From positions 62,001 through 126,000 of the forward strand of contig JADLEQ010000028.1 in NCBI GenBank assembly GCA_020846005.1: 64,000 nucleotides of DNA, read 5' to 3'. The position numbers were made by a program, and so were the translations under genes. Source of the DNA: Polyangiaceae bacterium. Lineage in GTDB: Bacteria > Myxococcota_A > Polyangia > Polyangiales > Polyangiaceae. The notes beneath the pieces were generated by a model, which had not been told where the DNA came from, did no database searches, and worked only from the letters and a program-made list of their open reading frames with translations. Numbering within the stretch: position 1 is the stretch's first letter; every line of letters starts with the position of its first letter. Shown here piece after piece: positions 1 through 64,000 of the stretch.

Positions 1-1021
1 ACCGGCGCGTCTGCGCCACGGAGGCGACCGCGACCATCGCGCCCAGCCCGGCGCAGACGAGCAACCCCTGGGCGCGGAGCGCCACGAGGACCGCGCGGAG
101 CGAGCGCGACCGCGCTCGGCGCAGGGCGAGCGCGAGGCTCCCGGCGGCGGAGCAGGCCGCGGCGACCCAGACGACCTTGTCCGCCCCGTCGGTGAACCAC
201 GTCCACATCGCGCGATGCCCCTTCTTGTCCGCGTAGGGGTCCATGTACGTCACCAGGTTGTAGGTGACCGTCCAGTACCAGAGCGTGTCGAGCTCGCCCG
301 CCGCGGCGTAGCGCGCCAGGATCAGCGCCGGCACCAGCGCCCACCCGCCGAGGAACGCGGCGATCGCCGCGAGCCGCGACCGCCACGGGCCGCCCTCGGC
401 GGCGAGGGCCACGAGCAGCCAGACCAGAGCCGGCGCCACGAGGAGCGCGGCCGTCTGCTTGCTGGCCGCCGCCAGCGCGCAGCACAGCCCGCTGGCGAAG
501 TAGGCGGCCGTCCGCCGCGGGCCGGGGCGGCAGCGCAGCACGCCGACGGCGAGGACCGCGTAGCCGAGCGCGACGAGGGGCCCGGCGAGCACCTCGCCCT
601 GCATCGCGATCCCGGCGTCCGGGTGGAGGTACATGCAGTGCACCCAGGCGTGCAGCACGCCGGCGATCGCGCCCCCGAGCGGCGAGCGGACGGCCCACCC
701 GCCGAGGCACAGCGCGCCGAGCGCCAACGCCGCGCAGAGCCACGTGGCGACGCGGAGCCCGACCCACCCGTGGAGCCCGAAGATCCACTGGCACAGCCCG
801 AGGAACCAGTACAGCACGGGGCCGCGCTGGCTCACCGCGTCGACGTACGGGAGCCAGCGCCCGTGCGCGAGCGCCAGCGCGAAGGCGCCCATGTACCCTT
901 CATCCGTGCTCACCGGCGCTGGCGCGCGAAGCAGGAACCAGCCCTGGACGCCGAGCCCGAGCGCGCCGGCGCACGCCGCGAGGACGATGGCCGGGACGTT
1001 GCGCCGTGAGCGAGCCGCCAT
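1..1021 (-). CDS. Partial polytopic membrane glycosyltransferase (GT39/ArnT-like)
   Basis: The ATG at 1021 opens a frame that runs off the left edge of the window; 340 residues are visible and the C-terminus is missing. A short N-terminal membrane helix is followed by a periplasmic-looking loop with STDEGYMG and, about 25 residues on, a PYVD...GPVLYW stretch. Several further hydrophobic helices follow. The acidic DE pair in the first loop followed by a G/P-rich segment is the usual signature of dolichyl-phosphate-mannose-type and ArnT-like GT-C glycosyltransferases, which move a sugar from a lipid carrier on the outer face of the inner membrane. The family call rests on this motif and the topology; substrate and acceptor cannot be told. 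It is divergent from mutY with about 110 bases between them. Confidence 0.6.
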   Translation of the reverse strand, partial: MAARSRRNVPAIVLAACAGALGLGVQGWFLLRAPAPVSTDEGYMGAFALALAHGRWLPYVDAVSQRGPVLYWFLGLCQWIFGLHGWVGLRVATWLCAALALGALCLGGWAVRSPLGGAIAGVLHAWVHCMYLHPDAGIAMQGEVLAGPLVALGYAVLAVGVLRCRPGPRRTAAYFASGLCCALAAASKQTAALLVAPALVWLLVALAAEGGPWRSRLAAIAAFLGGWALVPALILARYAAAGELDTLWYWTVTYNLVTYMDPYADKKGHRAMWTWFTDGADKVVWVAAACSAAGSLALALRRARSRSLRAVLVALRAQGLLVCAGLGAMVAVASVAQTRR

Positions 1022-1129
1022 GGGGCGACCCTACCAACACCGTGGCGCCCAGCAATGGAAGGGCCCCGGCGCAGGCCGCGCGTGCCGCGCGCTGGTACCC
1101 TGTCCCCGGTGAGCCCTCACCCCGATCCG

Positions 1130-2224
1130 ATGCCGTCGGCGGCGCGCCTCGCGCGGCGCCTCGAGGACTGGTACCGCGCGTGTTCGCGCGACCTGCCGTG
1201 GCGTCGCCACGCGGATCCGTACGCGATCTGGGTGAGCGAGGTGATGCTGCAGCAGACGCGCGTGCAGACGGTGCGGCCGTACTACCTGCGCTGGATGGCG
1301 CGCTTCCCCGACGTGGGCGCGCTCGCTTCGGCACCGGAGGATGCCGTGCTCCGCCTGTGGGAGGGGCTCGGGTACTACTCGCGCGCGCGCCGCTTGCACG
1401 CCGGAGCCCGGGTCGTGCTCGCGCGCCACGGCGGAGAGCTGCCGCGCACGGCAGCGGGGCTGCTCGAACTGCCGGGCGTGGGTCCGTACACGGCGGGCGC
1501 CGTGGCGAGCCTCGCGTTCGGGGAGCGCGTCGCCGCGGTGGACGGCAACGTCGTGCGCGTCGTGGCGCGCCTGCGCGGGATCGACGCCACCGGCGCGGCG
1601 CTCGCTGCCGCGGTCCACACCGTCGCGAGCGCGCTCGTGCGGGCGGCCCGCGCGCCCGACGCGCTGAACCAGGCGCTGATGGAGCTCGGGGCGACGCTCT
1701 GCACGCCGCGCGGCCCGCGCTGCGGCGAGTGCCCCGCGCGCAGCGGCTGCGTCGCCCGCGCGAGCGGCCGCACGGCGGAGCTGCCGCGCCCGGCGGCGCG
1801 CCCGGCGCCGATCCTCGTCCACGCGGTCGCGGCGCTGGCCCGACGCGGGAGCCGGGTCCTCGTCGGCCGCCTCGGCGCCGACGCGCCGCGATGGGCCGGC
1901 CTGTGGACGTTCCCCACGGCAGAGGTGCGCCCGAACGAGGCGCCGGCCACCGCCGTGGAGCGGGCGGCCCTGGCCTGCGGCGCGCGCGTGGCGGGCGTTC
2001 GCAGGGTCGCCTCGCTCGAGCACACCGTGACCCGCCACCGCGTCACGCTCGACGCGTTCGAGTGTCGTCCGGTCGGTTGCACCGGCCGCGCCGCGCCCCC
2101 GTGGGTCACGCGTCGGTGGGTGCCCAGCGCGGCGCTGGGCGAGCTCGCGCTGCCCGCGCCCCACCGGCGGCTCGCGCGCGCCGCGCTCCGGGGCGACGGC
2201 GGCGGCGCGCTCACCCGCGGCTGA
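1130..2224 (+). CDS. mutY: A/G-specific adenine DNA glycosylase MutY
   Basis: This 364-residue base-excision repair enzyme removes adenine mispaired with 8-oxoguanine. The HhH-GPD core is clear: the catalytic Glu is in WVSEVMLQQT (E37), the helix-hairpin-helix is LPGVGPYTAGAV, and the catalytic Asp is in AVDGNVVRVVARL (D138). The [4Fe-4S] ligands C191-x6-C198-x2-C201-x5-C207 have the exact MutY spacing. The C-terminal third carries the Nudix-like 8-oxoG recognition domain (GRLGADAPRWAGLWTFP). I chose the ATG at 1130; a GTG at 1109 in the same frame is possible, and neither has a strong ribosome-binding site. The 3' end overlaps the convergent EamA gene by 14 bases. Confidence 0.95.
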   Translation: MPSAARLARRLEDWYRACSRDLPWRRHADPYAIWVSEVMLQQTRVQTVRPYYLRWMARFPDVGALASAPEDAVLRLWEGLGYYSRARRLHAGARVVLARHGGELPRTAAGLLELPGVGPYTAGAVASLAFGERVAAVDGNVVRVVARLRGIDATGAALAAAVHTVASALVRAARAPDALNQALMELGATLCTPRGPRCGECPARSGCVARASGRTAELPRPAARPAPILVHAVAALARRGSRVLVGRLGADAPRWAGLWTFPTAEVRPNEAPATAVERAALACGARVAGVRRVASLEHTVTRHRVTLDAFECRPVGCTGRAAPPWVTRRWVPSAALGELALPAPHRRLARAALRGDGGGALTRG

Positions 2225-3104
2225 GCGTGATCCCACCGAGGATCACGATCGCCGCGAGCAGGGTGCGCGCCTCGGGCAGCGTGCCGAAGACGACCCAGGC
2301 GGAGAGCGCGGCGATGGCGGGCTGCAGGTTGGTGTACACGGCGACGAGCGAGCTCTCCGCGCGCCGGAGCGCCCACGCATTCAGGAGATAGGTGCCGAGC
2401 GTCGGGCCGGCGAGGATGAACGCCAGCGTGAGGTGCACGCGAGGCGGCAGCTCCACCCAGTCGACGCCGAGGAGCGCGGGGCCCGTGAGGGGCAGCGCCT
2501 CGAGCGCCCCGAACACGAAGCACCACGCCATCCCGGGGAGCGCGCCGACCCTCTGGAACACCGGACGCGCCAGCACGAGGAAGGAGGCGTACGCGAGCAC
2601 GTTCACGACGAGCAGGAGGTTCCCGACCAGCTTGTCGTCTGCGAGGTCGAGCCGCTCGACGCGAACCAGGACCAGGGCGCCGGCGGCGGCGATCGCGACT
2701 CCCACGAGGCGCCGCGCCCGCGCCCGCTCGCGGCGCGCCGCGATGGCGATGGCGAGCGTGAACGGAGTCAGGAGCAGGATGGCGACGGCCGCGCTCACCG
2801 GATCGGAGCGGGACAGCCCCTCGGCGAAGAGGAGCTGGTTGATGCTGATGCCGAGCGCGGCGGCCACCGCCAGCAGCCCGAGGTCGCGCGCCGGCGGGAG
2901 CGGGCGGAACGGGAGCCCGGCGGCGACCGCCAGGATCGGCGCGCCGAGCACCAGGCGGAAGCCGATGAGCGCGGGCGGCCGCATGTAGGCGAGCACGACC
3001 GTACCGGCGACGGGCCACAGCCCGAACAGGATCTGGACGGTGAGCAGCGCCCAGTGGAGCCGGCCCGCGGGCGCGGCGCCCGGGGGGTGGGATCGCGACG
3101 CCAA
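2211..3104 (-). CDS. EamA/DMT-superfamily membrane transporter
   Basis: This 297-residue protein is almost wholly hydrophobic, with about ten predicted membrane helices arranged as two EamA repeats. The repeats begin near ALLTVQILFGLWPVAGTVV and NLLLVVNVLAYASFLVLARP. The second repeat ends with the typical AESSLVAVYTNLQPAIAAL segment. EamA proteins are drug/metabolite exporters or permeases of the inner membrane; the substrate is unknown. The only in-frame start is a TTG at 3104 that directly follows the TAG stop of aceE, so translation probably depends on read-on from aceE. The 3' end overlaps mutY. Confidence 0.85.
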   Translation of the reverse strand: MASRSHPPGAAPAGRLHWALLTVQILFGLWPVAGTVVLAYMRPPALIGFRLVLGAPILAVAAGLPFRPLPPARDLGLLAVAAALGISINQLLFAEGLSRSDPVSAAVAILLLTPFTLAIAIAARRERARARRLVGVAIAAAGALVLVRVERLDLADDKLVGNLLLVVNVLAYASFLVLARPVFQRVGALPGMAWCFVFGALEALPLTGPALLGVDWVELPPRVHLTLAFILAGPTLGTYLLNAWALRRAESSLVAVYTNLQPAIAALSAWVVFGTLPEARTLLAAIVILGGITLSRG

Positions 3105-5783
3105 CTACACGCTCGCCGGATCGCGCTGGTCGGGATCGATCCCGAGCACGCGCAGCGCCCGCGTCACCTCGGCGGCGTCGAGCGCGCCCTCCTGGCGGAG
3201 CGCGTCGATCGCCGCGAGCGCGACGCTCTCGGCGTCCACCTCGAAATGGCGGCGGAGCGCCTCGCGGGTGTCGCTCATGCCGAAGCCGTCCGTACCGAGG
3301 GTCACGAAGCGACCGGGGATCCAGCGTGCGACGAGATCGGGGACGGCCTGCACGCCGTCGCTCGCGGCCACGAACGGCCCCACGATCCCGGCGAGCTGCT
3401 CGGTGATCCACGCCCGCCGCGGCGTGGCCGCCGTGGGCTGGAGGCGGTTCTCACGCTCGCAGGCCAGCGCCTCGCGCCGGAGCTCGCCGTAGCTCGTGAC
3501 ACCCCACACGTCGCTCGAGATCCCGAAGCGCTCCGCCAGGAGCTCCTGCGCGCGCAGCACCTCGCGCAGGATCGAGCCGGAGCCGAAGAGCTGGACATGG
3601 TGCGCGAGCCGGGCCGGCGCCGCGCGGAGCCGGTAGAGCCCACGCAGCACGCCCTCGCGCGCGCCCTCCGGCATCGCGGGCATGGCGTACGCCTCGTTCT
3701 GGAGCAGCACGTAGTAGACGACGTTCTCCCCGCGCTCGAACATCCGCTCGAGCCCGTCCTCCACGATCGTCGCGAGCTCGAAGGCATACGCCACGTCCCA
3801 CGCCCGGACATGCGGGTACGCGAGCGCGAGGAGCTGGCTGTGGCCGTCCTCGTGCTGCAGGCCCTCTCCGTTGAGGGTCGTCCGGCCCGCGGTCGCGCCC
3901 AAGAGGAACCCGCGCGCGAGGGCGTCTCCCGCGGCCCACAGCTGGTCCCCTGTGCGCTGGAAGCCGAACATCGAGTAGAAGACGTAGAACGGGATCATCG
4001 GCTGCCCGTGCGTCGCGTAGCTGGTCGCCGCCGCGAGGAACGACGCCACGCTCCCGGCCTCCGTGATCCCCTCCTCGAGGACCTGGCCGTCCTTGCTCTC
4101 GCGGTAGAAGAGCAGCTTCCCCTTGTCGACGGGCTCGTAGAGCTGGCCGAGCGAGGAGTAGATCCCGAACTGCGAGAAGAGCACGTCGAGCCCGAACGTG
4201 CGGGCCTCGTCCGGGACGATGGGGACGATGCGACGCCCGATCGCCTTGTGCCGGAGGAGCTTCGCCAGCAGCCGCGCGAAGACCATCGTCGTCGACGCCT
4301 CGCCGCTCGCCATCCCCTGCCGGAACTCCTGGTAGAGATCCGTGGCCGGCAGCTCGAGCGCCACCTGCGCGCTCGAGCGGCGGAGCGGGAGCGTGCCCCC
4401 GAGCGCCCGGCGGCGCTCGCGGAGATACTCCACCTCGGGGCTGGAGAGCCCCGGGTGGTAGAAGGGCGCCTCTTCCAGCTTCGCGTCGGGCACCGGCAGC
4501 TCGAGCAGATCGCGGAAGCTCCGGAGCTCGTCGAGCTCGAGCTTCTTCTTCTGGTGGGTGACGTTGCTCCCCTCGAAGTCCGCCCCGAGCGTCCAGCCCT
4601 TGACGGTGTGCGCGAGGATGCAGGTCGGCTGGCCCGTGTGCTCGGTGGCCCGGCGGAACGCAGCGTAGACCTTTCGATAGCTGTGCCCTCCGCGACGGAG
4701 CTTGCGGATCTGGTCGTCCGTGAGGTGCTCGACCATGCCGAGGAGCTTGGGGTGGACCCCGAAGAAGTGCTGGCGCGTGTAGCTCCCCGGGGCCGACGTG
4801 TACTTCTGCCACTGGCCGTCCACGACCTCGTTCATGCGCATGCGCAGGAGGCCCTCGTCGTCGCGGGCGAGGAGCGCGTCCCACTCGGGCCCCCAGATGA
4901 CCTTGATGACGTTCCACCCCGCGCCGCGGAACACCGCCTCGAGCTCCTGCACGATCTTGCCGTTGCCCCGCACCGGGCCGTCCAGGCGCTGGAGGTTACA
5001 GTTGATGACGAACACCAGGTTGTCGAGGCGCTCCCGCGCCGCGATGCTCAGGCTGCCGAGCGCCTCGGGCTCGTCCGTCTCGCCGTCGCCCAGGAACGCC
5101 CACACCCGCGACCGCGAGGTGTCGGCGAACCCGCGGGCGTGCAGGTAGCGGTTGAAGCGCGCCTGGTAGATCGCGTGGAGCGGCCCGAGCCCCATGCTGA
5201 CCGTCGGGAACTCCCAGTAGCTCGGCATGAGCCGGGGGTGGGGGTACGAGGAGAGGCCCACGCCGTCCACCTCGCGGCGGAAGTGCTCCATCTGATCGAT
5301 CGAGATGCGCCCCTCCAGGAACGAACGCGCGTACATGCCGGGCGCGGCGTGCCCCTGGTAGAAGACTTGGTCCCCGGGGCCGTCGCCGTCCTTGCCGCGG
5401 AAGAAGTGGTTGAACCCCACCTCGTAGAGACTCGCGCTGGACGCGTACGTGGAGAGGTGCCCGCCGATCCCGGGGAAGCGGACGTTGGCCCGCTGCACCA
5501 TGGCCATCGCGTTCCAGCGGACGATACGGCGGATCCGCTTCTCCATCAGCTCGTCGCCGGGGAACGCCGGCTCCGCTTCGCGATGGATCGTGTTGACGAA
5601 GTCGGTGACCAGCGGCTCGTTGGGGAGCACGTCGTGGCGGCGCGCGGCGTTGATGATCCGACGGACCACGTAGCGCGCCCGGTCGTCGCCGCTGGCCGCG
5701 ATCACCGCCTCGAGGGACTCGACCCACTCTCGGGTCTCCTCCGGGTTCCGGTCGGCTTGGTCGGGACGGTAGGCGCTGCGCAC
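3105..5783 (-). CDS. aceE: Pyruvate dehydrogenase E1, homodimeric type
   Basis: This 892-residue thiamine-diphosphate enzyme decarboxylates pyruvate and passes the acetyl group to lipoyl-E2; its length fits the single-chain AceE class (about 890 residues). Visible motifs are a region like WNAMAMVQRAN near the N-terminus and GHLSTYASSASLYEVGFNHF with the active-site His. The TPP/Mg site runs from GDGETDEPEALGS to INCNLQRLDGPVRGN (about residues 231-264). The transketolase-like domain holds EGITEAGSVASFLAAAT and TAGRTTLNGEGLQHEDGHS. I chose the GTG at 5783 because a perfect AAGGAGG lies seven bases upstream; an ATG at 5840 would give 19 extra residues lacking a family counterpart. No E2 or E3 gene lies in the window. 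Confidence 0.95.
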   Translation of the reverse strand: MRSAYRPDQADRNPEETREWVESLEAVIAASGDDRARYVVRRIINAARRHDVLPNEPLVTDFVNTIHREAEPAFPGDELMEKRIRRIVRWNAMAMVQRANVRFPGIGGHLSTYASSASLYEVGFNHFFRGKDGDGPGDQVFYQGHAAPGMYARSFLEGRISIDQMEHFRREVDGVGLSSYPHPRLMPSYWEFPTVSMGLGPLHAIYQARFNRYLHARGFADTSRSRVWAFLGDGETDEPEALGSLSIAARERLDNLVFVINCNLQRLDGPVRGNGKIVQELEAVFRGAGWNVIKVIWGPEWDALLARDDEGLLRMRMNEVVDGQWQKYTSAPGSYTRQHFFGVHPKLLGMVEHLTDDQIRKLRRGGHSYRKVYAAFRRATEHTGQPTCILAHTVKGWTLGADFEGSNVTHQKKKLELDELRSFRDLLELPVPDAKLEEAPFYHPGLSSPEVEYLRERRRALGGTLPLRRSSAQVALELPATDLYQEFRQGMASGEASTTMVFARLLAKLLRHKAIGRRIVPIVPDEARTFGLDVLFSQFGIYSSLGQLYEPVDKGKLLFYRESKDGQVLEEGITEAGSVASFLAAATSYATHGQPMIPFYVFYSMFGFQRTGDQLWAAGDALARGFLLGATAGRTTLNGEGLQHEDGHSQLLALAYPHVRAWDVAYAFELATIVEDGLERMFERGENVVYYVLLQNEAYAMPAMPEGAREGVLRGLYRLRAAPARLAHHVQLFGSGSILREVLRAQELLAERFGISSDVWGVTSYGELRREALACERENRLQPTAATPRRAWITEQLAGIVGPFVAASDGVQAVPDLVARWIPGRFVTLGTDGFGMSDTREALRRHFEVDAESVALAAIDALRQEGALDAAEVTRALRVLGIDPDQRDPASV

Positions 5784-5797
5784 GTCGGCTCCTCCTT
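5784..5797 (-). promoter_or_regulatory. Strong ribosome-binding site of aceE
   Basis: On the minus strand AAGGAGG occupies 5797-5791, with a seven-base spacer before the GTG at 5783. This is a full anti-Shine-Dalgarno match, rare in this window, and it decides the start of aceE against the upstream ATG at 5840. Confidence 0.75.
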
Positions 5798-5836
5798 CAG
5801 GGGGCGGCGTTCGTCTACGGCTGCCGGCGCGCGCGT

Positions 5837-7018
5837 TCAACCGGGAGCCGACACCAGGCGCACGCGCGTGATCTCAGCGGGGGCGCCGAGGCGCATCGGC
5901 GGCCCCCAGTACCCGGTGCCGCTGCTCACGTAGAGCTGCGCGTCTCGTAGGCTCGCCAGGCCCGACACCCACCGCTGATCGATGCGGACCAGCCAGCCCC
6001 ACGGCCAGATCTGCCCGCCGTGCGTGTGCCCGGATAGCTGGAGCCCGATGCCCGCCTCGGCCGCGGCCTCGAAGCCCTTCGGCTGGTGCGCCAGGAGCAC
6101 GCACTCGCGCGACGGGTCCCGACCGGCGAGGGCGCGCTCGAGATCGAGGCCGTGGCCCCGGCCGAAGCGGCGGGCGCTGGCGTCGTCGACGCCAGCGAGG
6201 TCGAAGGACTCCGCGCCGTCCCCGATCGCCACACGCTCGTTGCGGAGGACTCGGATCCCGAGGCGCGCGAGCTCCTCGATCCAGGCATCGACCCCGGAGT
6301 AGTACTCGTGGTTGCCGGTGACGAAGTAGACGCCGTGGCGCGCGCGGAGCCGACCCAGGGGCTCCACGTGCTCCCGGAGCTCGGCGACCGTGCCGTCGAC
6401 GAGATCGCCGGTGATGGCGATCACGTCGGGCTCCAGCGCGTTCACGCGGGCGACGACGTCGGCGACGAAGTCGCGCCGGATGGTCGGGCCGACGTGGACA
6501 TCCGTGAGCTGCACGATGGTGGTGCCGTCGAGCCGCCTCGGGAGCCTGCGGAGCCGGACCTCCACCTCCCGCACGATCACCCGCGAGAGCCCGCCCACGA
6601 CCCCGGCCACGCCGGCGCCCCCGCCGAAGAGCACCGCCCCGAGCGCGGCGATCCGCGCCAGCGTGAGCCGCCGCTCGGGGTCGAGCGGGGGCGAGAGGCC
6701 GAGCGCCACCGCCCCGTGGGCGCCGAGCCGAGCGAGCTCGCCGACCGCGACGCTCACCAGCAGGAGCAGCATGAACCCGAGCCAAGAGGTGAGCGCCAGC
6801 ACCACCGTGCGGTGGCCTGCCGCCGCGAGCGCCCTGCCGAAGCCGAGCCCCACGGGCACGCTGAGCCACGCCAGGATCAGCGCCGCGGTGGCGACCCGAT
6901 GCCAGATCGGCGGCAGCTGCGCGTCCCGGACCAGGCGCGCCCAGAGGTACGCGTGGACCGCGCCGGTGATGGCGCCGCCGATGCCGAGGAAGATGGCGAA
7001 CTGGGCCCACCGCGGCAT
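5837..7018 (-). CDS. Membrane-anchored metallophosphoesterase (YkuE/YaeI-like)
   Basis: This is a 393-residue protein. Four hydrophobic segments fill the first 150 residues (for example FAIFLGIGGAITGAVHAYLW and TVVLALTSWLGFMLLLLVS). A calcineurin-like phosphoesterase domain follows with the full metal-ligand series: QLTDVHVG, AITGDLVDG, TGNHEYY, LLAHQPKG and LSGHTHGGQIWP. The late GHTHGGQxxP form is that of the YkuE/YaeI group, which includes UDP-diacylglucosamine- and phospholipid-type phosphoesterases; the substrate here is not known. It lies 53 bases upstream of aceE on the same strand and could share its transcript. Confidence 0.88.
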   Translation of the reverse strand: MPRWAQFAIFLGIGGAITGAVHAYLWARLVRDAQLPPIWHRVATAALILAWLSVPVGLGFGRALAAAGHRTVVLALTSWLGFMLLLLVSVAVGELARLGAHGAVALGLSPPLDPERRLTLARIAALGAVLFGGGAGVAGVVGGLSRVIVREVEVRLRRLPRRLDGTTIVQLTDVHVGPTIRRDFVADVVARVNALEPDVIAITGDLVDGTVAELREHVEPLGRLRARHGVYFVTGNHEYYSGVDAWIEELARLGIRVLRNERVAIGDGAESFDLAGVDDASARRFGRGHGLDLERALAGRDPSRECVLLAHQPKGFEAAAEAGIGLQLSGHTHGGQIWPWGWLVRIDQRWVSGLASLRDAQLYVSSGTGYWGPPMRLGAPAEITRVRLVSAPG

Positions 7019-7174
7019 CAGGCGACGACCTCAGGGGAGCGGCGGCGCCGCGGCGCGGGGTGACCGGGAGGCATCGGAGCGGCGCAGCCGTGTGCATGGA
7101 GCGCGGCGCGCGGAGGCGCAACCGCCGGCGCGATCCGGTCGCGCCGCGCCGTCGGAGGACGCGCCTTCACCGGG

Positions 7175-8317
7175 TCACCCTCCGACGAGCGTCGAGATCC
7201 CGGCGAGCGTCCCGAGATCGTGCACGTCGCCGGGGAGCGCGGGCACGTCGACGCGGATGGTCGCGCGGTCGGCGCCGATCGATCGTTCGAGCGACGCGAG
7301 GGACGCCGTGTCCGCGCTCGCGAGCGACTCCTCCTCGTGGAGCGCGCGCTGCAGCCTGGCCACGCCGCCCTCCCCGAGCGCGATCCCGGCGGCGGCGAGC
7401 GCGGTGCCGACCTCGGCGTCCGACGGCTGCGCGCGCGGCCGGCGGTGGACCCGGTTGACGACCAGCGCGTCGGTGCTCATGCCCTGCTCCCGCAGTCGCT
7501 CCGCGAAGAACTCCGCCTCACGGAGCGCCGCCGGCGCCGGCGTGGTGACGACCACGTAGGCGAACTCCGGGCTACGGAACGCGGCGGCCACCGCGTGGGC
7601 GCGGGCGCGAAACCCGCCGAAGAGATCATCGAGCTCGGTGATGAGCTCGGCCATCTGCTCGAGGAACCCGCCGCCCGTCAGGCGTCCGATGCCGCGGAGC
7701 ACCACGGAGACGCTGCGCGCCACGAGGTTCAGGCTGAGGCGCCCCGTGCTCTGGAACGCCTCGATGAACCACCGCATCGCCGCGCTGTCGAGCGCGCCGA
7801 CCATGCGATCGGGGGCGTCGAGGAAGTCGAGCGCGTTGCTGGTCGGCGGGGTGTCGAGGACGACGAGATCGAAGCGCCCCTCGCTCTGCACCGCGAGCAG
7901 CTTCTCCATCGCCATGTACTCCTGCGTCCCGGCGAGCGTCGTCGAGATGTAGCGGTACAGGCGGTTGGACAAAATGCGATCTCGCGCGGCCGCGTTCGAC
8001 GCGTGGCGAGTCACCAGGTCGTCGAACGTCCGCTTCGTGTCGAGCATGACCACCGTCAGCTCACCCGCCACCTCCAGCCCGGCGGCCGCGAACAGCTCGC
8101 GCGGCACCGTCGTCTCCTCGGTCGCCATGCGCTCCAGCCCGAGCGAGTTGGCCAGCCTGCGGGCCGGATCGATGGTCATGCAGAGGACGCGCTTCCCCTG
8201 CCGCGCCGCCGCGAGCGCGATCGCCGCAGCGATGGTCGTCTTACCGACGCCGCCGCAGCCGACGCAGAGGATCACCCGCCGCTTCGCGATCAGCGGTTCC
8301 AGCGTTGGGCGGCTCAC
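7175..8317 (-). CDS. ArsA/GET3-family ATPase
   Basis: This is a 380-residue single-domain ATPase. The deviant Walker A is GCGGVGKTT (residues 20-28), with switch-type motifs IDPARRLANSLG and VVLDTPPTSNALDFLD. The DTPPT and DP-A/H signatures place it in the ArsA/GET3 group, whose members drive arsenite pumps or handle hydrophobic client proteins. No ArsB or metal-responsive regulator is nearby, so arsenic resistance is not supported. Many myxobacteria and actinobacteria carry such ATPases with unknown clients. The GTG at 8317 is used because the 120 residues upstream in frame are low-complexity and unlike the family. Confidence 0.85.
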   Translation of the reverse strand: MSRPTLEPLIAKRRVILCVGCGGVGKTTIAAAIALAAARQGKRVLCMTIDPARRLANSLGLERMATEETTVPRELFAAAGLEVAGELTVVMLDTKRTFDDLVTRHASNAAARDRILSNRLYRYISTTLAGTQEYMAMEKLLAVQSEGRFDLVVLDTPPTSNALDFLDAPDRMVGALDSAAMRWFIEAFQSTGRLSLNLVARSVSVVLRGIGRLTGGGFLEQMAELITELDDLFGGFRARAHAVAAAFRSPEFAYVVVTTPAPAALREAEFFAERLREQGMSTDALVVNRVHRRPRAQPSDAEVGTALAAAGIALGEGGVARLQRALHEEESLASADTASLASLERSIGADRATIRVDVPALPGDVHDLGTLAGISTLVGG

Positions 8318-8441
8318 GGCGCGGGGCGCATAGCACGGCGGCGCGAGCGAGCCGGACGGGATCCGCCCGATCCGGGCGCCAGCGGGGCCCGCCGCCAGAA
8401 AAAGTTGGCCCGCCGCGACTCGCCGGGGCACGTCGAGAGAC

Positions 8442-8846
8442 GTGGAAGGTCTCCTCGACCGGCGGTGTGATCCGCGCGACGATGGCCTGCGGTCGCTCGA
8501 GCGGCTGCTGGCGCGCCTGCGCGCCGCGAGCCACGTCGAGGCGCTCGCGCTGGCGGACGCCGAGGGCCTGGTGATCGCGGGGGCGGGGGCGCGCGCGGCG
8601 TGCGAGGCGTTGGGCGCGGACGCCGCCCTGGCGGCGGCCGCGGCGCCCGCCAGGAGCACCGCGAGCGCGGCCAACGACACCGTCCCGGACCGCCTGGATC
8701 ACCTCACCCGGAGGACGCGCGTACGCCGGCTGACCGTCCACGGGGTCGAGGTGCTGCTCGCGGCGCGGTCCGACCAGGCGCTCCCCGATCTGGCGAGTGC
8801 CGCCGCGGCCTGCGAGCGGATCCTGCGCGAGCGCGCGCGCGGGTGA
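8442..8846 (+). CDS. Small Roadblock/LC7-like protein
   Basis: This 134-residue protein starts with GTG at 8442. The sequence LLARLRAASHVEALALADAEGLVIAGAG resembles the start of Roadblock/LC7 domains: an alpha helix, then a strand ending in D-x-x-G-x-x-(I/V). The C-terminal part alternates beta strand (RRLTVHGVEVLLAAR) and helix as in that fold. Roadblock proteins regulate small GTPases such as MglA in myxobacteria, but no GTPase partner lies here. It is divergent from the ArsA-type gene and 34 bases upstream of the PHP phosphatase, so the two plus-strand genes may be co-transcribed. The domain call is by pattern only. Confidence 0.55.
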   Translation: MEGLLDRRCDPRDDGLRSLERLLARLRAASHVEALALADAEGLVIAGAGARAACEALGADAALAAAAAPARSTASAANDTVPDRLDHLTRRTRVRRLTVHGVEVLLAARSDQALPDLASAAAACERILRERARG

Positions 8847-8880
8847 CGTTCCCGCCGACCGGCGCTATGCCGCGATCGTC

Positions 8881-9606
8881 GTGAGCGGACGCGTCGATCT
8901 CCACTGCCACTTCCTCCCGGCGGTGGACGACGGCGCGCCGGACCTGGGCGAGTGCCTCTCGATGCTCCGGGCGCTGTCGGGCGCCGGGTTCGAGCACGTC
9001 GTGGCGACGCCCCACATGCGCCCCGGCATGTTCGACAACGACCGCGCGGGCCTGACGGCGGCGTGGGAGCTGCTCGGTCCGGTGCTCGCGGCGGAGTCCG
9101 GCCTGCCGGCGACGGCGCTCTCCAGCGAACACTATTTCGACGACGTGGTGTTGGGCCGCCTGCTCGCGGGAGAGGGGCTGCCCTACCCGGGCGGCCGCGC
9201 GGTCCTCGTCGAGCTCTACGAGACCGAGCTCTTCCCCTGGGTGCAGGCCCGACTTTTCGATCTCGCGCGGCAGGGGCTGACGCCCGTCATCGCGCACCCG
9301 GAGCGATACCGCACGCTGTGGCGGGATCCGTCCCCGCTGGAGCGCCTGGTCGACGGCGGGTGCGGCGCGCTGCTCGACGTTGCGGCGCTGGTGGGCAAGT
9401 ACGGGCGCGAGCCGCAGCGCTGCGCGGAGCACCTGCTGGGCGAGGGTCTCTACCACGCGGCCTGCACGGACGCGCACCGCGCGCGCGACGTGGACGCCGC
9501 CGTCCGCGGCATCGACCGGCTGCGCGCGCTGCACGGCGCGGAGGAGGTCGAGTTCCTGTTCGAGACCGGGCCCCGCGAGCTGCTCGCCGGTCGCGTCCCG
9601 GAGTGA
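8881..9606 (+). CDS. PHP-type tyrosine-protein phosphatase (CpsB/YwqE/PhpA family)
   Basis: This 241-residue protein begins GTG at 8881. The PHP metal-binding series is complete: DLHCHFLPAVDDG, the ATPHMRPG block, LSSEHYFDD, VIAHPERY and CTDAHRARD. HCHxLPxxDDG and ATPH are hallmarks of the CpsB/YwqE subgroup, manganese-dependent phosphatases that remove phosphate from BY-kinases controlling capsule or exopolysaccharide export; Myxococcus has PhpA of this type. No BY-kinase or polysaccharide export gene is in the window. The 28 in-frame residues upstream overlap the preceding gene and were rejected. Confidence 0.88.
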   Translation: MSGRVDLHCHFLPAVDDGAPDLGECLSMLRALSGAGFEHVVATPHMRPGMFDNDRAGLTAAWELLGPVLAAESGLPATALSSEHYFDDVVLGRLLAGEGLPYPGGRAVLVELYETELFPWVQARLFDLARQGLTPVIAHPERYRTLWRDPSPLERLVDGGCGALLDVAALVGKYGREPQRCAEHLLGEGLYHAACTDAHRARDVDAAVRGIDRLRALHGAEEVEFLFETGPRELLAGRVPE

Positions 9607-9632
9607 GCGCGCGCTCCGACGCCGGCGCCGGA

Positions 9633-9679
9633 GGCGCTCGCCTGGCAACGCGCCCCAGGCGCTCGCCTGGCAACGCGCC
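9633..9679. repeat. Two copies of a 22-base direct repeat (25-base period)
   Basis: GGCGCTCGCCTGGCAACGCG followed by CC occurs at 9633-9654 and again, identical, at 9658-9679. It lies in the 131-base gap between the PHP phosphatase stop and the next small gene. It is not coding in the frames judged real. A duplicated operator or a replication-slippage product are both possible. Confidence 0.7.
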
Positions 9680-9737
9680 GGAGGCCCGCCGCCGAGAACT
9701 TGCCCCGCGACGGCGGGAGGGTTGATGCAGGGCGGCG

Positions 9738-10187
9738 ATGCTCCGATCGAAGCTGGCGGCCCTCGTCGTGGCGGGCGGGCTCGCGGCGAGCGCGCTCGTG
9801 GTGCGCGACGCGGCGGCTCGCGCCGAGGCCGAGGTGCGCTACACGAAGGCGCAGGCGTACTCCGCGGCGCTCCGCTACCTGCGGGTGGACCTCGGCGTCG
9901 AGGTCACGGAGCGAGATCCGGACGCCGCGTACCTGCTCTTCAAGTACTCGGTCCCTGGCAAGGCGACGCCCACCAGCGGCGCGATCGAGGTCGTGGAGGT
10001 GCGAGACCGCGTGAAGCTCGTCGTCCAGCTCCCGAAGCTGCCGACGTACCACGAGCAGGCCATGCGGGACGGGCTCCTGAAGAAGCTGGCGGCCGAGTAC
10101 GGGGAGCCGCCCCGCGACGCCGAGCCGCCGGAGAAGCCGCCAGAGAGGTCGCCGGAGAAGCCCGAACGCCCGCCGAAGAAGCGCTGA
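9738..10187 (+). CDS. Small exported protein of unknown function
   Basis: This 149-residue protein has a clear cleavable signal peptide (MLRSKLAALVVAGGLAASAL then AAARAEA). A mature domain of about 85 residues follows, with alternating charged/hydrophobic pattern (YTKAQAYSAALRYLRVDLGVEV, then a strand-rich part around YLLFKYSVPGKATPTSGAIEVVEV). The tail is a Pro/Glu/Lys/Arg repeat near residues 122-149 (PEKPPERSPEKP) with a very basic end. It is likely periplasmic. I do not recognise the domain. It precedes the Ser/Thr kinase gene by 71 bases on the same strand. Confidence 0.7.
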   Translation: MLRSKLAALVVAGGLAASALVVRDAAARAEAEVRYTKAQAYSAALRYLRVDLGVEVTERDPDAAYLLFKYSVPGKATPTSGAIEVVEVRDRVKLVVQLPKLPTYHEQAMRDGLLKKLAAEYGEPPRDAEPPEKPPERSPEKPERPPKKR

Positions 10188-10258
10188 GCGCGTCCGGTCG
10201 CGATCCGGGGACGCGCTCGGCAGGGTGATCCCGGCTGAGCGCGGCGGCGATCCGAGAT

Positions 10259-11512
10259 ATGAGCGGGCCGGTGACCGCACGACTGCCGCCGACCATCGGG
10301 CGCTACCGCGTCGTCCGCACGCTCGGGCAGGGCGCCATGGGGCTCGTCGTGCTCGCCCACGATCCGGTGCTCGACCGCGACGTGGCGATCAAGGTGCTGC
10401 GCGCCGATCTCGGCCTGGACGCCGCCGACCGCGAGGCGCTGCTGGTCCGCATGCGGCAGGAGGCGCGTGCCTCGGCGCGCGTATCCCACCCCAACCTGGT
10501 CGCGCTCCACGACATGGGCGAGGAGCCCGACGTCGGGCTGTTCCTCGTCTTCGAGTACGTCCACGGCGACACCCTCGAGAAGCGCCTCGCGCGCGGCCCC
10601 CTCGGGCCCGAAGCCGCCGCGAAGCTCGCCCGTGAGCTGGGCGGCGGCCTGACCAGCGCGCACGAGCTCGGCGTGCTCCACCGCGACGTGAAGCCGGCCA
10701 ACGTCATCCTCGCGCAGACCGGCGCCAAGGTCGCGGACTTCGGCATCGCGCGCCTCCCGAGCTCGACGCTGACCCGCGAGGGCGGCATCCTGGGGACGCC
10801 GGCGTACTCCGCGCCGGAGTCGATCGAGCACGGTACGTTCTCCCCGGCGAGCGACCAGTTCTCGATGGCCGTCACGCTGTGGGAGGCGATCGCCGGGCAC
10901 CGGGCGTTCCCGGGCGACGACGCCGTGGCGGTCGCCGCGCGCATCCACGCCGAGGAGCCGGCGCCGATCGCGGGCGTGTGCGGGCTCGATCCGCACGTCG
11001 ACTCGGTGCTGGCGCGCGCGCTGGCCAAGCACCCCGAGTCGCGCTTCCCTTCTTGTCAGGATTTCGGCCTGGCCCTCGCGGAGGCGCTCGAGCTGAGGCG
11101 GCGCGGAGCGCTGCCGACGCTCCCGGACGCGCGCCACGAGCACCTCCACCGGACGTCGCGCTCGCGATCGCTGGCGTGGATCGCGCTGGGCGCGCTCGCG
11201 GGCGGGGCCGTCGCGACGGTGATCGCGCGCGAGGCGCCGCGCGCCGCGCCCACCGACGCCGCGGCGAGCGCCGCGGCGCAGCCGATCGACGGAGGCGCGG
11301 AGCCGGCGGACGCCGGCGCGCCGAAGGATCGCAGGCAGCCCGCGCACGCGCGCGCCGCACCTACGAGCGCGGGCGGTGTCTCCGCCGCGACGGCGAGCAC
11401 CGCGCGCGCGCTCGCGCCGGGCCCGGACGCGAGCCTGCCCGACGCGGCTGCGGTCGATGGCGGCGCGCCCGCGCCGAAGCTCCCCGCCGACGCGGCGAGC
11501 GGGGATCGGTGA
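10259..11512 (+). CDS. Transmembrane Ser/Thr protein kinase (Pkn type)
   Basis: This 417-residue protein has its kinase domain at about residues 14-275. Visible motifs are the Gly-rich loop LGQGAMGLVVLA, catalytic Lys in VAIKVL, HRDVKPANVIL catalytic loop, DFGIARL, and a GTPAYSAPES activation segment end. All catalytic residues are present, so it should be active. One membrane helix follows (SLAWIALGALAGGAVATVIA, about 303-322). A low-complexity Ala/Pro/Asp periplasmic tail of about 95 residues completes it, with no sensor domain I recognise. This is the usual Hanks-type layout of myxobacteria, with kinase inside and tail outside. Confidence 0.93.
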   Translation: MSGPVTARLPPTIGRYRVVRTLGQGAMGLVVLAHDPVLDRDVAIKVLRADLGLDAADREALLVRMRQEARASARVSHPNLVALHDMGEEPDVGLFLVFEYVHGDTLEKRLARGPLGPEAAAKLARELGGGLTSAHELGVLHRDVKPANVILAQTGAKVADFGIARLPSSTLTREGGILGTPAYSAPESIEHGTFSPASDQFSMAVTLWEAIAGHRAFPGDDAVAVAARIHAEEPAPIAGVCGLDPHVDSVLARALAKHPESRFPSCQDFGLALAEALELRRRGALPTLPDARHEHLHRTSRSRSLAWIALGALAGGAVATVIAREAPRAAPTDAAASAAAQPIDGGAEPADAGAPKDRRQPAHARAAPTSAGGVSAATASTARALAPGPDASLPDAAAVDGGAPAPKLPADAASGDR

Positions 11513-11710
11513 GCGCGGCGCGCAGCGACCGAGGCCGCCTCGGCTGGACAGCCGAATCCGGTGCAGACGCACGATACGAACGTCAGCGGAACATGTGGAG
11601 TCTCGTCGCTGGTTCGGCGCGAGCCGAGCGATCCAGCGCTTGACCAGGGTGCGCGAGCGCAGTACTCGCCGCGACGACACTCGCTGCGGCGGGTGGAAGC
11701 ATCGGAGGCG

Positions 11711-12205
11711 ATGATGAAGCTCAACGTATCGGTGGCAGGACTTGCGTACTTGGTGTTCCTCGGCGCGTGCAGCGCGAGCGACGGCAGCAGCACCGGAGGG
11801 CTGACGGACGGCGGCAGCGGCACGGGCGGCAGCGGCGCAACCGGCGGCAGCGGCACAGGAGGCAGCGGGGCGACCGGCACCGGCGGCACCGGCGCGACCG
11901 GCACCGGCGGCGGCACCGGCTGCCCCGCGGGCCCGGTCGGCGCGCAGTGCCAGCAGATCGGCACCGGCAACGCGACCTGCGACACGTGCATGCAGACCAA
12001 CTGCTGCAACGAGACGAACGCCTGCTTCGCCGACACCGGCTGCGCCGGCTTCAACCAGTGTCTGACCGACAACTGCGCGTCGGCGTCGGACATCCAGCAG
12101 TGCGCCCAGACGGCGTGCGCCGCCTGCCTGACGCAGCCCGTCGTCGACCTGTTCAACGCGGTCGGAGCGTGCGTTCAAGCGAACTGCGCGACGGAGTGCG
12201 GCTGA
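11711..12205 (+). CDS. Cys-rich secreted lipoprotein with Gly/Thr/Ser linker
   Basis: This 164-residue protein starts at ATG 11711, or at 11714 directly after it. The lipobox is LVFLGAC, so it should be lipid-anchored. A linker of about 35 residues made of GGSGATG/GTGG units follows. The C-terminal domain of about 95 residues has some 16 Cys in a pattern such as CDTCMQTNCCNE, CFADTGC and CLTDNC, expected to form disulphides. Such CxxC...NCC domains recur in Polyangiales surface lipoproteins of unknown function. Upstream, 11513-11710 is a non-coding stretch of 198 bases in which I see no firm promoter or hairpin. Confidence 0.8.
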   Translation: MMKLNVSVAGLAYLVFLGACSASDGSSTGGLTDGGSGTGGSGATGGSGTGGSGATGTGGTGATGTGGGTGCPAGPVGAQCQQIGTGNATCDTCMQTNCCNETNACFADTGCAGFNQCLTDNCASASDIQQCAQTACAACLTQPVVDLFNAVGACVQANCATECG

Positions 12206-12237
12206 CGGCTCGCGGCGGCGGCTGACGGACGTCGGCC

Positions 12238-13743
12238 GTGGCCCGAGCGCGATCGCCGAGGACGCCCTCCGGCAGCGGCAAGCGCGCCGTCGCTCGGAGG
12301 GCGTCGTCGTCGCCGGCGTTCGCGTGGATCGCGAGCCTTGCCCGGGCCGGGCGGGGGGCCGCGCGCCCGATCGCCGCTGTCGCCCCCGCGCTCGCGATCG
12401 CCTGCGCCTCACACGCACCCGTGGGCGCGCCGGACGCGCCCCGGCGGGCCGCTCGCGCGACGAGCGCCCACGAGAGCCCGCTCGCGCCCGGGCCCGCGCC
12501 GGCGGCGACCCCCGCGGCGCCGCGCCCGGGTGGCGCCTCCGCTGCTCCGCGCTGCGCTCCCGTCGAGCTCGCCGTGCCGCAAGCGCTCCCGGTGCCCGGC
12601 GGCGCCCCCGTCCCCGCGATCGAGGACCCGGGCGGCACGCTGGCGAGGTTCCACGCGGAGGTGGCCCAGCTCACCCGCGGGCGCGCGACGCAGCCCCTCC
12701 GCATCGCCTTCTACGGCGACTCCAACCTCACCCTGGACCAGCTCACCGGCGCGCTCCGCCGCACGCTCCAGCACCAACATGGGGACGCCGGGCACGGGTA
12801 CGTGGCGGTAGGCAAGCCGTGGCGCTGGTACTCGCACGAGGACGTGACCCACGAGGCGCTGGGCGAGTGGGCGATCTTCACGCCGACGACCGTCCGTGAT
12901 CGACGCGCCGCCTATGGCCTGGGCGGCATCCTCGCCGCGACCCGCGAGCGGGGCGCGCGCGCGCGGTTCGGCACGGCGCCCGCCGGCGCCGAGGTCGGCA
13001 CGCGCGCGTCCCGGTTCGGCGTCCTTCACGCGAGGTCGGACGGCGGGGGCGCCTTCGCCATCCGCGTGGACGGCGCGGAGGCGCGGCGGATCGACACCAG
13101 CGAAGGGGACGAGGTCGCGCGCTACGCGACCGTCGAGGTCCCCGACGCGCCGCACCGCTTCGAGATCGTCGCCGAGGGGGCGCGCCTCGTGCGCCTCTAT
13201 GGCGTGGTCCTCGAGCGCGCTCAGGGGGTCGTCGTTGACTCCCTCGGCATCGGCGGCGTGAGCTACTGGGATCTCTCGCGCTTCGACGAGGAGCTCAACG
13301 TGGCGCTGCTCCGCGCCCGACCCTGGTCCCTGGTGCTCTTCCTCGTCGGGGCCAACACCTTCAAGCACGAGGAGAACGCGGCGGCCGTGGCGCGCCTGGT
13401 CGCGCTGCACCGCCGCGCGGTGCCCGGCGTGCCGATCGTCGTGATGAGCCCCCCCGACCACGCCGCGCGGCCGACGGACGCGACGAGCGACCCGCGCTTC
13501 GCCCGGATCGCGGCCGAGCTCCGCCAGGCGGCGTTGGGGTCCGGCGCGGCGTTCTGGGACCTCCGTCAGGCGATGGGAGGGGAGGGTTCGATGCCGCGGT
13601 TCTTCCACGCCGGCCTCGCGGCGCGCGATCTCTACCACTTCACCCGCGAGGGCGCGGCGGTGATGGCGAGCCGGGTCGCGCACGCGCTCTGGGGCGGCGC
13701 CGCCCATCACCTCGCCCGCGACCCCGCGCTCGGCTGCTACTGA
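12238..13743 (+). CDS. Exported SGNH/GDSL-family hydrolase
   Basis: This 501-residue protein starts GTG at 12238. The first 100 residues are basic, then Ala/Pro-rich, with a hydrophobic stretch ending LAIACAS that could be a lipobox-like export signal. The SGNH core begins at about 155: block I is FYGDSNLTLDQ with nucleophile S162, block III is VGANTF with N373, and block V is DLYHF with D464 and H467. The central insert of about 170 residues (beta-rich) between blocks I and III matches two-domain cell-envelope acetyl esterases that remove O-acetyl groups from peptidoglycan or polysaccharide. The exact substrate is an inference. It is convergent with the E1-alpha gene, 25 bases away. Confidence 0.82.
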   Translation: MARARSPRTPSGSGKRAVARRASSSPAFAWIASLARAGRGAARPIAAVAPALAIACASHAPVGAPDAPRRAARATSAHESPLAPGPAPAATPAAPRPGGASAAPRCAPVELAVPQALPVPGGAPVPAIEDPGGTLARFHAEVAQLTRGRATQPLRIAFYGDSNLTLDQLTGALRRTLQHQHGDAGHGYVAVGKPWRWYSHEDVTHEALGEWAIFTPTTVRDRRAAYGLGGILAATRERGARARFGTAPAGAEVGTRASRFGVLHARSDGGGAFAIRVDGAEARRIDTSEGDEVARYATVEVPDAPHRFEIVAEGARLVRLYGVVLERAQGVVVDSLGIGGVSYWDLSRFDEELNVALLRARPWSLVLFLVGANTFKHEENAAAVARLVALHRRAVPGVPIVVMSPPDHAARPTDATSDPRFARIAAELRQAALGSGAAFWDLRQAMGGEGSMPRFFHAGLAARDLYHFTREGAAVMASRVAHALWGGAAHHLARDPALGCY

Positions 13744-13768
13744 GCGCCGGGCGAGCGCGCCGAGCGCG

Positions 13769-14875
13769 TCACCCGTGCGAGGGGGCCGGCGGCCCGGCGA
13801 GCAGCTCGCGGCGCTGCTCCTCCAGGTGCCACGGCGGCCGGGCGTACACGTCGTCGAAGATCGAGTCGCGCGGCGGGTTCGCCCGGCCCTCCACCGCCGC
13901 GATCGCGGCGGAGATCTCGTCGCCGATCTCGGCGTCGAGCTGCGCGTCGTGCGCGTCGTCGACCAGCCCCTGGTGGACGAGGTAGCGCCGGAAGCGGTCC
14001 AGAGGGTCCCGCTTCTTCCACTCCTCCACCTCCGCCTCCGAGCGGTAGCGGGTCGGGTCGTCGCTGGTGGAGTGCGCCCCGATCCGATAGGTGACGCACT
14101 CGAGGAAGGTCGGGCCGCCGCCGTCACGAGCCCGCGCCGCGGCGTCGGCCGTGGCGCGGTAGACGGCGAGCAAGTCGTTGCCATCCACCCGCACGCCGGG
14201 GAGCCCGTACGCGCGCGCCTTGATGGCGAGCGTCGCCGAAGAGGTCTGGCGCGAGGTCGGCACGCTGATCGACCAATGGTTGTTCTGGCACACCAGGACG
14301 CACGGGACCTTGAACACCCCCGCGAAGTTCATCGCGTTGTGGAAATCCGGCTGGCTCGTCGCGCCGTCCCCCATGAAGCCGATGGCGACCATCGACCGCC
14401 TGCGCATCTTCGCCGCCCACGCGGCGCCCACGGCCTGGGGGATCTGCGGGCCGATGCAGCTCGACCACGAGACCTGGTTCACCTGCCGCGCGCTCATGTG
14501 GCTCGGCATCTGCCGCCCCTTCAGCACGTCGAGCTCGTTGCCGAAGACCTGCGCGATGTAGCGGTCGAGCGGGAAGCCCCGCACCAGCATGATCGCGCTC
14601 TCGCGCAAGGCTGGGAACACCCAGTCCCCCGGATCGGCGGCGAACCCGACGCCGATCGGCGTCGCCTCCTGCCCGGTGCAGGTGCCGTAGAACCCGACCC
14701 GGCCCTGGCGCTGGAGCGCGACCATGCGGACCTCGAGCAGCCGCACGCGGCGGAGCTCGCGGTACATGCGGAGCAGCGTGTCCTGCGGCAGGAACGGATC
14801 GGTCGCCGGATCGGTGCTGCCGTCGTCGCGGAGCACCTGGAACAGGCCGAGGTCGGGCGCGGTCGGGGCCGTCAT
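13769..14875 (-). CDS. 2-oxo acid dehydrogenase E1 component, alpha subunit
   Basis: This is a 368-residue thiamine-diphosphate enzyme subunit. The TPP/Mg motif runs from GFMGDGATSQPDFHNAMNFA to VCQNNHWSISVPTSRQT (about 169-205). The NNxWxISVPxSRQT form and the later GVRVDGNDLLAVY and YRIGAHSTSDDPTRYR blocks match the branched-chain 2-oxo acid dehydrogenase E1-alpha group better than pyruvate dehydrogenase E1-alpha. The beta subunit and E2, normally adjacent, are absent; the neighbours are a HEAT-repeat gene and an SGNH hydrolase. It may pair with a beta subunit elsewhere. The ATG at 14875 is used; the 111 residues upstream overlap the HEAT gene. Confidence 0.9.
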   Translation of the reverse strand: MTAPTAPDLGLFQVLRDDGSTDPATDPFLPQDTLLRMYRELRRVRLLEVRMVALQRQGRVGFYGTCTGQEATPIGVGFAADPGDWVFPALRESAIMLVRGFPLDRYIAQVFGNELDVLKGRQMPSHMSARQVNQVSWSSCIGPQIPQAVGAAWAAKMRRRSMVAIGFMGDGATSQPDFHNAMNFAGVFKVPCVLVCQNNHWSISVPTSRQTSSATLAIKARAYGLPGVRVDGNDLLAVYRATADAAARARDGGGPTFLECVTYRIGAHSTSDDPTRYRSEAEVEEWKKRDPLDRFRRYLVHQGLVDDAHDAQLDAEIGDEISAAIAAVEGRANPPRDSIFDDVYARPPWHLEEQRRELLAGPPAPSHG

Positions 14876-14955
14876 CGAGGCCAACGTACCACGGCCGCCG
14901 GACGAAGGAACCGCTCTCCGGCGAGGCTCGCCGGGCCGGGCGCGCCGAGCTCCGG

Positions 14956-16005
14956 TCACCCGGCGGCGCGCCGCGCGGCGGCCACGCGCGCCAGCGCCAC
15001 CAGCGCGTCGGCGACCGCGTCCGCATCGGCGCGGGACGCGTCGGCCGCGAGCCGCTCCAGCGCCGGCCTCGCCTCGACGATCCCGGCGGCGCCCACCGCG
15101 ACCGCGGCGTGGGTGCGCGCGTCCCGGCTCCACGCGTCGAGCCCTCGCACGAGGTGCGCTCGCGCCCGCTCGTGGCCGAGCCGCGCGAGCGCGATCCGCG
15201 CCTGCCACGCGAAGCGCGAGCCGCCGAGCCCGAGCCGGCCGAAGGCGTGGCGCTCGAGCGCGCGGGTCGCCGCGCTGAGCCCGAGCTCGCCGCAGAGCTC
15301 GATCGCCGCGACGAGATCGTCCGGCGGGACGCGGGCGCCCGACGCGGCCACCGCCGCGATCAGCGCCGGGTGCGCCGCGACGCGGCCGCTGCGCGCGAGG
15401 AGGATCGCCGCCGCGAGGGCGACCGGCGGGGCCGGGTCGGCGAGCGCGCGCTCCACGCGTGACAGCGCTCGCTCGTCGCCGCCCAGTCCGTGCTCGTCGG
15501 CCAGGCGCAGCGCGAGCCAGCGCACCTCGGCGTCCGGATCCGCCAGCGCGGCGGCGAGGACGGCGAGGGGCACGTCGGGCGCCAGCCGTCCGAGCGCGAG
15601 GAGCGCCTGAAAGCGGAGCGACGGCTCGGCGTGCCCGAGCAGCGCGCGGAGCGGCTCGACCACCTCGGCGGCGCCGGGCACCGCGAGCTCGCCGAGCGCG
15701 AGCACGGCGAGCTGGCGAACGCGGAGCGACCCATCCGCCAGCGCGGCACAGAGCGGCTCGAGCTGATCCTCGGCGCGCGCGTCCGCCAGCGCCAGGGCCG
15801 CCTCGGCACGGACCGCCTCGTCGCCGTCCCGCGCGAGCACCTCCGAGAGCCGCGCCCGCGCGCTCGCGCGATCGGCCCGCGGACCCTCCGGGGCGGCGTG
15901 GCGCGCGAGGTCTCTCACGGCGCCGAGGCGGACGTGCGGCCGCGGCGCGCCCGCGTCACGGAGCGCGGCCGCGAGCGAGCGAGGGAGCGGCGAGGGACCG
16001 AACAC
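14956..16005 (-). CDS. HEAT-repeat (PBS-lyase-like) protein
   Basis: This 349-residue protein is made of about ten helical hairpins of some 30 residues. Examples are VRAEAALALADARAEDQLEP, LRVRQLAVLALGELAVPGA, LRFQALLALGRLAPD and VRWLALRLADEHG. The repeat consensus (VRxxAxxALGxL) is that of HEAT repeats, scaffolds for protein-protein binding. There is no signal peptide or membrane helix. The start is GTG at 16005. It lies 80 bases upstream of the E1-alpha gene on the same strand and may share a transcript; a functional link is not established. Confidence 0.85.
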   Translation of the reverse strand: MFGPSPLPRSLAAALRDAGAPRPHVRLGAVRDLARHAAPEGPRADRASARARLSEVLARDGDEAVRAEAALALADARAEDQLEPLCAALADGSLRVRQLAVLALGELAVPGAAEVVEPLRALLGHAEPSLRFQALLALGRLAPDVPLAVLAAALADPDAEVRWLALRLADEHGLGGDERALSRVERALADPAPPVALAAAILLARSGRVAAHPALIAAVAASGARVPPDDLVAAIELCGELGLSAATRALERHAFGRLGLGGSRFAWQARIALARLGHERARAHLVRGLDAWSRDARTHAAVAVGAAGIVEARPALERLAADASRADADAVADALVALARVAAARRAAG

Positions 16006-16066
16006 GCGAAGCGGACGGTAGCAGGTCGCCGCGCGCGTGGACCCGTAGCCACGCCGCGCGCGCGCG

Positions 16067-16873
16067 TTAGCCGTGCGCCCACCGGCGGAGCCCCTCGCTC
16101 GCGAGCTGCAGCGAGAACGAAGCGGCCGCGACGGCCGCCGCGCCGACCGCGAGCACGTGCGGCGCCCGCAACATGCCGAGCGTCCCCTGCTCGAGCAGCG
16201 CCCCGAGGCTCACGCCGTCGGCCGGGCCCAGCCCGACGAACCCAAGCGCGGCCTCCCCGAGCACCAGCCCGGCGGCGCTCGTGCCGAGCTGGATGGCGAC
16301 GGTGCCGAGGAGGTTCGGCAGGACGTGGCGCGCGACGGTGCGGAAGCGCGAGACACCGAGCGCGCGCGCCGCCTCGACGAACTGCGCGTCCGCGAGGACC
16401 CTCGCCTGCGCCGCCGCCAGCCGCGCGAACGGCGCCCACGCGGTGACGGCGAACACCAGCCCGATGTGGAGACGCGACGGGGTCGCGACCGCGCTCAGCA
16501 CCGCGAGCGCCAGCAGGAACGTGGGGAACGCCTGCACGAGATCGCAGACGCCGAGCACAGCGCGCTCCGCGCGCCCGCGCGCGAGGCCGGCGGCGGCGCC
16601 GAGCGGGAGCCCGACGCCGAAGCCCACGCAGGAGACGACCGCGGCGAGCCCGAGCGCGCGGAGCGTGGCGTGGCCTACGAGCGCGCCGAGCTCGAGACCC
16701 GCGTCGCCGCTGCCGAGCGGCCGCCCGGGCCCGGGCGGCGCCCAGGCGAGCTCCAGCGTCATGCGCCCGGGCTCGGCCGAGCGCGCGGCGAGGATCGCCG
16801 CCAGCACGACCAGCGACGCGAGCGGCCCCAGCGCAGCGAGCGCGCGCGCGCGCCGCGTCGCCTCCGAGCTCAC
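16067..16873 (-). CDS. ABC transporter permease, DppC/OppC type
   Basis: This 268-residue inner-membrane permease has about six helices. The binding-protein-dependent permease loop that contacts the ATPase is visible at FVEAARALGVSRFRTVARHVLPNLLG (the EAA motif, about residues 168-193). The late segment GEAALGFVGLGPADGVSLGALL is the typical DppC ending. It starts GTG at 16873, inside the last codons of the DppB-type gene (GTGA overlap), so the two are translationally coupled and should form a heterodimer. No ATPase or solute-binding protein of the peptide/nickel family is nearby. Confidence 0.9.
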   Translation of the reverse strand: MSSEATRRARALAALGPLASLVVLAAILAARSAEPGRMTLELAWAPPGPGRPLGSGDAGLELGALVGHATLRALGLAAVVSCVGFGVGLPLGAAAGLARGRAERAVLGVCDLVQAFPTFLLALAVLSAVATPSRLHIGLVFAVTAWAPFARLAAAQARVLADAQFVEAARALGVSRFRTVARHVLPNLLGTVAIQLGTSAAGLVLGEAALGFVGLGPADGVSLGALLEQGTLGMLRAPHVLAVGAAAVAAASFSLQLASEGLRRWAHG

Positions 16874-17889
16874 GCGCGCCCTCGCGGGTCGACGGCGGCG
16901 GCGACGGCCGCGGCGGCCGCCTGCGCCGCGACGAACAGCATCCCCGCCGCGATCACGCTCGCTTCGAGCACGGGGAGGTCCCGCGACGCGTACGCCGCGA
17001 GCATCAGCGAGCCGAGCCCGGGCCGCTCGAACAGCCGCTCGAGGACGACCGCACCGCCGAGGAGCGCGCCGAGCTGCGTCGCGACGACGACCGCGATCGG
17101 CGCAGACGCCGCGGGCAGCGCGTGGACGATCCACACTCGCGCGGCCGAGCCGCCCTTCGCGCGAGCCACGTCGAGGAACTTCGCGCGGCCGAGGTCGAGG
17201 AGCGCGGCGCGGGCGATCCGCGCGACCTGCGCGGCGAGGGGGAGCGACAGCAGCCCAGCCGCGAACGCGACGCCGCCGAACCGGCTCTCCGGATCGCCGG
17301 GGAGCGGAACCCAGCGCAGCTCCACCGCGAGCGCCCACGTCGCGAGTGGTGCCAGCGCTAGCAGCGGCGTCGCGGCCAGCACGAGCACCGCGCGGTGCAC
17401 CCACTCCCGGCGCGCCCCGAGCCACGGCCCGACGCTGCCGAGCGCGAGCGCCACGCCGAGCAGCGCGCCGCCCGTCACCGCGAGCCCGGCGAGCTCCGCG
17501 GTGGGGACCAGCGCGTCCGCGACCTGCGCGAACGCCCGCACGCCGGGGCGGGCGAGCGAGTCGCCCAGATCGAGCGTGGCCAGGCCCCGGAGGAACACCG
17601 CGTACTGCACGGCGAGGGGGCGATCCATGCCCAAGCGAGCGCGCAGGGCGGCGCGATCGGCCTCGCTCGCTTGCTCGCCGAGCACGAGCGCCGCCGGGTC
17701 GCCCGGGAGGAGGCGGAGCGCGAGGAAGACGAGCGTCGCGAGCGCGAAGAGCACGCCCGCGGACGCGACCGTACGCCCCAGCGCCTCGCGCGCAATCCGA
17801 GCCAGGACCCGTGACGCGCGGGCCACGTTCCCCGCCGGGTGGCGTCGCGTGGCGGCAGGCGGTCCGGGCGCTCCCCCGCCCCCCGCCAT
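16870..17889 (-). CDS. ABC transporter permease, DppB/OppB type
   Basis: This 339-residue protein has the classical DppB opening: one helix (TVASAGVLFALATLVFLALRLLP), then GDPAALVLGEQASEADRAAL with the LRARLGMDRPLAVQY element, followed by five more helices. The EAA-type loop is AKFLDVARAKGGSAARVWIVHALP. The gene starts with ATG at 17889 that overlaps the TGA of the upstream lipoprotein gene by one base (TGATG), and its stop overlaps the DppC-type start by four bases. It imports or exports a peptide, nickel or related solute; the substrate is unknown. Confidence 0.9.
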   Translation of the reverse strand: MAGGGGAPGPPAATRRHPAGNVARASRVLARIAREALGRTVASAGVLFALATLVFLALRLLPGDPAALVLGEQASEADRAALRARLGMDRPLAVQYAVFLRGLATLDLGDSLARPGVRAFAQVADALVPTAELAGLAVTGGALLGVALALGSVGPWLGARREWVHRAVLVLAATPLLALAPLATWALAVELRWVPLPGDPESRFGGVAFAAGLLSLPLAAQVARIARAALLDLGRAKFLDVARAKGGSAARVWIVHALPAASAPIAVVVATQLGALLGGAVVLERLFERPGLGSLMLAAYASRDLPVLEASVIAAGMLFVAAQAAAAAVAAAVDPRGRA

Positions 17890-18809
17890 CAGTCGCTCGC
17901 CGCGTCCGCGGCGTCTGGCGACGCGTCGGTGCCGGCGTCCCCGCCACCGGCGCCCCCCGACCCACCGCCTCCCCCGGCACCGGATCCTCCCCCAGCCCCC
18001 GAGGCGCCCGAGGCGCCTCCGGCGCCCGACGCCGCGCCAGCTCCGGCGGCGCCGCTCACGCCCCCGCCACCAGCGACCCCGCCCCCGCCGCTCGCGCCGG
18101 CCGAGCCGGCCGAGCCGCTCGCGCCGGCCGAGCCCGCGCTGCCGCCGCCGACGCCGCCCGAGCCGGAGGCGCCGCCCGAGCCGGAGGCGCCGCTCGCGCC
18201 CGAGACTCCACCGGAGCCCGACGCCCCGCCGCCAGCCCCCGCCGCACCGCTCGCGCCCGCTCCCCCGCCGCTGGCGCCGGTGCCCGCCCCACCGCCGGTG
18301 CCGCCGGTCGCGACCGAGGCGTCGTAGCCGACGAAGCCGGCGTCCGTCCCCGTGCAGCGCTCGGTGGAGTAGCCGTCCGCGAGCGGCTCGCCCGCGAACG
18401 GCACCGTGCAGACGCGGCCGCCGCTCCGGTCGACGACCTCGGCGCCCCACGGGTTCGATCCACGCAGGTCGACGCAGGAGTAGCCCCCCCGGCAGTCGCT
18501 CTCGCGGTCGCAGCGCCGCATGCAGAAGGTCCGGCGGAGGCGGGGGCTCTCCTGCGGATCCCGGCACTCGGGCGCCGACGAGACGCTCGGATCGTAGGCG
18601 ACGCACACCGCCTCCTCGGGGCACGAGTCCGGCTCGCAGTTGAACAGCGTGCAGTAGCCGCCCGGTTGGGTGGTGTCGCAGAGGCGGTCCCCGGAGGCCG
18701 AGCAGTCCGTCGAGAGCGCGCACTCGTCGCCGATCTCCGGCGCGCAGCCGAGCGCGAAGAGCAGCGCGACGCGGGGCGCGGCCGCGCGGAGCCAGCGGGT
18801 CCAGGACAT
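17889..18809 (-). CDS. Cys-rich lipoprotein with long Gly/Ser/Ala tail
   Basis: This 306-residue protein has the lipobox LLFALGC near residue 22. Residues 25-150 hold about 16 Cys in blocks such as CALSTDCSASGDRLC, CTLFNCEPDSCPEEAVC, and CMRRCDRESDCRGGYSC, which look like a disulphide-rich extracellular domain. From about residue 165 to the end it is almost pure Gly, Ser and Ala (GGAGTGASGGGAGASG-like), closing with an acidic DAADAASD. The one-base stop/start overlap with the DppB-type permease gene suggests a shared transcript. It is not a standard solute-binding protein. The function is unknown. Confidence 0.82.
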   Translation of the reverse strand: MSWTRWLRAAAPRVALLFALGCAPEIGDECALSTDCSASGDRLCDTTQPGGYCTLFNCEPDSCPEEAVCVAYDPSVSSAPECRDPQESPRLRRTFCMRRCDRESDCRGGYSCVDLRGSNPWGAEVVDRSGGRVCTVPFAGEPLADGYSTERCTGTDAGFVGYDASVATGGTGGGAGTGASGGGAGASGAAGAGGGASGSGGVSGASGASGSGGASGSGGVGGGSAGSAGASGSAGSAGASGGGGVAGGGGVSGAAGAGAASGAGGASGASGAGGGSGAGGGGGSGGAGGGDAGTDASPDAADAASD

Positions 18810-18914
18810 CGGCGCGCACTCTACCAGCCCGGCCCCCGAGGGAAAGCGCCGGGGAGAGGCGCCGCCGTCATTGTGCGAACGCCGCTGGCGCGCTACTCGA
18901 CCGGTCGGGCCGAG

Positions 18915-20831
18915 ATGCCGAGCGGAGGGGATTTCAGCGCCCTCGAGCGAGCGGGCCAGCACGAGGCGGCGGCCGAGGTGGCCGAGCGCGCCGGTGAGCA
19001 CGCCGCGGCCGCCCGGCTCTGGGAGCTGGCGTGCCGCTGGGACCGCGCCGCCCTCGCCGCCCTGGCTGGGGGCGATCCTTCGTCCGCGGCGGTGCATGCC
19101 GCCCGCACAGGCGATCCCGCGCTGCTCGACCGCGTGACCGAAGCGCTGGGCCGCTCGCCGAGCGACGCCGCGGGCGTGGCCCGGCGCCTCGAGCGCGCCG
19201 GGCTCGTCGGCGCGGCGGCGCGCGTGTTCGACGCGGCGGGAGACGCCGAGGCGGCCAGCCGACTCCACGAGCAGGCGGGCGCGCTCGATCGAGCGGCCAG
19301 CGCGGCGCGCACGAGCGGCGATCTCCGCCGAGCCGTGCGCCTCGGGGAGGCGTGGCTCGAGCGCGAACCCGATCACGACGACGCCCGCGTGGCGGTCGCC
19401 GAGGCGCTGCTCGCGCTGGGGCGCCCGGACGCGGCAGCGCGTCGCCTCCAGCAGCGGCCGCCGGAGGCGCCACCGGACGCGCGCTTCGCGCCGCTGCTGG
19501 CGCGGGCGCTCGCGGCGGCTGGGATGGGGGCGGCGGAGGGCACGACGAGCGGCACGCCGCGCCCCGAGCAAGAGACGAATGCGCCGAAGGCCGCCACCGA
19601 GCGGATCCTGTTCGGGCGCTACGCCGTGATCGCAGAGGTCGCGACGACCCCGACCGCGCGCGTCTACCGCGCGCGCGATCGACTGCGCGGAGACGCCGAG
19701 GTCGCCGTCAAGGTCTGCAGCGTGGCGTCCCTGCCCGACGGGGGGCGGGACGCGATCGCGCGCTACGAGCGCGAGGCGCGCGCGCTCGGCGCGCTCGCCC
19801 ACCCCGCCATCGTACCGCTGGTCGCGTGGGAGCCCGGCGGCCCCGCGATCGTCACCGCGTGGATGAGCGACGGTTCGCTCGCCGAGCGACTCGCCGGCGA
19901 GCCGCTGGCGCCCGCGCACGCGGCCGAGATCACCGAGCGGGTCCTGGTCGCGCTCCGCGAGGCGCACCGGCGCGGGATCTTGCATCGCGACGTGAAGCCC
20001 GCCAACGTGCTCTTCGACGGGGACGGCGCCGCGCGCCTCGCCGACTTCGGCGTGGCCCACGTGAGCGACGCCGCCGCCACCGTGACCGCGGGCGTCCTCG
20101 GGACGCTCGCTTACATGGCGCCCGAGCAGCGCGCCGGCGCGCCGGCGACCCCGGCGAGCGACATCTACGGCGCCGGCGCGATCTTCTGGCACGCGCTCGT
20201 CGGCGCGCCGCCGAGCGACGGCGAGGGCGCCTCCTGGCCGGCGCACCTCGGGCCCGCCGAACTCGACGCCGCGCGCCGCCTGGTCGCTCCGGAGGCGGAG
20301 CGCCCACCCGACGTGGACGCCGCGCTCGCCACCCTCCGTGGGGTCCGCTGGCCCGCGCGGTCCCCGCCTCGGGCGTCGCGCGTCGCGGCCTCCCCGCCGG
20401 CGCCGGCGTCGCGACGTCCGCGCCTCGTCGAGCGCGACGACGGACGAGCTTTCGACACGCTGCTCGAGCGCCCCGTCGCGTTGATCGCCGACACCCCCGC
20501 GGTCCGCGTCACGCTCCGCGCCATCGCGGCGTTGGAGCAGCCCTGCCTGCCGCAGCCGCTGGCGTGGCGCCCCGCGGAGGGCGTCTTTTGGGTCACGCAG
20601 CCGACCGGGGCCCCCGCGGTGGAGCTCACGCCCGCCGAGCGCCTCGCGATCGATCGCTCCCTGGCGGCGCTCCGAGCCGCCGGGGGCGACCCGTCGCTGC
20701 TCGCGCTCGATCGCGCCGTGCGCACGCCGACGGGGCCGGCGCTGCCGCTCGCCGATCGCGCCACGCCGCAGCCTCGCGCCGCGCCACGCCAGGGCGGTCG
20801 CGACCCGGCGCGCGAGGGTCCGGCCCGTTGA
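18915..20831 (+). CDS. Repeat-kinase fusion: N-terminal helical repeats, Ser/Thr kinase, degenerate C-terminal lobe
   Basis: This 638-residue cytoplasmic protein starts ATG at 18915. Residues 5-200 are Ala-rich helical repeats resembling TPR/clathrin-type units (for example LERAGQHEAAAEVAERAGEH and FDAAGDAEAASRLHEQAGALD). The kinase domain, about 232-480, keeps the Lys (VAVKV), HRDVKPANVLF, DFGVAHV and MAPEQ motifs. Its Gly-rich loop is degenerate (EVATTPTARVYRA, no GxGxxG). The last 130 residues (LVERDDGRAFDTLLERPVAL...ALEQPCLPQPLAWRPAEGVFWVTQP) look like a second, eroded kinase N-lobe lacking catalytic motifs. No membrane helix is seen. It is seven bases upstream of the large lipoprotein gene, so the two form an operon. 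Confidence 0.85.
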   Translation: MPSGGDFSALERAGQHEAAAEVAERAGEHAAAARLWELACRWDRAALAALAGGDPSSAAVHAARTGDPALLDRVTEALGRSPSDAAGVARRLERAGLVGAAARVFDAAGDAEAASRLHEQAGALDRAASAARTSGDLRRAVRLGEAWLEREPDHDDARVAVAEALLALGRPDAAARRLQQRPPEAPPDARFAPLLARALAAAGMGAAEGTTSGTPRPEQETNAPKAATERILFGRYAVIAEVATTPTARVYRARDRLRGDAEVAVKVCSVASLPDGGRDAIARYEREARALGALAHPAIVPLVAWEPGGPAIVTAWMSDGSLAERLAGEPLAPAHAAEITERVLVALREAHRRGILHRDVKPANVLFDGDGAARLADFGVAHVSDAAATVTAGVLGTLAYMAPEQRAGAPATPASDIYGAGAIFWHALVGAPPSDGEGASWPAHLGPAELDAARRLVAPEAERPPDVDAALATLRGVRWPARSPPRASRVAASPPAPASRRPRLVERDDGRAFDTLLERPVALIADTPAVRVTLRAIAALEQPCLPQPLAWRPAEGVFWVTQPTGAPAVELTPAERLAIDRSLAALRAAGGDPSLLALDRAVRTPTGPALPLADRATPQPRAAPRQGGRDPAREGPAR

Positions 20832-20838
20832 CCCAAAG

Positions 20839-23800
20839 GTGCACGGGTGCGACGCTTCGCCCGTGGTCGACCTCCCCGCTCGCGCACCCGCCCGAACCCT
20901 CCTCCCGCTCGTCGCGCTCGGCGTCCTCGCCGCGTCGACGGCGTGCACCGACTCCATCCCAGACGGGCTGCGGCGCACGCCGGCCGGCAACGGCGCCTCG
21001 GTGCGGTGGGACAGCTACGCGAAGCCGCTCCCCGCGATCCCGCTGCCGAACGACGCCGCGACGTGGCCGGACCCGACGAGCCGCACCGGGCAGCGCATCA
21101 ACGCGAGCACCCTCGCCCCCACCAGCGTCGAGCGCGTGGTGCGCGAGAAGTTCGACCAACTCGAGGGCTTCGGCACGTTCGCCCCGATCACCATCTCTTT
21201 CGACAAGCGTGATCCGAACGACCCCCGCGCGGCCCTGGATCTCCAGGGGATCGCCGACCGACACCAGGGGGACGACTACGAGTTCGCCGACGACGCCTTC
21301 TACCTCGTCAACCTCACGACCGGCGTGCCGGTGCCCCTCGACCTCGGCGCGGGTTCGTTCCAGTACGTGGTCAAGGACAAGGCGAAGTACTGGACCAACG
21401 ACCACCACCGCTGGGAGCAGAACCTCCTCTTCGAGACGCTCGACGAGACGATCGACCCGGTGACGCGCGCGTTCGACCCCGCGCGCACCACGGACGGCAC
21501 GCGGAGCGGCCAGGGCGTCTATCGCCCGGAGTGGGACCAAGACTTCGATGGCGTGCTCGACCGCCCGAACCTCCTCGACCCGACGGGCTGCCAGGACACC
21601 TGGGCGTTCCTGGCGGAGCGCGAGGGCAAGGACGCGCTCGAGCAGCAGGAGCTCGAGGCGGCGCGCGACCGCTGCATCACCGACTCCCTCCTCACCTGGT
21701 ACGAGCGCGAGACGGACACCCTCGTCGCGCGCCCGCTCATCCCCCTCGAGGAGATGACCCGCTACGCGTTCGTCGTCACCGATCGCGTCCGCGACGCGGA
21801 CGGCAAGCCGGTCCGCTCACCGTTCGAGTTCGTCTACCACCCGGGCCAGGAGTCCGGCGTCGCCCGCCTGCAGGAGCACCTGGAGAACCCGAAGCTCGCG
21901 ACCTACTTCGGCGACCTCGGCGGCAGCGGCCTCGCGCACGTCGCGTTCGCGTTCACGTACACGACCTCGCCCGTCTTCGAGGACATGCGGGTGCTGCGCG
22001 ACGGCCTCTACGGCAAGGGCCCGTTCGCGCGCTTCGCCAAGGAGTTCCCCGCGCGAGCCGACGCGCCGTACTCGGTCGGTACCATCAACCGCGAGGACGC
22101 GGAGGGGGGCGCGGTGGAGCCGGATGGCTGGCAGGATCTCACGCAGTGCGCGGGGAAGACGAGCACGCCGTACATGGTCGACCTGGTCCAGATCCAGGAG
22201 ACGGTGAAGTCGCTGGCCCAGCAGGGGTTCGGGATCGACGGGCCCGAGCTCGACGACCTCGTGGCGTCGCTCGGCAACCTCTCCCACCTCATCGTCGGAA
22301 CGGTCGACGCGCCCTACCTGATCGACGGCGGGCCGGAGAACAAGGACCCAAACGCGTCGTTCGACGTGGACTTCCGGACGGGGGACGCCGCGAAGCACCG
22401 GGACAAGATCACGTTCCTGATCTCGGTTCCCCGGGAGACGGCCACGCGGAAGCAGCCCTTCCCCATCACGTACTACGGGCACGGGTACACGGGCGCGAGC
22501 GTGGAGTCCCTGGGCTTCGCCGGCAGGATGGCGGAGCAGGGCATCGCCACGATCGGCGTGAACGCCGTCTCGCACGGCATCGCGCTCGACGAGCAGACGG
22601 CCGGGCTGGGCAAGTCGCTGTTCAAGCAGGCGTGCTACGCGCCGTTCGCCTCGACCTTCTTCGACGGCCGGGCGAAGGACCTCGACGGTGACTCGCTCCG
22701 CGACTCGGGCGGCGACTACTGGACGGCCTACCTCTTCCACACGCGAGACGTGGTCCGGCAGAGCGCGCTGGATCTCGTGCAGATCTTCCGCACGCTGAAG
22801 GGCTTCGACGGCCAGCAGAAGTCCCACCTCGATCTGAACGGCAACGGGCAACTCGACGACCTCGCCGGGGACTTCGACGCCGACGGGACGCCCGACGTGG
22901 GCGGGCCGAGCGTCGACTTCTACACGTGGGGGCAGTCGCTGGGCGGCATCCTCGCGCCGTTCGTCGCGGCGCTCGACCCCCAGGTCGTGGCCGCCGCTCC
23001 GAGCGCCGGGGCCGGCGGCCTCCTGGACGTGGGGGCCCGCACGACGAACGGCGGCGCGTTCGAGGGCATCTACCTCCGCCTGTTCGGCACGCTGGTGGTG
23101 TCGACGCCCGCCTGCCGCGAGCGCGATGGCACGGGCGCGTGCACCCGGCGGCGCGACGGCACGGCGTGCGGTGACTCCGAGCACAGCCTGCGGTTCATCG
23201 TGGTCAACGTGAATACGACGGCCGAGGTGGAGTTCGGCTGTGTGGACCCGGCGAAGTTCGCCACAGGCGGCACGGTCTTCGCGCGCAACCGCACGAGCGG
23301 CCAGGTCCGCTGCGCCCGGGTGGCGACGGACGGCACCTTCCGCATGAGCCTGCCGACGACCACGGGCGACGCCCTCGAGCTGGACCTCTACGACGTGCCG
23401 GACGCCGTCGACACGTACGACGGCGAAGCGGGCTGCAACCCGACGGTCGGCGAGGAGGCGCGGGTCGCCCTGATCGACACCTGGGGCAAGGGCTGGGTGC
23501 CGAACGGCGCGCCCGACCCGCTCGGACTCGTGGAGGGGCCGGTCTGCGAGACGGAGGACGGCTGCATCAAGTGGCAGAACACGTACATCCCGGCGGGCTC
23601 GCCGCTCTACGCGGTGACCGACGGCTTCGGCATGCCGCGGCAGACGCCGAGCCTCCGGCGGATGCTGAACGTCGCGGCGAGCATCATCGACTCGGGCGAT
23701 CCGATCAACTTCACTCCGTACTACGCGCTCCGGCCCACCGTCGATCACGAGGGCCAGCCGATGCCGCCCAAGGCGCTGCTCAACATGGTCCAGATCGGCG

Positions 23801-24618
23801 ACACCGACGTGCCGCTATCGGCCGGCATCGCCTCAGGGCGGGCGGCGGGCGCGGTGCCGTTCCTCCGACCCGACGCCGCCGAGCGCTACTTTGCGCACGC
23901 GGACTACGTGACCCCGGCGAAGCTCTACGCGGACCTCGGCGGGCGGACGCCGAACGCCGTGCTCGTCGACGAGGGCGTCCTCGAGGGCATGGCCCGCCTG
24001 CTCCGCCACCCGGCGCCGGGCTGCCGGCGCAACGTCGTCGCGTATTCGGCGGCGGACGTGTACTGCCACCCCAACTGCGAGACGGAGGGGTCCGGCGACG
24101 GGTGCCCGTCGGACACCGTCTGCGCCAACGTCGCCGCGGCCGGCGACCCGCCCGCCCTGCGGTGCGTGGAGGCGCCGGTGTGGGAGGGCGACTGCCGGCA
24201 GTACCTCTACGACCCGGACGGAATCGACGAGGGCCAGATGGGCTACGGCGAGGGAGAGGCGACGACGCCGCTCCGCCTCGGCCGGATCGCGACGCCGGCG
24301 AGCCCGGACACGATCACCGACGTCTGGGCGCCGCGACTCCTCGGCACGCCTGGGACCGCGGACGCGCAGGGCTGGCAGGGTAACGCGCGCGTGCTCGCGC
24401 AGCTCATGACGTACATCTACCCGCGCGGGAACCACGGCATCGAGCCGAACAACCCGTGCGAGGCCTTCCAGGTGGGGCGTTACTTCACGAACCTGATCGG
24501 CCGGTTCTTCGCGACCAGCGGCGCCGATCTCTACTACCTCTCGCACCCGACGACGCACCACTGCCTGGCGCGCGAGGAGGACGCCGGCGGCTGCAACTTC
24601 GTCGAGTCGCCGAAGTAG
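20839..24618 (+). CDS. Very large lipoprotein with alpha/beta-hydrolase core and Ca-binding Asp motifs
   Basis: This 1259-residue protein starts GTG at 20839 (GTG 20863 is an alternative). The export signal ends in the lipobox LAASTAC. Around residues 545-570 there is a hydrolase-like YYGHGYTGASVESLGFAGRM. The nucleophile elbow is TWGQSLGGILAPF near 700 (GxSxG), and AAAPSAGAGG follows. Asp-rich turns of calcium type occur (DQDFDGVLD, DLDGDSLRD, DLNGNGQLDD, DFDADGTPD). The C-terminal part has several Cys pairs (CHPNCETEGSGDGCPSDTVC) and a late NHGIEP that may hold the catalytic His. It is probably a surface esterase or lipase-like enzyme; the substrate is unknown. It is seven bases after the kinase fusion gene. 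Confidence 0.82.
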   Translation: MHGCDASPVVDLPARAPARTLLPLVALGVLAASTACTDSIPDGLRRTPAGNGASVRWDSYAKPLPAIPLPNDAATWPDPTSRTGQRINASTLAPTSVERVVREKFDQLEGFGTFAPITISFDKRDPNDPRAALDLQGIADRHQGDDYEFADDAFYLVNLTTGVPVPLDLGAGSFQYVVKDKAKYWTNDHHRWEQNLLFETLDETIDPVTRAFDPARTTDGTRSGQGVYRPEWDQDFDGVLDRPNLLDPTGCQDTWAFLAEREGKDALEQQELEAARDRCITDSLLTWYERETDTLVARPLIPLEEMTRYAFVVTDRVRDADGKPVRSPFEFVYHPGQESGVARLQEHLENPKLATYFGDLGGSGLAHVAFAFTYTTSPVFEDMRVLRDGLYGKGPFARFAKEFPARADAPYSVGTINREDAEGGAVEPDGWQDLTQCAGKTSTPYMVDLVQIQETVKSLAQQGFGIDGPELDDLVASLGNLSHLIVGTVDAPYLIDGGPENKDPNASFDVDFRTGDAAKHRDKITFLISVPRETATRKQPFPITYYGHGYTGASVESLGFAGRMAEQGIATIGVNAVSHGIALDEQTAGLGKSLFKQACYAPFASTFFDGRAKDLDGDSLRDSGGDYWTAYLFHTRDVVRQSALDLVQIFRTLKGFDGQQKSHLDLNGNGQLDDLAGDFDADGTPDVGGPSVDFYTWGQSLGGILAPFVAALDPQVVAAAPSAGAGGLLDVGARTTNGGAFEGIYLRLFGTLVVSTPACRERDGTGACTRRRDGTACGDSEHSLRFIVVNVNTTAEVEFGCVDPAKFATGGTVFARNRTSGQVRCARVATDGTFRMSLPTTTGDALELDLYDVPDAVDTYDGEAGCNPTVGEEARVALIDTWGKGWVPNGAPDPLGLVEGPVCETEDGCIKWQNTYIPAGSPLYAVTDGFGMPRQTPSLRRMLNVAASIIDSGDPINFTPYYALRPTVDHEGQPMPPKALLNMVQIGDTDVPLSAGIASGRAAGAVPFLRPDAAERYFAHADYVTPAKLYADLGGRTPNAVLVDEGVLEGMARLLRHPAPGCRRNVVAYSAADVYCHPNCETEGSGDGCPSDTVCANVAAAGDPPALRCVEAPVWEGDCRQYLYDPDGIDEGQMGYGEGEATTPLRLGRIATPASPDTITDVWAPRLLGTPGTADAQGWQGNARVLAQLMTYIYPRGNHGIEPNNPCEAFQVGRYFTNLIGRFFATSGADLYYLSHPTTHHCLAREEDAGGCNFVESPK

Positions 24619-24642
24619 CGGATCGCGCCGCCCCGCCCGCGG

Positions 24643-25209
24643 TCAGCGCGCGCTCGACGCGGGCGCGGGCGGCGGCGGGGGCGGGCTCGACCCGGCGGGC
24701 GCGCTCGACGCGCCGGGGGCGGCCGCCGACGCGACGGGCGGCGCGCTCTTCGGCGCGGGCGCTCCGACAATCGGCAGGACGAGCTCACGCCTCCGCCCGT
24801 CTCGCAGCAGCGTGACGCGGAGCTCGCTCGCCGTGCGCAGCGACTCGAACGCCGCGTGGGCCTCGGTGTCGCGGCCGATGGGCTGCCCGTTCACGCGCAG
24901 CACGATGTCGCCGGGCTGCAGGTCGACGCCCTCCCACCACTCGAACGGACGGAGCTCCACGATCCGGAAGCCCACGAACCGCTGCCCGTCGAGCTCGGGC
25001 TCGAGCTGCACGCGCCCGAGGAACCGGCCGAGGCCGCCCGCCACGGCGGCGTCCACGTCGCGCCGCTCGAGCTGCCGCACGACGCGCTCCGGCCGCGGCT
25101 GGCCCTCCTCGTCGAAGGGCTGGTCGGCCTCGACAGCCGGTGGGGGCGCCGCGCCCCCGCAGGCGGTGAGCCCGAGCGCGAACCAGGCGGCGAGCGCGGC
25201 GCGTCTCAC
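24643..25209 (-). CDS. PDZ-domain lipoprotein (GspC-like)
   Basis: This 188-residue protein starts GTG at 25209, with lipobox ALGLTAC near residue 17. A single PDZ domain spans about residues 70-145: FRIVELRPFEWWEGVDLQPG, DIVLRVNGQPIGRDTEAHAAF, and LRVTLLRDGRRRELVLPIV. The pattern GVxLQPGDIVLRVNGQPIGR resembles the PDZ domain of GspC-type secretion proteins. The tail of about 40 residues is Pro/Ala/Ser-rich. No protease domain is present, so it is probably an adaptor or substrate-binding lipoprotein. It is convergent with the large lipoprotein gene (24-base gap) and divergent from the decarboxylase gene. Confidence 0.83.
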   Translation of the reverse strand: MRRAALAAWFALGLTACGGAAPPPAVEADQPFDEEGQPRPERVVRQLERRDVDAAVAGGLGRFLGRVQLEPELDGQRFVGFRIVELRPFEWWEGVDLQPGDIVLRVNGQPIGRDTEAHAAFESLRTASELRVTLLRDGRRRELVLPIVGAPAPKSAPPVASAAAPGASSAPAGSSPPPPPPAPASSAR

Positions 25210-25369
25210 GAGGGCCGTTCTGCCCCGGGCCGGCGCCGGACGGCAACTTTCGTGCGCGCGGGCCGCGCCTGGGCCGCACGCTCCGCGCCGACAGCCCCGC
25301 GCTGGACGGCGTGACGCGGCCGTGTAGAACGGCCCAGGCCCCGACCCGCGCCCTCCGGAGGACTCGCCG

Positions 25370-26815
25370 ATGACGACCGACGCCCGCATCCCCGCCCAGC
25401 CGATGGACCCCGAGCAGGCCCTGCGAGTGCTCGAGACGTACCGGGGCGCGGACGTCCCGTGGCGCGAGGGGCGCGCCTTCGGGTACGTGTTCGACGCGCG
25501 CCACGCAGCGCTCGAGGCGGCGAAGCGCGCGTACGTCGCCTTCCTGAGCGAGAACGGCCTCGATCCAACGTCGTTCCCGTCGCTGCTCCGGCTGGAGAAC
25601 GAGGTGGTGCGCATGTGCGCGAACCACGTCCACGGCGACGAGCGGGTCGTCGGGAACTTCACCACCGGCGGCACGGAGTCGATCCTGCTCGCGATGAAGG
25701 CCGCGCGCGACTGGGCGCGGGCGAAGCGCCCCGAGATCACGCGCCCCGAGATCCTGGCGCCCATCACCGCGCACGCGGCCTTCCACAAGGCGGCGGCCTA
25801 CCTCGGGCTCGGCATCCGCACGTTCGCCGTCGACCCCCTCACGTGCCGGGCCGACGTGACGGCCGCGCGGGCGGCGCTCTCCGATCAGACGATCGCGCTC
25901 GTGGGCTCCGCGCCCTCCTACGCCTACGGGGTCGTCGACCCGATCCCCGAGCTCGCCGCGCTCGCCGCGGAGCGCGGGCTGTGGATGCACGTCGACGCCT
26001 GCATGGGGGGCGTGCTCCTCCCCTTCCTCGAGAAGCTGGGCGAGGCCGTCCCTCCGTTCGACTTCCGCGTCCCCGGGGTCTGGAGCCTGTCGATGGATCT
26101 CCACAAGTACGGCTTCTGCCCGAAGGGCGCGAGCGTCGTGCTCCACCGCGACAAGGGCCTGCGCAAGTACCAGATCTACGCCTGCTCGGAGTGGGCCGGG
26201 TACACTATCGTCAACGCGACGGTGCAGAGCACGAAGAGCGGCGGGCCGCTCGCCGCGGCGTGGACGACGCTGCAGACGATCGGCGAGGAGGGCTACCTCG
26301 CGCTCGCAAGAGACATGCGCGAGGCGACGCGGCGCTTCGCCGCTGGCATCGCCGACATCCCGGGCCTGCGCATCCTCGCGCAGCCGGACATGACGCTCCT
26401 CGCCTTCACCTCGGATGATTTCCACGTCTTCCACCTCCCCGATCTGATGAAGCGCCGCGGGTGGTACGTGCAGCCGACGCTGGGCACCGGTCCCCTCCGG
26501 GAGCACGTGCACCTCTCCGTCACGTCCGCGAACGTGCCGCACGTCGACGCTTTCCTCGCCGATCTGCGCGCCGCCGCGGACGAGGCGCGGCGCCTGCCGC
26601 GGGACGAGACGGCCAAGGAGGTGGGCACGATGGCGGCTCAGATCGATCCGTCGACCCTGGACGACGAGACCTTCGGGCAGCTCCTGGCCTTCGCGGGGAT
26701 GCAGGGCGCGGGCGTCCCCGAGGCGACTGCCGGGATCAACCAGATCCTGCAGGAGCTCCCCGCGCCGTTGCGCAAGGCGATCCTGATCCACTTCCTGAAC
26801 GACCTCTTCGTCTGA
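25370..26815 (+). CDS. PLP-dependent decarboxylase/lyase resembling sphingosine-1-phosphate lyase
   Basis: This is a 481-residue fold-type I pyridoxal-phosphate enzyme. Key blocks are FTTGGTESILLAMKAARD (cofactor phosphate binding), ITAHAAFHKAAAYLGL (ring-stacking His), HVDACMGGVLLPFLEKLG and DLHKYGFCPKGASVVLHR with the Schiff-base Lys. The DxHKYGFxPKGxSVxxxR form is that of sphingosine-1-phosphate lyases rather than of glutamate or amino-acid decarboxylases. The C-terminal 70 residues (from MAAQIDPSTLDDETF) are an added helical segment. The enzyme may cleave phosphorylated long-chain bases; myxobacteria make sphingolipids, so this is plausible but inferred. A GGAGG lies eight bases before the ATG. 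Confidence 0.85.
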   Translation: MTTDARIPAQPMDPEQALRVLETYRGADVPWREGRAFGYVFDARHAALEAAKRAYVAFLSENGLDPTSFPSLLRLENEVVRMCANHVHGDERVVGNFTTGGTESILLAMKAARDWARAKRPEITRPEILAPITAHAAFHKAAAYLGLGIRTFAVDPLTCRADVTAARAALSDQTIALVGSAPSYAYGVVDPIPELAALAAERGLWMHVDACMGGVLLPFLEKLGEAVPPFDFRVPGVWSLSMDLHKYGFCPKGASVVLHRDKGLRKYQIYACSEWAGYTIVNATVQSTKSGGPLAAAWTTLQTIGEEGYLALARDMREATRRFAAGIADIPGLRILAQPDMTLLAFTSDDFHVFHLPDLMKRRGWYVQPTLGTGPLREHVHLSVTSANVPHVDAFLADLRAAADEARRLPRDETAKEVGTMAAQIDPSTLDDETFGQLLAFAGMQGAGVPEATAGINQILQELPAPLRKAILIHFLNDLFV

Positions 26816-26845
26816 CGCGCCCGCGCGCTCCGCGCGCCACGCGCT

Positions 26846-26871
26846 CCGGCGGCGACGCTCAGCGCCGCCGG
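26846..26871. terminator. Hairpin between convergent decarboxylase and tmk genes
   Basis: CCGGCGGCG at 26846-26854 pairs perfectly with CGCCGCCGG at 26863-26871, a nine-base GC stem with an eight-base loop. It overlaps the last codons of tmk and sits 31 bases after the decarboxylase stop. There is no U-tract, so it is at best a GC-hairpin or bidirectional terminator; hairpins of this kind also arise by chance in such GC-rich DNA. Confidence 0.4.
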
Positions 26872-27647
26872 CTCCTGCGCGCCGCGCCGCCGCCAGGCCC
26901 GTCCGCCCCGGACAACACCCCGAGCGTCGCCTCCAGGAGGCGCGCGAACACCTCGTCCACGCCCTGCGCGCCGTCCACGTGGACCACGCGGTCGCCAGGC
27001 ACGAGCTCCTCCGCCCGCGCGTATCCGCGCGCGAGGCGCGCCTGGAGGGAGTCGCGCTCGAAGAGCTCCGGCGGCGCGCCGCGCGCCGCGCGCCGCCCCG
27101 CGGCGACGGCCGGCGGCACATCGAGCACGAACACCAGATCCGGGCGGAGCGCCCGTGCGTTGACGGCGCGGACGAACGGGAGCGCACCGTCCCCCTCCGG
27201 CGAGGTGCACGACTGGTAGACGAGCGACGATAGATCGTACCGATCGCACACCACGACGGCGCCGGCGGCGAGCGCTGGCGCGATCTCCTGCTCGACGTGA
27301 TCGAGGCGATCGGCCGCGAAGAGCAGCGCCAGCGTGGCCCAGCCGGGCGGTCGCGACCCCGCCGCGTCCGCCACGACGACCCGCCGCGCGAGCGCGAGGC
27401 GGATCAGTGAGCCCACCGGTCCGGCGCTCGGCTCGGCGGTGAGGCGCGCGTCGACCCCGCGCTCGCGCAACGCGTCCACTAGCCGGCGAGCCTGCGTCGT
27501 CGTGCCAGCGCCGTCGATCCCCTCGAGGACGACGAAGCGCCCGGACGCCGCCTGCGCCGAGGCGGCGCGAGGTCGCGCGGCGCGCGACGCCCCCACCCGC
27601 CCCGGCGCGCGCCGCGACGGCCGGCTGGCGCGGCGGCGCCCGCTCAC
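26859..27647 (-). CDS. tmk: Thymidylate kinase
   Basis: This 262-residue enzyme phosphorylates dTMP to dTDP. The domain begins near residue 37 ([19 protein letters not shown]). Other family blocks are [46 protein letters not shown] (the DRY/DRH substrate motif), [11 protein letters not shown] and a basic lid [20 protein letters not shown]. The Walker A reads GxxGAGTTT, with Thr where Lys is normal. The first 35 residues are basic and unstructured, so a later start cannot be excluded. The ATG overlaps the panC stop by four bases, making it the last gene of a panB-panC-tmk operon. Confidence 0.88.
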
Positions 27648-28531
27648 GGGGCACCCGACCCGGCGGGCTCCGGATCCACGCCGAGCACCACGTTGTCGAT
27701 GAGCCGCGTCGCGCCGGCGAACGCGGCCACGGCGAGGAGCGCCTCGGCAGGAGCGGTCCCCCCCTCTGGGAGCGGCTGGACGGTGTCCGCCGTCGCCAGG
27801 TCGACGTAGTCGACGCGCAGCCCCGCAGCGCCGAGCGAGACGATCACGGGCTCACGCAGCGCCGCGACGGCGCGCTCCCCGCCGGCGAAGCGCCGGACCG
27901 CGGCGGCGAGCGCCCGCGGGATCGCCAGCGCGGTCGCGCGCTCGCTGGCAGACAGGTACGCGTTGCGGGACGACAGCGCGAGGCCGTCCGCTTCGCGCAC
28001 CGTGGGGTGACCGACGACCTCGATGGGCAGGAGCAGATCCCTCGCCAGCCGCTCCACGACACGGAGCTGCTGGTAGTCCTTTCGACCGAACACCGCGACG
28101 CACGGCCCGGCCACGGCGAAGAGCTTGGTGACGACCGTCGCGACCCCCTCGAAGTGGACCGGCCGCGACCGCCCGCAGAGGTGCGTCGAGAGGCCGTCGA
28201 CCCGCACGCGGGTGCGCTCCCCCGCGGGGTAGATCGCGGCCGCGGCAGGCGCGAACACCAGCTCGGCGCCCGCCGCCTGGCACTTCGCGACGTCGCCCTC
28301 GAGGTCGCGCGGGTACCGGTCGAGATCCTCCGTCGGGCCGAACTGCGTCGGGTTCACGAAGATCGTCACCGCCACCACGTCGCTGCGCCGCGCGGCCTCG
28401 CGGACCAGCGCCTGGTGGCCCTCGTGGAGCGCGCCCATCGTGGGGACCAGGCCGAGCCGCCGCCCGCCGCGCCGGACGGCCTCGCACGCCTCACGAAACG
28501 AGTCGACGCCGTGGTGTACCGTGACCGGCAT
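27644..28531 (-). CDS. panC: Pantothenate synthetase
   Basis: This 295-residue enzyme joins pantoate and beta-alanine with ATP, the last step of pantothenate synthesis. Motifs are the HIGH-like [72 protein letters not shown] and the KMSKS-like [12 protein letters not shown]. The length fits the family (about 280-290). It starts four bases after the panB stop and overlaps tmk by four bases. Confidence 0.97.
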
Positions 28532-28535
28532 CTGC

Positions 28536-29429
28536 TCACTCCTCGGCGGGCCCATACGCAGCGGGCCCGGCCTCGGGGAGCGCGGCGGCGCCCGTCGGCT
28601 CGCCGAGCGTCCGCGGCGGCGCCATGCCGAAGCTGTGCTCCGGCGCGGGGAAGCTCCCGTCGCGGACCGCCGAGACGTAGTCGCGGGTCGCGCCGACGAC
28701 CGCGTCGCCCAGCTCGGCGAACCGGCGGACGAACTTCGGCGCGATGTCACGGTACATGCCGAGGAAGTCGTAGCAGACGAGCACTTGTCCGTCGCACCAT
28801 GGGCCGGCGCCGATCCCGATCGTGGGGATCGAGATCGTCTCGGTGATACGCCGGCCGAGATCGGCCGGGAGCCCCTCGAGCACCACGGCGAACGCCCCAG
28901 CCTCCTCGAGCGCCTGGGCGTCGCCGAGCACGCGCGCAGCCGCGTCCTCGCTCTTGCCCTGCACTCGGAACCCCCCCATCGCGTGCACCGACTGGGGGAG
29001 GAGCCCGACGTGCCCCATCACCGGGATCCCGGCGCCGACGAGCCGGCGGGTCGTCTCGGCCACCTCGATCCCGCCCTCCAGCTTCACGGCCTCGCACGCC
29101 CCCTCCTTGAGGAGACGCCCCGCGTTCTCGAGCGCGCGCTCCGTCGAGATCTGGAAGGTCAGGAACGGCAGGTCGCCGACCACCAGGGCGCGTCGCGCGC
29201 CGCGGGCAACGGCCCGCGCGTGGTACGCGACCTCCTCGAGCGTCACCGGCAGCGTGTTCGGCAGGCCCTGCACGACCATTCCGAGCGAGTCCCCGACCAG
29301 GAGCACGTCGGCGCCGCCTTCGTCCAGGAGCCGCGCCAGCGTCGCGTCGTACGCCGTCAGCATGGCGATGCGGGGCCCAGCCTGCTTCCTCGCGCGGAGC
29401 GACGGGACGGTCACCTTCGGGTCGATCAT
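28536..29429 (-). CDS. panB: 3-methyl-2-oxobutanoate hydroxymethyltransferase
   Basis: This 297-residue enzyme makes ketopantoate from 2-oxoisovalerate and methylene-tetrahydrofolate. The signature blocks are [32 protein letters not shown] (Mg-binding Asp), [63 protein letters not shown]. The C-terminal 45 residues (after FPAPEHSF) are an Ala/Pro-rich tail beyond the usual end. It is the first gene of the panB-panC-tmk operon and starts with ATG at 29429. Confidence 0.97.
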
Positions 29430-29515
29430 CGGCGGGCAGCCTACCAGAGCCCGGAGGGGCCGGCGCGGACGGACCGGGACCGCGCGGCCCCGCCCGGTCG
29501 CGCCGTGCGCGCGGC

Positions 29516-30406
29516 CTACTCCACCGCACGCGCGACGAAGCGGCGGAGCGCCGCCTCGAGCGGCTCGTCGGTCGTCACGCGGACCGAGGTGGCCCGGTGC
29601 CGGCGCGCCCACGCGGCCAGCTCGTCACAGAGCCCGGCGAGGCGGCGCGCGTAGGCCTCCAGGGCCGCTGGGTCGAGGGTGGCCTCGACGACCGCGCCCG
29701 TCTCGGCGTCCACGAGCGCGCAGTCGCCCTCCAGGTTGGGCTCGAGCTCCTCACGCGAGAGGACGTGGACGAGCGCCACGTCGTGCCCCGCGGCCGCCGC
29801 GCGGCCGAGCGCCGCGAGGACCGGCCCCGCGTCGAGGAAGTCGCTCAGCACGACCAGCATCCCCGGGCGCGCCGCGGTCACGACCACCTGCTCGACCGCG
29901 CGCGCGAGATCGGCCGTCCCCTCGGCGGGCGCCGCAGCGAGCTCCGCCAGCACCGCCGGCAGCCCGGCGCGCCCCCGCCGGGGCGGGCCCACCTTGGCCA
30001 GCGCTCTCCCGTCCGTCTGACGCGCCACGACCACCTGCGCCCGCTCCGACCGCGCGAGCGCCATGTACGCGATCGCGGCCGCGAGCCGGCGCGCGGCGAC
30101 GATCTTCGGCGGCTCGCCATGCCCGAGCGACGCCGAGGCGTCGACCAGCAGGCGGACGACCACGTCCTCCTCCTGCCGGAACAGCTTGAGCATGGGCTGA
30201 CCGGAGCGCGCGAACGCGAGCCAGTCGACGCGCCGCAGATCGTCCCCGGGAGCGTAGGGGCGATGCTCCTGGAACTCGGCGGAGCCACCGCGCCGGCGCG
30301 CCGCGTGCTCGCCCGCCGCCCCCGAGCGGACGCGCACCTCGAGGCGGCGGCGCAGCACCTCGAGCTCGCGGACGAAGGCTGGGTCGAGGAGGGCGTCCGC
30401 GCTCAT
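29516..30406 (-). CDS. DUF58 domain protein (MoxR partner)
   Basis: This is a 296-residue cytoplasmic protein. The DUF58 signature is near residues 46-95: [20 protein letters not shown], then [16 protein letters not shown] and [15 protein letters not shown]. The following VWA-like fold has a MIDAS-type DASAS and the late strand [21 protein letters not shown]58 proteins are almost always encoded with MoxR AAA+ ATPases and are thought to be adaptors in protein maturation or envelope processes. Its ATG overlaps the stop of the ABC permease gene by four bases. It is the last gene of the six-gene set. Confidence 0.9.
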
Positions 30407-32112
30407 GCGAGCTCGCGCGGCCCCCGCACGCCGGGCGCCGAGGGGACGACCTCGACCTCCTCGCGCGCGGCGGCGTCCTCCGCCTCCAGCGCCGCCTCGA
30501 GCCTCGCGATCGCCGCGGCGTGCTCCGCCACGACCTTGCTCGCGCGGCGGCCCGCCGCGCCGAGCAGCGCGACACCGAGCACCAACCACCCGAGCGCGGC
30601 GACGACGCCTGCGAGCAGCAGGGACTCCCGCTCCGGACGCGTCGAGGCGACCAGCTCCATCATGTACGCGGCGTAGACGGGCGAGGGGGACGCCACCACG
30701 TACGAGCCGTCTGCGCCGCGCGTGAGCAACCCGGCGATCGCCATCAGCACCCACGGCCCGAGGAAGGCCACGAGCAGCGCGCCGGCCTGCAGGAACCGGG
30801 GCAGCGACGCGCCGCCGGCGCGTGACCGGCACCAGGCGCCGAAGCCGACCTGGAACCCGAAGAAGCTCGCGACGTAGGCGGTGAACAGCGCCACCCGCAG
30901 GGCGTCGACCTCCGCGCTCGGCCCCCCTCGCCAGAGCTCCAGCACGACGCCCGCGACCCCCACGGTGAGCAGCGCGCCGAAGCCGAGCCCGAGGACCATC
31001 GTCGACGCGTTCATGAGCCCCGGCCCGAGGTATCGGCCCAGGCGCGTCGCTCCCTCGCGGTCCCAGCGCACGCGCACTCGCCGCGACGGCCCGAGCGGCT
31101 CGCCCGCCACCACGAACACGGCGAACGTGAGGAACGTCCAGAGGACGGTGGTGGCGAGGGCAGCCGCGGCGAACTCGTCGCTCGGAGCGACGGGGAGCGC
31201 CGCGACGCACGCCAGCGTGACCAGAGGCGTGCACACCATGAGCCACCGGCGGAGGCCGGACGAGCGGTCCTCGCTCGGGCTCGCCATGCTGGCGATGGTC
31301 CCCTCGTACAGGAACCACGCGGGCACCAGGGTGAAGACGAGCGGCGCGAACACCAGGATCGCGACGTACTCCAGCCCGAAGTCCCCACGGACGTAGGCGG
31401 TCGGCATCCACACCGGCGCGCCGGCGGTGACGCCGGACCAGAGCTCGTGGACCCCGAACGAGATACCGACGCCCAGCCCGAGGTAGCCGGCGATCGAGAG
31501 GTTACTGGAGACGAGCAGCGTCACGACCACGGCGGCGGCGGAGCTGGTGAACCGCGCGCTCACGCTCAGCCCGAAGGCCACGCCGAGGACGGCGAAGACG
31601 CCGAGCAGCACGAACGCCATCACCACCTCGACCGCGGTGACGCCGCCAAACAGGAACGGCAGCGCGCCCACCGGCGCGAGCATGACCACGTACGCCCCGA
31701 TGTAGGTGAGCGCCGCGAGGAACTTCCCCCGCGCGACCTCGGTCGGGGTCATGCCGGTGAGCAGGAGCGCCTCCCACGTGCGCCCGCCGCGCTCGCTCGC
31801 GACGGTGGAGGCGGCGATGGCCGGCGCGATCCACGTCACGACGGCGTACGCGAGGGAGAAGAACACCTGGTAGAGGACGTGTCCGACCTCGGCCGGCGCG
31901 GTGGAGACGCTGGCGATCCCGCCGATCGCGCAGAGGAGGAGGGCCATCGCGCTCGTCAGCACGGCGAGCAGGATCGGCGTCATCGTGAAGCGCGCTGCCT
32001 GCTGCATCTCGCGGATCCAGATCGGATTGAGCCGCCGCGGCGCGGCCGACCGGACGTGCCCCTCGCCCACGGACGCGGGGGCGCCGCCGCCCGGCGCGAC
32101 CCCGGACGTCAC
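30403..32112 (-). CDS. ABC-2 type transporter permease
   Basis: This 569-residue protein has about twelve membrane helices. After a short cytoplasmic start (APRRLNPIWIREMQQAARF) come TPILLAVLTSAMALLLCAIGG, then a loop VASERGGRTWEALLLTGMTPTEVARGKFLAAL. That loop is the diagnostic ABC-2 permease element (exxxGTlexLlltPls-type) between helices 2 and 3. The C-terminal 60 residues are cytoplasmic and coiled (EHAAAIARLEAALEAEDAAAREE). It starts GTG at 32112, overlapping the ATPase stop by four bases. It is the membrane half of an exporter or of a GldF/NatB-like system. Confidence 0.88.
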   Translation of the reverse strand: MTSGVAPGGGAPASVGEGHVRSAAPRRLNPIWIREMQQAARFTMTPILLAVLTSAMALLLCAIGGIASVSTAPAEVGHVLYQVFFSLAYAVVTWIAPAIAASTVASERGGRTWEALLLTGMTPTEVARGKFLAALTYIGAYVVMLAPVGALPFLFGGVTAVEVVMAFVLLGVFAVLGVAFGLSVSARFTSSAAAVVVTLLVSSNLSIAGYLGLGVGISFGVHELWSGVTAGAPVWMPTAYVRGDFGLEYVAILVFAPLVFTLVPAWFLYEGTIASMASPSEDRSSGLRRWLMVCTPLVTLACVAALPVAPSDEFAAAALATTVLWTFLTFAVFVVAGEPLGPSRRVRVRWDREGATRLGRYLGPGLMNASTMVLGLGFGALLTVGVAGVVLELWRGGPSAEVDALRVALFTAYVASFFGFQVGFGAWCRSRAGGASLPRFLQAGALLVAFLGPWVLMAIAGLLTRGADGSYVVASPSPVYAAYMMELVASTRPERESLLLAGVVAALGWLVLGVALLGAAGRRASKVVAEHAAAIARLEAALEAEDAAAREEVEVVPSAPGVRGPRELA

Positions 32113-33227
32113 TGGAGCTCTCCCTTCGTCACCTCGAGGAAGATCCGCTCGAGCTCGTTGCGCTCCGGCTCCACCGCCACCACGCCGACGCCGCGGCCGA
32201 CCAGGTAGCGCACGACGTCGGCGACGAAGCGATCGTCGCCGACGTACTCCACGGCGAGCTGGCCGGCGGGCAGCGCCTCGACGACGCCGATGCCCGCACC
32301 GCCCTCCAGGAGGGGCACGACCGCGCGCGAGTCGCCGAGCACGCGCAGCTTGAGGCGGCGGCGCGCGCTCCCCGGCACCGGGGCGCCCCCCGCGGTGACG
32401 GACGGACCCGCCGGCTCGCTCGGCTCCGCGCCCACGGCGGGGCCGCCCTCCGCCTCCGCGGTCCCCTCCGCGGCAGGCGGCGCGACCGCTCGGTCGACAC
32501 CGTACGCGTCCCGGGCGCGCTGCTCGGCGAGGCGCTCCGAGATCTCGGCGATGGGGCCGGCCACCAGCAGGCGCCCGCGCTCCAGGATGCCGACCGACGT
32601 GCACACGTCGGAGAGCTCGGTGAGGATGTGACTCGAGAGGAAGATCGTCTTGCCGATCTCGCGGAGCTCCAGCAGAAGATCGCGGATCTCGATGCGGGCG
32701 CGAGGATCGAGATCGCTCGCCGGCTCGTCCAGGATCAGGATCTTCGGATCGTGGAGCAGGATGCGCGCGAGGCCGAGCCGCTGCTTCATGCCCTTGGAGA
32801 GCGCGGCGACCAGGCGATCCTGGAGGTTACGGAGATCCGTCAGCTCGAGGGCGGCGTCGACGACGGCGAGATCCGGCACGCCGAAGGCCTGGGCGAAGAA
32901 CTCCAGGTACTCGCGGATGGTGATCCGGTCGTACACGCCGGCGTGATCGGGCATGTAGCCGATCACCTTGCGCACTCGCTCGGGGTCCACGGACACGTCG
33001 AAGCCGTCGACCTCGACGCGCCCGGCCATGGGCTCGAGCAGCGTGGCCATGACGCGGATGGTCGTGGTCTTGCCCGCGCCGTTCGGGCCGATGAAGCCGA
33101 AGATCTCGCCCGGGCGCACCTCCAGGTTCACGTCCCGCAGCACGTCCTGCGCGCCGTAGCGGTGCCACAGGTGCCGGACGCGGATCGCCGGCACGAACCT
33201 GGACTCCCCGGGCACCTCCGCGTTCAT
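32109..33227 (-). CDS. ABC transporter ATPase (ABC-2/GldA-like) with C-terminal extension
   Basis: This is a 372-residue protein. ATPase motifs are Walker A GPNGAGKTTTIRVM (about 45-58), Q-loop region YMPDHAGVYDRIT, signature LSKGMKQRLGLARIL, Walker B ILILDEPASDLDP and switch SSHILTEL. The closest family pattern is the NatA/CcmA/GldA group. After residue 235 it has an acidic Ala/Pro/Glu linker of about 45 residues and then a small alpha/beta domain (LKLRVLGDSRAVVPLLEGG...VEPERNELERIFLEVTKGE) common in DrrA-type ATPases. It is coupled by overlaps to both neighbours. Confidence 0.93.
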   Translation of the reverse strand: MNAEVPGESRFVPAIRVRHLWHRYGAQDVLRDVNLEVRPGEIFGFIGPNGAGKTTTIRVMATLLEPMAGRVEVDGFDVSVDPERVRKVIGYMPDHAGVYDRITIREYLEFFAQAFGVPDLAVVDAALELTDLRNLQDRLVAALSKGMKQRLGLARILLHDPKILILDEPASDLDPRARIEIRDLLLELREIGKTIFLSSHILTELSDVCTSVGILERGRLLVAGPIAEISERLAEQRARDAYGVDRAVAPPAAEGTAEAEGGPAVGAEPSEPAGPSVTAGGAPVPGSARRRLKLRVLGDSRAVVPLLEGGAGIGVVEALPAGQLAVEYVGDDRFVADVVRYLVGRGVGVVAVEPERNELERIFLEVTKGELQ

Positions 33228-35277
33228 GGAACGCCCCCCCACCCGACGACCCGCACGAGCGCGCGATCCACGTCGACGCTCAGCCCGGAGTCGCTCGTCT
33301 TCCCCTCGCCGCCGTCGAGCTGGGCCAGCACCACCGGCACGTCCCGCGGCCACCACTCGGTGCCCGGCGCCGCCTGCTCCAGCGCCCCCCACGCCGCCCC
33401 GGCGCCGATCGCCGCCGAGTCGACGCTCGCCGTGAAGAGGTCGGCGCGCAGCGCCCCGGCCGAGCCGCCCGAGCGGCCGATGCGGGGATCGAGGGGCGAG
33501 CCCGTCGCCACGTCTACGGACTCGCCGTCGCGCACACGCGCGAAGAAGACCGCCGGTTCCCCGGGGAGCTTCACGACCACCGCGACGAGATCTCGCGCCG
33601 TCCGGTTCTTGACCACCGCCGATGCCCCTGCAGGGACGACGCTCACGCCGCCGCCCAGGCCGAGGAAGCCGTCCTCGCGCACCACGACCGTCTCCCACGG
33701 ACGCGCCCGCAGCGCCTCGAGCCGCGCGCCGTCGCGGTCGAGCACGAGGGTCCGAGCGGGCGGCTCGGCGCCCGCGACGTCCAGCACGTGACCGCGATCG
33801 CTCGCGCGCACCGTGAGTCGCTCGGAGGACGACGCGAAGAAGCCACGGAACCGCGTGGCGGCCGCGCGCCCGATGCCCGCGCCCGACTCGACCAGCGTGA
33901 GCCGCCGCGCGCGCCCGCTCACCCCACGCGCGACGATGCCGAGCGCCACGATGGAGAAGAACGCGATCGCCGACGCGATCGGCAGCCACACCAGCGCGCG
34001 GAGCGGGCGACCCCGCCGCGCGGCGAGCCAGAAGCTGATCGGCCCGGCGAGCACCGAGTAGAGCAGGAGGAGCGCCGCCGCGACCGCGATCGACCACCGC
34101 GCGCCCTCGTTCGGGTCGAGCTGGCGGCGCACGTCGTCCACGCCGGAGACGTCGAGCGCCGCGGCGGCGTGCGGGAACGCGACGGTGGTGCGGCGCTCCC
34201 ACGCGTGCCGGACCAGGTCGGCCACCGACAGTACGACCCAGCGATCCGTCACGTGCGTGGTGTCCCACGGGTCGAAGGCGAGGACGTGGACCTCGCCGAG
34301 CCCGTACGAGGCCGCAGCGCCGAACGGAGTCGGCCGGAGGTTGCCGCCGCTCCAACCGGTGAGCGCCCGCGCGACCGCGGCCACCGGGGCCGCGGTCTCG
34401 CGCAGGGTGCGCCCCGTGTTCCAGCTCGACTCGTCCGCGACGACGAACGAGCGGGTGTCCGAGAGCGCCGCGGCGGGCGGCGCGCGCGTGACCTCGCCCC
34501 CCACCAGCGACACGAGCGTCGGGTCGCGGAGGTCCTCCGGGATCTTCGGGTACACGGCGAGCGCGCCCCCGGCCAGCACCCAGCTCACGAGGGCCTCGAG
34601 CTGCTCGCCGCGCAAGCTCGCGAGCCGGGACACGTCGGAGAGGACGACGGTGGCGCTCGCCCAGCCCGCGGCGACCTCGGGGAGCGCGAGATCGCCGGTC
34701 GCGGGGACGACCGTCGGCGAGCCGACCTGGATCTGGAGCACGCCGTAGCCGCGGCTCGAGCCGATCCGCGCGCCGGCGACGGCGCGCCCGCGGATCCCCG
34801 CCGCGATCCGGCTGGGGACGCCGAGGTCGACCACGAGCGGCTCGAGCGCGCCCGGGTCCGGCAGCGAGAGCGCGGTCCCCGGCAGCGGCGATCCGCTCGG
34901 ATCGAGCGCGCGGACGCCGAGCTCGAGCGAGGAGCGCGAGAAGCCGTGCGTGGGGAGCTGCACGACCACCGTGCTCCGGCCAGCCACGGCGAACGGCGCG
35001 CGGGTCACCGCCTGCAGCGAGGACGCCCCCGGCCCGCGAGCGTCGACCACCAACGTGCCGGCGATCTCCTGCTCCGTCGTGTTGTGGACCCGGACAAGGA
35101 CGGAGAACCAGCCGTCGCCAGCGGCGATCCCGCGACCGAGCACGAGCGAGGTGTCGAGCGCGATCCCCGACGCCGCCGCGACCGGCCCCGCCTCCTCCGC
35201 GCGCGCGCTCGACGCCGCCAGCGCGACGATCGAGAGGGCGAGCGCGGCGAGGGCGCGCGCGGCGGAGCGGCGCGCGC

Positions 35278-35281
<4 letters not shown>
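33224..35281 (-). CDS. Large membrane/periplasmic protein of the MoxR-ABC set
   Basis: This is a 685-residue protein. It has a cleavable signal peptide (LAALALSIVALAASSARA), then a beta-rich periplasmic part. Around 215-235 there is ASATVVLSDVSRLASLRGEQLEALVSWVLAGGALAVYPK, which looks like the class-I glutamine-amidotransferase-like fold often found in periplasmic parts of MoxR-operon proteins. Two membrane helices lie at about 400-460 (WSIAVAAALLLLYSVLAG and LPIASAIAFFSIVALGIVA), then a further beta-rich C-terminal domain. I do not recognise a named family. Overlaps of four bases with both neighbours tie it to MoxR and the ABC ATPase. Confidence 0.83.
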
Positions 35282-36315
<1,034 letters not shown>

Positions 36316-36376
36316 GTCGACGCCAGCCTACCACCGGGCGCGGTTCGCTCCCGGACCCGGGCCTCCGCGGCGACCA

Positions 36377-38194
36377 TCACGGCTGGAAGTAACGCCCCAC
36401 GTGCTCTCGGTACTCCTCGGGGACCTCGGACCGGTCCATCCCCTCGACCTCACCCGGACCGACCTCGCCGAGCGCGCCGGATCCCGCCTGCTCTGCTGTC
36501 TCTCCCGCGCGAGCGGGCGCGCGGCCGGTCGTGGCGCCGTGCAGGGGCGCCCCGCCGCCGAGCCGACCGCTCGCCTTGCTCCGCACCTCACGGCCGTCCA
36601 CGCGCGGGGTCTCGCCGCCGTGGGCGCCACGCCCGTGGTCCTTCCGGCTCCCTGGGCCGCCCGGCGCGCTCGGGTCCCCGCCCGACGGACTCGGGCCCGC
36701 CCCAGGCGACCCGCGCTCGGAGCCGCCGCGACCGGGCTCCTCCCCCCCGCCCGAGGTGCCCCCTCCAGGCATCGGTACGCCTCCCAGCCCCCGCTCCGCC
36801 TCGGCACCGCCGCGCTCGGCCTCCCCGAGGCCGCGCTCGCGCTGCGCATCGGGGCTGGCCTCGGGGCGCGCCAGCTCGCGGAGCTGCTCCTCCAGCTCGG
36901 CGCGCCCCTCCGGGGTCCGCAAGCGGCGCGCCAGCTCCTCGAGCTGCTCCCGCGTCATCGGGCTCGCTCCGCTGCCCCCGGAGCCCTCCATGCGCTGCTC
37001 GAGCCGCTCCGCCAGACGCCGGCGCTCGTCGGCGTCGAGACCCTCGAGCGCCTTGCCCAACGACTCCGCGAGCCGGCGCTGCGCCTCCGGATCGCCCGAG
37101 CGACCGAATTCCTCGAGATCGCGACGCGCCTCGTCGGAGAGCTTGCCGTCGAGCTCTCGGGCGAGCTCGCGCAGCGCCTGCGCCGACGCCTCGCGCTTGG
37201 CGAACAGCTCGCGCTGCGCCTCGAGTGCCCGCGCGAGCGCCTCCGCGCCCTTCTCGCGCGCCGCGCGCGCAGCCTCCTCGAGCGCCTCCCTCGCTGCGCG
37301 GCGCGACTCCGCCTCCTGCTGGTTCGCGAGCTTCTGCATCTCGCGATCGAACTCGGCGAGATCGCCGTCCCCCAGCGCCTTCGCCGCGCCCGAGAGCTGG
37401 CGCTCGGCGAGCTTGCCCACGGCCGCCTCGCGCCCCGGCCGGTTCGCGCGATCCCCGAGGCGGAGGCGCTCGGCCGCCAGGTCGTCGCGGAGCCGCGCGA
37501 CCCGCGCCTGCGCGTCGCGCCGCTCGACGCCGCGCGCGAGGTCCGCCCGGAGCTTGCGCGCCTCGGCCGCGAGGCCGCGCAGGCGCTCCTCCTGCGCCGC
37601 GTCCCGCCCGCCGAGGGTCTCGAGCGCCTCGATCTTCTCGAGCCCGAGGAGCCCCGGGAGCCGGACGATCTCCGCGCCCGGCGGCGCGGGCGGCGCGGGC
37701 GGCTCGGGCGGGAGCGGCGCGAGAGACGCCCACGCCACGCCGGCGGCCGCCAGAGCCCCCGCGCCGTACCACCGCTCGAGCCAACGGACGCGCAGCGCGC
37801 GGCGATCCGCACGCGAGAGGGCCTCTGCGGCGGCGCGCAGGATGGTCCCGCGCGGGCCGCCTCGATCCGCCTCGGAGCGCCGCGCCTCGAGCGCCGTGAC
37901 GATCGCCTCCCCGGCCCCGAGGCGCGCGTCGAGGAACAACGCGACCTCTTCGTCCGTCCATCGCCTGCGCAGCGCGACCGCGGCGCCCGCGAGCGCCCCG
38001 AGCAAACCCAGCGCCGCCGACCACGGCCGGAGCTCCCCGGCGCGGATCGACCAGAGCGCGCCGGCGGCGGCGGCGCCCGCCACGAGGCCGACCGCTGCGC
38101 CCGCCGTCATCCTGCGGAGCAGGAGCCGCGCGCGCACGCCCCGCGCGGCTCGCGAGAACCGATCCTCGAACGTCGCGAGGTCCGCGGCCGGCAT
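36377..38194 (-). CDS. DUF4175-like membrane protein with long coiled coil
   Basis: This 605-residue protein has three hydrophobic segments in the first 155 residues (MTAGAAVGLVAGAAAAGALW, WSAALGLLGALAGAAVAL and WYGAGALAAAGVAWASL). A very charged Ala/Arg/Glu helix of more than 200 residues follows (for example AAREALEEAARAAREKGAEA), almost certainly a coiled coil. From about 455 it is Gly/Pro/Ser-rich, then ends in a conserved-looking PEEYREHVGRYFQP. This architecture, next to MoxR, is like DUF4175 proteins. It is the first gene of the six-gene set; 61 bases separate it from MoxR. Confidence 0.75.
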   Translation of the reverse strand: MPAADLATFEDRFSRAARGVRARLLLRRMTAGAAVGLVAGAAAAGALWSIRAGELRPWSAALGLLGALAGAAVALRRRWTDEEVALFLDARLGAGEAIVTALEARRSEADRGGPRGTILRAAAEALSRADRRALRVRWLERWYGAGALAAAGVAWASLAPLPPEPPAPPAPPGAEIVRLPGLLGLEKIEALETLGGRDAAQEERLRGLAAEARKLRADLARGVERRDAQARVARLRDDLAAERLRLGDRANRPGREAAVGKLAERQLSGAAKALGDGDLAEFDREMQKLANQQEAESRRAAREALEEAARAAREKGAEALARALEAQRELFAKREASAQALRELARELDGKLSDEARRDLEEFGRSGDPEAQRRLAESLGKALEGLDADERRRLAERLEQRMEGSGGSGASPMTREQLEELARRLRTPEGRAELEEQLRELARPEASPDAQRERGLGEAERGGAEAERGLGGVPMPGGGTSGGGEEPGRGGSERGSPGAGPSPSGGDPSAPGGPGSRKDHGRGAHGGETPRVDGREVRSKASGRLGGGAPLHGATTGRAPARAGETAEQAGSGALGEVGPGEVEGMDRSEVPEEYREHVGRYFQP

Positions 38195-38404
38195 GGTCCC
38201 TGGCAGCGTAGCCAGCTCGCGGCCCCTGTGCCAGCTCGGCGGCGCACGGATGGGAGCGGCGACGCAGCCGCTGCGCGTCGGCCCGGGGGACGGCGCCGCC
38301 GCGACCAGGGCGGCCGCTGGTGCATGGCATCGCGCTTGCTTCCTCTCGCCGGCGCGGTGAGTCGGGCGGCACCGCACCGATCGCGAACGCCAGCTCCTCC
38401 GCCG

Positions 38405-41062
38405 ATGCCTCCGCCTCGCTCCGCTCCCGAGCCCGTCCGCTGGCACACCCTGCCGGAGGACGAGGTGACGCGACGGCTCGGGGTCGACCCGCGCGCGGGC
38501 CTCTCCGCGCGCGACCACGCGGCACGGCTCGCGCGGCACGGGCCGAACGCCCTGGCGCACGCGCCGAGCAAGTCGCTGATCGCCATGCTCGGTGACCAGC
38601 TCCGGGACTTCATGGTGCTGGTCTTGATCGCCGCCGCCATCGTGTCCGGGCTCGTGGGCGAGCTGAGCGATACGCTCCCCATCGTCGTCATCGTCGGGCT
38701 GAACGCTACGCTCGGGGTGGTCCAGGAGCGGCGGGCGGCGCGCGCGCTCGAGGCGCTGCGCGAACTCGCCGCGCCTTCGGCGAGGGTGCTGCGCGGCGGC
38801 GAGGTGCTCGTGGTGGCGACGGAGGAGCTCGTGCCCGGCGACGTGGTGCTGCTCGAGGCGGGCAACCTCGTCCCCGCCGATCTCCGGCTCGTCGAGGTGG
38901 CTTCGCTCCGCATCGCGGAGGCCGCCCTCACGGGCGAGGCCGACGGGGTCGACAAGGTGACGCACGCGCTCACCGGCGACGACCTCCCGCTCGGCGACCG
39001 TGCGAACCTCGCGTTCCGGGGGACGCTCGTGACCTACGGGCGGGCCGTGGGCGTCGCCGTGGCGACGGGCGCCGCCACCGAGGTCGGCCGGATCGCCGGG
39101 CTCCTGGCCGCGGGCGACGCGCCACGGACTCCCCTCCAGCGCCGGCTCGAGCACTTCGGGCGCCGGCTCGCCTGGGCCGTGCTGGCGCTGTGCGCTGCGC
39201 TGTTCGTCGCCGGGCTCGCGCGCGGGGAGGAGCCCGTCCGCATGTTCCTCACCTCGGTGAGCCTCGCCGTCGCCGCGATCCCGGAGGCGCTGCCCGCGGT
39301 GGTGACCATCGCGCTGGCGCTGGGCGCGCGGCGGATGAGCGCCCACGGGGCGCTCGTCCGGCGCCTGCCGGCGGTCGAGACCCTCGGCTCCATCACGACG
39401 ATCGGCTCGGACAAGACGGGCACACTGACCGAGAACCGGATGCAGCTCGAGGCGCTGCACGTGGCGGGCCGGCGGTGGTCGGCGCAAGAGGCGCCGGGGG
39501 AGGGCGAGCCGTGGACCGAGCTCTTCCGCGCGCTCGCCCTCAGCAACGACGTGACCTTCTCTGCCGCGGGCGAGGCCGTCGGCGAACCCACGGAGGTGGC
39601 GCTCGCGGCCGCCGCGCTGGCCCACGGGCACGATCGACGGGAGCTCGCGCGGCGCCTGCCGCGGGTGGCGGAGCTGCCATTCGACGCGGTCCGCAAGCGC
39701 ATGGCGACGCTCCACGCGACCGCGGACGGCGCCGTCGTCGCCTACGTCAAGGGCGCGCCGGAGGCCGTGCTCCCCCTCTGCTCCTCGGAGCTCGCCGGAG
39801 CGCTCGACCGCGACACGTGGCAGCGCTCGGCCGAGGAACTCGCCGCGAGCGGCCTGCGCGTGCTCGCGATCGCGCGGCGCACGCTCGGCGCCACGCCCGA
39901 GGACGTGCGCGACGCGGAGCAGGAGCTCGAGCTGCTCGGGCTCGTCGGGCTCGTCGACCCGCCCCGGCCGGGTGTCGCGCAGGCCGTCGCCGAGTGCCGC
40001 ACGGCCGGCGTCGTGCCGATCATGATCACCGGCGATCACCCGATCACGGCGCGCGCGATCGCTCGCCGGATCGGCATCGTGGAGGGCGAGGCGACCGTCC
40101 TCACCGGCCCGGAGGTCGCCGCGCTGGACGACGCCCGGCTCGCGGCGCGCCTGGAGGACGCGCGCGTGTTCGCGCGCGTCGACCCGGCACAAAAGCACCG
40201 CATCGTGTCCGCGCTGCAAGCGCGCGGCGAGATCGTGGCGATGACCGGCGACGGCGTGAACGACGCCCCGGCGCTCGAGCGCGCCGACATCGGCGTCGCG
40301 ATGGGGCGCGGTGGGACGGACGTCGCGCGCGAGGCCGCGCACATGGTGCTGACGGACGACGACTTCACCACCCTCGTGCGCGCGATCCGCGAGGGGCGTC
40401 GCATCTACGACAACGTGCGCAAGTTCATCCGCTACACGATGACGAGCAACACGGGCGAGATCGTCGCGGTCGCGCTCGCCCCGGCGGTCGGGCTCCCGAT
40501 CGCGCTCCTCCCCATCCACATCCTCTGGATCAACCTGGTCACCGACGGCCTGCCCGGGCTCGCCCTGGCCGAGGAGCCCGCGGAGCGGGACGTGATGCGC
40601 CGGCCGCCGCGCTCGCCGACGGAGAGCGTGTTCGCGCACGGGATGTGGCGCCACATCGTGGGGTTCGGCGCGTTGATGGGGGGCGTGTCGCTGCTCGCCC
40701 AGGCGCTCGCGGCGACGCCGGGGCGGGCCTCGAGCCTGGTGTTCACCGTGCTCTGCCTGGCGCAGCTCGGGCACGCCCTCGCCATCCGGTCCGAGCGCAC
40801 GTCGCTCTTCGCGCTCGGGCTGCGGTCCAACCGCACGCTCACCTGGGTGGTCGCCGGCAGCGTCGGCCTCCAGCTCGCGACGCTGTACGTCCCGCCGTTC
40901 GGCGCGGTGTTCCACACGGTCCCGCTCACCGTGGGAGAGCTCGCGCTAGCGTTCGCGCTCGCCTCGGCGGTGTTCATCGGCGTGGAGTTCGAGAAGCTCG
41001 CGCTGCGAAAGTTCGCACCTGAGGGGCGCGCCGCGCGTACTCGGATTCGCGCCGCGGGGTGA
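38405..41062 (+). CDS. P2A-type (calcium-transporting) P-type ATPase
   Basis: This is an 885-residue cation pump. N-terminal cation-ATPase domain: VTRRLGVDPRAGLSARDHAA. Actuator: ALTGEAD (TGE-type). M4: VAAIPEALPAVVT, with the calcium-binding Glu kept. Phosphorylation site: SDKTGTLT with D336. Nucleotide binding: KGAPEAVL; hinge: MTGDGVNDAPAL. M5: TSNTGEIVAVALAPAVGLP and M6: LWINLVTDGLPGLAL carry the N, E, N, T and D residues of both SERCA calcium sites, so calcium (or manganese) transport is likely. The start is uncertain: ATG 38405 is used, an ATG at 38323 is possible. The 210 bases upstream, divergent from the coiled-coil gene, hold no clear promoter. Confidence 0.92.
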   Translation: MPPPRSAPEPVRWHTLPEDEVTRRLGVDPRAGLSARDHAARLARHGPNALAHAPSKSLIAMLGDQLRDFMVLVLIAAAIVSGLVGELSDTLPIVVIVGLNATLGVVQERRAARALEALRELAAPSARVLRGGEVLVVATEELVPGDVVLLEAGNLVPADLRLVEVASLRIAEAALTGEADGVDKVTHALTGDDLPLGDRANLAFRGTLVTYGRAVGVAVATGAATEVGRIAGLLAAGDAPRTPLQRRLEHFGRRLAWAVLALCAALFVAGLARGEEPVRMFLTSVSLAVAAIPEALPAVVTIALALGARRMSAHGALVRRLPAVETLGSITTIGSDKTGTLTENRMQLEALHVAGRRWSAQEAPGEGEPWTELFRALALSNDVTFSAAGEAVGEPTEVALAAAALAHGHDRRELARRLPRVAELPFDAVRKRMATLHATADGAVVAYVKGAPEAVLPLCSSELAGALDRDTWQRSAEELAASGLRVLAIARRTLGATPEDVRDAEQELELLGLVGLVDPPRPGVAQAVAECRTAGVVPIMITGDHPITARAIARRIGIVEGEATVLTGPEVAALDDARLAARLEDARVFARVDPAQKHRIVSALQARGEIVAMTGDGVNDAPALERADIGVAMGRGGTDVAREAAHMVLTDDDFTTLVRAIREGRRIYDNVRKFIRYTMTSNTGEIVAVALAPAVGLPIALLPIHILWINLVTDGLPGLALAEEPAERDVMRRPPRSPTESVFAHGMWRHIVGFGALMGGVSLLAQALAATPGRASSLVFTVLCLAQLGHALAIRSERTSLFALGLRSNRTLTWVVAGSVGLQLATLYVPPFGAVFHTVPLTVGELALAFALASAVFIGVEFEKLALRKFAPEGRAARTRIRAAG

Positions 41063-41143
41063 GGCGCGTGGGTGTGCCCCAGGCGCGTCACAGTGGTCCA
41101 ACCAGTGTGGTTCCGTGGCGTCAGGTACGCCGCGTCTCGCCGC

Positions 41144-41158
41144 GAACTGCGGCAGTTC
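41144..41158. promoter_or_regulatory. 15-base palindrome upstream of beta-barrel genes
   Basis: GAACTGC at 41144-41150 and GCAGTTC at 41152-41158 are exact inverted repeats around a single G at 41151. The palindrome ends five bases before the sigma-54-like element. It has the form of a dimeric regulator site, and its position next to the -24 element would suit a repressor better than a distant enhancer-binding protein. Confidence 0.45.
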
Positions 41159-41163
41159 CGGGC

Positions 41164-41179
41164 TGGCACGACGGTTGCT
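41164..41179 (+). promoter_or_regulatory. Sigma-54 (-24/-12) promoter candidate
   Basis: TGGCACGACGGTTGCT matches the sigma-54 consensus TGGCAC-R-N4-TTGCW at every fixed position and with exact spacing. The -12 GC is at 41177-41178, so transcription would start near 41190, only two or three bases before the ATG at 41192. Either the mRNA is nearly leaderless, or translation starts at the in-frame GTG 41216, or the match is chance. It lies in the only non-coding gap of this region, oriented toward the beta-barrel pair. Confidence 0.5.
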
Positions 41180-41191
41180 CCAGGGGACCGC

Positions 41192-42847
41192 ATGAGGACG
41201 CGAGAACGACCGAGGGTGGCGCTGGTGGTGGCCCTCCTCCTCGCGGCGGCGGCGCCGGGCGCGCTCGCGCAGCCCGCGGCGGGCGCCACCGGGAGCGTGG
41301 AGGGCGCCGTCGTCGCGCTGGAGGAGGGGGAGCTGATCGTGGATCTCTCCTCGGCGACCGGCGCGGCGGTCGGCGATCGCGTGGAGCTGTGGCGCAAGGT
41401 CCAGCTCCGGCACCCGGTCACCGGCCGGCCGGTGGCCGACCGCTTCCGGATCGGGACGCTGGAGCTGCTCCAGGTGGGCGCGCAGCTCTCGCTCGCGCGA
41501 CCGGACGGCGCGCTCTCGCGCAAGCCGGCGCCTGGAGATGTCGTGGTGCTCCCGCGCCGCGCGGCCGCGCCGGCGCCCGCCGGGAGCGAGACCCCCGCGC
41601 CTCCGTCCGGCGTCACGGCGGCGCCCGCGCCGGACGCCGCCGCCGCGACGCCGGCGCTCGACGCCGACGCGACGGCGGTCTCGCGGCTGTTCGACGGGCT
41701 GCGCGGGGCCCCGCTCGTGGCGCGCATCCGCGCCTATGAGGACTACGTCCGCGCCCACCCGCGCGGCCGTTACGCGGTCGTCCTCTTCGAGGAGGCCGCG
41801 GCCCTGCGCCGGCTGCTCGAGCCCACCGAGACGGCCGGTCTGGCGACCACGCTCGCGCTCCGCTCGCACGAGGCCCCGCGCTCCGTGCTCGCGCGGGCCC
41901 CGGTCACGGTGGGCGTGGAGCTCACAGGCGAGCCGGTCGGCGCGGTGCTCCACGCCCGCGCGAGCCACGAGCCGGCGTACCGTTCGGTACCCATGCGCCC
42001 CACCGGGGGCGGCTACTGGGCGGCGACCCTCCCGGCCGATCGGGTCACCGGACCGCGCCTCCAGTACTTCGTGGAGGCGACGCGCGCGGACGGGACGGCG
42101 GTCGCCGTCGTCGGCCGCCAGGACGCCCCCATCGACGTGCGCGTCGACGAGCGCCCCACCGTGGGCGGCGACGGGCGCTCACGGAACACCGCGTCCGTCT
42201 CCACGGACTACGCAGACTACAACCGCGGCCGCGGCAACGACGTGGCGTGGCAGACCGAGGGGGTCCTCGGGATGCGGCTGCGGGACGTGGGGGTGCGCGC
42301 CGTCCGCTCCGGCTTCGGCGTGTACCGTGGCGTCGGCGGATCGGTGGAGGAGCTCGACGAGCGCGGCCTCGCCGGCCGCAGCGTCGGCCTCACGTACGGC
42401 TACCTCGAGACGGAGCTCGGCCTGAGCCGGCTGACGGGGCTCGGCGGGCGGCTGGTCCTCGGCCTGGAGGACGACGGACTCGACGGCGGCTTCCAGCTCT
42501 CGCTGCGCGTGGGATCGGACCTCGAGACGAACCTCCTGCTCGGCGGCGAGGTCCTCGGAGGGGTCGGGCTGCGCGGCTTCACGCAGCTCGATCTCCGCGC
42601 CATCGAGCGGGTGCCGATGTCGTTCCGCGTGGAGGTGACGAACCAGCCCGCAGGGACCTCCAGCGACCGCGGCGACACGGACGATGACGAAGCGCGCGAG
42701 GGGAGCGAGGTGGGCGCCCGCGCGATCGCCCAGGTGGGCTACGTCGTGGCGCCCGGCCTGGAGCTCGCGCTGCGCGGCTCCTACCAGGGCAGAACGATCC
42801 GACATGCCGGTCCCGGGATCGGCGGAGCAGTGGGGTTCTCATGGTGA
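41192..42847 (+). CDS. Outer-membrane beta-barrel protein candidate, first of an overlapping pair
   Basis: This 551-residue protein has a signal peptide (VALVVALLLAAAAPGALA, then QPAAG). An N-terminal domain of about 100 residues (SVEGAVVALEEGELIVDLSS, KVQLRHPVTGRPVADRF) resembles small beta domains. An Ala/Pro linker and a helix region at about 160-215 follow. The C-terminal half has alternating strand patterns (LSLRVGSDLETNLLLGGEVL, MSFRVEVTNQP, LELALRGSYQG) ending in GAVGFSW, an aromatic C-terminus as used by the BAM complex. Its stop overlaps the next gene by seven bases, and the two share a similar build. The function is unknown. Confidence 0.72.
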   Translation: MRTRERPRVALVVALLLAAAAPGALAQPAAGATGSVEGAVVALEEGELIVDLSSATGAAVGDRVELWRKVQLRHPVTGRPVADRFRIGTLELLQVGAQLSLARPDGALSRKPAPGDVVVLPRRAAAPAPAGSETPAPPSGVTAAPAPDAAAATPALDADATAVSRLFDGLRGAPLVARIRAYEDYVRAHPRGRYAVVLFEEAAALRRLLEPTETAGLATTLALRSHEAPRSVLARAPVTVGVELTGEPVGAVLHARASHEPAYRSVPMRPTGGGYWAATLPADRVTGPRLQYFVEATRADGTAVAVVGRQDAPIDVRVDERPTVGGDGRSRNTASVSTDYADYNRGRGNDVAWQTEGVLGMRLRDVGVRAVRSGFGVYRGVGGSVEELDERGLAGRSVGLTYGYLETELGLSRLTGLGGRLVLGLEDDGLDGGFQLSLRVGSDLETNLLLGGEVLGGVGLRGFTQLDLRAIERVPMSFRVEVTNQPAGTSSDRGDTDDDEAREGSEVGARAIAQVGYVVAPGLELALRGSYQGRTIRHAGPGIGGAVGFSW

Positions 42848-44058
42848 CTCGTCGCGCTCTCGTCACTCCGCCTGGCGCCGCCTGCCGGCGCGCCGTGGCG
42901 CTCCTCCTCGCCGCGACCGCCGCACCGGCGCCTGGGGTGGCGCGCGCCGACGCCCCTCCGCCGGGCGCGGCGCCGCCGGTGGCGCCCGCCGCTCCCGCGC
43001 AGCCCGACGCCGGAGCGCCGGCGCCGCGGGGGCCCGCCGCGCCCCGGGTCCACCACGCGCCGATCGCGTCGGCGAAGCCCGGCGAGCCGCTGCTCGTCCG
43101 CGCCGAGCTCGAGCACCCCCACCTCGTCGCCAGCCTGGTGGTGGTCCACCGCGCGCTCGGCGCGCACGCGTGGTCGGCGACGCCGATGCTCCGCGCGGAG
43201 GGCAACGGCTGGGTCGCCACCGTGCCGGCGGCCGCGGCCCGGGCGCCCGGCCTCGAGTACGTCCTCGAGCTCGAGCGCACCGACGGCGCCCGCCTGCCGG
43301 TGTTCGCCACGCGCGACGAGCCCCACCCCGTGCAGATCGCGCCGGCGACCCTGGACGAGAGCGAGCGCCTCCTCGACGAGCGCGTGGGCGGTCGGCGCAG
43401 CGTGTTCTTCGCCAGCTCCGAGTACGTGACCTTCGGGCGCGTCACCGCCGCCCTCCCGGACTCGGGGAGCGCCGCCTCGCGCCGGGTGGACGACCGGTAC
43501 TGGCGAGCCGAAGGCGGGTATGCCTACCGCCCGCTGCGGACCGTCACCGAGTTCCGTCTCCGGCTGGGCGCCGTGCGGGGCGACGCGCCCGTCAAGTCCG
43601 AGGGCTACGATCCCGGCACCGCCGAGGGCGACCCGTTCGCGGTCGGCCTCAACTACGGCGCCCCGACGGTCCGCCTCCGAGTGACGGACGGCGTGCACGT
43701 CGAGGGCGAGGGGCTCGTGAGCATCAACCAGATCGGCTTCTCCCTCGGGATGGGCGGCGCGGTGCTCCTCGGCGACCCCTACGGCGGGCGGCTCACGATC
43801 GGGTTCGAGACGGTGCAGGTGTTCGGGACGCGCTTCTACTCACGCCTGGACGTACCCATCGCCCCCGGGCTGCTGCTCGCGCCCATGGTCGAGGTCACCG
43901 ACATGCCGAGCGCCGAGGACTACGGCGTACGGCTGCTCGGGGAGCTCGCGATGGACGCCGGCCTCGGCCTCTCGGTCACGCTGCGCGGCGGCTGGCAGGC
44001 GCGCGAGGCGACGAGCGGCGGCCCCAGCGCTGGGGCGGGCGTGAGCTACGCGTTCTGA
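42841..44058 (+). CDS. Outer-membrane beta-barrel protein candidate, second of the pair
   Basis: This 405-residue protein has a signal sequence (AVALLLAATAAPAPGVARA) followed by a Pro/Ala linker. The domain at about 70-165 (HHAPIASAKPGEPLLVRAEL, WVATVPAAAARAPGLEYVLEL) resembles the middle domain of the upstream protein (WAATLPADRVTGPRLQYFVEA). The C-terminal 240 residues are strand-rich with aromatic girdle residues (YWRAEGGYAYRPLRTVTEFRLRLG, RLTIGFETVQVFGTRFYSRL) and end in GVSYAF, a typical outer-membrane barrel terminus. The pair probably arose by duplication and divergence. Confidence 0.75.
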   Translation: MVTRRALVTPPGAACRRAVALLLAATAAPAPGVARADAPPPGAAPPVAPAAPAQPDAGAPAPRGPAAPRVHHAPIASAKPGEPLLVRAELEHPHLVASLVVVHRALGAHAWSATPMLRAEGNGWVATVPAAAARAPGLEYVLELERTDGARLPVFATRDEPHPVQIAPATLDESERLLDERVGGRRSVFFASSEYVTFGRVTAALPDSGSAASRRVDDRYWRAEGGYAYRPLRTVTEFRLRLGAVRGDAPVKSEGYDPGTAEGDPFAVGLNYGAPTVRLRVTDGVHVEGEGLVSINQIGFSLGMGGAVLLGDPYGGRLTIGFETVQVFGTRFYSRLDVPIAPGLLLAPMVEVTDMPSAEDYGVRLLGELAMDAGLGLSVTLRGGWQAREATSGGPSAGAGVSYAF

Positions 44059-44118
44059 CCCGCGAGCCCGCGAGGAGCCCGCTTGGCGGCCCTGGCGTTC
44101 GGCGCTAACCGGGGCGCC

Positions 44119-45201
44119 ATGATCCCCCGTATCGTCCTGCTCCCCGGTGATGGCGTCGGCCCCGAGGTCGTCGGCGCGGCGCGCGCCGTCCTCGAGGCCG
44201 TGGGGCGGGCCGCGGGCCGCGAGCTCGCGTTCGAGGAGCACCCGATCGGCGGCTCCGCGCTCGACGCCTGCGGCGAGCCGCTCCCCGCGCCGACGCTCGC
44301 CGCCTGCCGCGACGCCGACGCCATCCTCCTCGGCGCCGTCGGCGGCCCGAGGTGGGACGACCCACGCGCCCTGAAGCGACCGGAGCAGGGCCTGCTCGGC
44401 CTGCGCAAGGAGCTCGGTCTGTTCGCCAACCTCCGGCCCGTCCGCGCGGTGTCCGCGCTGCTCTCCGCGTCCCCGCTCCGCGAGGAGCGCGTGATCGGGA
44501 CGGATCTCGTGGTCGTGCGCGAGCTCACCGGGGGCCTGTACTTCGGCGAGCCGCGCGGTCGCACGGCGACGCCCGAGGGCCGGCGCGCGGTCGACACGCT
44601 GGTCTACACCGACATCGAGATCCGCCGCGTCGCGCAGGTGGCGTTCGACCTGGCGCGCAAGCGCCGGCGCAAGGTGACGAGCGTCGACAAGGCGAACGTC
44701 CTCGACTCGTCGCGGCTGTGGCGCGAGGTCGTGGTCGAGGTCGCTCGCGACTACCCCGACGTGGAGCTCGAGCACCAGCTCGTGGACTCGTGCGCGATGC
44801 GCCTGGTGACGGCGCCGGCGGGCTTCGACGTGCTGGTGATGGAGAACATGTTCGGGGACATCCTCTCCGACGAGGCGTCCGTCCTCGCCGGCTCGCTCGG
44901 GATGCTGCCGAGCGCGTCGCTCGGCGCGACGCGGCGCGGGCTCTACGAGCCCATCCACGGGTCAGCGCCGGATATCGCGGGGCAGGGCGTCGCCAACCCG
45001 CTCGGTACGATCCTGAGCGCGGCGATGCTCCTCGAGCTCTCCCTCGGGTGGGCCGACGCCGCGCGCGCCGTCGAGCAGGCGGTGGAGGCCGCGCTCGCGC
45101 GCGGCGCGCGCACCCGCGACCTGGGCGGCGGCACGGGCGCGCTCTCGACCTCCGGGATGACCGAGGCCATCCTCCGCGAGCTCACCGCCCCGGCCGCCTG
45201 A
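44119..45201 (+). CDS. leuB: 3-isopropylmalate dehydrogenase
   Basis: This 360-residue leucine-pathway enzyme oxidises and decarboxylates 3-isopropylmalate with NAD. Signature blocks are [111 protein letters not shown], and the NAD-binding [20 protein letters not shown]. The length fits the family. ATG 44119 is preferred over 44083 because the extra 12 residues are outside the family. No other leu genes are nearby. Confidence 0.97.
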
Positions 45202-45241
45202 CGCTGGAGGCCACGCCGGGCCCGACGCTGCGACCACTGCC

Positions 45242-45619
45242 ATGTACTTCATCGCCCTCCCGCGCCCCCCGGACGTCCGCGAGCTGGAGCAGCACCTCGC
45301 GAGGTGGCGCCCCGACCTCCGGTTCACCTACACCCGCTCGACGCGCATCGAGCGCAACCGGCAGACGGGGCAGATGACCACGACCGTCCAGGAGGTCCTC
45401 TGGGCATCGACGGATCGGCTGACCGGCGCGAAGGTGTTCGTCCAGTCCGGGCACATCTATGTCGGCGCGGCGGTACGGCAGCTCGGCCTCAGCGGGTTCT
45501 TCCAGTTCATGCTGGGCAGCGGCGCCTCGGCCCGGCAGCAGCTCGCGCGCGACGTCGCGCTGTTCCTCGCGTGGCTCACGGGCGGCTCCGCGAGGAACCG
45601 CCACGGCGCGGTGTCCTGA
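45242..45619 (+). CDS. Small hypothetical protein
   Basis: This 125-residue protein opens MYFIALPRPPDVRELEQHLA. Apart from one moderately hydrophobic C-terminal stretch around QLARDVALFLAWLTGG it is soluble. The middle reads as beta strands (FTYTRSTRIERNRQTGQ, TTTVQEVLWASTDRLTGAK, FVQSGHIYVGAAVRQLG). There is no signal peptide or Cys. Codon use is like its neighbours, and it is 40 bases after leuB on the same strand. I do not recognise a family. Confidence 0.6.
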   Translation: MYFIALPRPPDVRELEQHLARWRPDLRFTYTRSTRIERNRQTGQMTTTVQEVLWASTDRLTGAKVFVQSGHIYVGAAVRQLGLSGFFQFMLGSGASARQQLARDVALFLAWLTGGSARNRHGAVS

Positions 45620-45734
45620 CTCACCGCTCGCGGCCCACCCGCGACCGGGCCGCCGCTGGCGGCGGGCGCCGGCGCGCTCCGTTTGGGCGGGCAGCGGCTT
45701 GACGCGGCTCGGGCGCCGCGGGAACCTTCGCGAC

Positions 45735-46940
45735 ATGCGGTTCACGCGCTGGTGCTCGGGGCTCCTGTTCGTGGGGTTCGCGGCCTGCTCGGCGGCGAGC
45801 GGGGGCGGCGGGGCCGCCGGGGGCGGCGGGGGCGGCGGCGGCGGCGGGAACCAGGACGGCGGCGGCGCGGCGAGCGCGGGCGGCGCCGGCACGGGCGGCG
45901 CCGGCATGGGCGGCGCCGGCACGGGCGGCGCCGGCACGGGCGGCGCCGGAGCGGGCGGGAACGCCGGCACGGGGGGGATGGCAGTGGGGGGGATGGGATC
46001 GGTCGGCTCCGGGGGCACCCAACCGACCTCGGAGCAGTGCAACCAGCTCGACGACGACGGCAACGGGCTGGTCGACGAAGGCTGCACCTGTCAGGACTCG
46101 ACGACCCAGCCGTGCTGGCTCGGCGCGCCCGAGCGCCGCTCGCAGGGCGCGTGCCGCGACGGCGTGCAGGCGTGCACCCTGGTCGGGGAGTTCTCGACCT
46201 GGGGCCCCTGCGTCGGCGCGGTGCTCCCGAGCGGCGAGGTCCCCGGCAACGCGATCGACGAGGACTGCGACGGAGAGGATCCCCAGCCCTGCGTGCCGTC
46301 CCACACCTACGAGGTGTGCGCGAGCGGGGCCGACGAGGACTGCAACGGCCTGCAAGACTGCCAGGATCCGGCGTGCGCCGCGGGCTGCGGCTGCGGCGCG
46401 GAGCAGTGCGGGAACGGGCTCGACGACGACTGCGACGACGACGTCGACTGCGCGGATCCGGACTGTGTGTCGGCGACCGAGTGCAAGCCGGTGTCGGGCT
46501 GCGTGGCGGTGTTCCCCTTCTTCGTAGAGGTGTTCTGCCAGAACGGCGCCGACGACGACTGCGACGGCAAGGTCGACTGCGACGACCGCGACTGCCGCAG
46601 GCCCGGGAGCTGCGGCTGCGGGCAGACGGAGGCGAGCTGCGCGGACGGCGCCGACGACGACTGCGACGGCGAGACGGACTGCGGCGATCTCGACTGCCAG
46701 CAGTGCGCGCCAGGCAGCAAGCGATGGTGCGACGACCCGGTCTACTGCCACTGGGGCGAGCAGCAGTGCGGTCCGGACGGCCGCTGGGGGCAGTGCATCG
46801 AGACGACCGCGCCGTCGGGCTGCTCCGGATCCATCTACAACCTGCAGTGCTGCCTCGCGCAGGGCAACTGTTGCCAGAACTACCCGACGGACGACACCTC
46901 CGTCGGCCAGTGCGATGGCATCGTGACCTGCCGCAACTAG
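45735..46940 (+). CDS. MopE-like Cys/Asp-repeat lipoprotein
   Basis: This 401-residue protein has the lipobox LFVGFAAC near residue 18. A Gly/Ala/Thr linker spans about residues 22-95 and includes five GAGTG-type units. Residue 100 onward holds CNQLDDDGNGLVDEGC, the putative metal-binding motif of MopE-type proteins. Residues 195-325 contain four tandem repeats of about 30-40 residues of the form C-x-x-G-x-D-D-D-C-D-G-x-x-D-C-x-D-x-D-C (for example CQNGADDDCDGKVDC and CADGADDDCDGETDC). These Asp ladders should bind calcium, with disulphides holding each loop. It is surface-anchored by inference. It is followed 12 bases later by another Cys-rich lipoprotein gene. Confidence 0.85.
   Translation: MRFTRWCSGLLFVGFAACSAASGGGGAAGGGGGGGGGGNQDGGGAASAGGAGTGGAGMGGAGTGGAGTGGAGAGGNAGTGGMAVGGMGSVGSGGTQPTSEQCNQLDDDGNGLVDEGCTCQDSTTQPCWLGAPERRSQGACRDGVQACTLVGEFSTWGPCVGAVLPSGEVPGNAIDEDCDGEDPQPCVPSHTYEVCASGADEDCNGLQDCQDPACAAGCGCGAEQCGNGLDDDCDDDVDCADPDCVSATECKPVSGCVAVFPFFVEVFCQNGADDDCDGKVDCDDRDCRRPGSCGCGQTEASCADGADDDCDGETDCGDLDCQQCAPGSKRWCDDPVYCHWGEQQCGPDGRWGQCIETTAPSGCSGSIYNLQCCLAQGNCCQNYPTDDTSVGQCDGIVTCRN
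45882..45956. repeat. Five 15-base tandem units encoding the GAGxG linker
   Basis: GGCGCCGGCACGGGC is repeated five times head to tail (units 2 and 5 differ at one and three positions). It encodes GAGTG/GAGMG/GAGAG in the linker of the MopE-like lipoprotein. The length is likely to vary between strains by slippage. Confidence 0.85.
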
Positions 46941-46952
46941 CGGCGAGCCCGA

Positions 46953-47741
46953 GTGCGGAGCCGTCCCGCGAGCCGGGGGAGTCACGCGGTCGCCGCCGTG
47001 GCGTGGCTCGCCCTGGCCGGCTGCCGCGAGGCGGGCTCCGGCCCAGCGGGGACGGGGCCGGCCGCCGCCAGGGCGCGCGGCGCGGCGCCGGCGCCCGCCG
47101 ACGTGGGGTCGGACTGCGCCGACGTCGGGGCCGCGCGCGCCTGCTGGTCCGAGGGGAGCCCGGGGAGCGTGCTCGGCGTCGTCGCGGTGCCCCGCCCTCC
47201 CCCGCCCCACGGCGCGCCGGGCGACTGGCGGTGTCGGGGCGCCGGCGCGGAGCGCACGTGCGCTCCGGCCGCCGAGAGCGCGGGGCCGTTCGAGTGCGCG
47301 GGCGATCGCTGCACCCAGCGCTTCCCCCGTCTCCCCGACGACCACGAGTGGGAGTGCGCGGACGTCGACGGAGTCGTGATCTGCCGGAGCTGGAGCGCGG
47401 GCGCCGGGTTCGTGCCGGGGCGGCCCGACTCCGGGTACCGGTGCGGCGCCGTGCGGGGCGAGCCGGAGGAGCGCGTGTGCGTGGATTTCGCGCCGGACCG
47501 CCCGCCCGGCGAGCCGTGGGACTGCTCCTTCGGCAACGAGCCGGGCACGCCGAGCCGCACCTGCGTGCGTGGGGGCCGCGAGCCGCTCGGTCGCCGGTGC
47601 GGCTCGGCTTGCCCGTTCGGCGCCGTGTGCGCCGGAGATCGCTGCCTCCCCCTCGCGGCGCGCCCCGACTGCTGGACGGATCGTGACTGCGCGCCGGGCG
47701 CGCGGTGCGCCTTCGCCACGTGCCGGGAGCCCCCGAGGTGA
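46953..47741 (+). CDS. Cys-rich lipoprotein
   Basis: This 262-residue protein starts GTG at 46953, with lipobox AWLALAGC near residue 24. Residues 50-260 hold about 20 Cys in short loops: CADVGAARACW, CRGAGAERTC, CAGDRCTQRF, CADVDGVVICRSW, CGAVRGEPEERVC, CGSACPFGAVCAGDRC and CWTDRDCAPGARCAFATC. The repeated (W/Y)xCxxxxxxxxxC(V/R)xF-like units suggest an ancient internal duplication. The function is unknown. Its stop overlaps the GTG of the multihaem gene by four bases, which suggests both proteins are made together. Confidence 0.8.
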   Translation: MRSRPASRGSHAVAAVAWLALAGCREAGSGPAGTGPAAARARGAAPAPADVGSDCADVGAARACWSEGSPGSVLGVVAVPRPPPPHGAPGDWRCRGAGAERTCAPAAESAGPFECAGDRCTQRFPRLPDDHEWECADVDGVVICRSWSAGAGFVPGRPDSGYRCGAVRGEPEERVCVDFAPDRPPGEPWDCSFGNEPGTPSRTCVRGGREPLGRRCGSACPFGAVCAGDRCLPLAARPDCWTDRDCAPGARCAFATCREPPR

Positions 47742-49687
47742 CGCGGATCCGGCGGCTGGGCGCGCTCAGCGTCGCGCTCGGCGTGGCCGCGTGCGCGGCG
47801 CGCGAGCCCGCGCCCGTCGCCGAGGCGCGGCTGGTCGTCGCCGCGCCGATCGAGGGCGACGTCGCGCTCGACGAGCTCAAGTGGACTCCGCCCGGCGCCG
47901 CGCGGATCGTACGCGCGGGGCGCGAGGTGGAGCTCGCGGTCCGACCCGCCGCGGCGCCGGGGGGGCTCGTCCTCGGAGCGCCGGGCGCTTGCCCACGCCG
48001 ATGGACCGGCACGGAGTCGGCAGCGGAGGAGCGGGTGCGGCTGGTCCCTGCGTTCGGGGTGCGCGGGGGCGATCTCGCGCAGCTCGGCTACGGCGCGCCG
48101 TTCGAGCTCCGGCTCGTGCCCGGGTGTGACGAGGCGCGCGCCGCGCACGTGACGTGGCGCGTGACCTCCGGCGCGACGATCGACCTCACGGCGGCCGAGG
48201 ACGGCCACGTCGCCCGGGGGCGGCTGCCCGACGCGGAGGCAGCCGGGCTGCGCGCGCCTCCGTGGGGCCTCGCCCCGATCTCGCCCCGTTCACGAGGTGA
48301 GATCACGCTCGAGGCGAGCTGGGAGCTCGAGGGAGTACCCTCCCGGCGGACGGTCCGGGTCGCCGCCGCGGCGCGCGCGAGCGGCCTGCCGAGCGTCGCC
48401 GTCGGCCAGCGCCTGTGGCTGGCCGGCGCTGGCTGGCGCGTCCAGGACCGCCCTCCGCGCGCCGCAGGCGGAGTCGCCGCGGCGGGCTCCTGGAGCGCGC
48501 TCGTGCCGGACGAGCGCGGGCGCTGGACGCTCGTGGACGCGAGCGGCCGCGCGCTCTCGATCGTGGTCGGGCGCCACGCCGAGACGCCGCTCGACTGCGG
48601 GCGCAGCGAATGTCACCACGACGTGGCGAGCGCGGCCACCGGCACGCGGATGGCGACGACCTTCCACGACCTGCTCGGGAGGCTGCGGCCCTCGGAGCCC
48701 GCCTGCGCGCTCGGCTGCCACGCCGTCGGCGAGCCGGGGCTCGCCGACGGCGGCTTCGCCCACGTCCTCGCCTCGCTCGGCGCGCCCCCGCGCTTCGAGA
48801 CGGGCCCCGCGGCGTGGGACGCGTTGCCGCGCCCCCTGCGGCGCCTCGGCGGCGTCGGCTGCACGGCGTGCCACGGCCCCGGAGCGATCCCAGAGCCGTC
48901 TGCCTCCTGGGCCATCCTGCGGGCCGACGTGTGCGCGGTGTGTCACGACGCACCGCCGCGTTACACCCACGTCGAGGGCTGGGCACGCTCGAAGATGGCG
49001 ACGGCGGACCGCGATCCCGCTACGCGGGAGCCCGCGTGCCGTGGCTGCCATGGGACGGCTGGGTATCTGGCGCGGATCACCGGGGCGCCGGAGCGGGAGC
49101 TCCCCCCCGGCATCGCCACCGGCATCGCCTGCGCTGCGTGCCACGCGCCGCACGGCGCGCACGCGGGGGAGCTGATCCGCGACGTGGCGTCGCCGACCGG
49201 CGGGCCCGCGATCACCGACGCCGCGAGCCGACTCTGCGCGAGCTGCCACTCGGACCCGAGCCCCGGCGGGCCGCGCGCCTCGGCGGCGACGCTGGTTCAC
49301 GGCGCGGCGCCCGGGGCGACCCCGCCCCACGCGGCGGTCCCCGGCGGGTGCCTCGGCTGCCACGGCGACGGCGACGCGGCGACCACCACCGCCCGCGGCC
49401 ACGGCCACGCCTTCGCGGTCGACCGCTCGCGCTGCGCGACGCGCTGCCACGTGGGGGCGCCGCCGCTCGACGACCGCGGGGCGCTCGCGCGGCGCGCCCG
49501 GGAGCTGTATCGATCGCTGGGCGGCGAGGCGCTGGCGGAGGGGACGCCGCCCCACGCGCGCCGCCGCGCTGGAGCGCCGAGCACGCGCGCGCTCGAGGCG
49601 GTCCGCCTGGTGCTCGAGGACCCGGCGGCGTGGGCCCACAACGCCCCTTACGCGCGCGCGCTGCTGGAGGGCGCGCGGCCCCGCTAG
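47738..49687 (+). CDS. Multihaem c-type cytochrome lipoprotein (up to nine haem sites)
   Basis: This 649-residue protein starts GTG at 47738, chosen for its GTGA overlap with the upstream gene. The lipobox is ALGVAAC near residue 18. Residues 30-280 are beta-rich without haem motifs. From 287 on there are six canonical CxxCH sites (C375, C399, C434, C465, C500, C538), two C-x3-CH sites (C323 CALGCH and C566 CATRCH) and one C-x4-CH (C287 CGRSECH). Haem attached by these would need maturation tolerant of longer spacing. It is likely an electron carrier at the outer membrane or in the periplasm. No cytochrome maturation gene is in the window. Confidence 0.88.
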   Translation: MTRIRRLGALSVALGVAACAAREPAPVAEARLVVAAPIEGDVALDELKWTPPGAARIVRAGREVELAVRPAAAPGGLVLGAPGACPRRWTGTESAAEERVRLVPAFGVRGGDLAQLGYGAPFELRLVPGCDEARAAHVTWRVTSGATIDLTAAEDGHVARGRLPDAEAAGLRAPPWGLAPISPRSRGEITLEASWELEGVPSRRTVRVAAAARASGLPSVAVGQRLWLAGAGWRVQDRPPRAAGGVAAAGSWSALVPDERGRWTLVDASGRALSIVVGRHAETPLDCGRSECHHDVASAATGTRMATTFHDLLGRLRPSEPACALGCHAVGEPGLADGGFAHVLASLGAPPRFETGPAAWDALPRPLRRLGGVGCTACHGPGAIPEPSASWAILRADVCAVCHDAPPRYTHVEGWARSKMATADRDPATREPACRGCHGTAGYLARITGAPERELPPGIATGIACAACHAPHGAHAGELIRDVASPTGGPAITDAASRLCASCHSDPSPGGPRASAATLVHGAAPGATPPHAAVPGGCLGCHGDGDAATTTARGHGHAFAVDRSRCATRCHVGAPPLDDRGALARRARELYRSLGGEALAEGTPPHARRRAGAPSTRALEAVRLVLEDPAAWAHNAPYARALLEGARPR

Positions 49688-49740
49688 CGCCTCGGCGCGG
49701 TCGCTCGACGCCACGCCCCCCGATCGCGTAGAAACCTCGC

Positions 49741-50301
49741 ATGCGTCCCCACCCCCCCGTGCGCTGGCTCCTCGCCTCGATCGGTCTCGCGCTCACAGGG
49801 TGTCCCCCGGCGGAGGCCCCGCGATCCGGGGACGCCGCCGAGGACGCAGGGCTCACGGAGGGCCCGAGCGACGTGGAGCTCCCGCCGCTCCCCGAGGGCG
49901 GGTCGAGCGCGCCCTCCGCGGCGGCCGAGCCCGGCGTCGTCCCCGTGCGACCGCCCGACTCCCGTCCCACGGGCACGCTCCCTCCCGCGGTGACGGCGCC
50001 CGCGCTCGAACCGACCCGCGCGCGAGTCCACGCCTGCTACGAGGCGGGCCTGGCGCGCGACCCGGCGCTCGCTGGCCGCGTCGTCGTCCGGCTCACCGTC
50101 GAGCCGGACGGGCGCGTGGGCCGCACGGAGCCCCATGAGCCGCCCACGCTCGGCGACCCGGCGGTCGTGACGTGCATCGAGGAGGTGCTCCGCGGCGTGC
50201 GCTTCCCCGCGCCGAAGGGGGGGCGCGCGGTGGTCCTCGTACCGTACGAGTTCGCGCCCGCGGACGCCGGCGCCGCGCGCGCCGAAGGGGGGGCGGGCTG
50301 A
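49741..50301 (+). CDS. Lipoprotein with AgmX/TonB-C-like domain
   Basis: This 186-residue protein has the lipobox IGLALTGC near residue 21. A Pro/Ser/Glu-rich linker runs to about 90. The C-terminal domain, about 92-178, reads VHACYEAGLARDPALAGRVVVRLTVEPDGRVG, CIEEVLRGVRFPAPKGG and VVLVPYEF. The pattern CYxxxLxxxPxLxGxVxVxxxVxxxGxV...C...L..xxFPxPxGG is the AgmX/PglI C-terminal domain of myxobacteria, related in shape to TonB C-terminal domains. AgmX in Myxococcus xanthus is linked to adventurous gliding motility; the exact role here is unknown. Confidence 0.8.
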   Translation: MRPHPPVRWLLASIGLALTGCPPAEAPRSGDAAEDAGLTEGPSDVELPPLPEGGSSAPSAAAEPGVVPVRPPDSRPTGTLPPAVTAPALEPTRARVHACYEAGLARDPALAGRVVVRLTVEPDGRVGRTEPHEPPTLGDPAVVTCIEEVLRGVRFPAPKGGRAVVLVPYEFAPADAGAARAEGGAG

Positions 50302-50348
50302 CCCAGCCCGGCTGCCCATCGGCGCCCGCGCGCGCCGCGATCGGCTGG

Positions 50349-50819
50349 GTGGAGTGCGGCTCGGCTCCGGCCCCGAGCCCGGCGTTCGGCGCGCTGGCTG
50401 GGCGAGCCTCCGCGAATGAGTGGGCACCGCCCCCACCGATGGCACCGCCCCCACCGATGGCACCGCCCCCACCGATGGCACCGCCCCCACCAATGGCACC
50501 GCCCCCGGCGCGGCTCGTAGCGAGCCTGCGCGACGAGCTCCGCGCCTGCTACGTGCGAGCGCGAGCTCGCGATCCCAAGCTCGTGGGGAACGGCTACCTC
50601 GCGTTCCTGGTCGAGGCGGACGGCAGGGTGGCCCGGAGCTGGAACTACCGACCGCCGACAGCGAACGATGACGCGACGCTCAGGTGCATCCACGACCGGG
50701 TGCGCGTGCTCAGGTTTCCTCGCCCGCCCGGTGGGCGACGAACCATCGTGTCGCCGGTGGGGTTCGTGGGCAGCGGCCCGCGGACGCCCGCGTCCGCGCC
50801 CGCGACCCGACGCCAGTGA
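50349..50819 (+). CDS. Second AgmX-like protein with APPPPM repeats
   Basis: This is a protein of about 156 residues; the start is uncertain (GTG 50349 used, no good ribosome-binding site). Four and a half copies of the hexapeptide APPPPM form a rigid Pro spacer at about residues 25-54. The C-terminal domain (ELRACYVRARARDPKLVGNGYLAFLVEADGRVARSW, RCIHDRVRVLRFPRPPGG, VSPVGF) has the same AgmX pattern as the upstream gene, so the two are tandem paralogues. No clear signal peptide is seen with this start; the export route is unclear. Confidence 0.65.
   Translation: MECGSAPAPSPAFGALAGRASANEWAPPPPMAPPPPMAPPPPMAPPPPMAPPPARLVASLRDELRACYVRARARDPKLVGNGYLAFLVEADGRVARSWNYRPPTANDDATLRCIHDRVRVLRFPRPPGGRRTIVSPVGFVGSGPRTPASAPATRRQ
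50424..50507. repeat. 18-base tandem repeat encoding APPPPM
   Basis: GCACCGCCCCCACCGATG is repeated exactly three times from 50424, then once with one change (ccaatg), then a partial fifth copy. Each unit is six codons, so copy number can change without frameshift. The unit also contains an in-frame ATG, which could allow several start points. Confidence 0.9.
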
Positions 50820-50848
50820 GCCCCGCTCCCACGACCCGCGCCCCGCCC

Positions 50849-51469
50849 ATGCCTTCCCGCCCCTCCCCTCACCGAGCGCGCTGCCTGCGCCCGGCCGTCG
50901 CCGCCGTCTTCGCGGCGCTCGCCGCGTCCGCCGGCTGCGCGCTCGAGGCCGCCCACCCCCCACCCAGCCCGCCGGCGGCCGCCGAGCCCGATCCGGGGCC
51001 GATCCTGGACGCGAGCCGCCCGGCGCCGCGCTTCCTCGTGCAGGCCGAGGGCGGGGCGCGCCTCGCGTCCGAGGAGTGGGTCGGCGTGAGGCCGTTCGCG
51101 GTGGTGACGTTCGCGAGCTGGTGCCACGTGTGTGAGGCCAAGCTGCCGATCGTGCGCAGGGTCGCGGAGCGCCACCCCTCGGTCGCGCTCCTCGTCGTCT
51201 CGGCCGACGAAGAGGAGACGTGGCCGCGCGTGGCGGCGTTCGTCCGCCGGCACGGCCTCGCGGGCGCTCCGCTCGTGCGCGCCACCAGCTTCCCCCGCTT
51301 CGCCGGGGCGTACGCACCCCACGCGACGGTGCCGACCGTCGTCGTGGTGGGGCGGGAGGGCCGCCCGATCGAGTACCAGCGCGGCCTCACGGACGAAGAC
51401 GACGAGCGCCTGGAGCTCGCCTTCTCGCTCGCGGAGCGGGGTGGCGCCGCGGGGCAGCGCGCGCCGTAG
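50849..51469 (+). CDS. TlpA/ResA-like thioredoxin-fold lipoprotein
   Basis: This 206-residue protein has a signal ending LAASAGC (lipobox near residue 31). The thioredoxin-like domain reads FAVVTFASWCHVCEAKLPIVRRVAERHPSVALLVVSAD. The redox CxxC is C92-H-V-C95, and the cis-Pro loop is HATVPTVVVVGREGRP. TlpA/ResA proteins reduce disulphides outside the cytoplasm, often apocytochrome c haem-binding cysteines, which suits the multihaem gene three genes upstream. A GTG at 50816 overlapping the preceding stop (GTGA) is an alternative start. Confidence 0.88.
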   Translation: MPSRPSPHRARCLRPAVAAVFAALAASAGCALEAAHPPPSPPAAAEPDPGPILDASRPAPRFLVQAEGGARLASEEWVGVRPFAVVTFASWCHVCEAKLPIVRRVAERHPSVALLVVSADEEETWPRVAAFVRRHGLAGAPLVRATSFPRFAGAYAPHATVPTVVVVGREGRPIEYQRGLTDEDDERLELAFSLAERGGAAGQRAP

Positions 51470-51481
51470 TATCCTGCGCCG

Positions 51482-52489
51482 GTGGAAGCCGCTCCGCCCC
51501 CACGCTTGCAGCTCCGCGCGGCCGGCGCGACCCACGTCGGCCGCCGGCGCCAGCACAACGAAGACCACGTCCTCGTCCGCGACGACCTCGCGCTGTTCGT
51601 CGTGGCGGACGGCGCGGGCGGCCACCTGGCGGGCGACGTCGCGAGCGCCCTCGCCGTCCGGTCCATCGCCAACTACGTCGGGGCCACCGTACGCGCCACG
51701 TGGGAGAAGCCGGAGCTGGACACGTTCGGCATCCCGTACGGGGCGCGCCGCCTCGCCGCCGCGGTGCTCAAGGCGAACCGTGACGTGATCGAGATCAGCC
51801 GGTCGTCCAACCAGCACCGCGGCATGGGGACGACCGTCGTGGCCGCTCAGCTCTCGTCGCGCTCCGGGCTGCTCCACGTCGCGCACGTCGGCGACAGCCG
51901 CTGCTATCGCCTCCGGGGTGATCACCTGGAGCTCCTCACGCAGGATCACTCCCTGGTGAACGAGGTGCTCGAGCAGCGCCCCGAGCTGGAGGACGAGGTC
52001 CTGGCCCGCCTGCCGCGCAACGTGGTCACCCGCGCGCTCGGCATGGAGGAGAAGCTGCGAGTGTCCATCCGGTCACACGCGGTGGCGCCGGGGGACCGCT
52101 ACCTCCTCTGCTCGGATGGCCTCTCGAACCCGGTCGACGCCGAGGCGCTGGCCGCGACGCTGTCGGCGGGGGATCCCCCGGAGCAGACCGTCGCGCGGCT
52201 CGTCGATCTCGCGAACGAGCGTGGGGGCCCGGACAACATCGGCGCGGTGGTCCTCGACTGCGCCAGCGATCCCCGCGGCGCGGCCGGCGATCTCGCGCGC
52301 GTGAGCACGGTCCCCGCCGCGCCGTGGACGGACGACGAGACGGACACCGCCCCGGAGCTCTTGATCCTCGGGATCGAGGAGCTGACGCTCCCCGGCGGGT
52401 CGGGCGTCGTGGTCGTCCCCGCGTCCCGCGCGACCGGCGATCTGCTGGACGCGCTGGACGCGCTCGTCGGCGGGCGGCCTCGGAGCTGA
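51482..52489 (+). CDS. PP2C-type Ser/Thr protein phosphatase
   Basis: This 335-residue protein starts GTG at 51482, 12 bases after the thioredoxin gene. PP2C motifs are all present: THVGRRRQHNEDHVLV, VVADGAGGHLAGDVAS (metal-binding Asp), MGTTVVAAQL, LLHVAHVGDSRCYRLR, LLCSDGLSNPVD, and ANERGGPDNIGAVVLD. The C-terminal 80 residues after the domain are acidic and unrecognised. It should counter the Hanks-type kinases of the cell; three such kinases are in this window, and which is its partner is unknown. Confidence 0.94.
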   Translation: MEAAPPPRLQLRAAGATHVGRRRQHNEDHVLVRDDLALFVVADGAGGHLAGDVASALAVRSIANYVGATVRATWEKPELDTFGIPYGARRLAAAVLKANRDVIEISRSSNQHRGMGTTVVAAQLSSRSGLLHVAHVGDSRCYRLRGDHLELLTQDHSLVNEVLEQRPELEDEVLARLPRNVVTRALGMEEKLRVSIRSHAVAPGDRYLLCSDGLSNPVDAEALAATLSAGDPPEQTVARLVDLANERGGPDNIGAVVLDCASDPRGAAGDLARVSTVPAAPWTDDETDTAPELLILGIEELTLPGGSGVVVVPASRATGDLLDALDALVGGRPRS

Positions 52490-52550
52490 GCCTCGGAGCG
52501 CGCGTCCACGCGCCGCTTCCCCGGCAGCCGGGGTGGCCTAGGATGCCGCG

Positions 52551-53615
52551 GTGCGCCCCATCGTCCTGCCCTTCGCGACGTCCGAGCTCCCTCCGGTCGG
52601 AGGCCGCATCGGCGGCGCGCCCGAGGACTTCCGCGTCGACGAGCTGCCGCTCTACGCGGCGTCCGGCGCGGGCGAGCACCTGTACGTCCGCGTGGAGAAG
52701 CGAGCGCTCACCACGCCGGCGCTGATCGGCGCGGTGGCGCGCGCCGCGGGCGTGCGCGAGCGGGACGTGGGCTACGCCGGCCTGAAGGACAAGCACGCCG
52801 TCACCTCCCAGTGGCTCTCGCTGGCCGGGCGCATCCCCGATCCGGGCACGTGGTCACTCCCGCCCGGGGTGCGCATCCTGGAGACGACCCGGCACGGCAA
52901 CAAGCTCCGCACGGGACACCTCGCGGGGAACCGCTTCCGGATCCGCCTGGTGGATGTGCCCCGGGACGGCGCGGGCCACGCCGGCGCGCTGCTCGCGGCG
53001 CTGGCGGCGACCGGGCTCCCGAACGCCTTCGGCGCGCAGCGCTTCGGGCACGACGGGACCAACCTGGTACGGGCGCTCGACTGGATCCGCGCCGCAGCGC
53101 CCGGTGCGCGCCCCCCCGCGCGCTTCCTCGGGCGGCTCCTCGCGAGCTCGTTGCAAGCGGAGTGGTTCAATCGCTATCTCGTGCGACGGATCGCCCGGGG
53201 CGTCTCGCGGCTGGTCGCGGGCGAGATCGTGCGCCTCGCGGGCACGGGCTCCTACTTCCGGGTGGACGACGCGGAGGCAGAGCAGGCACGGCTCGCCGCC
53301 GGTGACCTCGTGCTCACCGGGCCGCTCCCCGGCCCGAGGCGCCGCCCGGCGCCGGGCGGGGACGCCGCCGCGCTCGAGGGCGAGATCCAGCGCGAACTCG
53401 GGCTCGACGCCGACGCGCTCGCGCGCCTGGGCGACGAGGCCCCGGGCGCTTGGCGCGATCTGCTGGTGCGCCCCGAGGCCATCGAGTGCATCGGGCCAGC
53501 CGACGCAGCCACGGAGGGGACCCTCGAGATCGCGTTCAGCCTGCCGGCGGGGAGCTACGCGACCGTCCTCATCCGCGAGCTCACCCGTGTCGACGGCGAT
53601 CGGGACGTAGGGTAG
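52551..53615 (+). CDS. truD: tRNA pseudouridine(13) synthase
   Basis: This 354-residue enzyme starts GTG at 52551 with AGGA upstream. The TruD signature is VGYAGLKDKHAVTSQWLS, with catalytic Asp D80 at the same position as in E. coli. Other blocks are DFRVDELPLY at the start, GNRFRIRL, GLPNAFGAQRFGHDGTN, and the C-terminal FSLPAGSYATVLIREL typical of the family's end. The middle (LARGVSRLVAGEIVRL, GPLPGPRRRPAPGGDA) covers the inserted TRUD domain. It modifies U13 of tRNA-Glu in E. coli. Confidence 0.96.
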   Translation: MRPIVLPFATSELPPVGGRIGGAPEDFRVDELPLYAASGAGEHLYVRVEKRALTTPALIGAVARAAGVRERDVGYAGLKDKHAVTSQWLSLAGRIPDPGTWSLPPGVRILETTRHGNKLRTGHLAGNRFRIRLVDVPRDGAGHAGALLAALAATGLPNAFGAQRFGHDGTNLVRALDWIRAAAPGARPPARFLGRLLASSLQAEWFNRYLVRRIARGVSRLVAGEIVRLAGTGSYFRVDDAEAEQARLAAGDLVLTGPLPGPRRRPAPGGDAAALEGEIQRELGLDADALARLGDEAPGAWRDLLVRPEAIECIGPADAATEGTLEIAFSLPAGSYATVLIRELTRVDGDRDVG

Positions 53616-53624
53616 CCTCGGGTC

Positions 53625-54050
53625 ATGTCGGGAATCGATGTCTCGTCCGTCGTGAACCTCGCCGAGCCGAAGCTCGAGGCGCTCGTCGAGCTGATGCTGC
53701 TGGCGGCCTCCGCCGATGGTGAGCTCGCCGAGGTCGAGCTCGCGCACTTCACCGAGAGCGTCCGCTCGCTGACGAACGGCACCATCGCCGGGCCGCGGCT
53801 GCAGGCGCTGGTCGAGCGCACGCAGGCGGCGATCGAGGGCGACGGGCGAGAGGCCCTGCTGGCGTCGATCCGCGACCGCCTCCCCGACGCGGGCGCCCGC
53901 AAGGTGGGGCTCACGCTGGCGATCCAGGTCGTGGCCGCGGACGGCATCGTGAGGACGAGCGAGCGCGAGCTCGTCATGGAGACCGCCGAGGCGCTCGGGA
54001 TCGACGGCGACACGGCCGCCGATCTGGTGCGTGACTTCGGCAAGACGTGA
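53625..54050 (+). CDS. TerB-like small protein
   Basis: This 141-residue all-helical cytoplasmic protein is 9 bases after truD. The helices carry the TerB pattern: LMLLAASADGELAEVELAHF near the start and AIQVVAADGIVRTSERELVMETAEALG near the end. Each has the A-D-G-x-(I/L/V)-x-x-x-E-x-x-x turn that binds metal in the tellurite-resistance TerB fold. No other ter gene is nearby, so tellurite resistance is not implied. It is convergent with the kinase gene (28-base gap). Confidence 0.85.
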   Translation: MSGIDVSSVVNLAEPKLEALVELMLLAASADGELAEVELAHFTESVRSLTNGTIAGPRLQALVERTQAAIEGDGREALLASIRDRLPDAGARKVGLTLAIQVVAADGIVRTSERELVMETAEALGIDGDTAADLVRDFGKT

Positions 54051-54078
54051 CCAGCGCCTCTCGCGCGAGCGCGCGGGG

Positions 54079-55797
54079 TCAGTCCTCGGGGAGCATGCGG
54101 AGCACCGCCATCGCGATGCCCGCGACCACGAGCGGCCCCGCGATCCAGAACGGGCGCACCGGCCCGAGGGCGAGCGGCTCCCCCGCGAACGCGGCGTACG
54201 CGTAGTCCCCGGCCATCACCGCGATCCCGACGACCAGCGCCGCCACCGGTGCCCGCAGGCGCGCGGCCATCGACGGCGCCTCCCTGGGCGCCGGGTAGGC
54301 GTGGGCGCTCGGCGCCGGGACGCCCACCCGGGCCCGCGACACGGGCGGCGCGTGGCGCTCCACGTCGAGCCGTGGCGCGGACGCGGCGTCGGCGTCGTCC
54401 AGATCGTCGATCACCTTGCCGCCGAACAGGGCGTCGCCCGGCGACGCTGCCGACGCGCCGCTCGGGCGGACGCCGGACGCCGACCGCGACGCCGCCGCGA
54501 ACGTCCCCGAGGCCTGACGCGAAGGAGCGCCCGACGTGGGCGGACCGGGGGTAGGCGCGGGTGCCCGTGGCGCCGAGGGCGCCCCGGCGCCCGACGGCGC
54601 GGCGGACACCGCGCCGCTCGACGGCGCGGAGGGGGCGGCGGCGCTCACGGGAGGCGGCGCCAGGACTAGATCGGGGATCGACCTCGCGAGCGGGCGCGTC
54701 GATGGGATCCCGACGGTGCGCCCCGGCTCGGTCACCGCGATCCCCGCCGCGTAGTCGGGCGGCGGGCGCTCGGTGTCCAGGCTCTCGGTGGCGCGCCCCG
54801 CGCCGGACCGGATCCCGCGCTCCGCTGCCAGCGACGCCTCGCTGAGCGGCGTGATCCCGAGGGCTCGCTCGAGATCGCGCCAGAACTCGGCGACCTCGTG
54901 GTAGCGGTGCTGCGGATCCACCGCGAGCGCGCGGGCGATGACGGCGTCCGCCGCGGGCGGGAGGTCCACCCCTTCCGCCCGCGGCGTCGGCCTCCGTTGC
55001 TCGTCGACGGCTTGCGCCATCAGCGCGGGGACCTCGCCCTCCAGCGGAGGGCGCCCGACCATCACCTCCACCAGCATGAGCGCGAGGCCCCACACGTCCG
55101 TCCACGCGCCCGTCTGCCCGTAGCGCTTCGGCAACCACTGCTCCGGGGCTCCGTACGCGGGGGTGAAGGCCGAGAGCCCGGTGTCCGTCGCCGACTGCCG
55201 GCCGACGATCTGCGTCGCCGCGCTCTTCACCTTCCCGATCCCGAAGTCGACGATCTTCGGCGCCTCCTGGCCGTTCACCTGAGCGAGGAACACGTTCTCC
55301 GGCTTGAGATCCCGGTGCAGGATCGCGATCTCGCCGTTGGGCCCGGGGAAGTGGTGGGCGCGGTGCAGCGCGTAAGCGACGGGCGCCAGGAGCCGCACCG
55401 CTCGCTTGGGCTTGAGCGGCCCGAGGCCGTCGGCGCGCCGCTGGATGAGCATGTGATCGAGCGTATGGCCCTCGAGCCACTCGAGCGCGATGAACGGCAC
55501 GAAGGCCACCTTCGGGCTCTCCAGCGTGCCGACGTGCAGCGGCCGCACCACCTCGGAGATCGAGGCGGAGAGGCGGAACAGCAGCTCTGCCTCCTCGCGA
55601 AACCGCTCGAGGAACTCCGTCTGCGCTCCGCCGGCGAGCGACGCGGGGACCTTCAGGCACTTCAGCGCGACGGGCGCCCGGAACGCGTGGTGGTGCGCGC
55701 GGTAGACGACGGCGAAGCCCCCCTCGGCGACGACGGCCTCGACGGCGAAGGCGCCGGCCTGCAAGGTCCCGACGATGCCGAACACGTCTTCTGCCAC
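54079..55797 (-). CDS. Ser/Thr protein kinase with Pro/Ala/Ser linker and C-terminal membrane helices
   Basis: This 572-residue protein starts GTG at 55797. The kinase domain, about 14-300, shows VVAEGGFAVVYRA (loop), VALKCLKV, ILHRDLKPENVFL, IVDFGIGKV and YGAPEQW, all active-site residues present. A linker of about 170 residues rich in Ala/Pro/Ser follows. Two hydrophobic segments lie near the end (VAALVVGIAVMAGDYAYAAFAG and PFWIAGPLVVAGIAMAVLRML). The kinase should face the cytoplasm; almost no sensor part lies outside. It is divergent from glgP (about 90 bases apart). Confidence 0.92.
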   Translation of the reverse strand: MAEDVFGIVGTLQAGAFAVEAVVAEGGFAVVYRAHHHAFRAPVALKCLKVPASLAGGAQTEFLERFREEAELLFRLSASISEVVRPLHVGTLESPKVAFVPFIALEWLEGHTLDHMLIQRRADGLGPLKPKRAVRLLAPVAYALHRAHHFPGPNGEIAILHRDLKPENVFLAQVNGQEAPKIVDFGIGKVKSAATQIVGRQSATDTGLSAFTPAYGAPEQWLPKRYGQTGAWTDVWGLALMLVEVMVGRPPLEGEVPALMAQAVDEQRRPTPRAEGVDLPPAADAVIARALAVDPQHRYHEVAEFWRDLERALGITPLSEASLAAERGIRSGAGRATESLDTERPPPDYAAGIAVTEPGRTVGIPSTRPLARSIPDLVLAPPPVSAAAPSAPSSGAVSAAPSGAGAPSAPRAPAPTPGPPTSGAPSRQASGTFAAASRSASGVRPSGASAASPGDALFGGKVIDDLDDADAASAPRLDVERHAPPVSRARVGVPAPSAHAYPAPREAPSMAARLRAPVAALVVGIAVMAGDYAYAAFAGEPLALGPVRPFWIAGPLVVAGIAMAVLRMLPED

Positions 55798-55886
55798 GGT
55801 GCCGAGCCTACACGATCCCGGCTACCTGCGCCGGGGCCCGCGTGGCGGCGGCTCGCCCGCGCGCGCCAGAGTATGCTGCGCGCCCC

Positions 55887-58355
55887 ATGCCCCTCCGGAC
55901 CCACGCGCCGCTCCCCAGCCACGCCCTCGGGCTCGACGCGGACTCGCTGCGGGAGAGCCTGCTCGGCCACGTGCTGCACACCCGCGGCAAGCACCCCGGC
56001 GACGCGACGTCGCTCGATGTCTTCTGGAGCGCCGCGCGCGCCGTGCGGGATCGGCTCTTCGAGCGGTGGACGCGGACGATGCGCCAGTACGACCGCGAGC
56101 AGCCGAAGCGGGTGTACTGGCTCAGCATGGAGTTCCTGATGGGGCGGCTGCTCGAGGAGTCGCTCCTCGCGCTCGGCGTCCGCGACGCGATGCGCGACGC
56201 GCTGGCAGACGTCGGGCTCGAGCTCGACGACGTCCTCGGCGAGGAGCCGGACGCGGGGCTGGGCAACGGTGGCCTCGGCCGGCTGTCGGCCTGCTACCTG
56301 GAGTCGATGGCGACGCTGGGGATCGCCGGCATGGGGTACGGCCTGCGGTACGAGTACGGGATCTTCCAGCAGGACCTGGTGCGCGGGGCCCAGCTCGAGC
56401 GGCCCGACCAGTGGCTCCAGCACGGCAACGTCTGGGAGGTGGCGCGCCCGGAGCGGCTCTACTGCGTGCGCTTCGGCGGGCGGGTGATCCACTACACCGG
56501 CCCCGGAGGCAGGCCAGAGTACGAGTGGGTCGACGCCCGCGAGGTGAACGCCATGGCGTACGACGTCCCCGTGCCCGGGCACGGCAACGGCGTGGTGAAC
56601 ACCCTCCGCCTGTGGAGCGCCAAGGCGACCCGCGAGTTCGAGCTCGGGCGCTTCCACCAGGGCGACTACGTGCAGGCCGTCCAGGAGAAGAGCGAGAGCG
56701 AGAACATCACGCGCGTCCTCTATCCAAACGACGAGCAGCTCGCCGGCAAGCGGCTCCGGCTCGAGCAGGAGTACTTCCTCGTCTCGGCGACGCTCCAGGA
56801 CGTGGTGCGCCGCCACCTCGTCGCGCACCCCGATCTGAGGAACCTGCCCGACCACGCGGTCTTCCACCTCAACGACACCCACCCGGCCCTCGCGGTGCCC
56901 GAGCTGATGCGCCTCCTGCTCGACCACCACAAGCTCCGGTGGGACGAGGCCTGGTCGATCACCCAGCGCTGTTTCGCCTACACGAACCACACCATCCTGC
57001 CCGAGGCCCTCGAGCGCTGGCCCGCATGGCTCTTCGAGCAGGTGCTGCCCCGGCACCTGCAGATCGTGTACGAGATCAACCAGCGCTTCCTCGATGACGT
57101 GCGCCGGCGGCGCCCGACGGACGACGCCCTGCTCCGCCGCGTGAGCCTCATCGAGGAGGGCGACGAGAAGAAGGTCCGGATGGCCCACCTGGCGATCGTG
57201 GGCTCGTCGCGGGTGAACGGCGTCTCCGAGCTCCACTCCCGCCTGCTGCGCGAGCACGTGTTCGCGGACTTCGACGCGCTCATGCCCGGCAAGCTCGGCA
57301 ACGTGACGAACGGGGTCACGCCGCGCCGGTGGCTGCTCGGGTGCAACCCGGAGCTGGCGAAGATCCTGCACGACCGCATCGGACGAGGCTGGGAGTCCGA
57401 TCTCACCCACCTCGCCGCGCTCGAGCCCCTGGCGGACGATCCCGAGCTCCACCGCGCGTGGCGCGAGATGAAGCGCGCGCGAAAGCTGCGACTGGCAGCG
57501 GAGCTGCGCCGGCGCTGGGGCATCGTGCTCGAGCCAGACCACCTGCTCGCCTCGCACGTGAAGCGCATCCATGAGTACAAGCGCCAGCTCCTGAATGCGC
57601 TGCACGTCGTGAGCCTTTGGCAGAGGTACCGCGAGGCGCCGCCACGGGACCTCGCGCCGCGCACGTTCCTCTTCGCGGGCAAGGCCGCGCCGGGCTACGC
57701 GATGGCGAAGCTCGTGGTCCACCTGATCGGCCGCGTCGCCCGCACCATCGACGAAGATCCGGCGGTGCGCGAGCACCTCCGCGTGGTGTTCGTCCCCAAC
57801 TATGGCGTGAGCTGGGCGGAGCTCATCATCCCCGCGAGCGACGTCTCCGAGCAGATCTCCACCGCTGGTACCGAGGCCAGCGGCACGGGGAACATGAAGT
57901 TCGCGCTAAACGGCGCGCTCACCCTCGGGACGCTCGACGGCGCCAACGTCGAGCTGGCCGAGGCGGTGGGGCACGAGAACTTCTTCGCCTTCGGGCTCGA
58001 TGTGGACGAGGTGCATCGCCTCCGGGAGCGCGGCTACGACCCGCGGAGCCACTACCTCGGCGAGCCGGAGCTCCGATCGGCGCTCGACGCCATCGCGAGC
58101 GGAGCGTTCAGCCGCGACGACCCCGCGCTGTTCCGACCCATCGTGGACTCCCTGCTCGACCGCGGCGATCCGTACCTCGTCCTCGCCGACTTCCGCAGCT
58201 ACGCCGCCTGCCAGAGGAGCGTGGAGGCCGCGTGGCACGACTCGGCGAGCTGGACACGCCGCTCCATCCTGAACGTCGCGCGGTCGGGGCGCTTCTCCAG
58301 CGATGAGAGCATCCGGAACTACGCGCGCGACATCTGGGGCGTGCCGGTGCGCTGA
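55887..58355 (+). CDS. glgP: Glycogen/maltodextrin phosphorylase
   Basis: This 822-residue PLP enzyme releases glucose-1-phosphate from alpha-1,4-glucan. Blocks include RVYWLSMEFLMGRLLEESLL, PDAGLGNGGLGRLSACYLESMATL, HLNDTHPALAVPELMRLLLD, NGVTPRRWLLGCNPELA, KRIHEYKRQLLN, FVPNYGVSWAELIIPASDVSEQIS, and the cofactor segment EASGTGNMKFALNGALTLGT with K671. The length and motifs match the bacterial GlgP family. ATG 55887 is used; the 15 residues upstream in frame are not family-like. No other glycogen genes are nearby. Confidence 0.96.
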   Translation: MPLRTHAPLPSHALGLDADSLRESLLGHVLHTRGKHPGDATSLDVFWSAARAVRDRLFERWTRTMRQYDREQPKRVYWLSMEFLMGRLLEESLLALGVRDAMRDALADVGLELDDVLGEEPDAGLGNGGLGRLSACYLESMATLGIAGMGYGLRYEYGIFQQDLVRGAQLERPDQWLQHGNVWEVARPERLYCVRFGGRVIHYTGPGGRPEYEWVDAREVNAMAYDVPVPGHGNGVVNTLRLWSAKATREFELGRFHQGDYVQAVQEKSESENITRVLYPNDEQLAGKRLRLEQEYFLVSATLQDVVRRHLVAHPDLRNLPDHAVFHLNDTHPALAVPELMRLLLDHHKLRWDEAWSITQRCFAYTNHTILPEALERWPAWLFEQVLPRHLQIVYEINQRFLDDVRRRRPTDDALLRRVSLIEEGDEKKVRMAHLAIVGSSRVNGVSELHSRLLREHVFADFDALMPGKLGNVTNGVTPRRWLLGCNPELAKILHDRIGRGWESDLTHLAALEPLADDPELHRAWREMKRARKLRLAAELRRRWGIVLEPDHLLASHVKRIHEYKRQLLNALHVVSLWQRYREAPPRDLAPRTFLFAGKAAPGYAMAKLVVHLIGRVARTIDEDPAVREHLRVVFVPNYGVSWAELIIPASDVSEQISTAGTEASGTGNMKFALNGALTLGTLDGANVELAEAVGHENFFAFGLDVDEVHRLRERGYDPRSHYLGEPELRSALDAIASGAFSRDDPALFRPIVDSLLDRGDPYLVLADFRSYAACQRSVEAAWHDSASWTRRSILNVARSGRFSSDESIRNYARDIWGVPVR

Positions 58356-58357
58356 GC

Positions 58358-58389
58358 GCGCCGCCGAGGGCCTCGAGCCTCGGCGGCGC
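58358..58389. terminator. Perfect 12-base-pair hairpin between convergent glgP and selB
   Basis: GCGCCGCCGAGG at 58358-58369 pairs without mismatch with CCTCGGCGGCGC at 58378-58389; the loop is eight bases. It fills the whole gap between the convergent stops of glgP and selB and would end transcription from both sides. No U-tract follows on either strand. Confidence 0.7.
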
Positions 58390-60348
58390 TCACCTGCGCC
58401 GCCCGGCGCCGACGATGCGGTCGTCGCCTTGCCGGCGCGTCGTCCCTTCGCGGTCGAGCTGCTCGAGCAGCGGGATCGCCTGCTTGCGGCTGACTCCGGC
58501 CAGCTCCTTGAAGTCCGCCACGCTCAGCCGAGCGGCGCGCGCCAGGTGATCGCCGACACGTGCGCGCAGGGAGTCCAGCGCCAATTCGTCGAACCATAGC
58601 CCTCCGAGGCGCCGCGCGCGGCCCGCGGACGAGAGGCGCTGGAGCGCCGCCTGGAGCCCGGCCTCCGACTCGCCGAGCTCGCTCGCGAGCCGGCTCTCGA
58701 GCGTGCCCTCGAGCCCGACCGAGGCGAGCGCAGCGCCGAGCCGCGCCTCGAGCGCGCGCGCCGCCGGGCTCGCGCTCGCCAGGAAGACGGGGGTGGCGAC
58801 GACGCCAGCCCGCGTGTCCACGTAGAGGCGCCGCTCGCGCTCCGCCCGGCGCACGCAGAGCTCGCCCACGTCCCGCCCGGCGCGCCGCGCGAGCCACGAG
58901 CGGAGCGTCTCGAGGGGGAGGCCCGCCTCCTCCGGCGCCGTCCGGTGATGCGCGACCACGCGCTCGACCGCCAGCTCGACGAGGCGGGCCACGCCCTCCG
59001 CGGCGGCGAACCCCTCGCCCTCGCCCAGCGCGACGCACGTCGGGCGAGGGCGTTTGCCGGCGAGCTGGCGATGCACTGCCCCGGGCTCCAGCCCGAGCCG
59101 CCGCTCGAGCGTCGCCGCGGCGAGCGCGCGAGGGGACACCGCGCGGACGAGCCCCTCGAGCGCCTCCGCCACCGCGCCCCCCCGCAGCGCCTCGAGCGAC
59201 GCCACGCGGAGCGCGCGCGCCGCGGCGTGGGACGCCGGCGGGACTCGCTCCGCGCCCGCGTCGAGCACCATCCCGCCACCGAGCACCTGCCCCCGCTCGC
59301 GCGTGGCGGTGAAGCCGCGCACCACGAACCCCACCCCGCCCTCGCACGGGATCGGGTGCTCGAGCGTGAGGTGCGCCGTCCCCTCGCCGAGGCGGACGAC
59401 GCGCGCGCCGACGCGCCCGGTGCCGAGGTGGAGCGTCACGGCGGCGCCGTCCCCGAGCGAGCCGACCGCGTCCGGCAGCGCGCGCAGCGCCACGTCGATC
59501 CGCGAAGTGATGGGCAGCTCCGGGTCACGGGTGAGCACGTCTCCGCGGCCCGCGTCACTGATCGCCAGCCGCGCCAGGTTCACGGCGACACGCGCGGGCG
59601 CGACGACCGAGGTGACCGCGCGGCCGTGCACCTCCAGCCCACGACACGACGACGCGATGAGCCCGCTCGAGCCCGCGAGGAACACCTCATCACCGACGGC
59701 GAGGCGCCCGCGCGCGAGCGTGCCGGTGACGACCGTCCCCGTACCACGGACGGTGAAGACGCGGTCGACGGCGAGCCACGTGCGCGCGGAGTCGCCCCGC
59801 GCCTCCGCCCCAGAGACGAGCTCGCCCAGGCACGCCGCGACCTCCGGCACGCCGGCACCCGACGGCGCGGCGGTCGCCACCACGCCGACGATCTCCAGGC
59901 CGAGCGCGGCGACGGCCTCGCGCGCGTCGAGCTCCGCGAGCGCGGTCGTCTCGGCGTCGACCAGATCGGTCTTCGACAGCACGAGGAGCACGCGACGGAG
60001 GCCGAGCAACGACGCCACGGCCAAGTGCTCTCGGGTCTGCGGCATCACGCCATCGTCGGCCGCGACGACGAGCACGACGAGCTCTACCCCGCCCATGCCG
60101 GCGATCATCGTGTGCACGAGCTTCCGGTGCCCCGGGACGTCGATGAAGCTGATGCCCGTGCCCGGGAGCTCTGCGAACCCGAGCTCGATGCTGATGCCGC
60201 GCCGCTTCTCCTCCGGGAGGCGGTCGGTGTCCGTCCCCGTGAGCGCTCGGACGAGCGTCGTCTTGCCGTGGTCGACGTGACCGGCCGTGGCGACGACGAA
60301 CCGTCGCGGAGGGGTCGCCGCACGCTCGGCCGGGCCGGGCGCGCTCAT
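58390..60348 (-). CDS. selB: Selenocysteine-specific translation elongation factor
   Basis: This 652-residue GTPase delivers Sec-tRNA to UGA codons marked by a SECIS hairpin. Its G-domain has GHVDHGKTT (about 23-31), the SelB-type DTDRLPEEKRRGISIELGFA, DVPGHRKLVHTMIAG and SKTDL. Beta-barrel domains follow (VFTVRGTGTVVTGTLARGRLAVGD). The C-terminal third is composed of winged-helix repeats, ending in SVADFKELAGVSRKQAIPLLEQLDREGTTRRQGDDR, which bind the SECIS RNA. selA, selD and tRNA-Sec are not in the window. The ATG overlaps the upstream membrane-protein gene's stop by four bases. Confidence 0.95.
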   Translation of the reverse strand: MSAPGPAERAATPPRRFVVATAGHVDHGKTTLVRALTGTDTDRLPEEKRRGISIELGFAELPGTGISFIDVPGHRKLVHTMIAGMGGVELVVLVVAADDGVMPQTREHLAVASLLGLRRVLLVLSKTDLVDAETTALAELDAREAVAALGLEIVGVVATAAPSGAGVPEVAACLGELVSGAEARGDSARTWLAVDRVFTVRGTGTVVTGTLARGRLAVGDEVFLAGSSGLIASSCRGLEVHGRAVTSVVAPARVAVNLARLAISDAGRGDVLTRDPELPITSRIDVALRALPDAVGSLGDGAAVTLHLGTGRVGARVVRLGEGTAHLTLEHPIPCEGGVGFVVRGFTATRERGQVLGGGMVLDAGAERVPPASHAAARALRVASLEALRGGAVAEALEGLVRAVSPRALAAATLERRLGLEPGAVHRQLAGKRPRPTCVALGEGEGFAAAEGVARLVELAVERVVAHHRTAPEEAGLPLETLRSWLARRAGRDVGELCVRRAERERRLYVDTRAGVVATPVFLASASPAARALEARLGAALASVGLEGTLESRLASELGESEAGLQAALQRLSSAGRARRLGGLWFDELALDSLRARVGDHLARAARLSVADFKELAGVSRKQAIPLLEQLDREGTTRRQGDDRIVGAGRRR

Positions 60349-61133
60349 GGGTTCGGGGCCGCGATCGCGTGGGGCGCGCGCGACCAGCCGAGCCACGCGC
60401 GGGCTCGCTCGGCTGCGCGGGCGAAGGCGACCCCCGCGAAGCCGTGCGCCACCACGGCGACCGCGGGTGGCACCTCGTGCGTGTAGTACGTCCAGCACTG
60501 CCGGCTGGTACCCCAGTACTCGAGCGCCACGCCGAGGAGCGCACCCCCCACGAAGCGCAGCACGTCGGCCCGCGGGTCGCGCACCCGGACGAGCACGAAC
60601 ACCATCACGCCGATCACGAGCTGGGTCGCCGGCGTCCCGACGGTGTGCCACGCGAACCAGGTCATCCACGCCACGAAGGACGGGAGCAGGATCCAGTACG
60701 CCGCCACCCAACCGCCGACGCGGCGCTCCGGGCGGCCGGGCGACGCCGGCGCGAGGTGCCCGAGGACGAGCGCGATCCGCTCCACCACGAGCGCGGCGAT
60801 GGGCCACGCCGGGAGGATCCAGAGCGGGGGACGCTCCGCGGTGAAGTAGGTCCACAGCGAGGTGACCGTCCCCCACGTCTCGATGAGCGCCCCCCCGGCC
60901 AGGCCCGCCGCCAGGAGGGGGAGATCCCGCTCCCACGAGGCGTCCCACGCGATGGCGGCCGCCATGAACGCCCACGTGCCCGCCAGCAAGAGGTCGACCC
61001 CGGCGTTGGCGTCGAGCAGATCGCTCCACCGGTAGCCGACCGCGCCGCCCACGGTCACGAGCAGCGCGAGCGCGAGCAGACCGCGCCGATCGTAGCGATC
61101 GGCCACGAACCGCCAGAGGGGCTCGCGCGCCAT
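60345..61133 (-). CDS. Seven-helix membrane protein with an internal duplication
   Basis: This 262-residue protein has about seven membrane helices. Two related segments stand out: ETWGTVTSLWTYFTAERPP near residue 85 and EYWGTSRQCWTYYTHEVPP near 210. Both follow a Gly-rich helix (GLAGGALIE / GGALLGVALE), so the protein is probably a duplicated half-unit with E-x-WGT-x5-WTY[FY]T-x-E-x-PP. No known family is recognised with confidence; carotenoid- or lipid-linked membrane enzymes come to mind but are not supported. It is translationally coupled to selB (ATGA). Confidence 0.75.
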   Translation of the reverse strand: MAREPLWRFVADRYDRRGLLALALLVTVGGAVGYRWSDLLDANAGVDLLLAGTWAFMAAAIAWDASWERDLPLLAAGLAGGALIETWGTVTSLWTYFTAERPPLWILPAWPIAALVVERIALVLGHLAPASPGRPERRVGGWVAAYWILLPSFVAWMTWFAWHTVGTPATQLVIGVMVFVLVRVRDPRADVLRFVGGALLGVALEYWGTSRQCWTYYTHEVPPAVAVVAHGFAGVAFARAAERARAWLGWSRAPHAIAAPNP

Positions 61134-61237
61134 GGGGCCGCAGGATACCGCACCCTCGAGGGAAGGCCGCGCCCCGCCGACCCAGCGGCCGGCGATGGGT
61201 TCCCGGGCCGCCCTCCGTCTGCTATCTCCCCCGCGCG

Positions 61238-62062
61238 ATGAAGCGTCGGCCCGACCGAACCCGAACCAGCGACGAGCGCGACGTGGACACGCGCGAGGAC
61301 GACCAGGACGAGGCCCTCGCCGCAGCGAACGACCGCGACGATGGCGAGGACGACGACGAGGACGACGACGAGGACGAAGACGAAGAGTACGAGCGGCGTC
61401 GCCGCGCCCGAGCCCGCAGGCGCCGGTTGGAGCGCGCGCGCCTCGCCGCCCTCGCCGCGGAGGCCGGCGCTGGCCGGTCGGGGAGCGACGACGGGCTGGA
61501 GGTCACCGGGGGCAGGCTGCTGGTGGCGGCGGGCATCATCGGGCTGCTGGTCCTGACGCGCTGCGAGCCGTTCGTGAAGGCGTTCCGCGCCAAGGAGCCA
61601 CCGCCCACCAACTTCGAGGTGTTCGAGCGCGGCGCGCCCGGCGAGGTCTCCGTGACGCTCATCACCGCAGATCAGGGGCGCCTCGCGTGCGCGAGCGACC
61701 GCGAGCTCGAGGGTCATCGCTGCGAGTACAAGACCGACAAAGAGCGTTGGCCACCACCGCCCGGCGCCCCGGCGGACGACAACAAGGCGAACGTGATCCA
61801 GCCGTATCGGACTTCGTCCGACAACAAGCTCATCATGATCGCGGGGCTGTGGGCGGAGCCGACCCTGGCGCTCCGCCTGCACCGGGAGCCCCCCGGGGTC
61901 GTCGAGATGAAGAAGCAGGCGCGCTTCGTCGCCACCTGCAAGGTCCGCCCGCTCGGCAAGCTGGACTCCCGGGTCCGCTGGGACCTCGGGCAGCCGTGGT
62001 CGAACGACGGCGTGGCCTGGGTGGTGAAGGCCGAGCAGTGCCGCCTGGGCGACTCGCTCTGA
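61238..62062 (+). CDS. Single-pass membrane protein with very acidic N-terminus
   Basis: This is a 274-residue protein. Residues 10-50 are almost only Asp/Glu (EDDDEDDDEDEDEEYE), then 51-70 almost only Arg/Ala (RRRRARARRRRLERAR). One membrane helix follows at about 92-106 (LLVAAGIIGLLVLT). The outer domain, about 115-270, has four Cys and strand patterns (EVSVTLITADQGRLACASDRELEGHRC, LDSRVRWDLGQPWSNDGVAW). No family is recognised. It is divergent from the membrane-protein gene and convergent with the S1-domain gene. Confidence 0.75.
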   Translation: MKRRPDRTRTSDERDVDTREDDQDEALAAANDRDDGEDDDEDDDEDEDEEYERRRRARARRRRLERARLAALAAEAGAGRSGSDDGLEVTGGRLLVAAGIIGLLVLTRCEPFVKAFRAKEPPPTNFEVFERGAPGEVSVTLITADQGRLACASDRELEGHRCEYKTDKERWPPPPGAPADDNKANVIQPYRTSSDNKLIMIAGLWAEPTLALRLHREPPGVVEMKKQARFVATCKVRPLGKLDSRVRWDLGQPWSNDGVAWVVKAEQCRLGDSL

Positions 62063-62101
62063 GCCGCCCACCCCCGCCGCCGCGCCGCAGGGGAGGCCCG
62101 C

Positions 62102-63937
62102 TCAGGCCGGCGGCGTGCCGCGGAGCTTGGCGGCGAGCAGGTCGCCCAGCGTGCCGAAGCCGCCCTCCGCGGCGAGCTTCGACCGGTACTCCTTGTGGGC
62201 GCGCCGCTCCTCGTCCACCTTGAAGTCCTTCACGCTGAGCTTCGGCTCGCCGCGACGCGGATCCACCTCGAGGATCTTCGCCTCGAGGACGGAGCCGGGC
62301 TTGAAGGCCTTGCGAAGATCGGTGCCTCGCGCCGTGCCCGTCTGCCCGGCGGGGATGAAGCCGCGCGCGCTGCGACCGGTCACGCCGAGCAGGCGGACGA
62401 CCAGCCCGGCCGGCTCCGCCTTCGTGATCTCCACCTTCACGCCCTGGCCTCGCGCGACCTTCTGCGGGGCCTCGTCCGCCCGACTCGCTGGAGGCGCGGC
62501 GTGCAGCGCGAGGCGCTTCTGCCTCGCGTCGAAGGTCCCGACGACGACCGGTACCTCTTGCCCCACCGGGTACGCCTTCTCGAGGGAGGCGGACTTCTCC
62601 AGGCCGGCGTCGAGGACGTGCAGCAACCCCTCGACGCCCGCCTCCACCTCGACGAAAACGCCGAACGGCTCGACCCGGGTCACCTTGCCGGTGTGCCGCG
62701 AGCCGGGCGCGTAGCGCGCCCGCGCCTCGGCCCAGGGATCCTCCTGCAGCGCCTTGCGCGAGAGCCAAATCTTGCCGCGGTCGTCGATCTCGAGGACCTT
62801 CACCTCGATCTCCTCGCCCACCCGGAACAGATCGCCGAGGTGCGCGCGTGGATCGTGGCTCGCCTCCGGCGGCGGGATGAGCCCCTCGATGCCGGCCGCC
62901 GCCGGGATGGCGACGAACACGCCCCATTCCATCACGGAACGCACGACGCCCGGGTGCACCTGGCCCACCTCGAGCAGCGCGAGCGCCTGCTGGCGCCTCG
63001 CGCGGGCCTCCTCCTCGAGCATGGCCCGGCGCGAGACGACGATGTCGCGGCCCTTGCCCTCGTATTTCACCACCTCGAACTCGAGGCGCTGCCCGATCGA
63101 AGCGGCGAGGTTCGCCGTCCCGGGGTGGAGATCCATGCCGGACGCCGGCGCGAACGCCCGCAGACCGTCGAGATCGACCTCGACGCCGCCGCGGATCACG
63201 CCGGTGATCAACCCGTGGACGCGCGTGCCCTCCCTGGCCGCCGCCTCGACGCGCGGCTTCGCGTCCTCTTCACGGAGCGGCTGGCGCGTGAGCACCACAA
63301 GCCCTCCGCGCAGGCCATCGGTGTGGACGCGCGCGACGAAGCGGTCCCCCGGGCTCGGCACCTCGTCGTCGGCCGCCATCTCGCCCCGATCGAAGATCGC
63401 GAGCGCCTTGCCGGACAGATCGACCATGATCGCGTGATCGAGCACGGCGGTGACCTTGCCGAACACGTCCTCGCCCACGTGGAACGGCGCCTGATCCGTC
63501 GAGGGCCGTGCGCGGTGGCCCCGCTCACGCGCAGGACGCCGGTCGCGCTCCGGACGCGCGCCCTGCGCCTCCTCCGCGGCGGGCGCGGCGCCCTCGGGCC
63601 CGGCGGCGGCGACGGCGCCCTTCTTCTTCCTCCTGCGCTTGCGCTTGCGCTTCTCGCCGTCGGCGGGCGTGGCGCCGTCTGCCTCGGCCGCATCGCCGTC
63701 GGCGGCGTCACTCCCGGCAGCGTCGCCGTCGGCAGCGTCGCCGTCGGCAGCGTCGCCCTCGGCGGCTCCGTGCGCGGCGGCGTCGCCAGGCGCGGACGCC
63801 TCGGCCTCGCCTGCGGCGCCTTCGGCGCCCGCTGCGGGAGCCTCCACACCCGGGCTCTCGGCTCGGGGAGCGGGATCGATCGACGAGGCCGGCGTTGCGG
63901 ACGCCTGGTCGCTCGGTTCGGAGCTGGTGACGTTCAT
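62102..63937 (-). CDS. S1-domain RNA-binding protein with acidic/basic N-terminal tail
   Basis: This is a 611-residue protein. Residues 1-100 are Ala/Asp/Glu-rich with DGDAA repeats, followed by a strongly basic KRKRKRRRKKK cluster. From about 158 there are at least four S1 (OB-fold) repeats: VGEDVFGKVTAVLDHAIMVDL, GTRVHGLITGVIRGGVEVDL, GQVHPGVVRSVMEWGVFVAI and GSRHTGKVTRVEPFGVFVEVE. A divergent fifth lies near ARGQGVKVEITKAEP. This is the RpsA-like layout, but the basic tail and the number of repeats differ from ribosomal protein S1; it is probably an additional RNA-binding S1-type protein. ATG 63937 is chosen. Confidence 0.88.
   Translation of the reverse strand: MNVTSSEPSDQASATPASSIDPAPRAESPGVEAPAAGAEGAAGEAEASAPGDAAAHGAAEGDAADGDAADGDAAGSDAADGDAAEADGATPADGEKRKRKRRRKKKGAVAAAGPEGAAPAAEEAQGARPERDRRPARERGHRARPSTDQAPFHVGEDVFGKVTAVLDHAIMVDLSGKALAIFDRGEMAADDEVPSPGDRFVARVHTDGLRGGLVVLTRQPLREEDAKPRVEAAAREGTRVHGLITGVIRGGVEVDLDGLRAFAPASGMDLHPGTANLAASIGQRLEFEVVKYEGKGRDIVVSRRAMLEEEARARRQQALALLEVGQVHPGVVRSVMEWGVFVAIPAAAGIEGLIPPPEASHDPRAHLGDLFRVGEEIEVKVLEIDDRGKIWLSRKALQEDPWAEARARYAPGSRHTGKVTRVEPFGVFVEVEAGVEGLLHVLDAGLEKSASLEKAYPVGQEVPVVVGTFDARQKRLALHAAPPASRADEAPQKVARGQGVKVEITKAEPAGLVVRLLGVTGRSARGFIPAGQTGTARGTDLRKAFKPGSVLEAKILEVDPRRGEPKLSVKDFKVDEERRAHKEYRSKLAAEGGFGTLGDLLAAKLRGTPPA
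63686..63760. repeat. 15-base tandem units encoding DGDAA-type repeats
   Basis: On the plus strand, units of GGCAGCGTCGCCGTC and close variants run head to tail from 63686 to 63760 (five units; two identical at 63716-63745). They encode the repeated Asp-Gly-Asp-Ala-Ala segment in the N-terminal tail of the S1-domain protein. Confidence 0.8.
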
Positions 63938-64000
63938 GGTGAGGCTCGGCGCGCGAGGCACGAGCTATATCCCGCCGCGGCTTCGCCGCCAACCGCGCGC

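Follow-up and report, generated by a model that had tools for sequence, protein, structure and literature searches.

OcwA of Thermincola potens is a nonahaem surface reductase in which haems 1-4 superpose on cytochrome c554 and haems 5-9 on the pentahaem nitrite reductase NrfA; its haems 2 and 5 are open and carry His-His pairs, and haem 9 has His-Met ligation (PMC6703420). In total, OcwA has seven distal ligands and two open haems. In a published tree, OcwA sits in a nonahaem subclade whose other members come from Gram-negative bacteria, and OmhA, which carries 11 haems, falls in a different clade (PMC7829351). Given that this subclade is otherwise Gram-negative, proteins of the broad kind described below are already known. 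Little was found in the literature on extracellular electron transfer in Myxococcota.

The window, a stretch of 64,000 nucleotides from a Polyangiaceae bacterium (contig JADLEQ010000028.1), encodes a protein that a first-pass annotation had read as a nine-site multihaem lipoprotein with CX3CH and CX4CH motifs. Translation of the open reading frame at 47738-49687 (+) confirms this: among the nine C...CH sites, CXXCH occurs six times, CX3CH twice and CX4CH once. Translation begins with a GTG (47738) that overlaps the stop codon of the preceding gene (GTGA), and an intact copy of the gene is located in the genome at G000:C28:109738-111684. The features of the protein and of the two genes before it are as follows.

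45735-46940, + strand: P0003, Cys-rich lipoprotein with acidic MopE-type double-disulphide repeats (PF11617, NF033662), second gene upstream
46953-47741, + strand: P0002, Cys-rich lipoprotein directly upstream, its stop overlapping the cytochrome start
47738-49687, + strand: predicted nonahaem c-type cytochrome lipoprotein, 649 aa
47738-47794, + strand: signal peptide and lipobox VAAC (Cys19), residues 1-19
47819-48577, + strand: predicted tandem Ig-like beta domains, about residues 28-280 (AlphaFold2, Foldseek)
48596-48616, + strand: haem site 1, CX4CH (CGRSECH), residue 287
48650-48652, + strand: Met305, candidate distal ligand
48704-48721, + strand: haem site 2, CX3CH (CALGCH), residue 323
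48860-48874, + strand: haem site 3, CTACH, residue 375, conserved
48932-48946, + strand: haem site 4, CAVCH, residue 399, conserved
48995-48997, + strand: Met420, candidate distal ligand
49037-49051, + strand: haem site 5, CRGCH, residue 434, conserved
49130-49144, + strand: haem site 6, CAACH, residue 465, conserved
49235-49249, + strand: haem site 7, CASCH, residue 500, conserved
49349-49363, + strand: haem site 8, CLGCH, residue 538, conserved
49433-49450, + strand: haem site 9, CX3CH (CATRCH), residue 566
49466-49684, + strand: C-terminal helices resembling those of NrfA/OcwA, conserved D...H(N) (matched by profile to 6i5b, 6qvm and NrfA)

Shuffling of the residues yields means per protein of 0.024 CXXCH, 0.023 CX3CH and 0.024 CX4CH against the six, two and one observed, and chance was rejected as a source of the odd motifs. 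There are 21 Cys residues, 18 of them in the nine sites; the others are the lipobox Cys19 and the pair Cys85 and Cys130 in the Ig-like region, a probable disulphide. The protein contains only two Met residues, 305 and 420.

Homologues were taken from relatives, from named genome contigs and from the class and phylum, the latter two searched with a 21-sequence profile. After removal of L066 and L070, apparently the same records as L024 and L023, 31 distinct rows remained, 19 from a core clade and 12 from a distant clade, which separate in the tree at 100/100. In the complete core homologues, the N terminus resembles a signal peptide with a lipobox-like Cys at its end, and together with the lipobox at Cys19 this bears out the lipid anchor proposed earlier. 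Homologues that keep the nine sites come from across Myxococcota.

As judged from sequence profiles, the window protein is a member of the NrfA/OcwA superfamily, with a c554-like module (haems 1-4) followed by an NrfA-like module (haems 5-9). The top solved relative is OcwA (PDB 6i5b, E 5.5e-23, in a match that spans haems 3-9 plus the C-terminal helices), and further matches include 6qvm (2.7e-18), NrfA (1.6e-16 to 1e-8), octahaem nitrite reductase (about 1e-9) and MccA (2e-4). The first seven sites of the distant-clade profile are collinear with OcwA haems 1-6, and the nine sites stand in a 4 + 5 arrangement collinear with OcwA, as is typical of the superfamily. In addition, D628 and H634 are invariant in the C-terminal region, which has the long helices and the D...HN motif of the superfamily. 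Like OcwA, the window protein would thus combine nine haems, c554 and NrfA modules and a C-terminal helix bundle with the HN motif. Unlike OcwA, which uses CXXCH (CKTCH at site 1), belongs to a Gram-positive host and has no N-terminal Ig-like domains, it bears such domains and has three of its nine sites otherwise spaced.

The other relatives share less. The 6qvm protein of Carboxydothermus, which we take to be an OmhA-type multihaem cytochrome, has homologous haem modules and C-terminal helices. NrfA shares the C-terminal module and helix bundle, but has a CXXCK active-site haem, whereas site 5 of the window protein is CRGCH and is CxxCH throughout the family; the NrfA active-site His position is also not conserved in the core clade. 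The N-terminal four-haem module is shared with cytochrome c554 (1bvb), which covers only about half of the haem domain and matches the start of the distant-clade profile at an E value of only 1.7e-4, and with the c554 domain of the UshA-like PCGU proteins (NF041198). The match to NF041198, a UshA-like selenoprotein family, reflects this shared module, and a selenoprotein link was rejected. Cytochrome c3 and the CxxxxCH/CxxCH proteins of TIGR01904 share the spacing of site 1 but are of a different family: TIGR01904 leaves the window protein unmatched at E 0.01 and matches three of 21 homologues, weakly. Against the decahaem MtrC/OmcA family (TIGR03507), the protein scores 17 bits where the cut-off is 209, and neither the ten haems nor the MtrB partner of that family is found.

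The candidate ligand residues differ from those of OcwA. Outside the motifs, the conserved His and Met residues are 305, 420, 472, 531, 557 and 634, with 411 conserved in the core clade only, a total of six or seven candidates for the distal ligation of nine haems. In the core clade, the OcwA haem-2 His-His pair aligns with Arg408-Tyr409 and the haem-5 pair with a Ser/Ala-rich stretch; hence the His-His pairs over haems 2 and 5 that characterise the OcwA terminal reductase are absent there. Much of the distant clade retains one His (PHAPQ) near haem 5. Met305 and Met420 replace ligand-position His residues of OcwA, the former aligning with chain His38 (SETSHGNF), and both may ligate haem. Position 305 holds Met throughout the core rows and His in each of the 12 distant rows, tracking the spacer length of site 2 exactly; because the change falls on a single split of the tree, this co-occurrence counts as one event rather than as independent covariation. 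Residue 420 is Met in 19/21 core rows and 10/12 distant rows, and His in L090 and L091. In L081 and L084, Met420 is changed along with the loss of the site-9 His, which bears on whether haem 9 has the His-Met coordination seen in OcwA, yet Met420 aligns with an OcwA His.

AlphaFold2 was run on the full protein and then on the haem domain alone, with ten sequences. The full-length run is confident in the Ig-like part only (mostly pLDDT 70-90), and the Foldseek matches to this region are Ig-like domains with low TM-scores. The haem domain was modelled at a pLDDT of about 50, and a fold search with this poor model gave no match.

The two Cys-rich lipoproteins said to precede the cytochrome are real genes (45735-46940 and 46953-47741), and their pairing with it is conserved. 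All complete core loci have a P0002 orthologue immediately upstream of the cytochrome gene, and orthologues of P0003 lie two genes upstream in many related loci, with 54-65% identity in several. The distant clade instead has a single Cys-rich protein, encoded at these positions.

L056:12270-13715, - strand: distant-clade Cys-rich protein
L057:6530-8140, + strand: distant-clade Cys-rich protein
L060:9142-10569, - strand: distant-clade Cys-rich protein

P0002-like repeats occur in the proteins of L056 and L060, and the P0003-like motif WCDD.YCSWG in those of L056, L057 and L060. Since features of both lipoproteins meet in one distant-clade protein, the sequences suggest that P0002 and P0003 work together. 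These proteins look as if the two window genes had been split or fused. Beyond the two lipoproteins, the only conserved flanking genes encode a MYXO-CTERM-like protein and a possible outer-membrane protein, each at three to four loci and absent from the window; the conserved unit includes no conserved porin or quinol donor.

At L056:11257-12354 (-) and L057:8176-9306 (+), a matrixin-like MYXO-CTERM protein of a metalloprotease family is encoded either between the genes for the Cys-rich protein and the nonahaem protein or next to them. Upstream of the lipoprotein unit in the window, the product of 42841-44058 has the look of an outer-membrane beta-barrel but matches nothing in Pfam or NCBIfam; it shows no homology to the possible outer-membrane protein encoded close to the unit in L047, L050, L023 and L024. 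Downstream, the adjacent genes at 49741-50301 and 50172-50819 encode products with similar ends, the first matching the AgmX/PglI tail domain (NF033768) and the second resembling it by eye. At L058:1-1407 (+), a protein ends in repeated CHSACHSACHSACH, the CH repeats of which are not haem motifs; the adjoining gene at L058:1377-2834 (+) encodes a radical SAM/SPASM-like protein, and the two resemble a modified-peptide (RiPP) pair.

The protein is best read, with reasonable confidence, as a nine-haem outer-membrane lipoprotein of the OcwA/NrfA type, loaded by Ccm and serving with its two Cys-rich partners as a wire for electron transfer or to a terminal reductase activity. In this reading, nine c-type haems would be bound covalently, including those at the CX4CH site 1 and the CX3CH sites 2 and 9, after loading by the general System I (Ccm) machinery. 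The c554-like and NrfA-like modules would be mounted on the N-terminal Ig-like domains, and electrons would enter and then pass along the nine-haem chain of an outer-membrane wire, for electron transfer or terminal reduction, acting with the two partner lipoproteins. We infer the haem occupancy, the outer-membrane location, the direction of electron flow and the partners. A wire is most likely, rather than a nitrite or hydroxylamine reductase, because the active-site His residues of OcwA and NrfA are missing. Electron transfer at the cell surface, as suggested in the first-pass annotation, is plausible by analogy with OcwA, the closest relative of solved structure, which acts as a terminal reductase at the surface; however, no MtrB/PioB homologue was found in the genome, nor any NapC/NirT donor above its family cut-off, and both results count against the favoured reading.

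The strongest competitor, itself unlikely, is a catalytic multihaem enzyme that reduces a small oxyanion or a nitrogen compound, faces the periplasm from the inner leaflet of the outer membrane and is no extracellular carrier. Besides the missing porin-type conduit, it draws on the nearest families, which include NrfA, octahaem nitrite reductase and MccA, and on a conserved stretch (Arg408, Tyr409 and His411) that aligns with the haem-2 His-His pair of OcwA. Furthermore, OcwA slowly reduces nitrite and both reduces and oxidises hydroxylamine (PMC6703420). Against such an enzyme stand the lack of any CXXCK, the Ser/Ala-rich stretch that replaces the haem-5 His of OcwA and NrfA in the core clade, and the Ig-like domains and Cys-rich partner lipoproteins, which suggest a surface structure.

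A second alternative holds that the three odd motifs are free of haem, as structural Cys or degenerate remnants, and that the protein is a hexahaem cytochrome. The motif alignments, which include the 12-member distant group, bear on this directly: all nine sites are present in every full-length homologue except L081 and L084. Site 1 is CX4CH in 30 of the 31 distinct homologues and CXXCH (CGRCH) in L004, and at site 2 each of the 19 core rows has CX3CH and each of the 12 distant rows CXXCH. For site 9, the motif is CX3CH in the window protein, L014, L021, L022 and L089, CX4CH in L027 and CXXCH in most other homologues; in L086-L088 its alignment slips, the ninth motif being present nonetheless. 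In L081 and L084, from two genomes of one genus, site 9 reads CVECP with its His lost, and His531 is changed as well as Met420. The loss of Cys or His in homologues, which the first-pass annotation had named as a refutation of the odd motifs, is thus not seen at sites 1 and 2 or, within the window clade, at site 9, but occurs at site 9 in this one lineage. The tree groups the window protein with L014, L021 and L022 (support 100/99) and places L089 apart from them, so that changes in the spacer length of site 9 probably occurred more than once, a single origin of its CX3CH being formally possible.

Because the sites stay in place and retain C...CH while their spacers differ in length, the CX4CH of site 1 and the CX3CH of sites 2 and 9 are probably haem-bearing. 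A hexahaem protein, for which speak the canonical restriction of the pattern to C-xx-CH and the dispensability of site 9 in the L081/L084 lineage, is therefore very improbable: at sites 1 and 2 neither the two Cys nor the His varies across a wide family, CXXCH stands in the equivalent place in relatives (in L004 for site 1, in the distant clade for site 2 and in most homologues for site 9), and OcwA and c554 bear haem at the corresponding positions.

The first-pass annotation also held that non-canonical spacing is rare and often needs special maturation, and neither view is upheld. The CX4CH of cytochrome c3 is matured by the Ccm system of Escherichia coli. CX4CH occurs twice in cytochrome c3 (PMC10454114), genome surveys routinely include CX3CH and CX4CH in their counts (PMC10734462, PMC5566968, PMC11434368), and dedicated lyases are described for CXXCK and CX15CH (PMC6976685, PMC3601427). 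In a search that covered the Cytochrom_C_asm and ResB families, the genome yielded three Cytochrom_C_asm proteins, which read as single copies of CcmF and CcmC and a HemX-like protein whose gene adjoins hemA. It has no true ResB protein or System II, and a dedicated haem lyase was looked for in the genome without success, the one CcmF being ordinary. Special maturation of the CX3CH and CX4CH sites is thus unlikely, and a lyase outside or beside Ccm that these sites require, although such enzymes exist for CXXCK and CX15CH, is the least probable of the alternatives, given that the Cytochrom_C_asm proteins are only those three, that the sole ResB match is weak and lies within CcmF, and that both spacings are widespread in surveys.

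Returning to the favoured outer-membrane wire, the change from CXXCH to CX3CH at haem 2, the replacement of His by Met305 and the loss of the His pairs could, as a tentative and rather doubtful proposal, have turned an OcwA-type reductase into a higher-potential His/Met wire, which with two Cys-rich metal-binding lipoproteins would form a surface electron-exchange unit that dispenses with a porin-cytochrome conduit. The exact co-occurrence of the haem-2 CX3CH with Met for His at 305 makes this a testable case of ligand switching. Similarly, the occurrence of the same haem site as CX2CH, CX3CH and CX4CH is a natural series in which the spacer tolerance of the Ccm lyase can be tested directly. 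The family extends the OcwA-type nonahaem cytochromes to lipoproteins of many Myxococcota, and what is new is a modest variant, namely Myxococcota OcwA-type lipoproteins with conserved, probably haem-bearing CX4CH and CX3CH sites.

Matches were found in 18 of 183 genomes of the order (single-sequence search), in 63 of 317 of the class (profile, 1e-20, more distant relatives included) and in 26 of 377 of the phylum (profile, 1e-40). The gene is absent from the one genome of the same genus that was searched (90% complete), and the function of the cytochrome is therefore accessory, with a patchy distribution. The genome also encodes a 13-haem protein with a weak match to QrcA, a five-haem protein that we read as the likely ActA subunit of alternative complex III, and a second five-haem protein; its multihaem repertoire is not Geobacter-like. 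On another contig of the same genome (C18), L096:1564-3444 (+) encodes a UshA-like PCGU protein whose C terminus is a c554 module that itself includes a CX3CH (CAGQCH), and the PCGC position of this protein is Cys, not selenocysteine (table 11).
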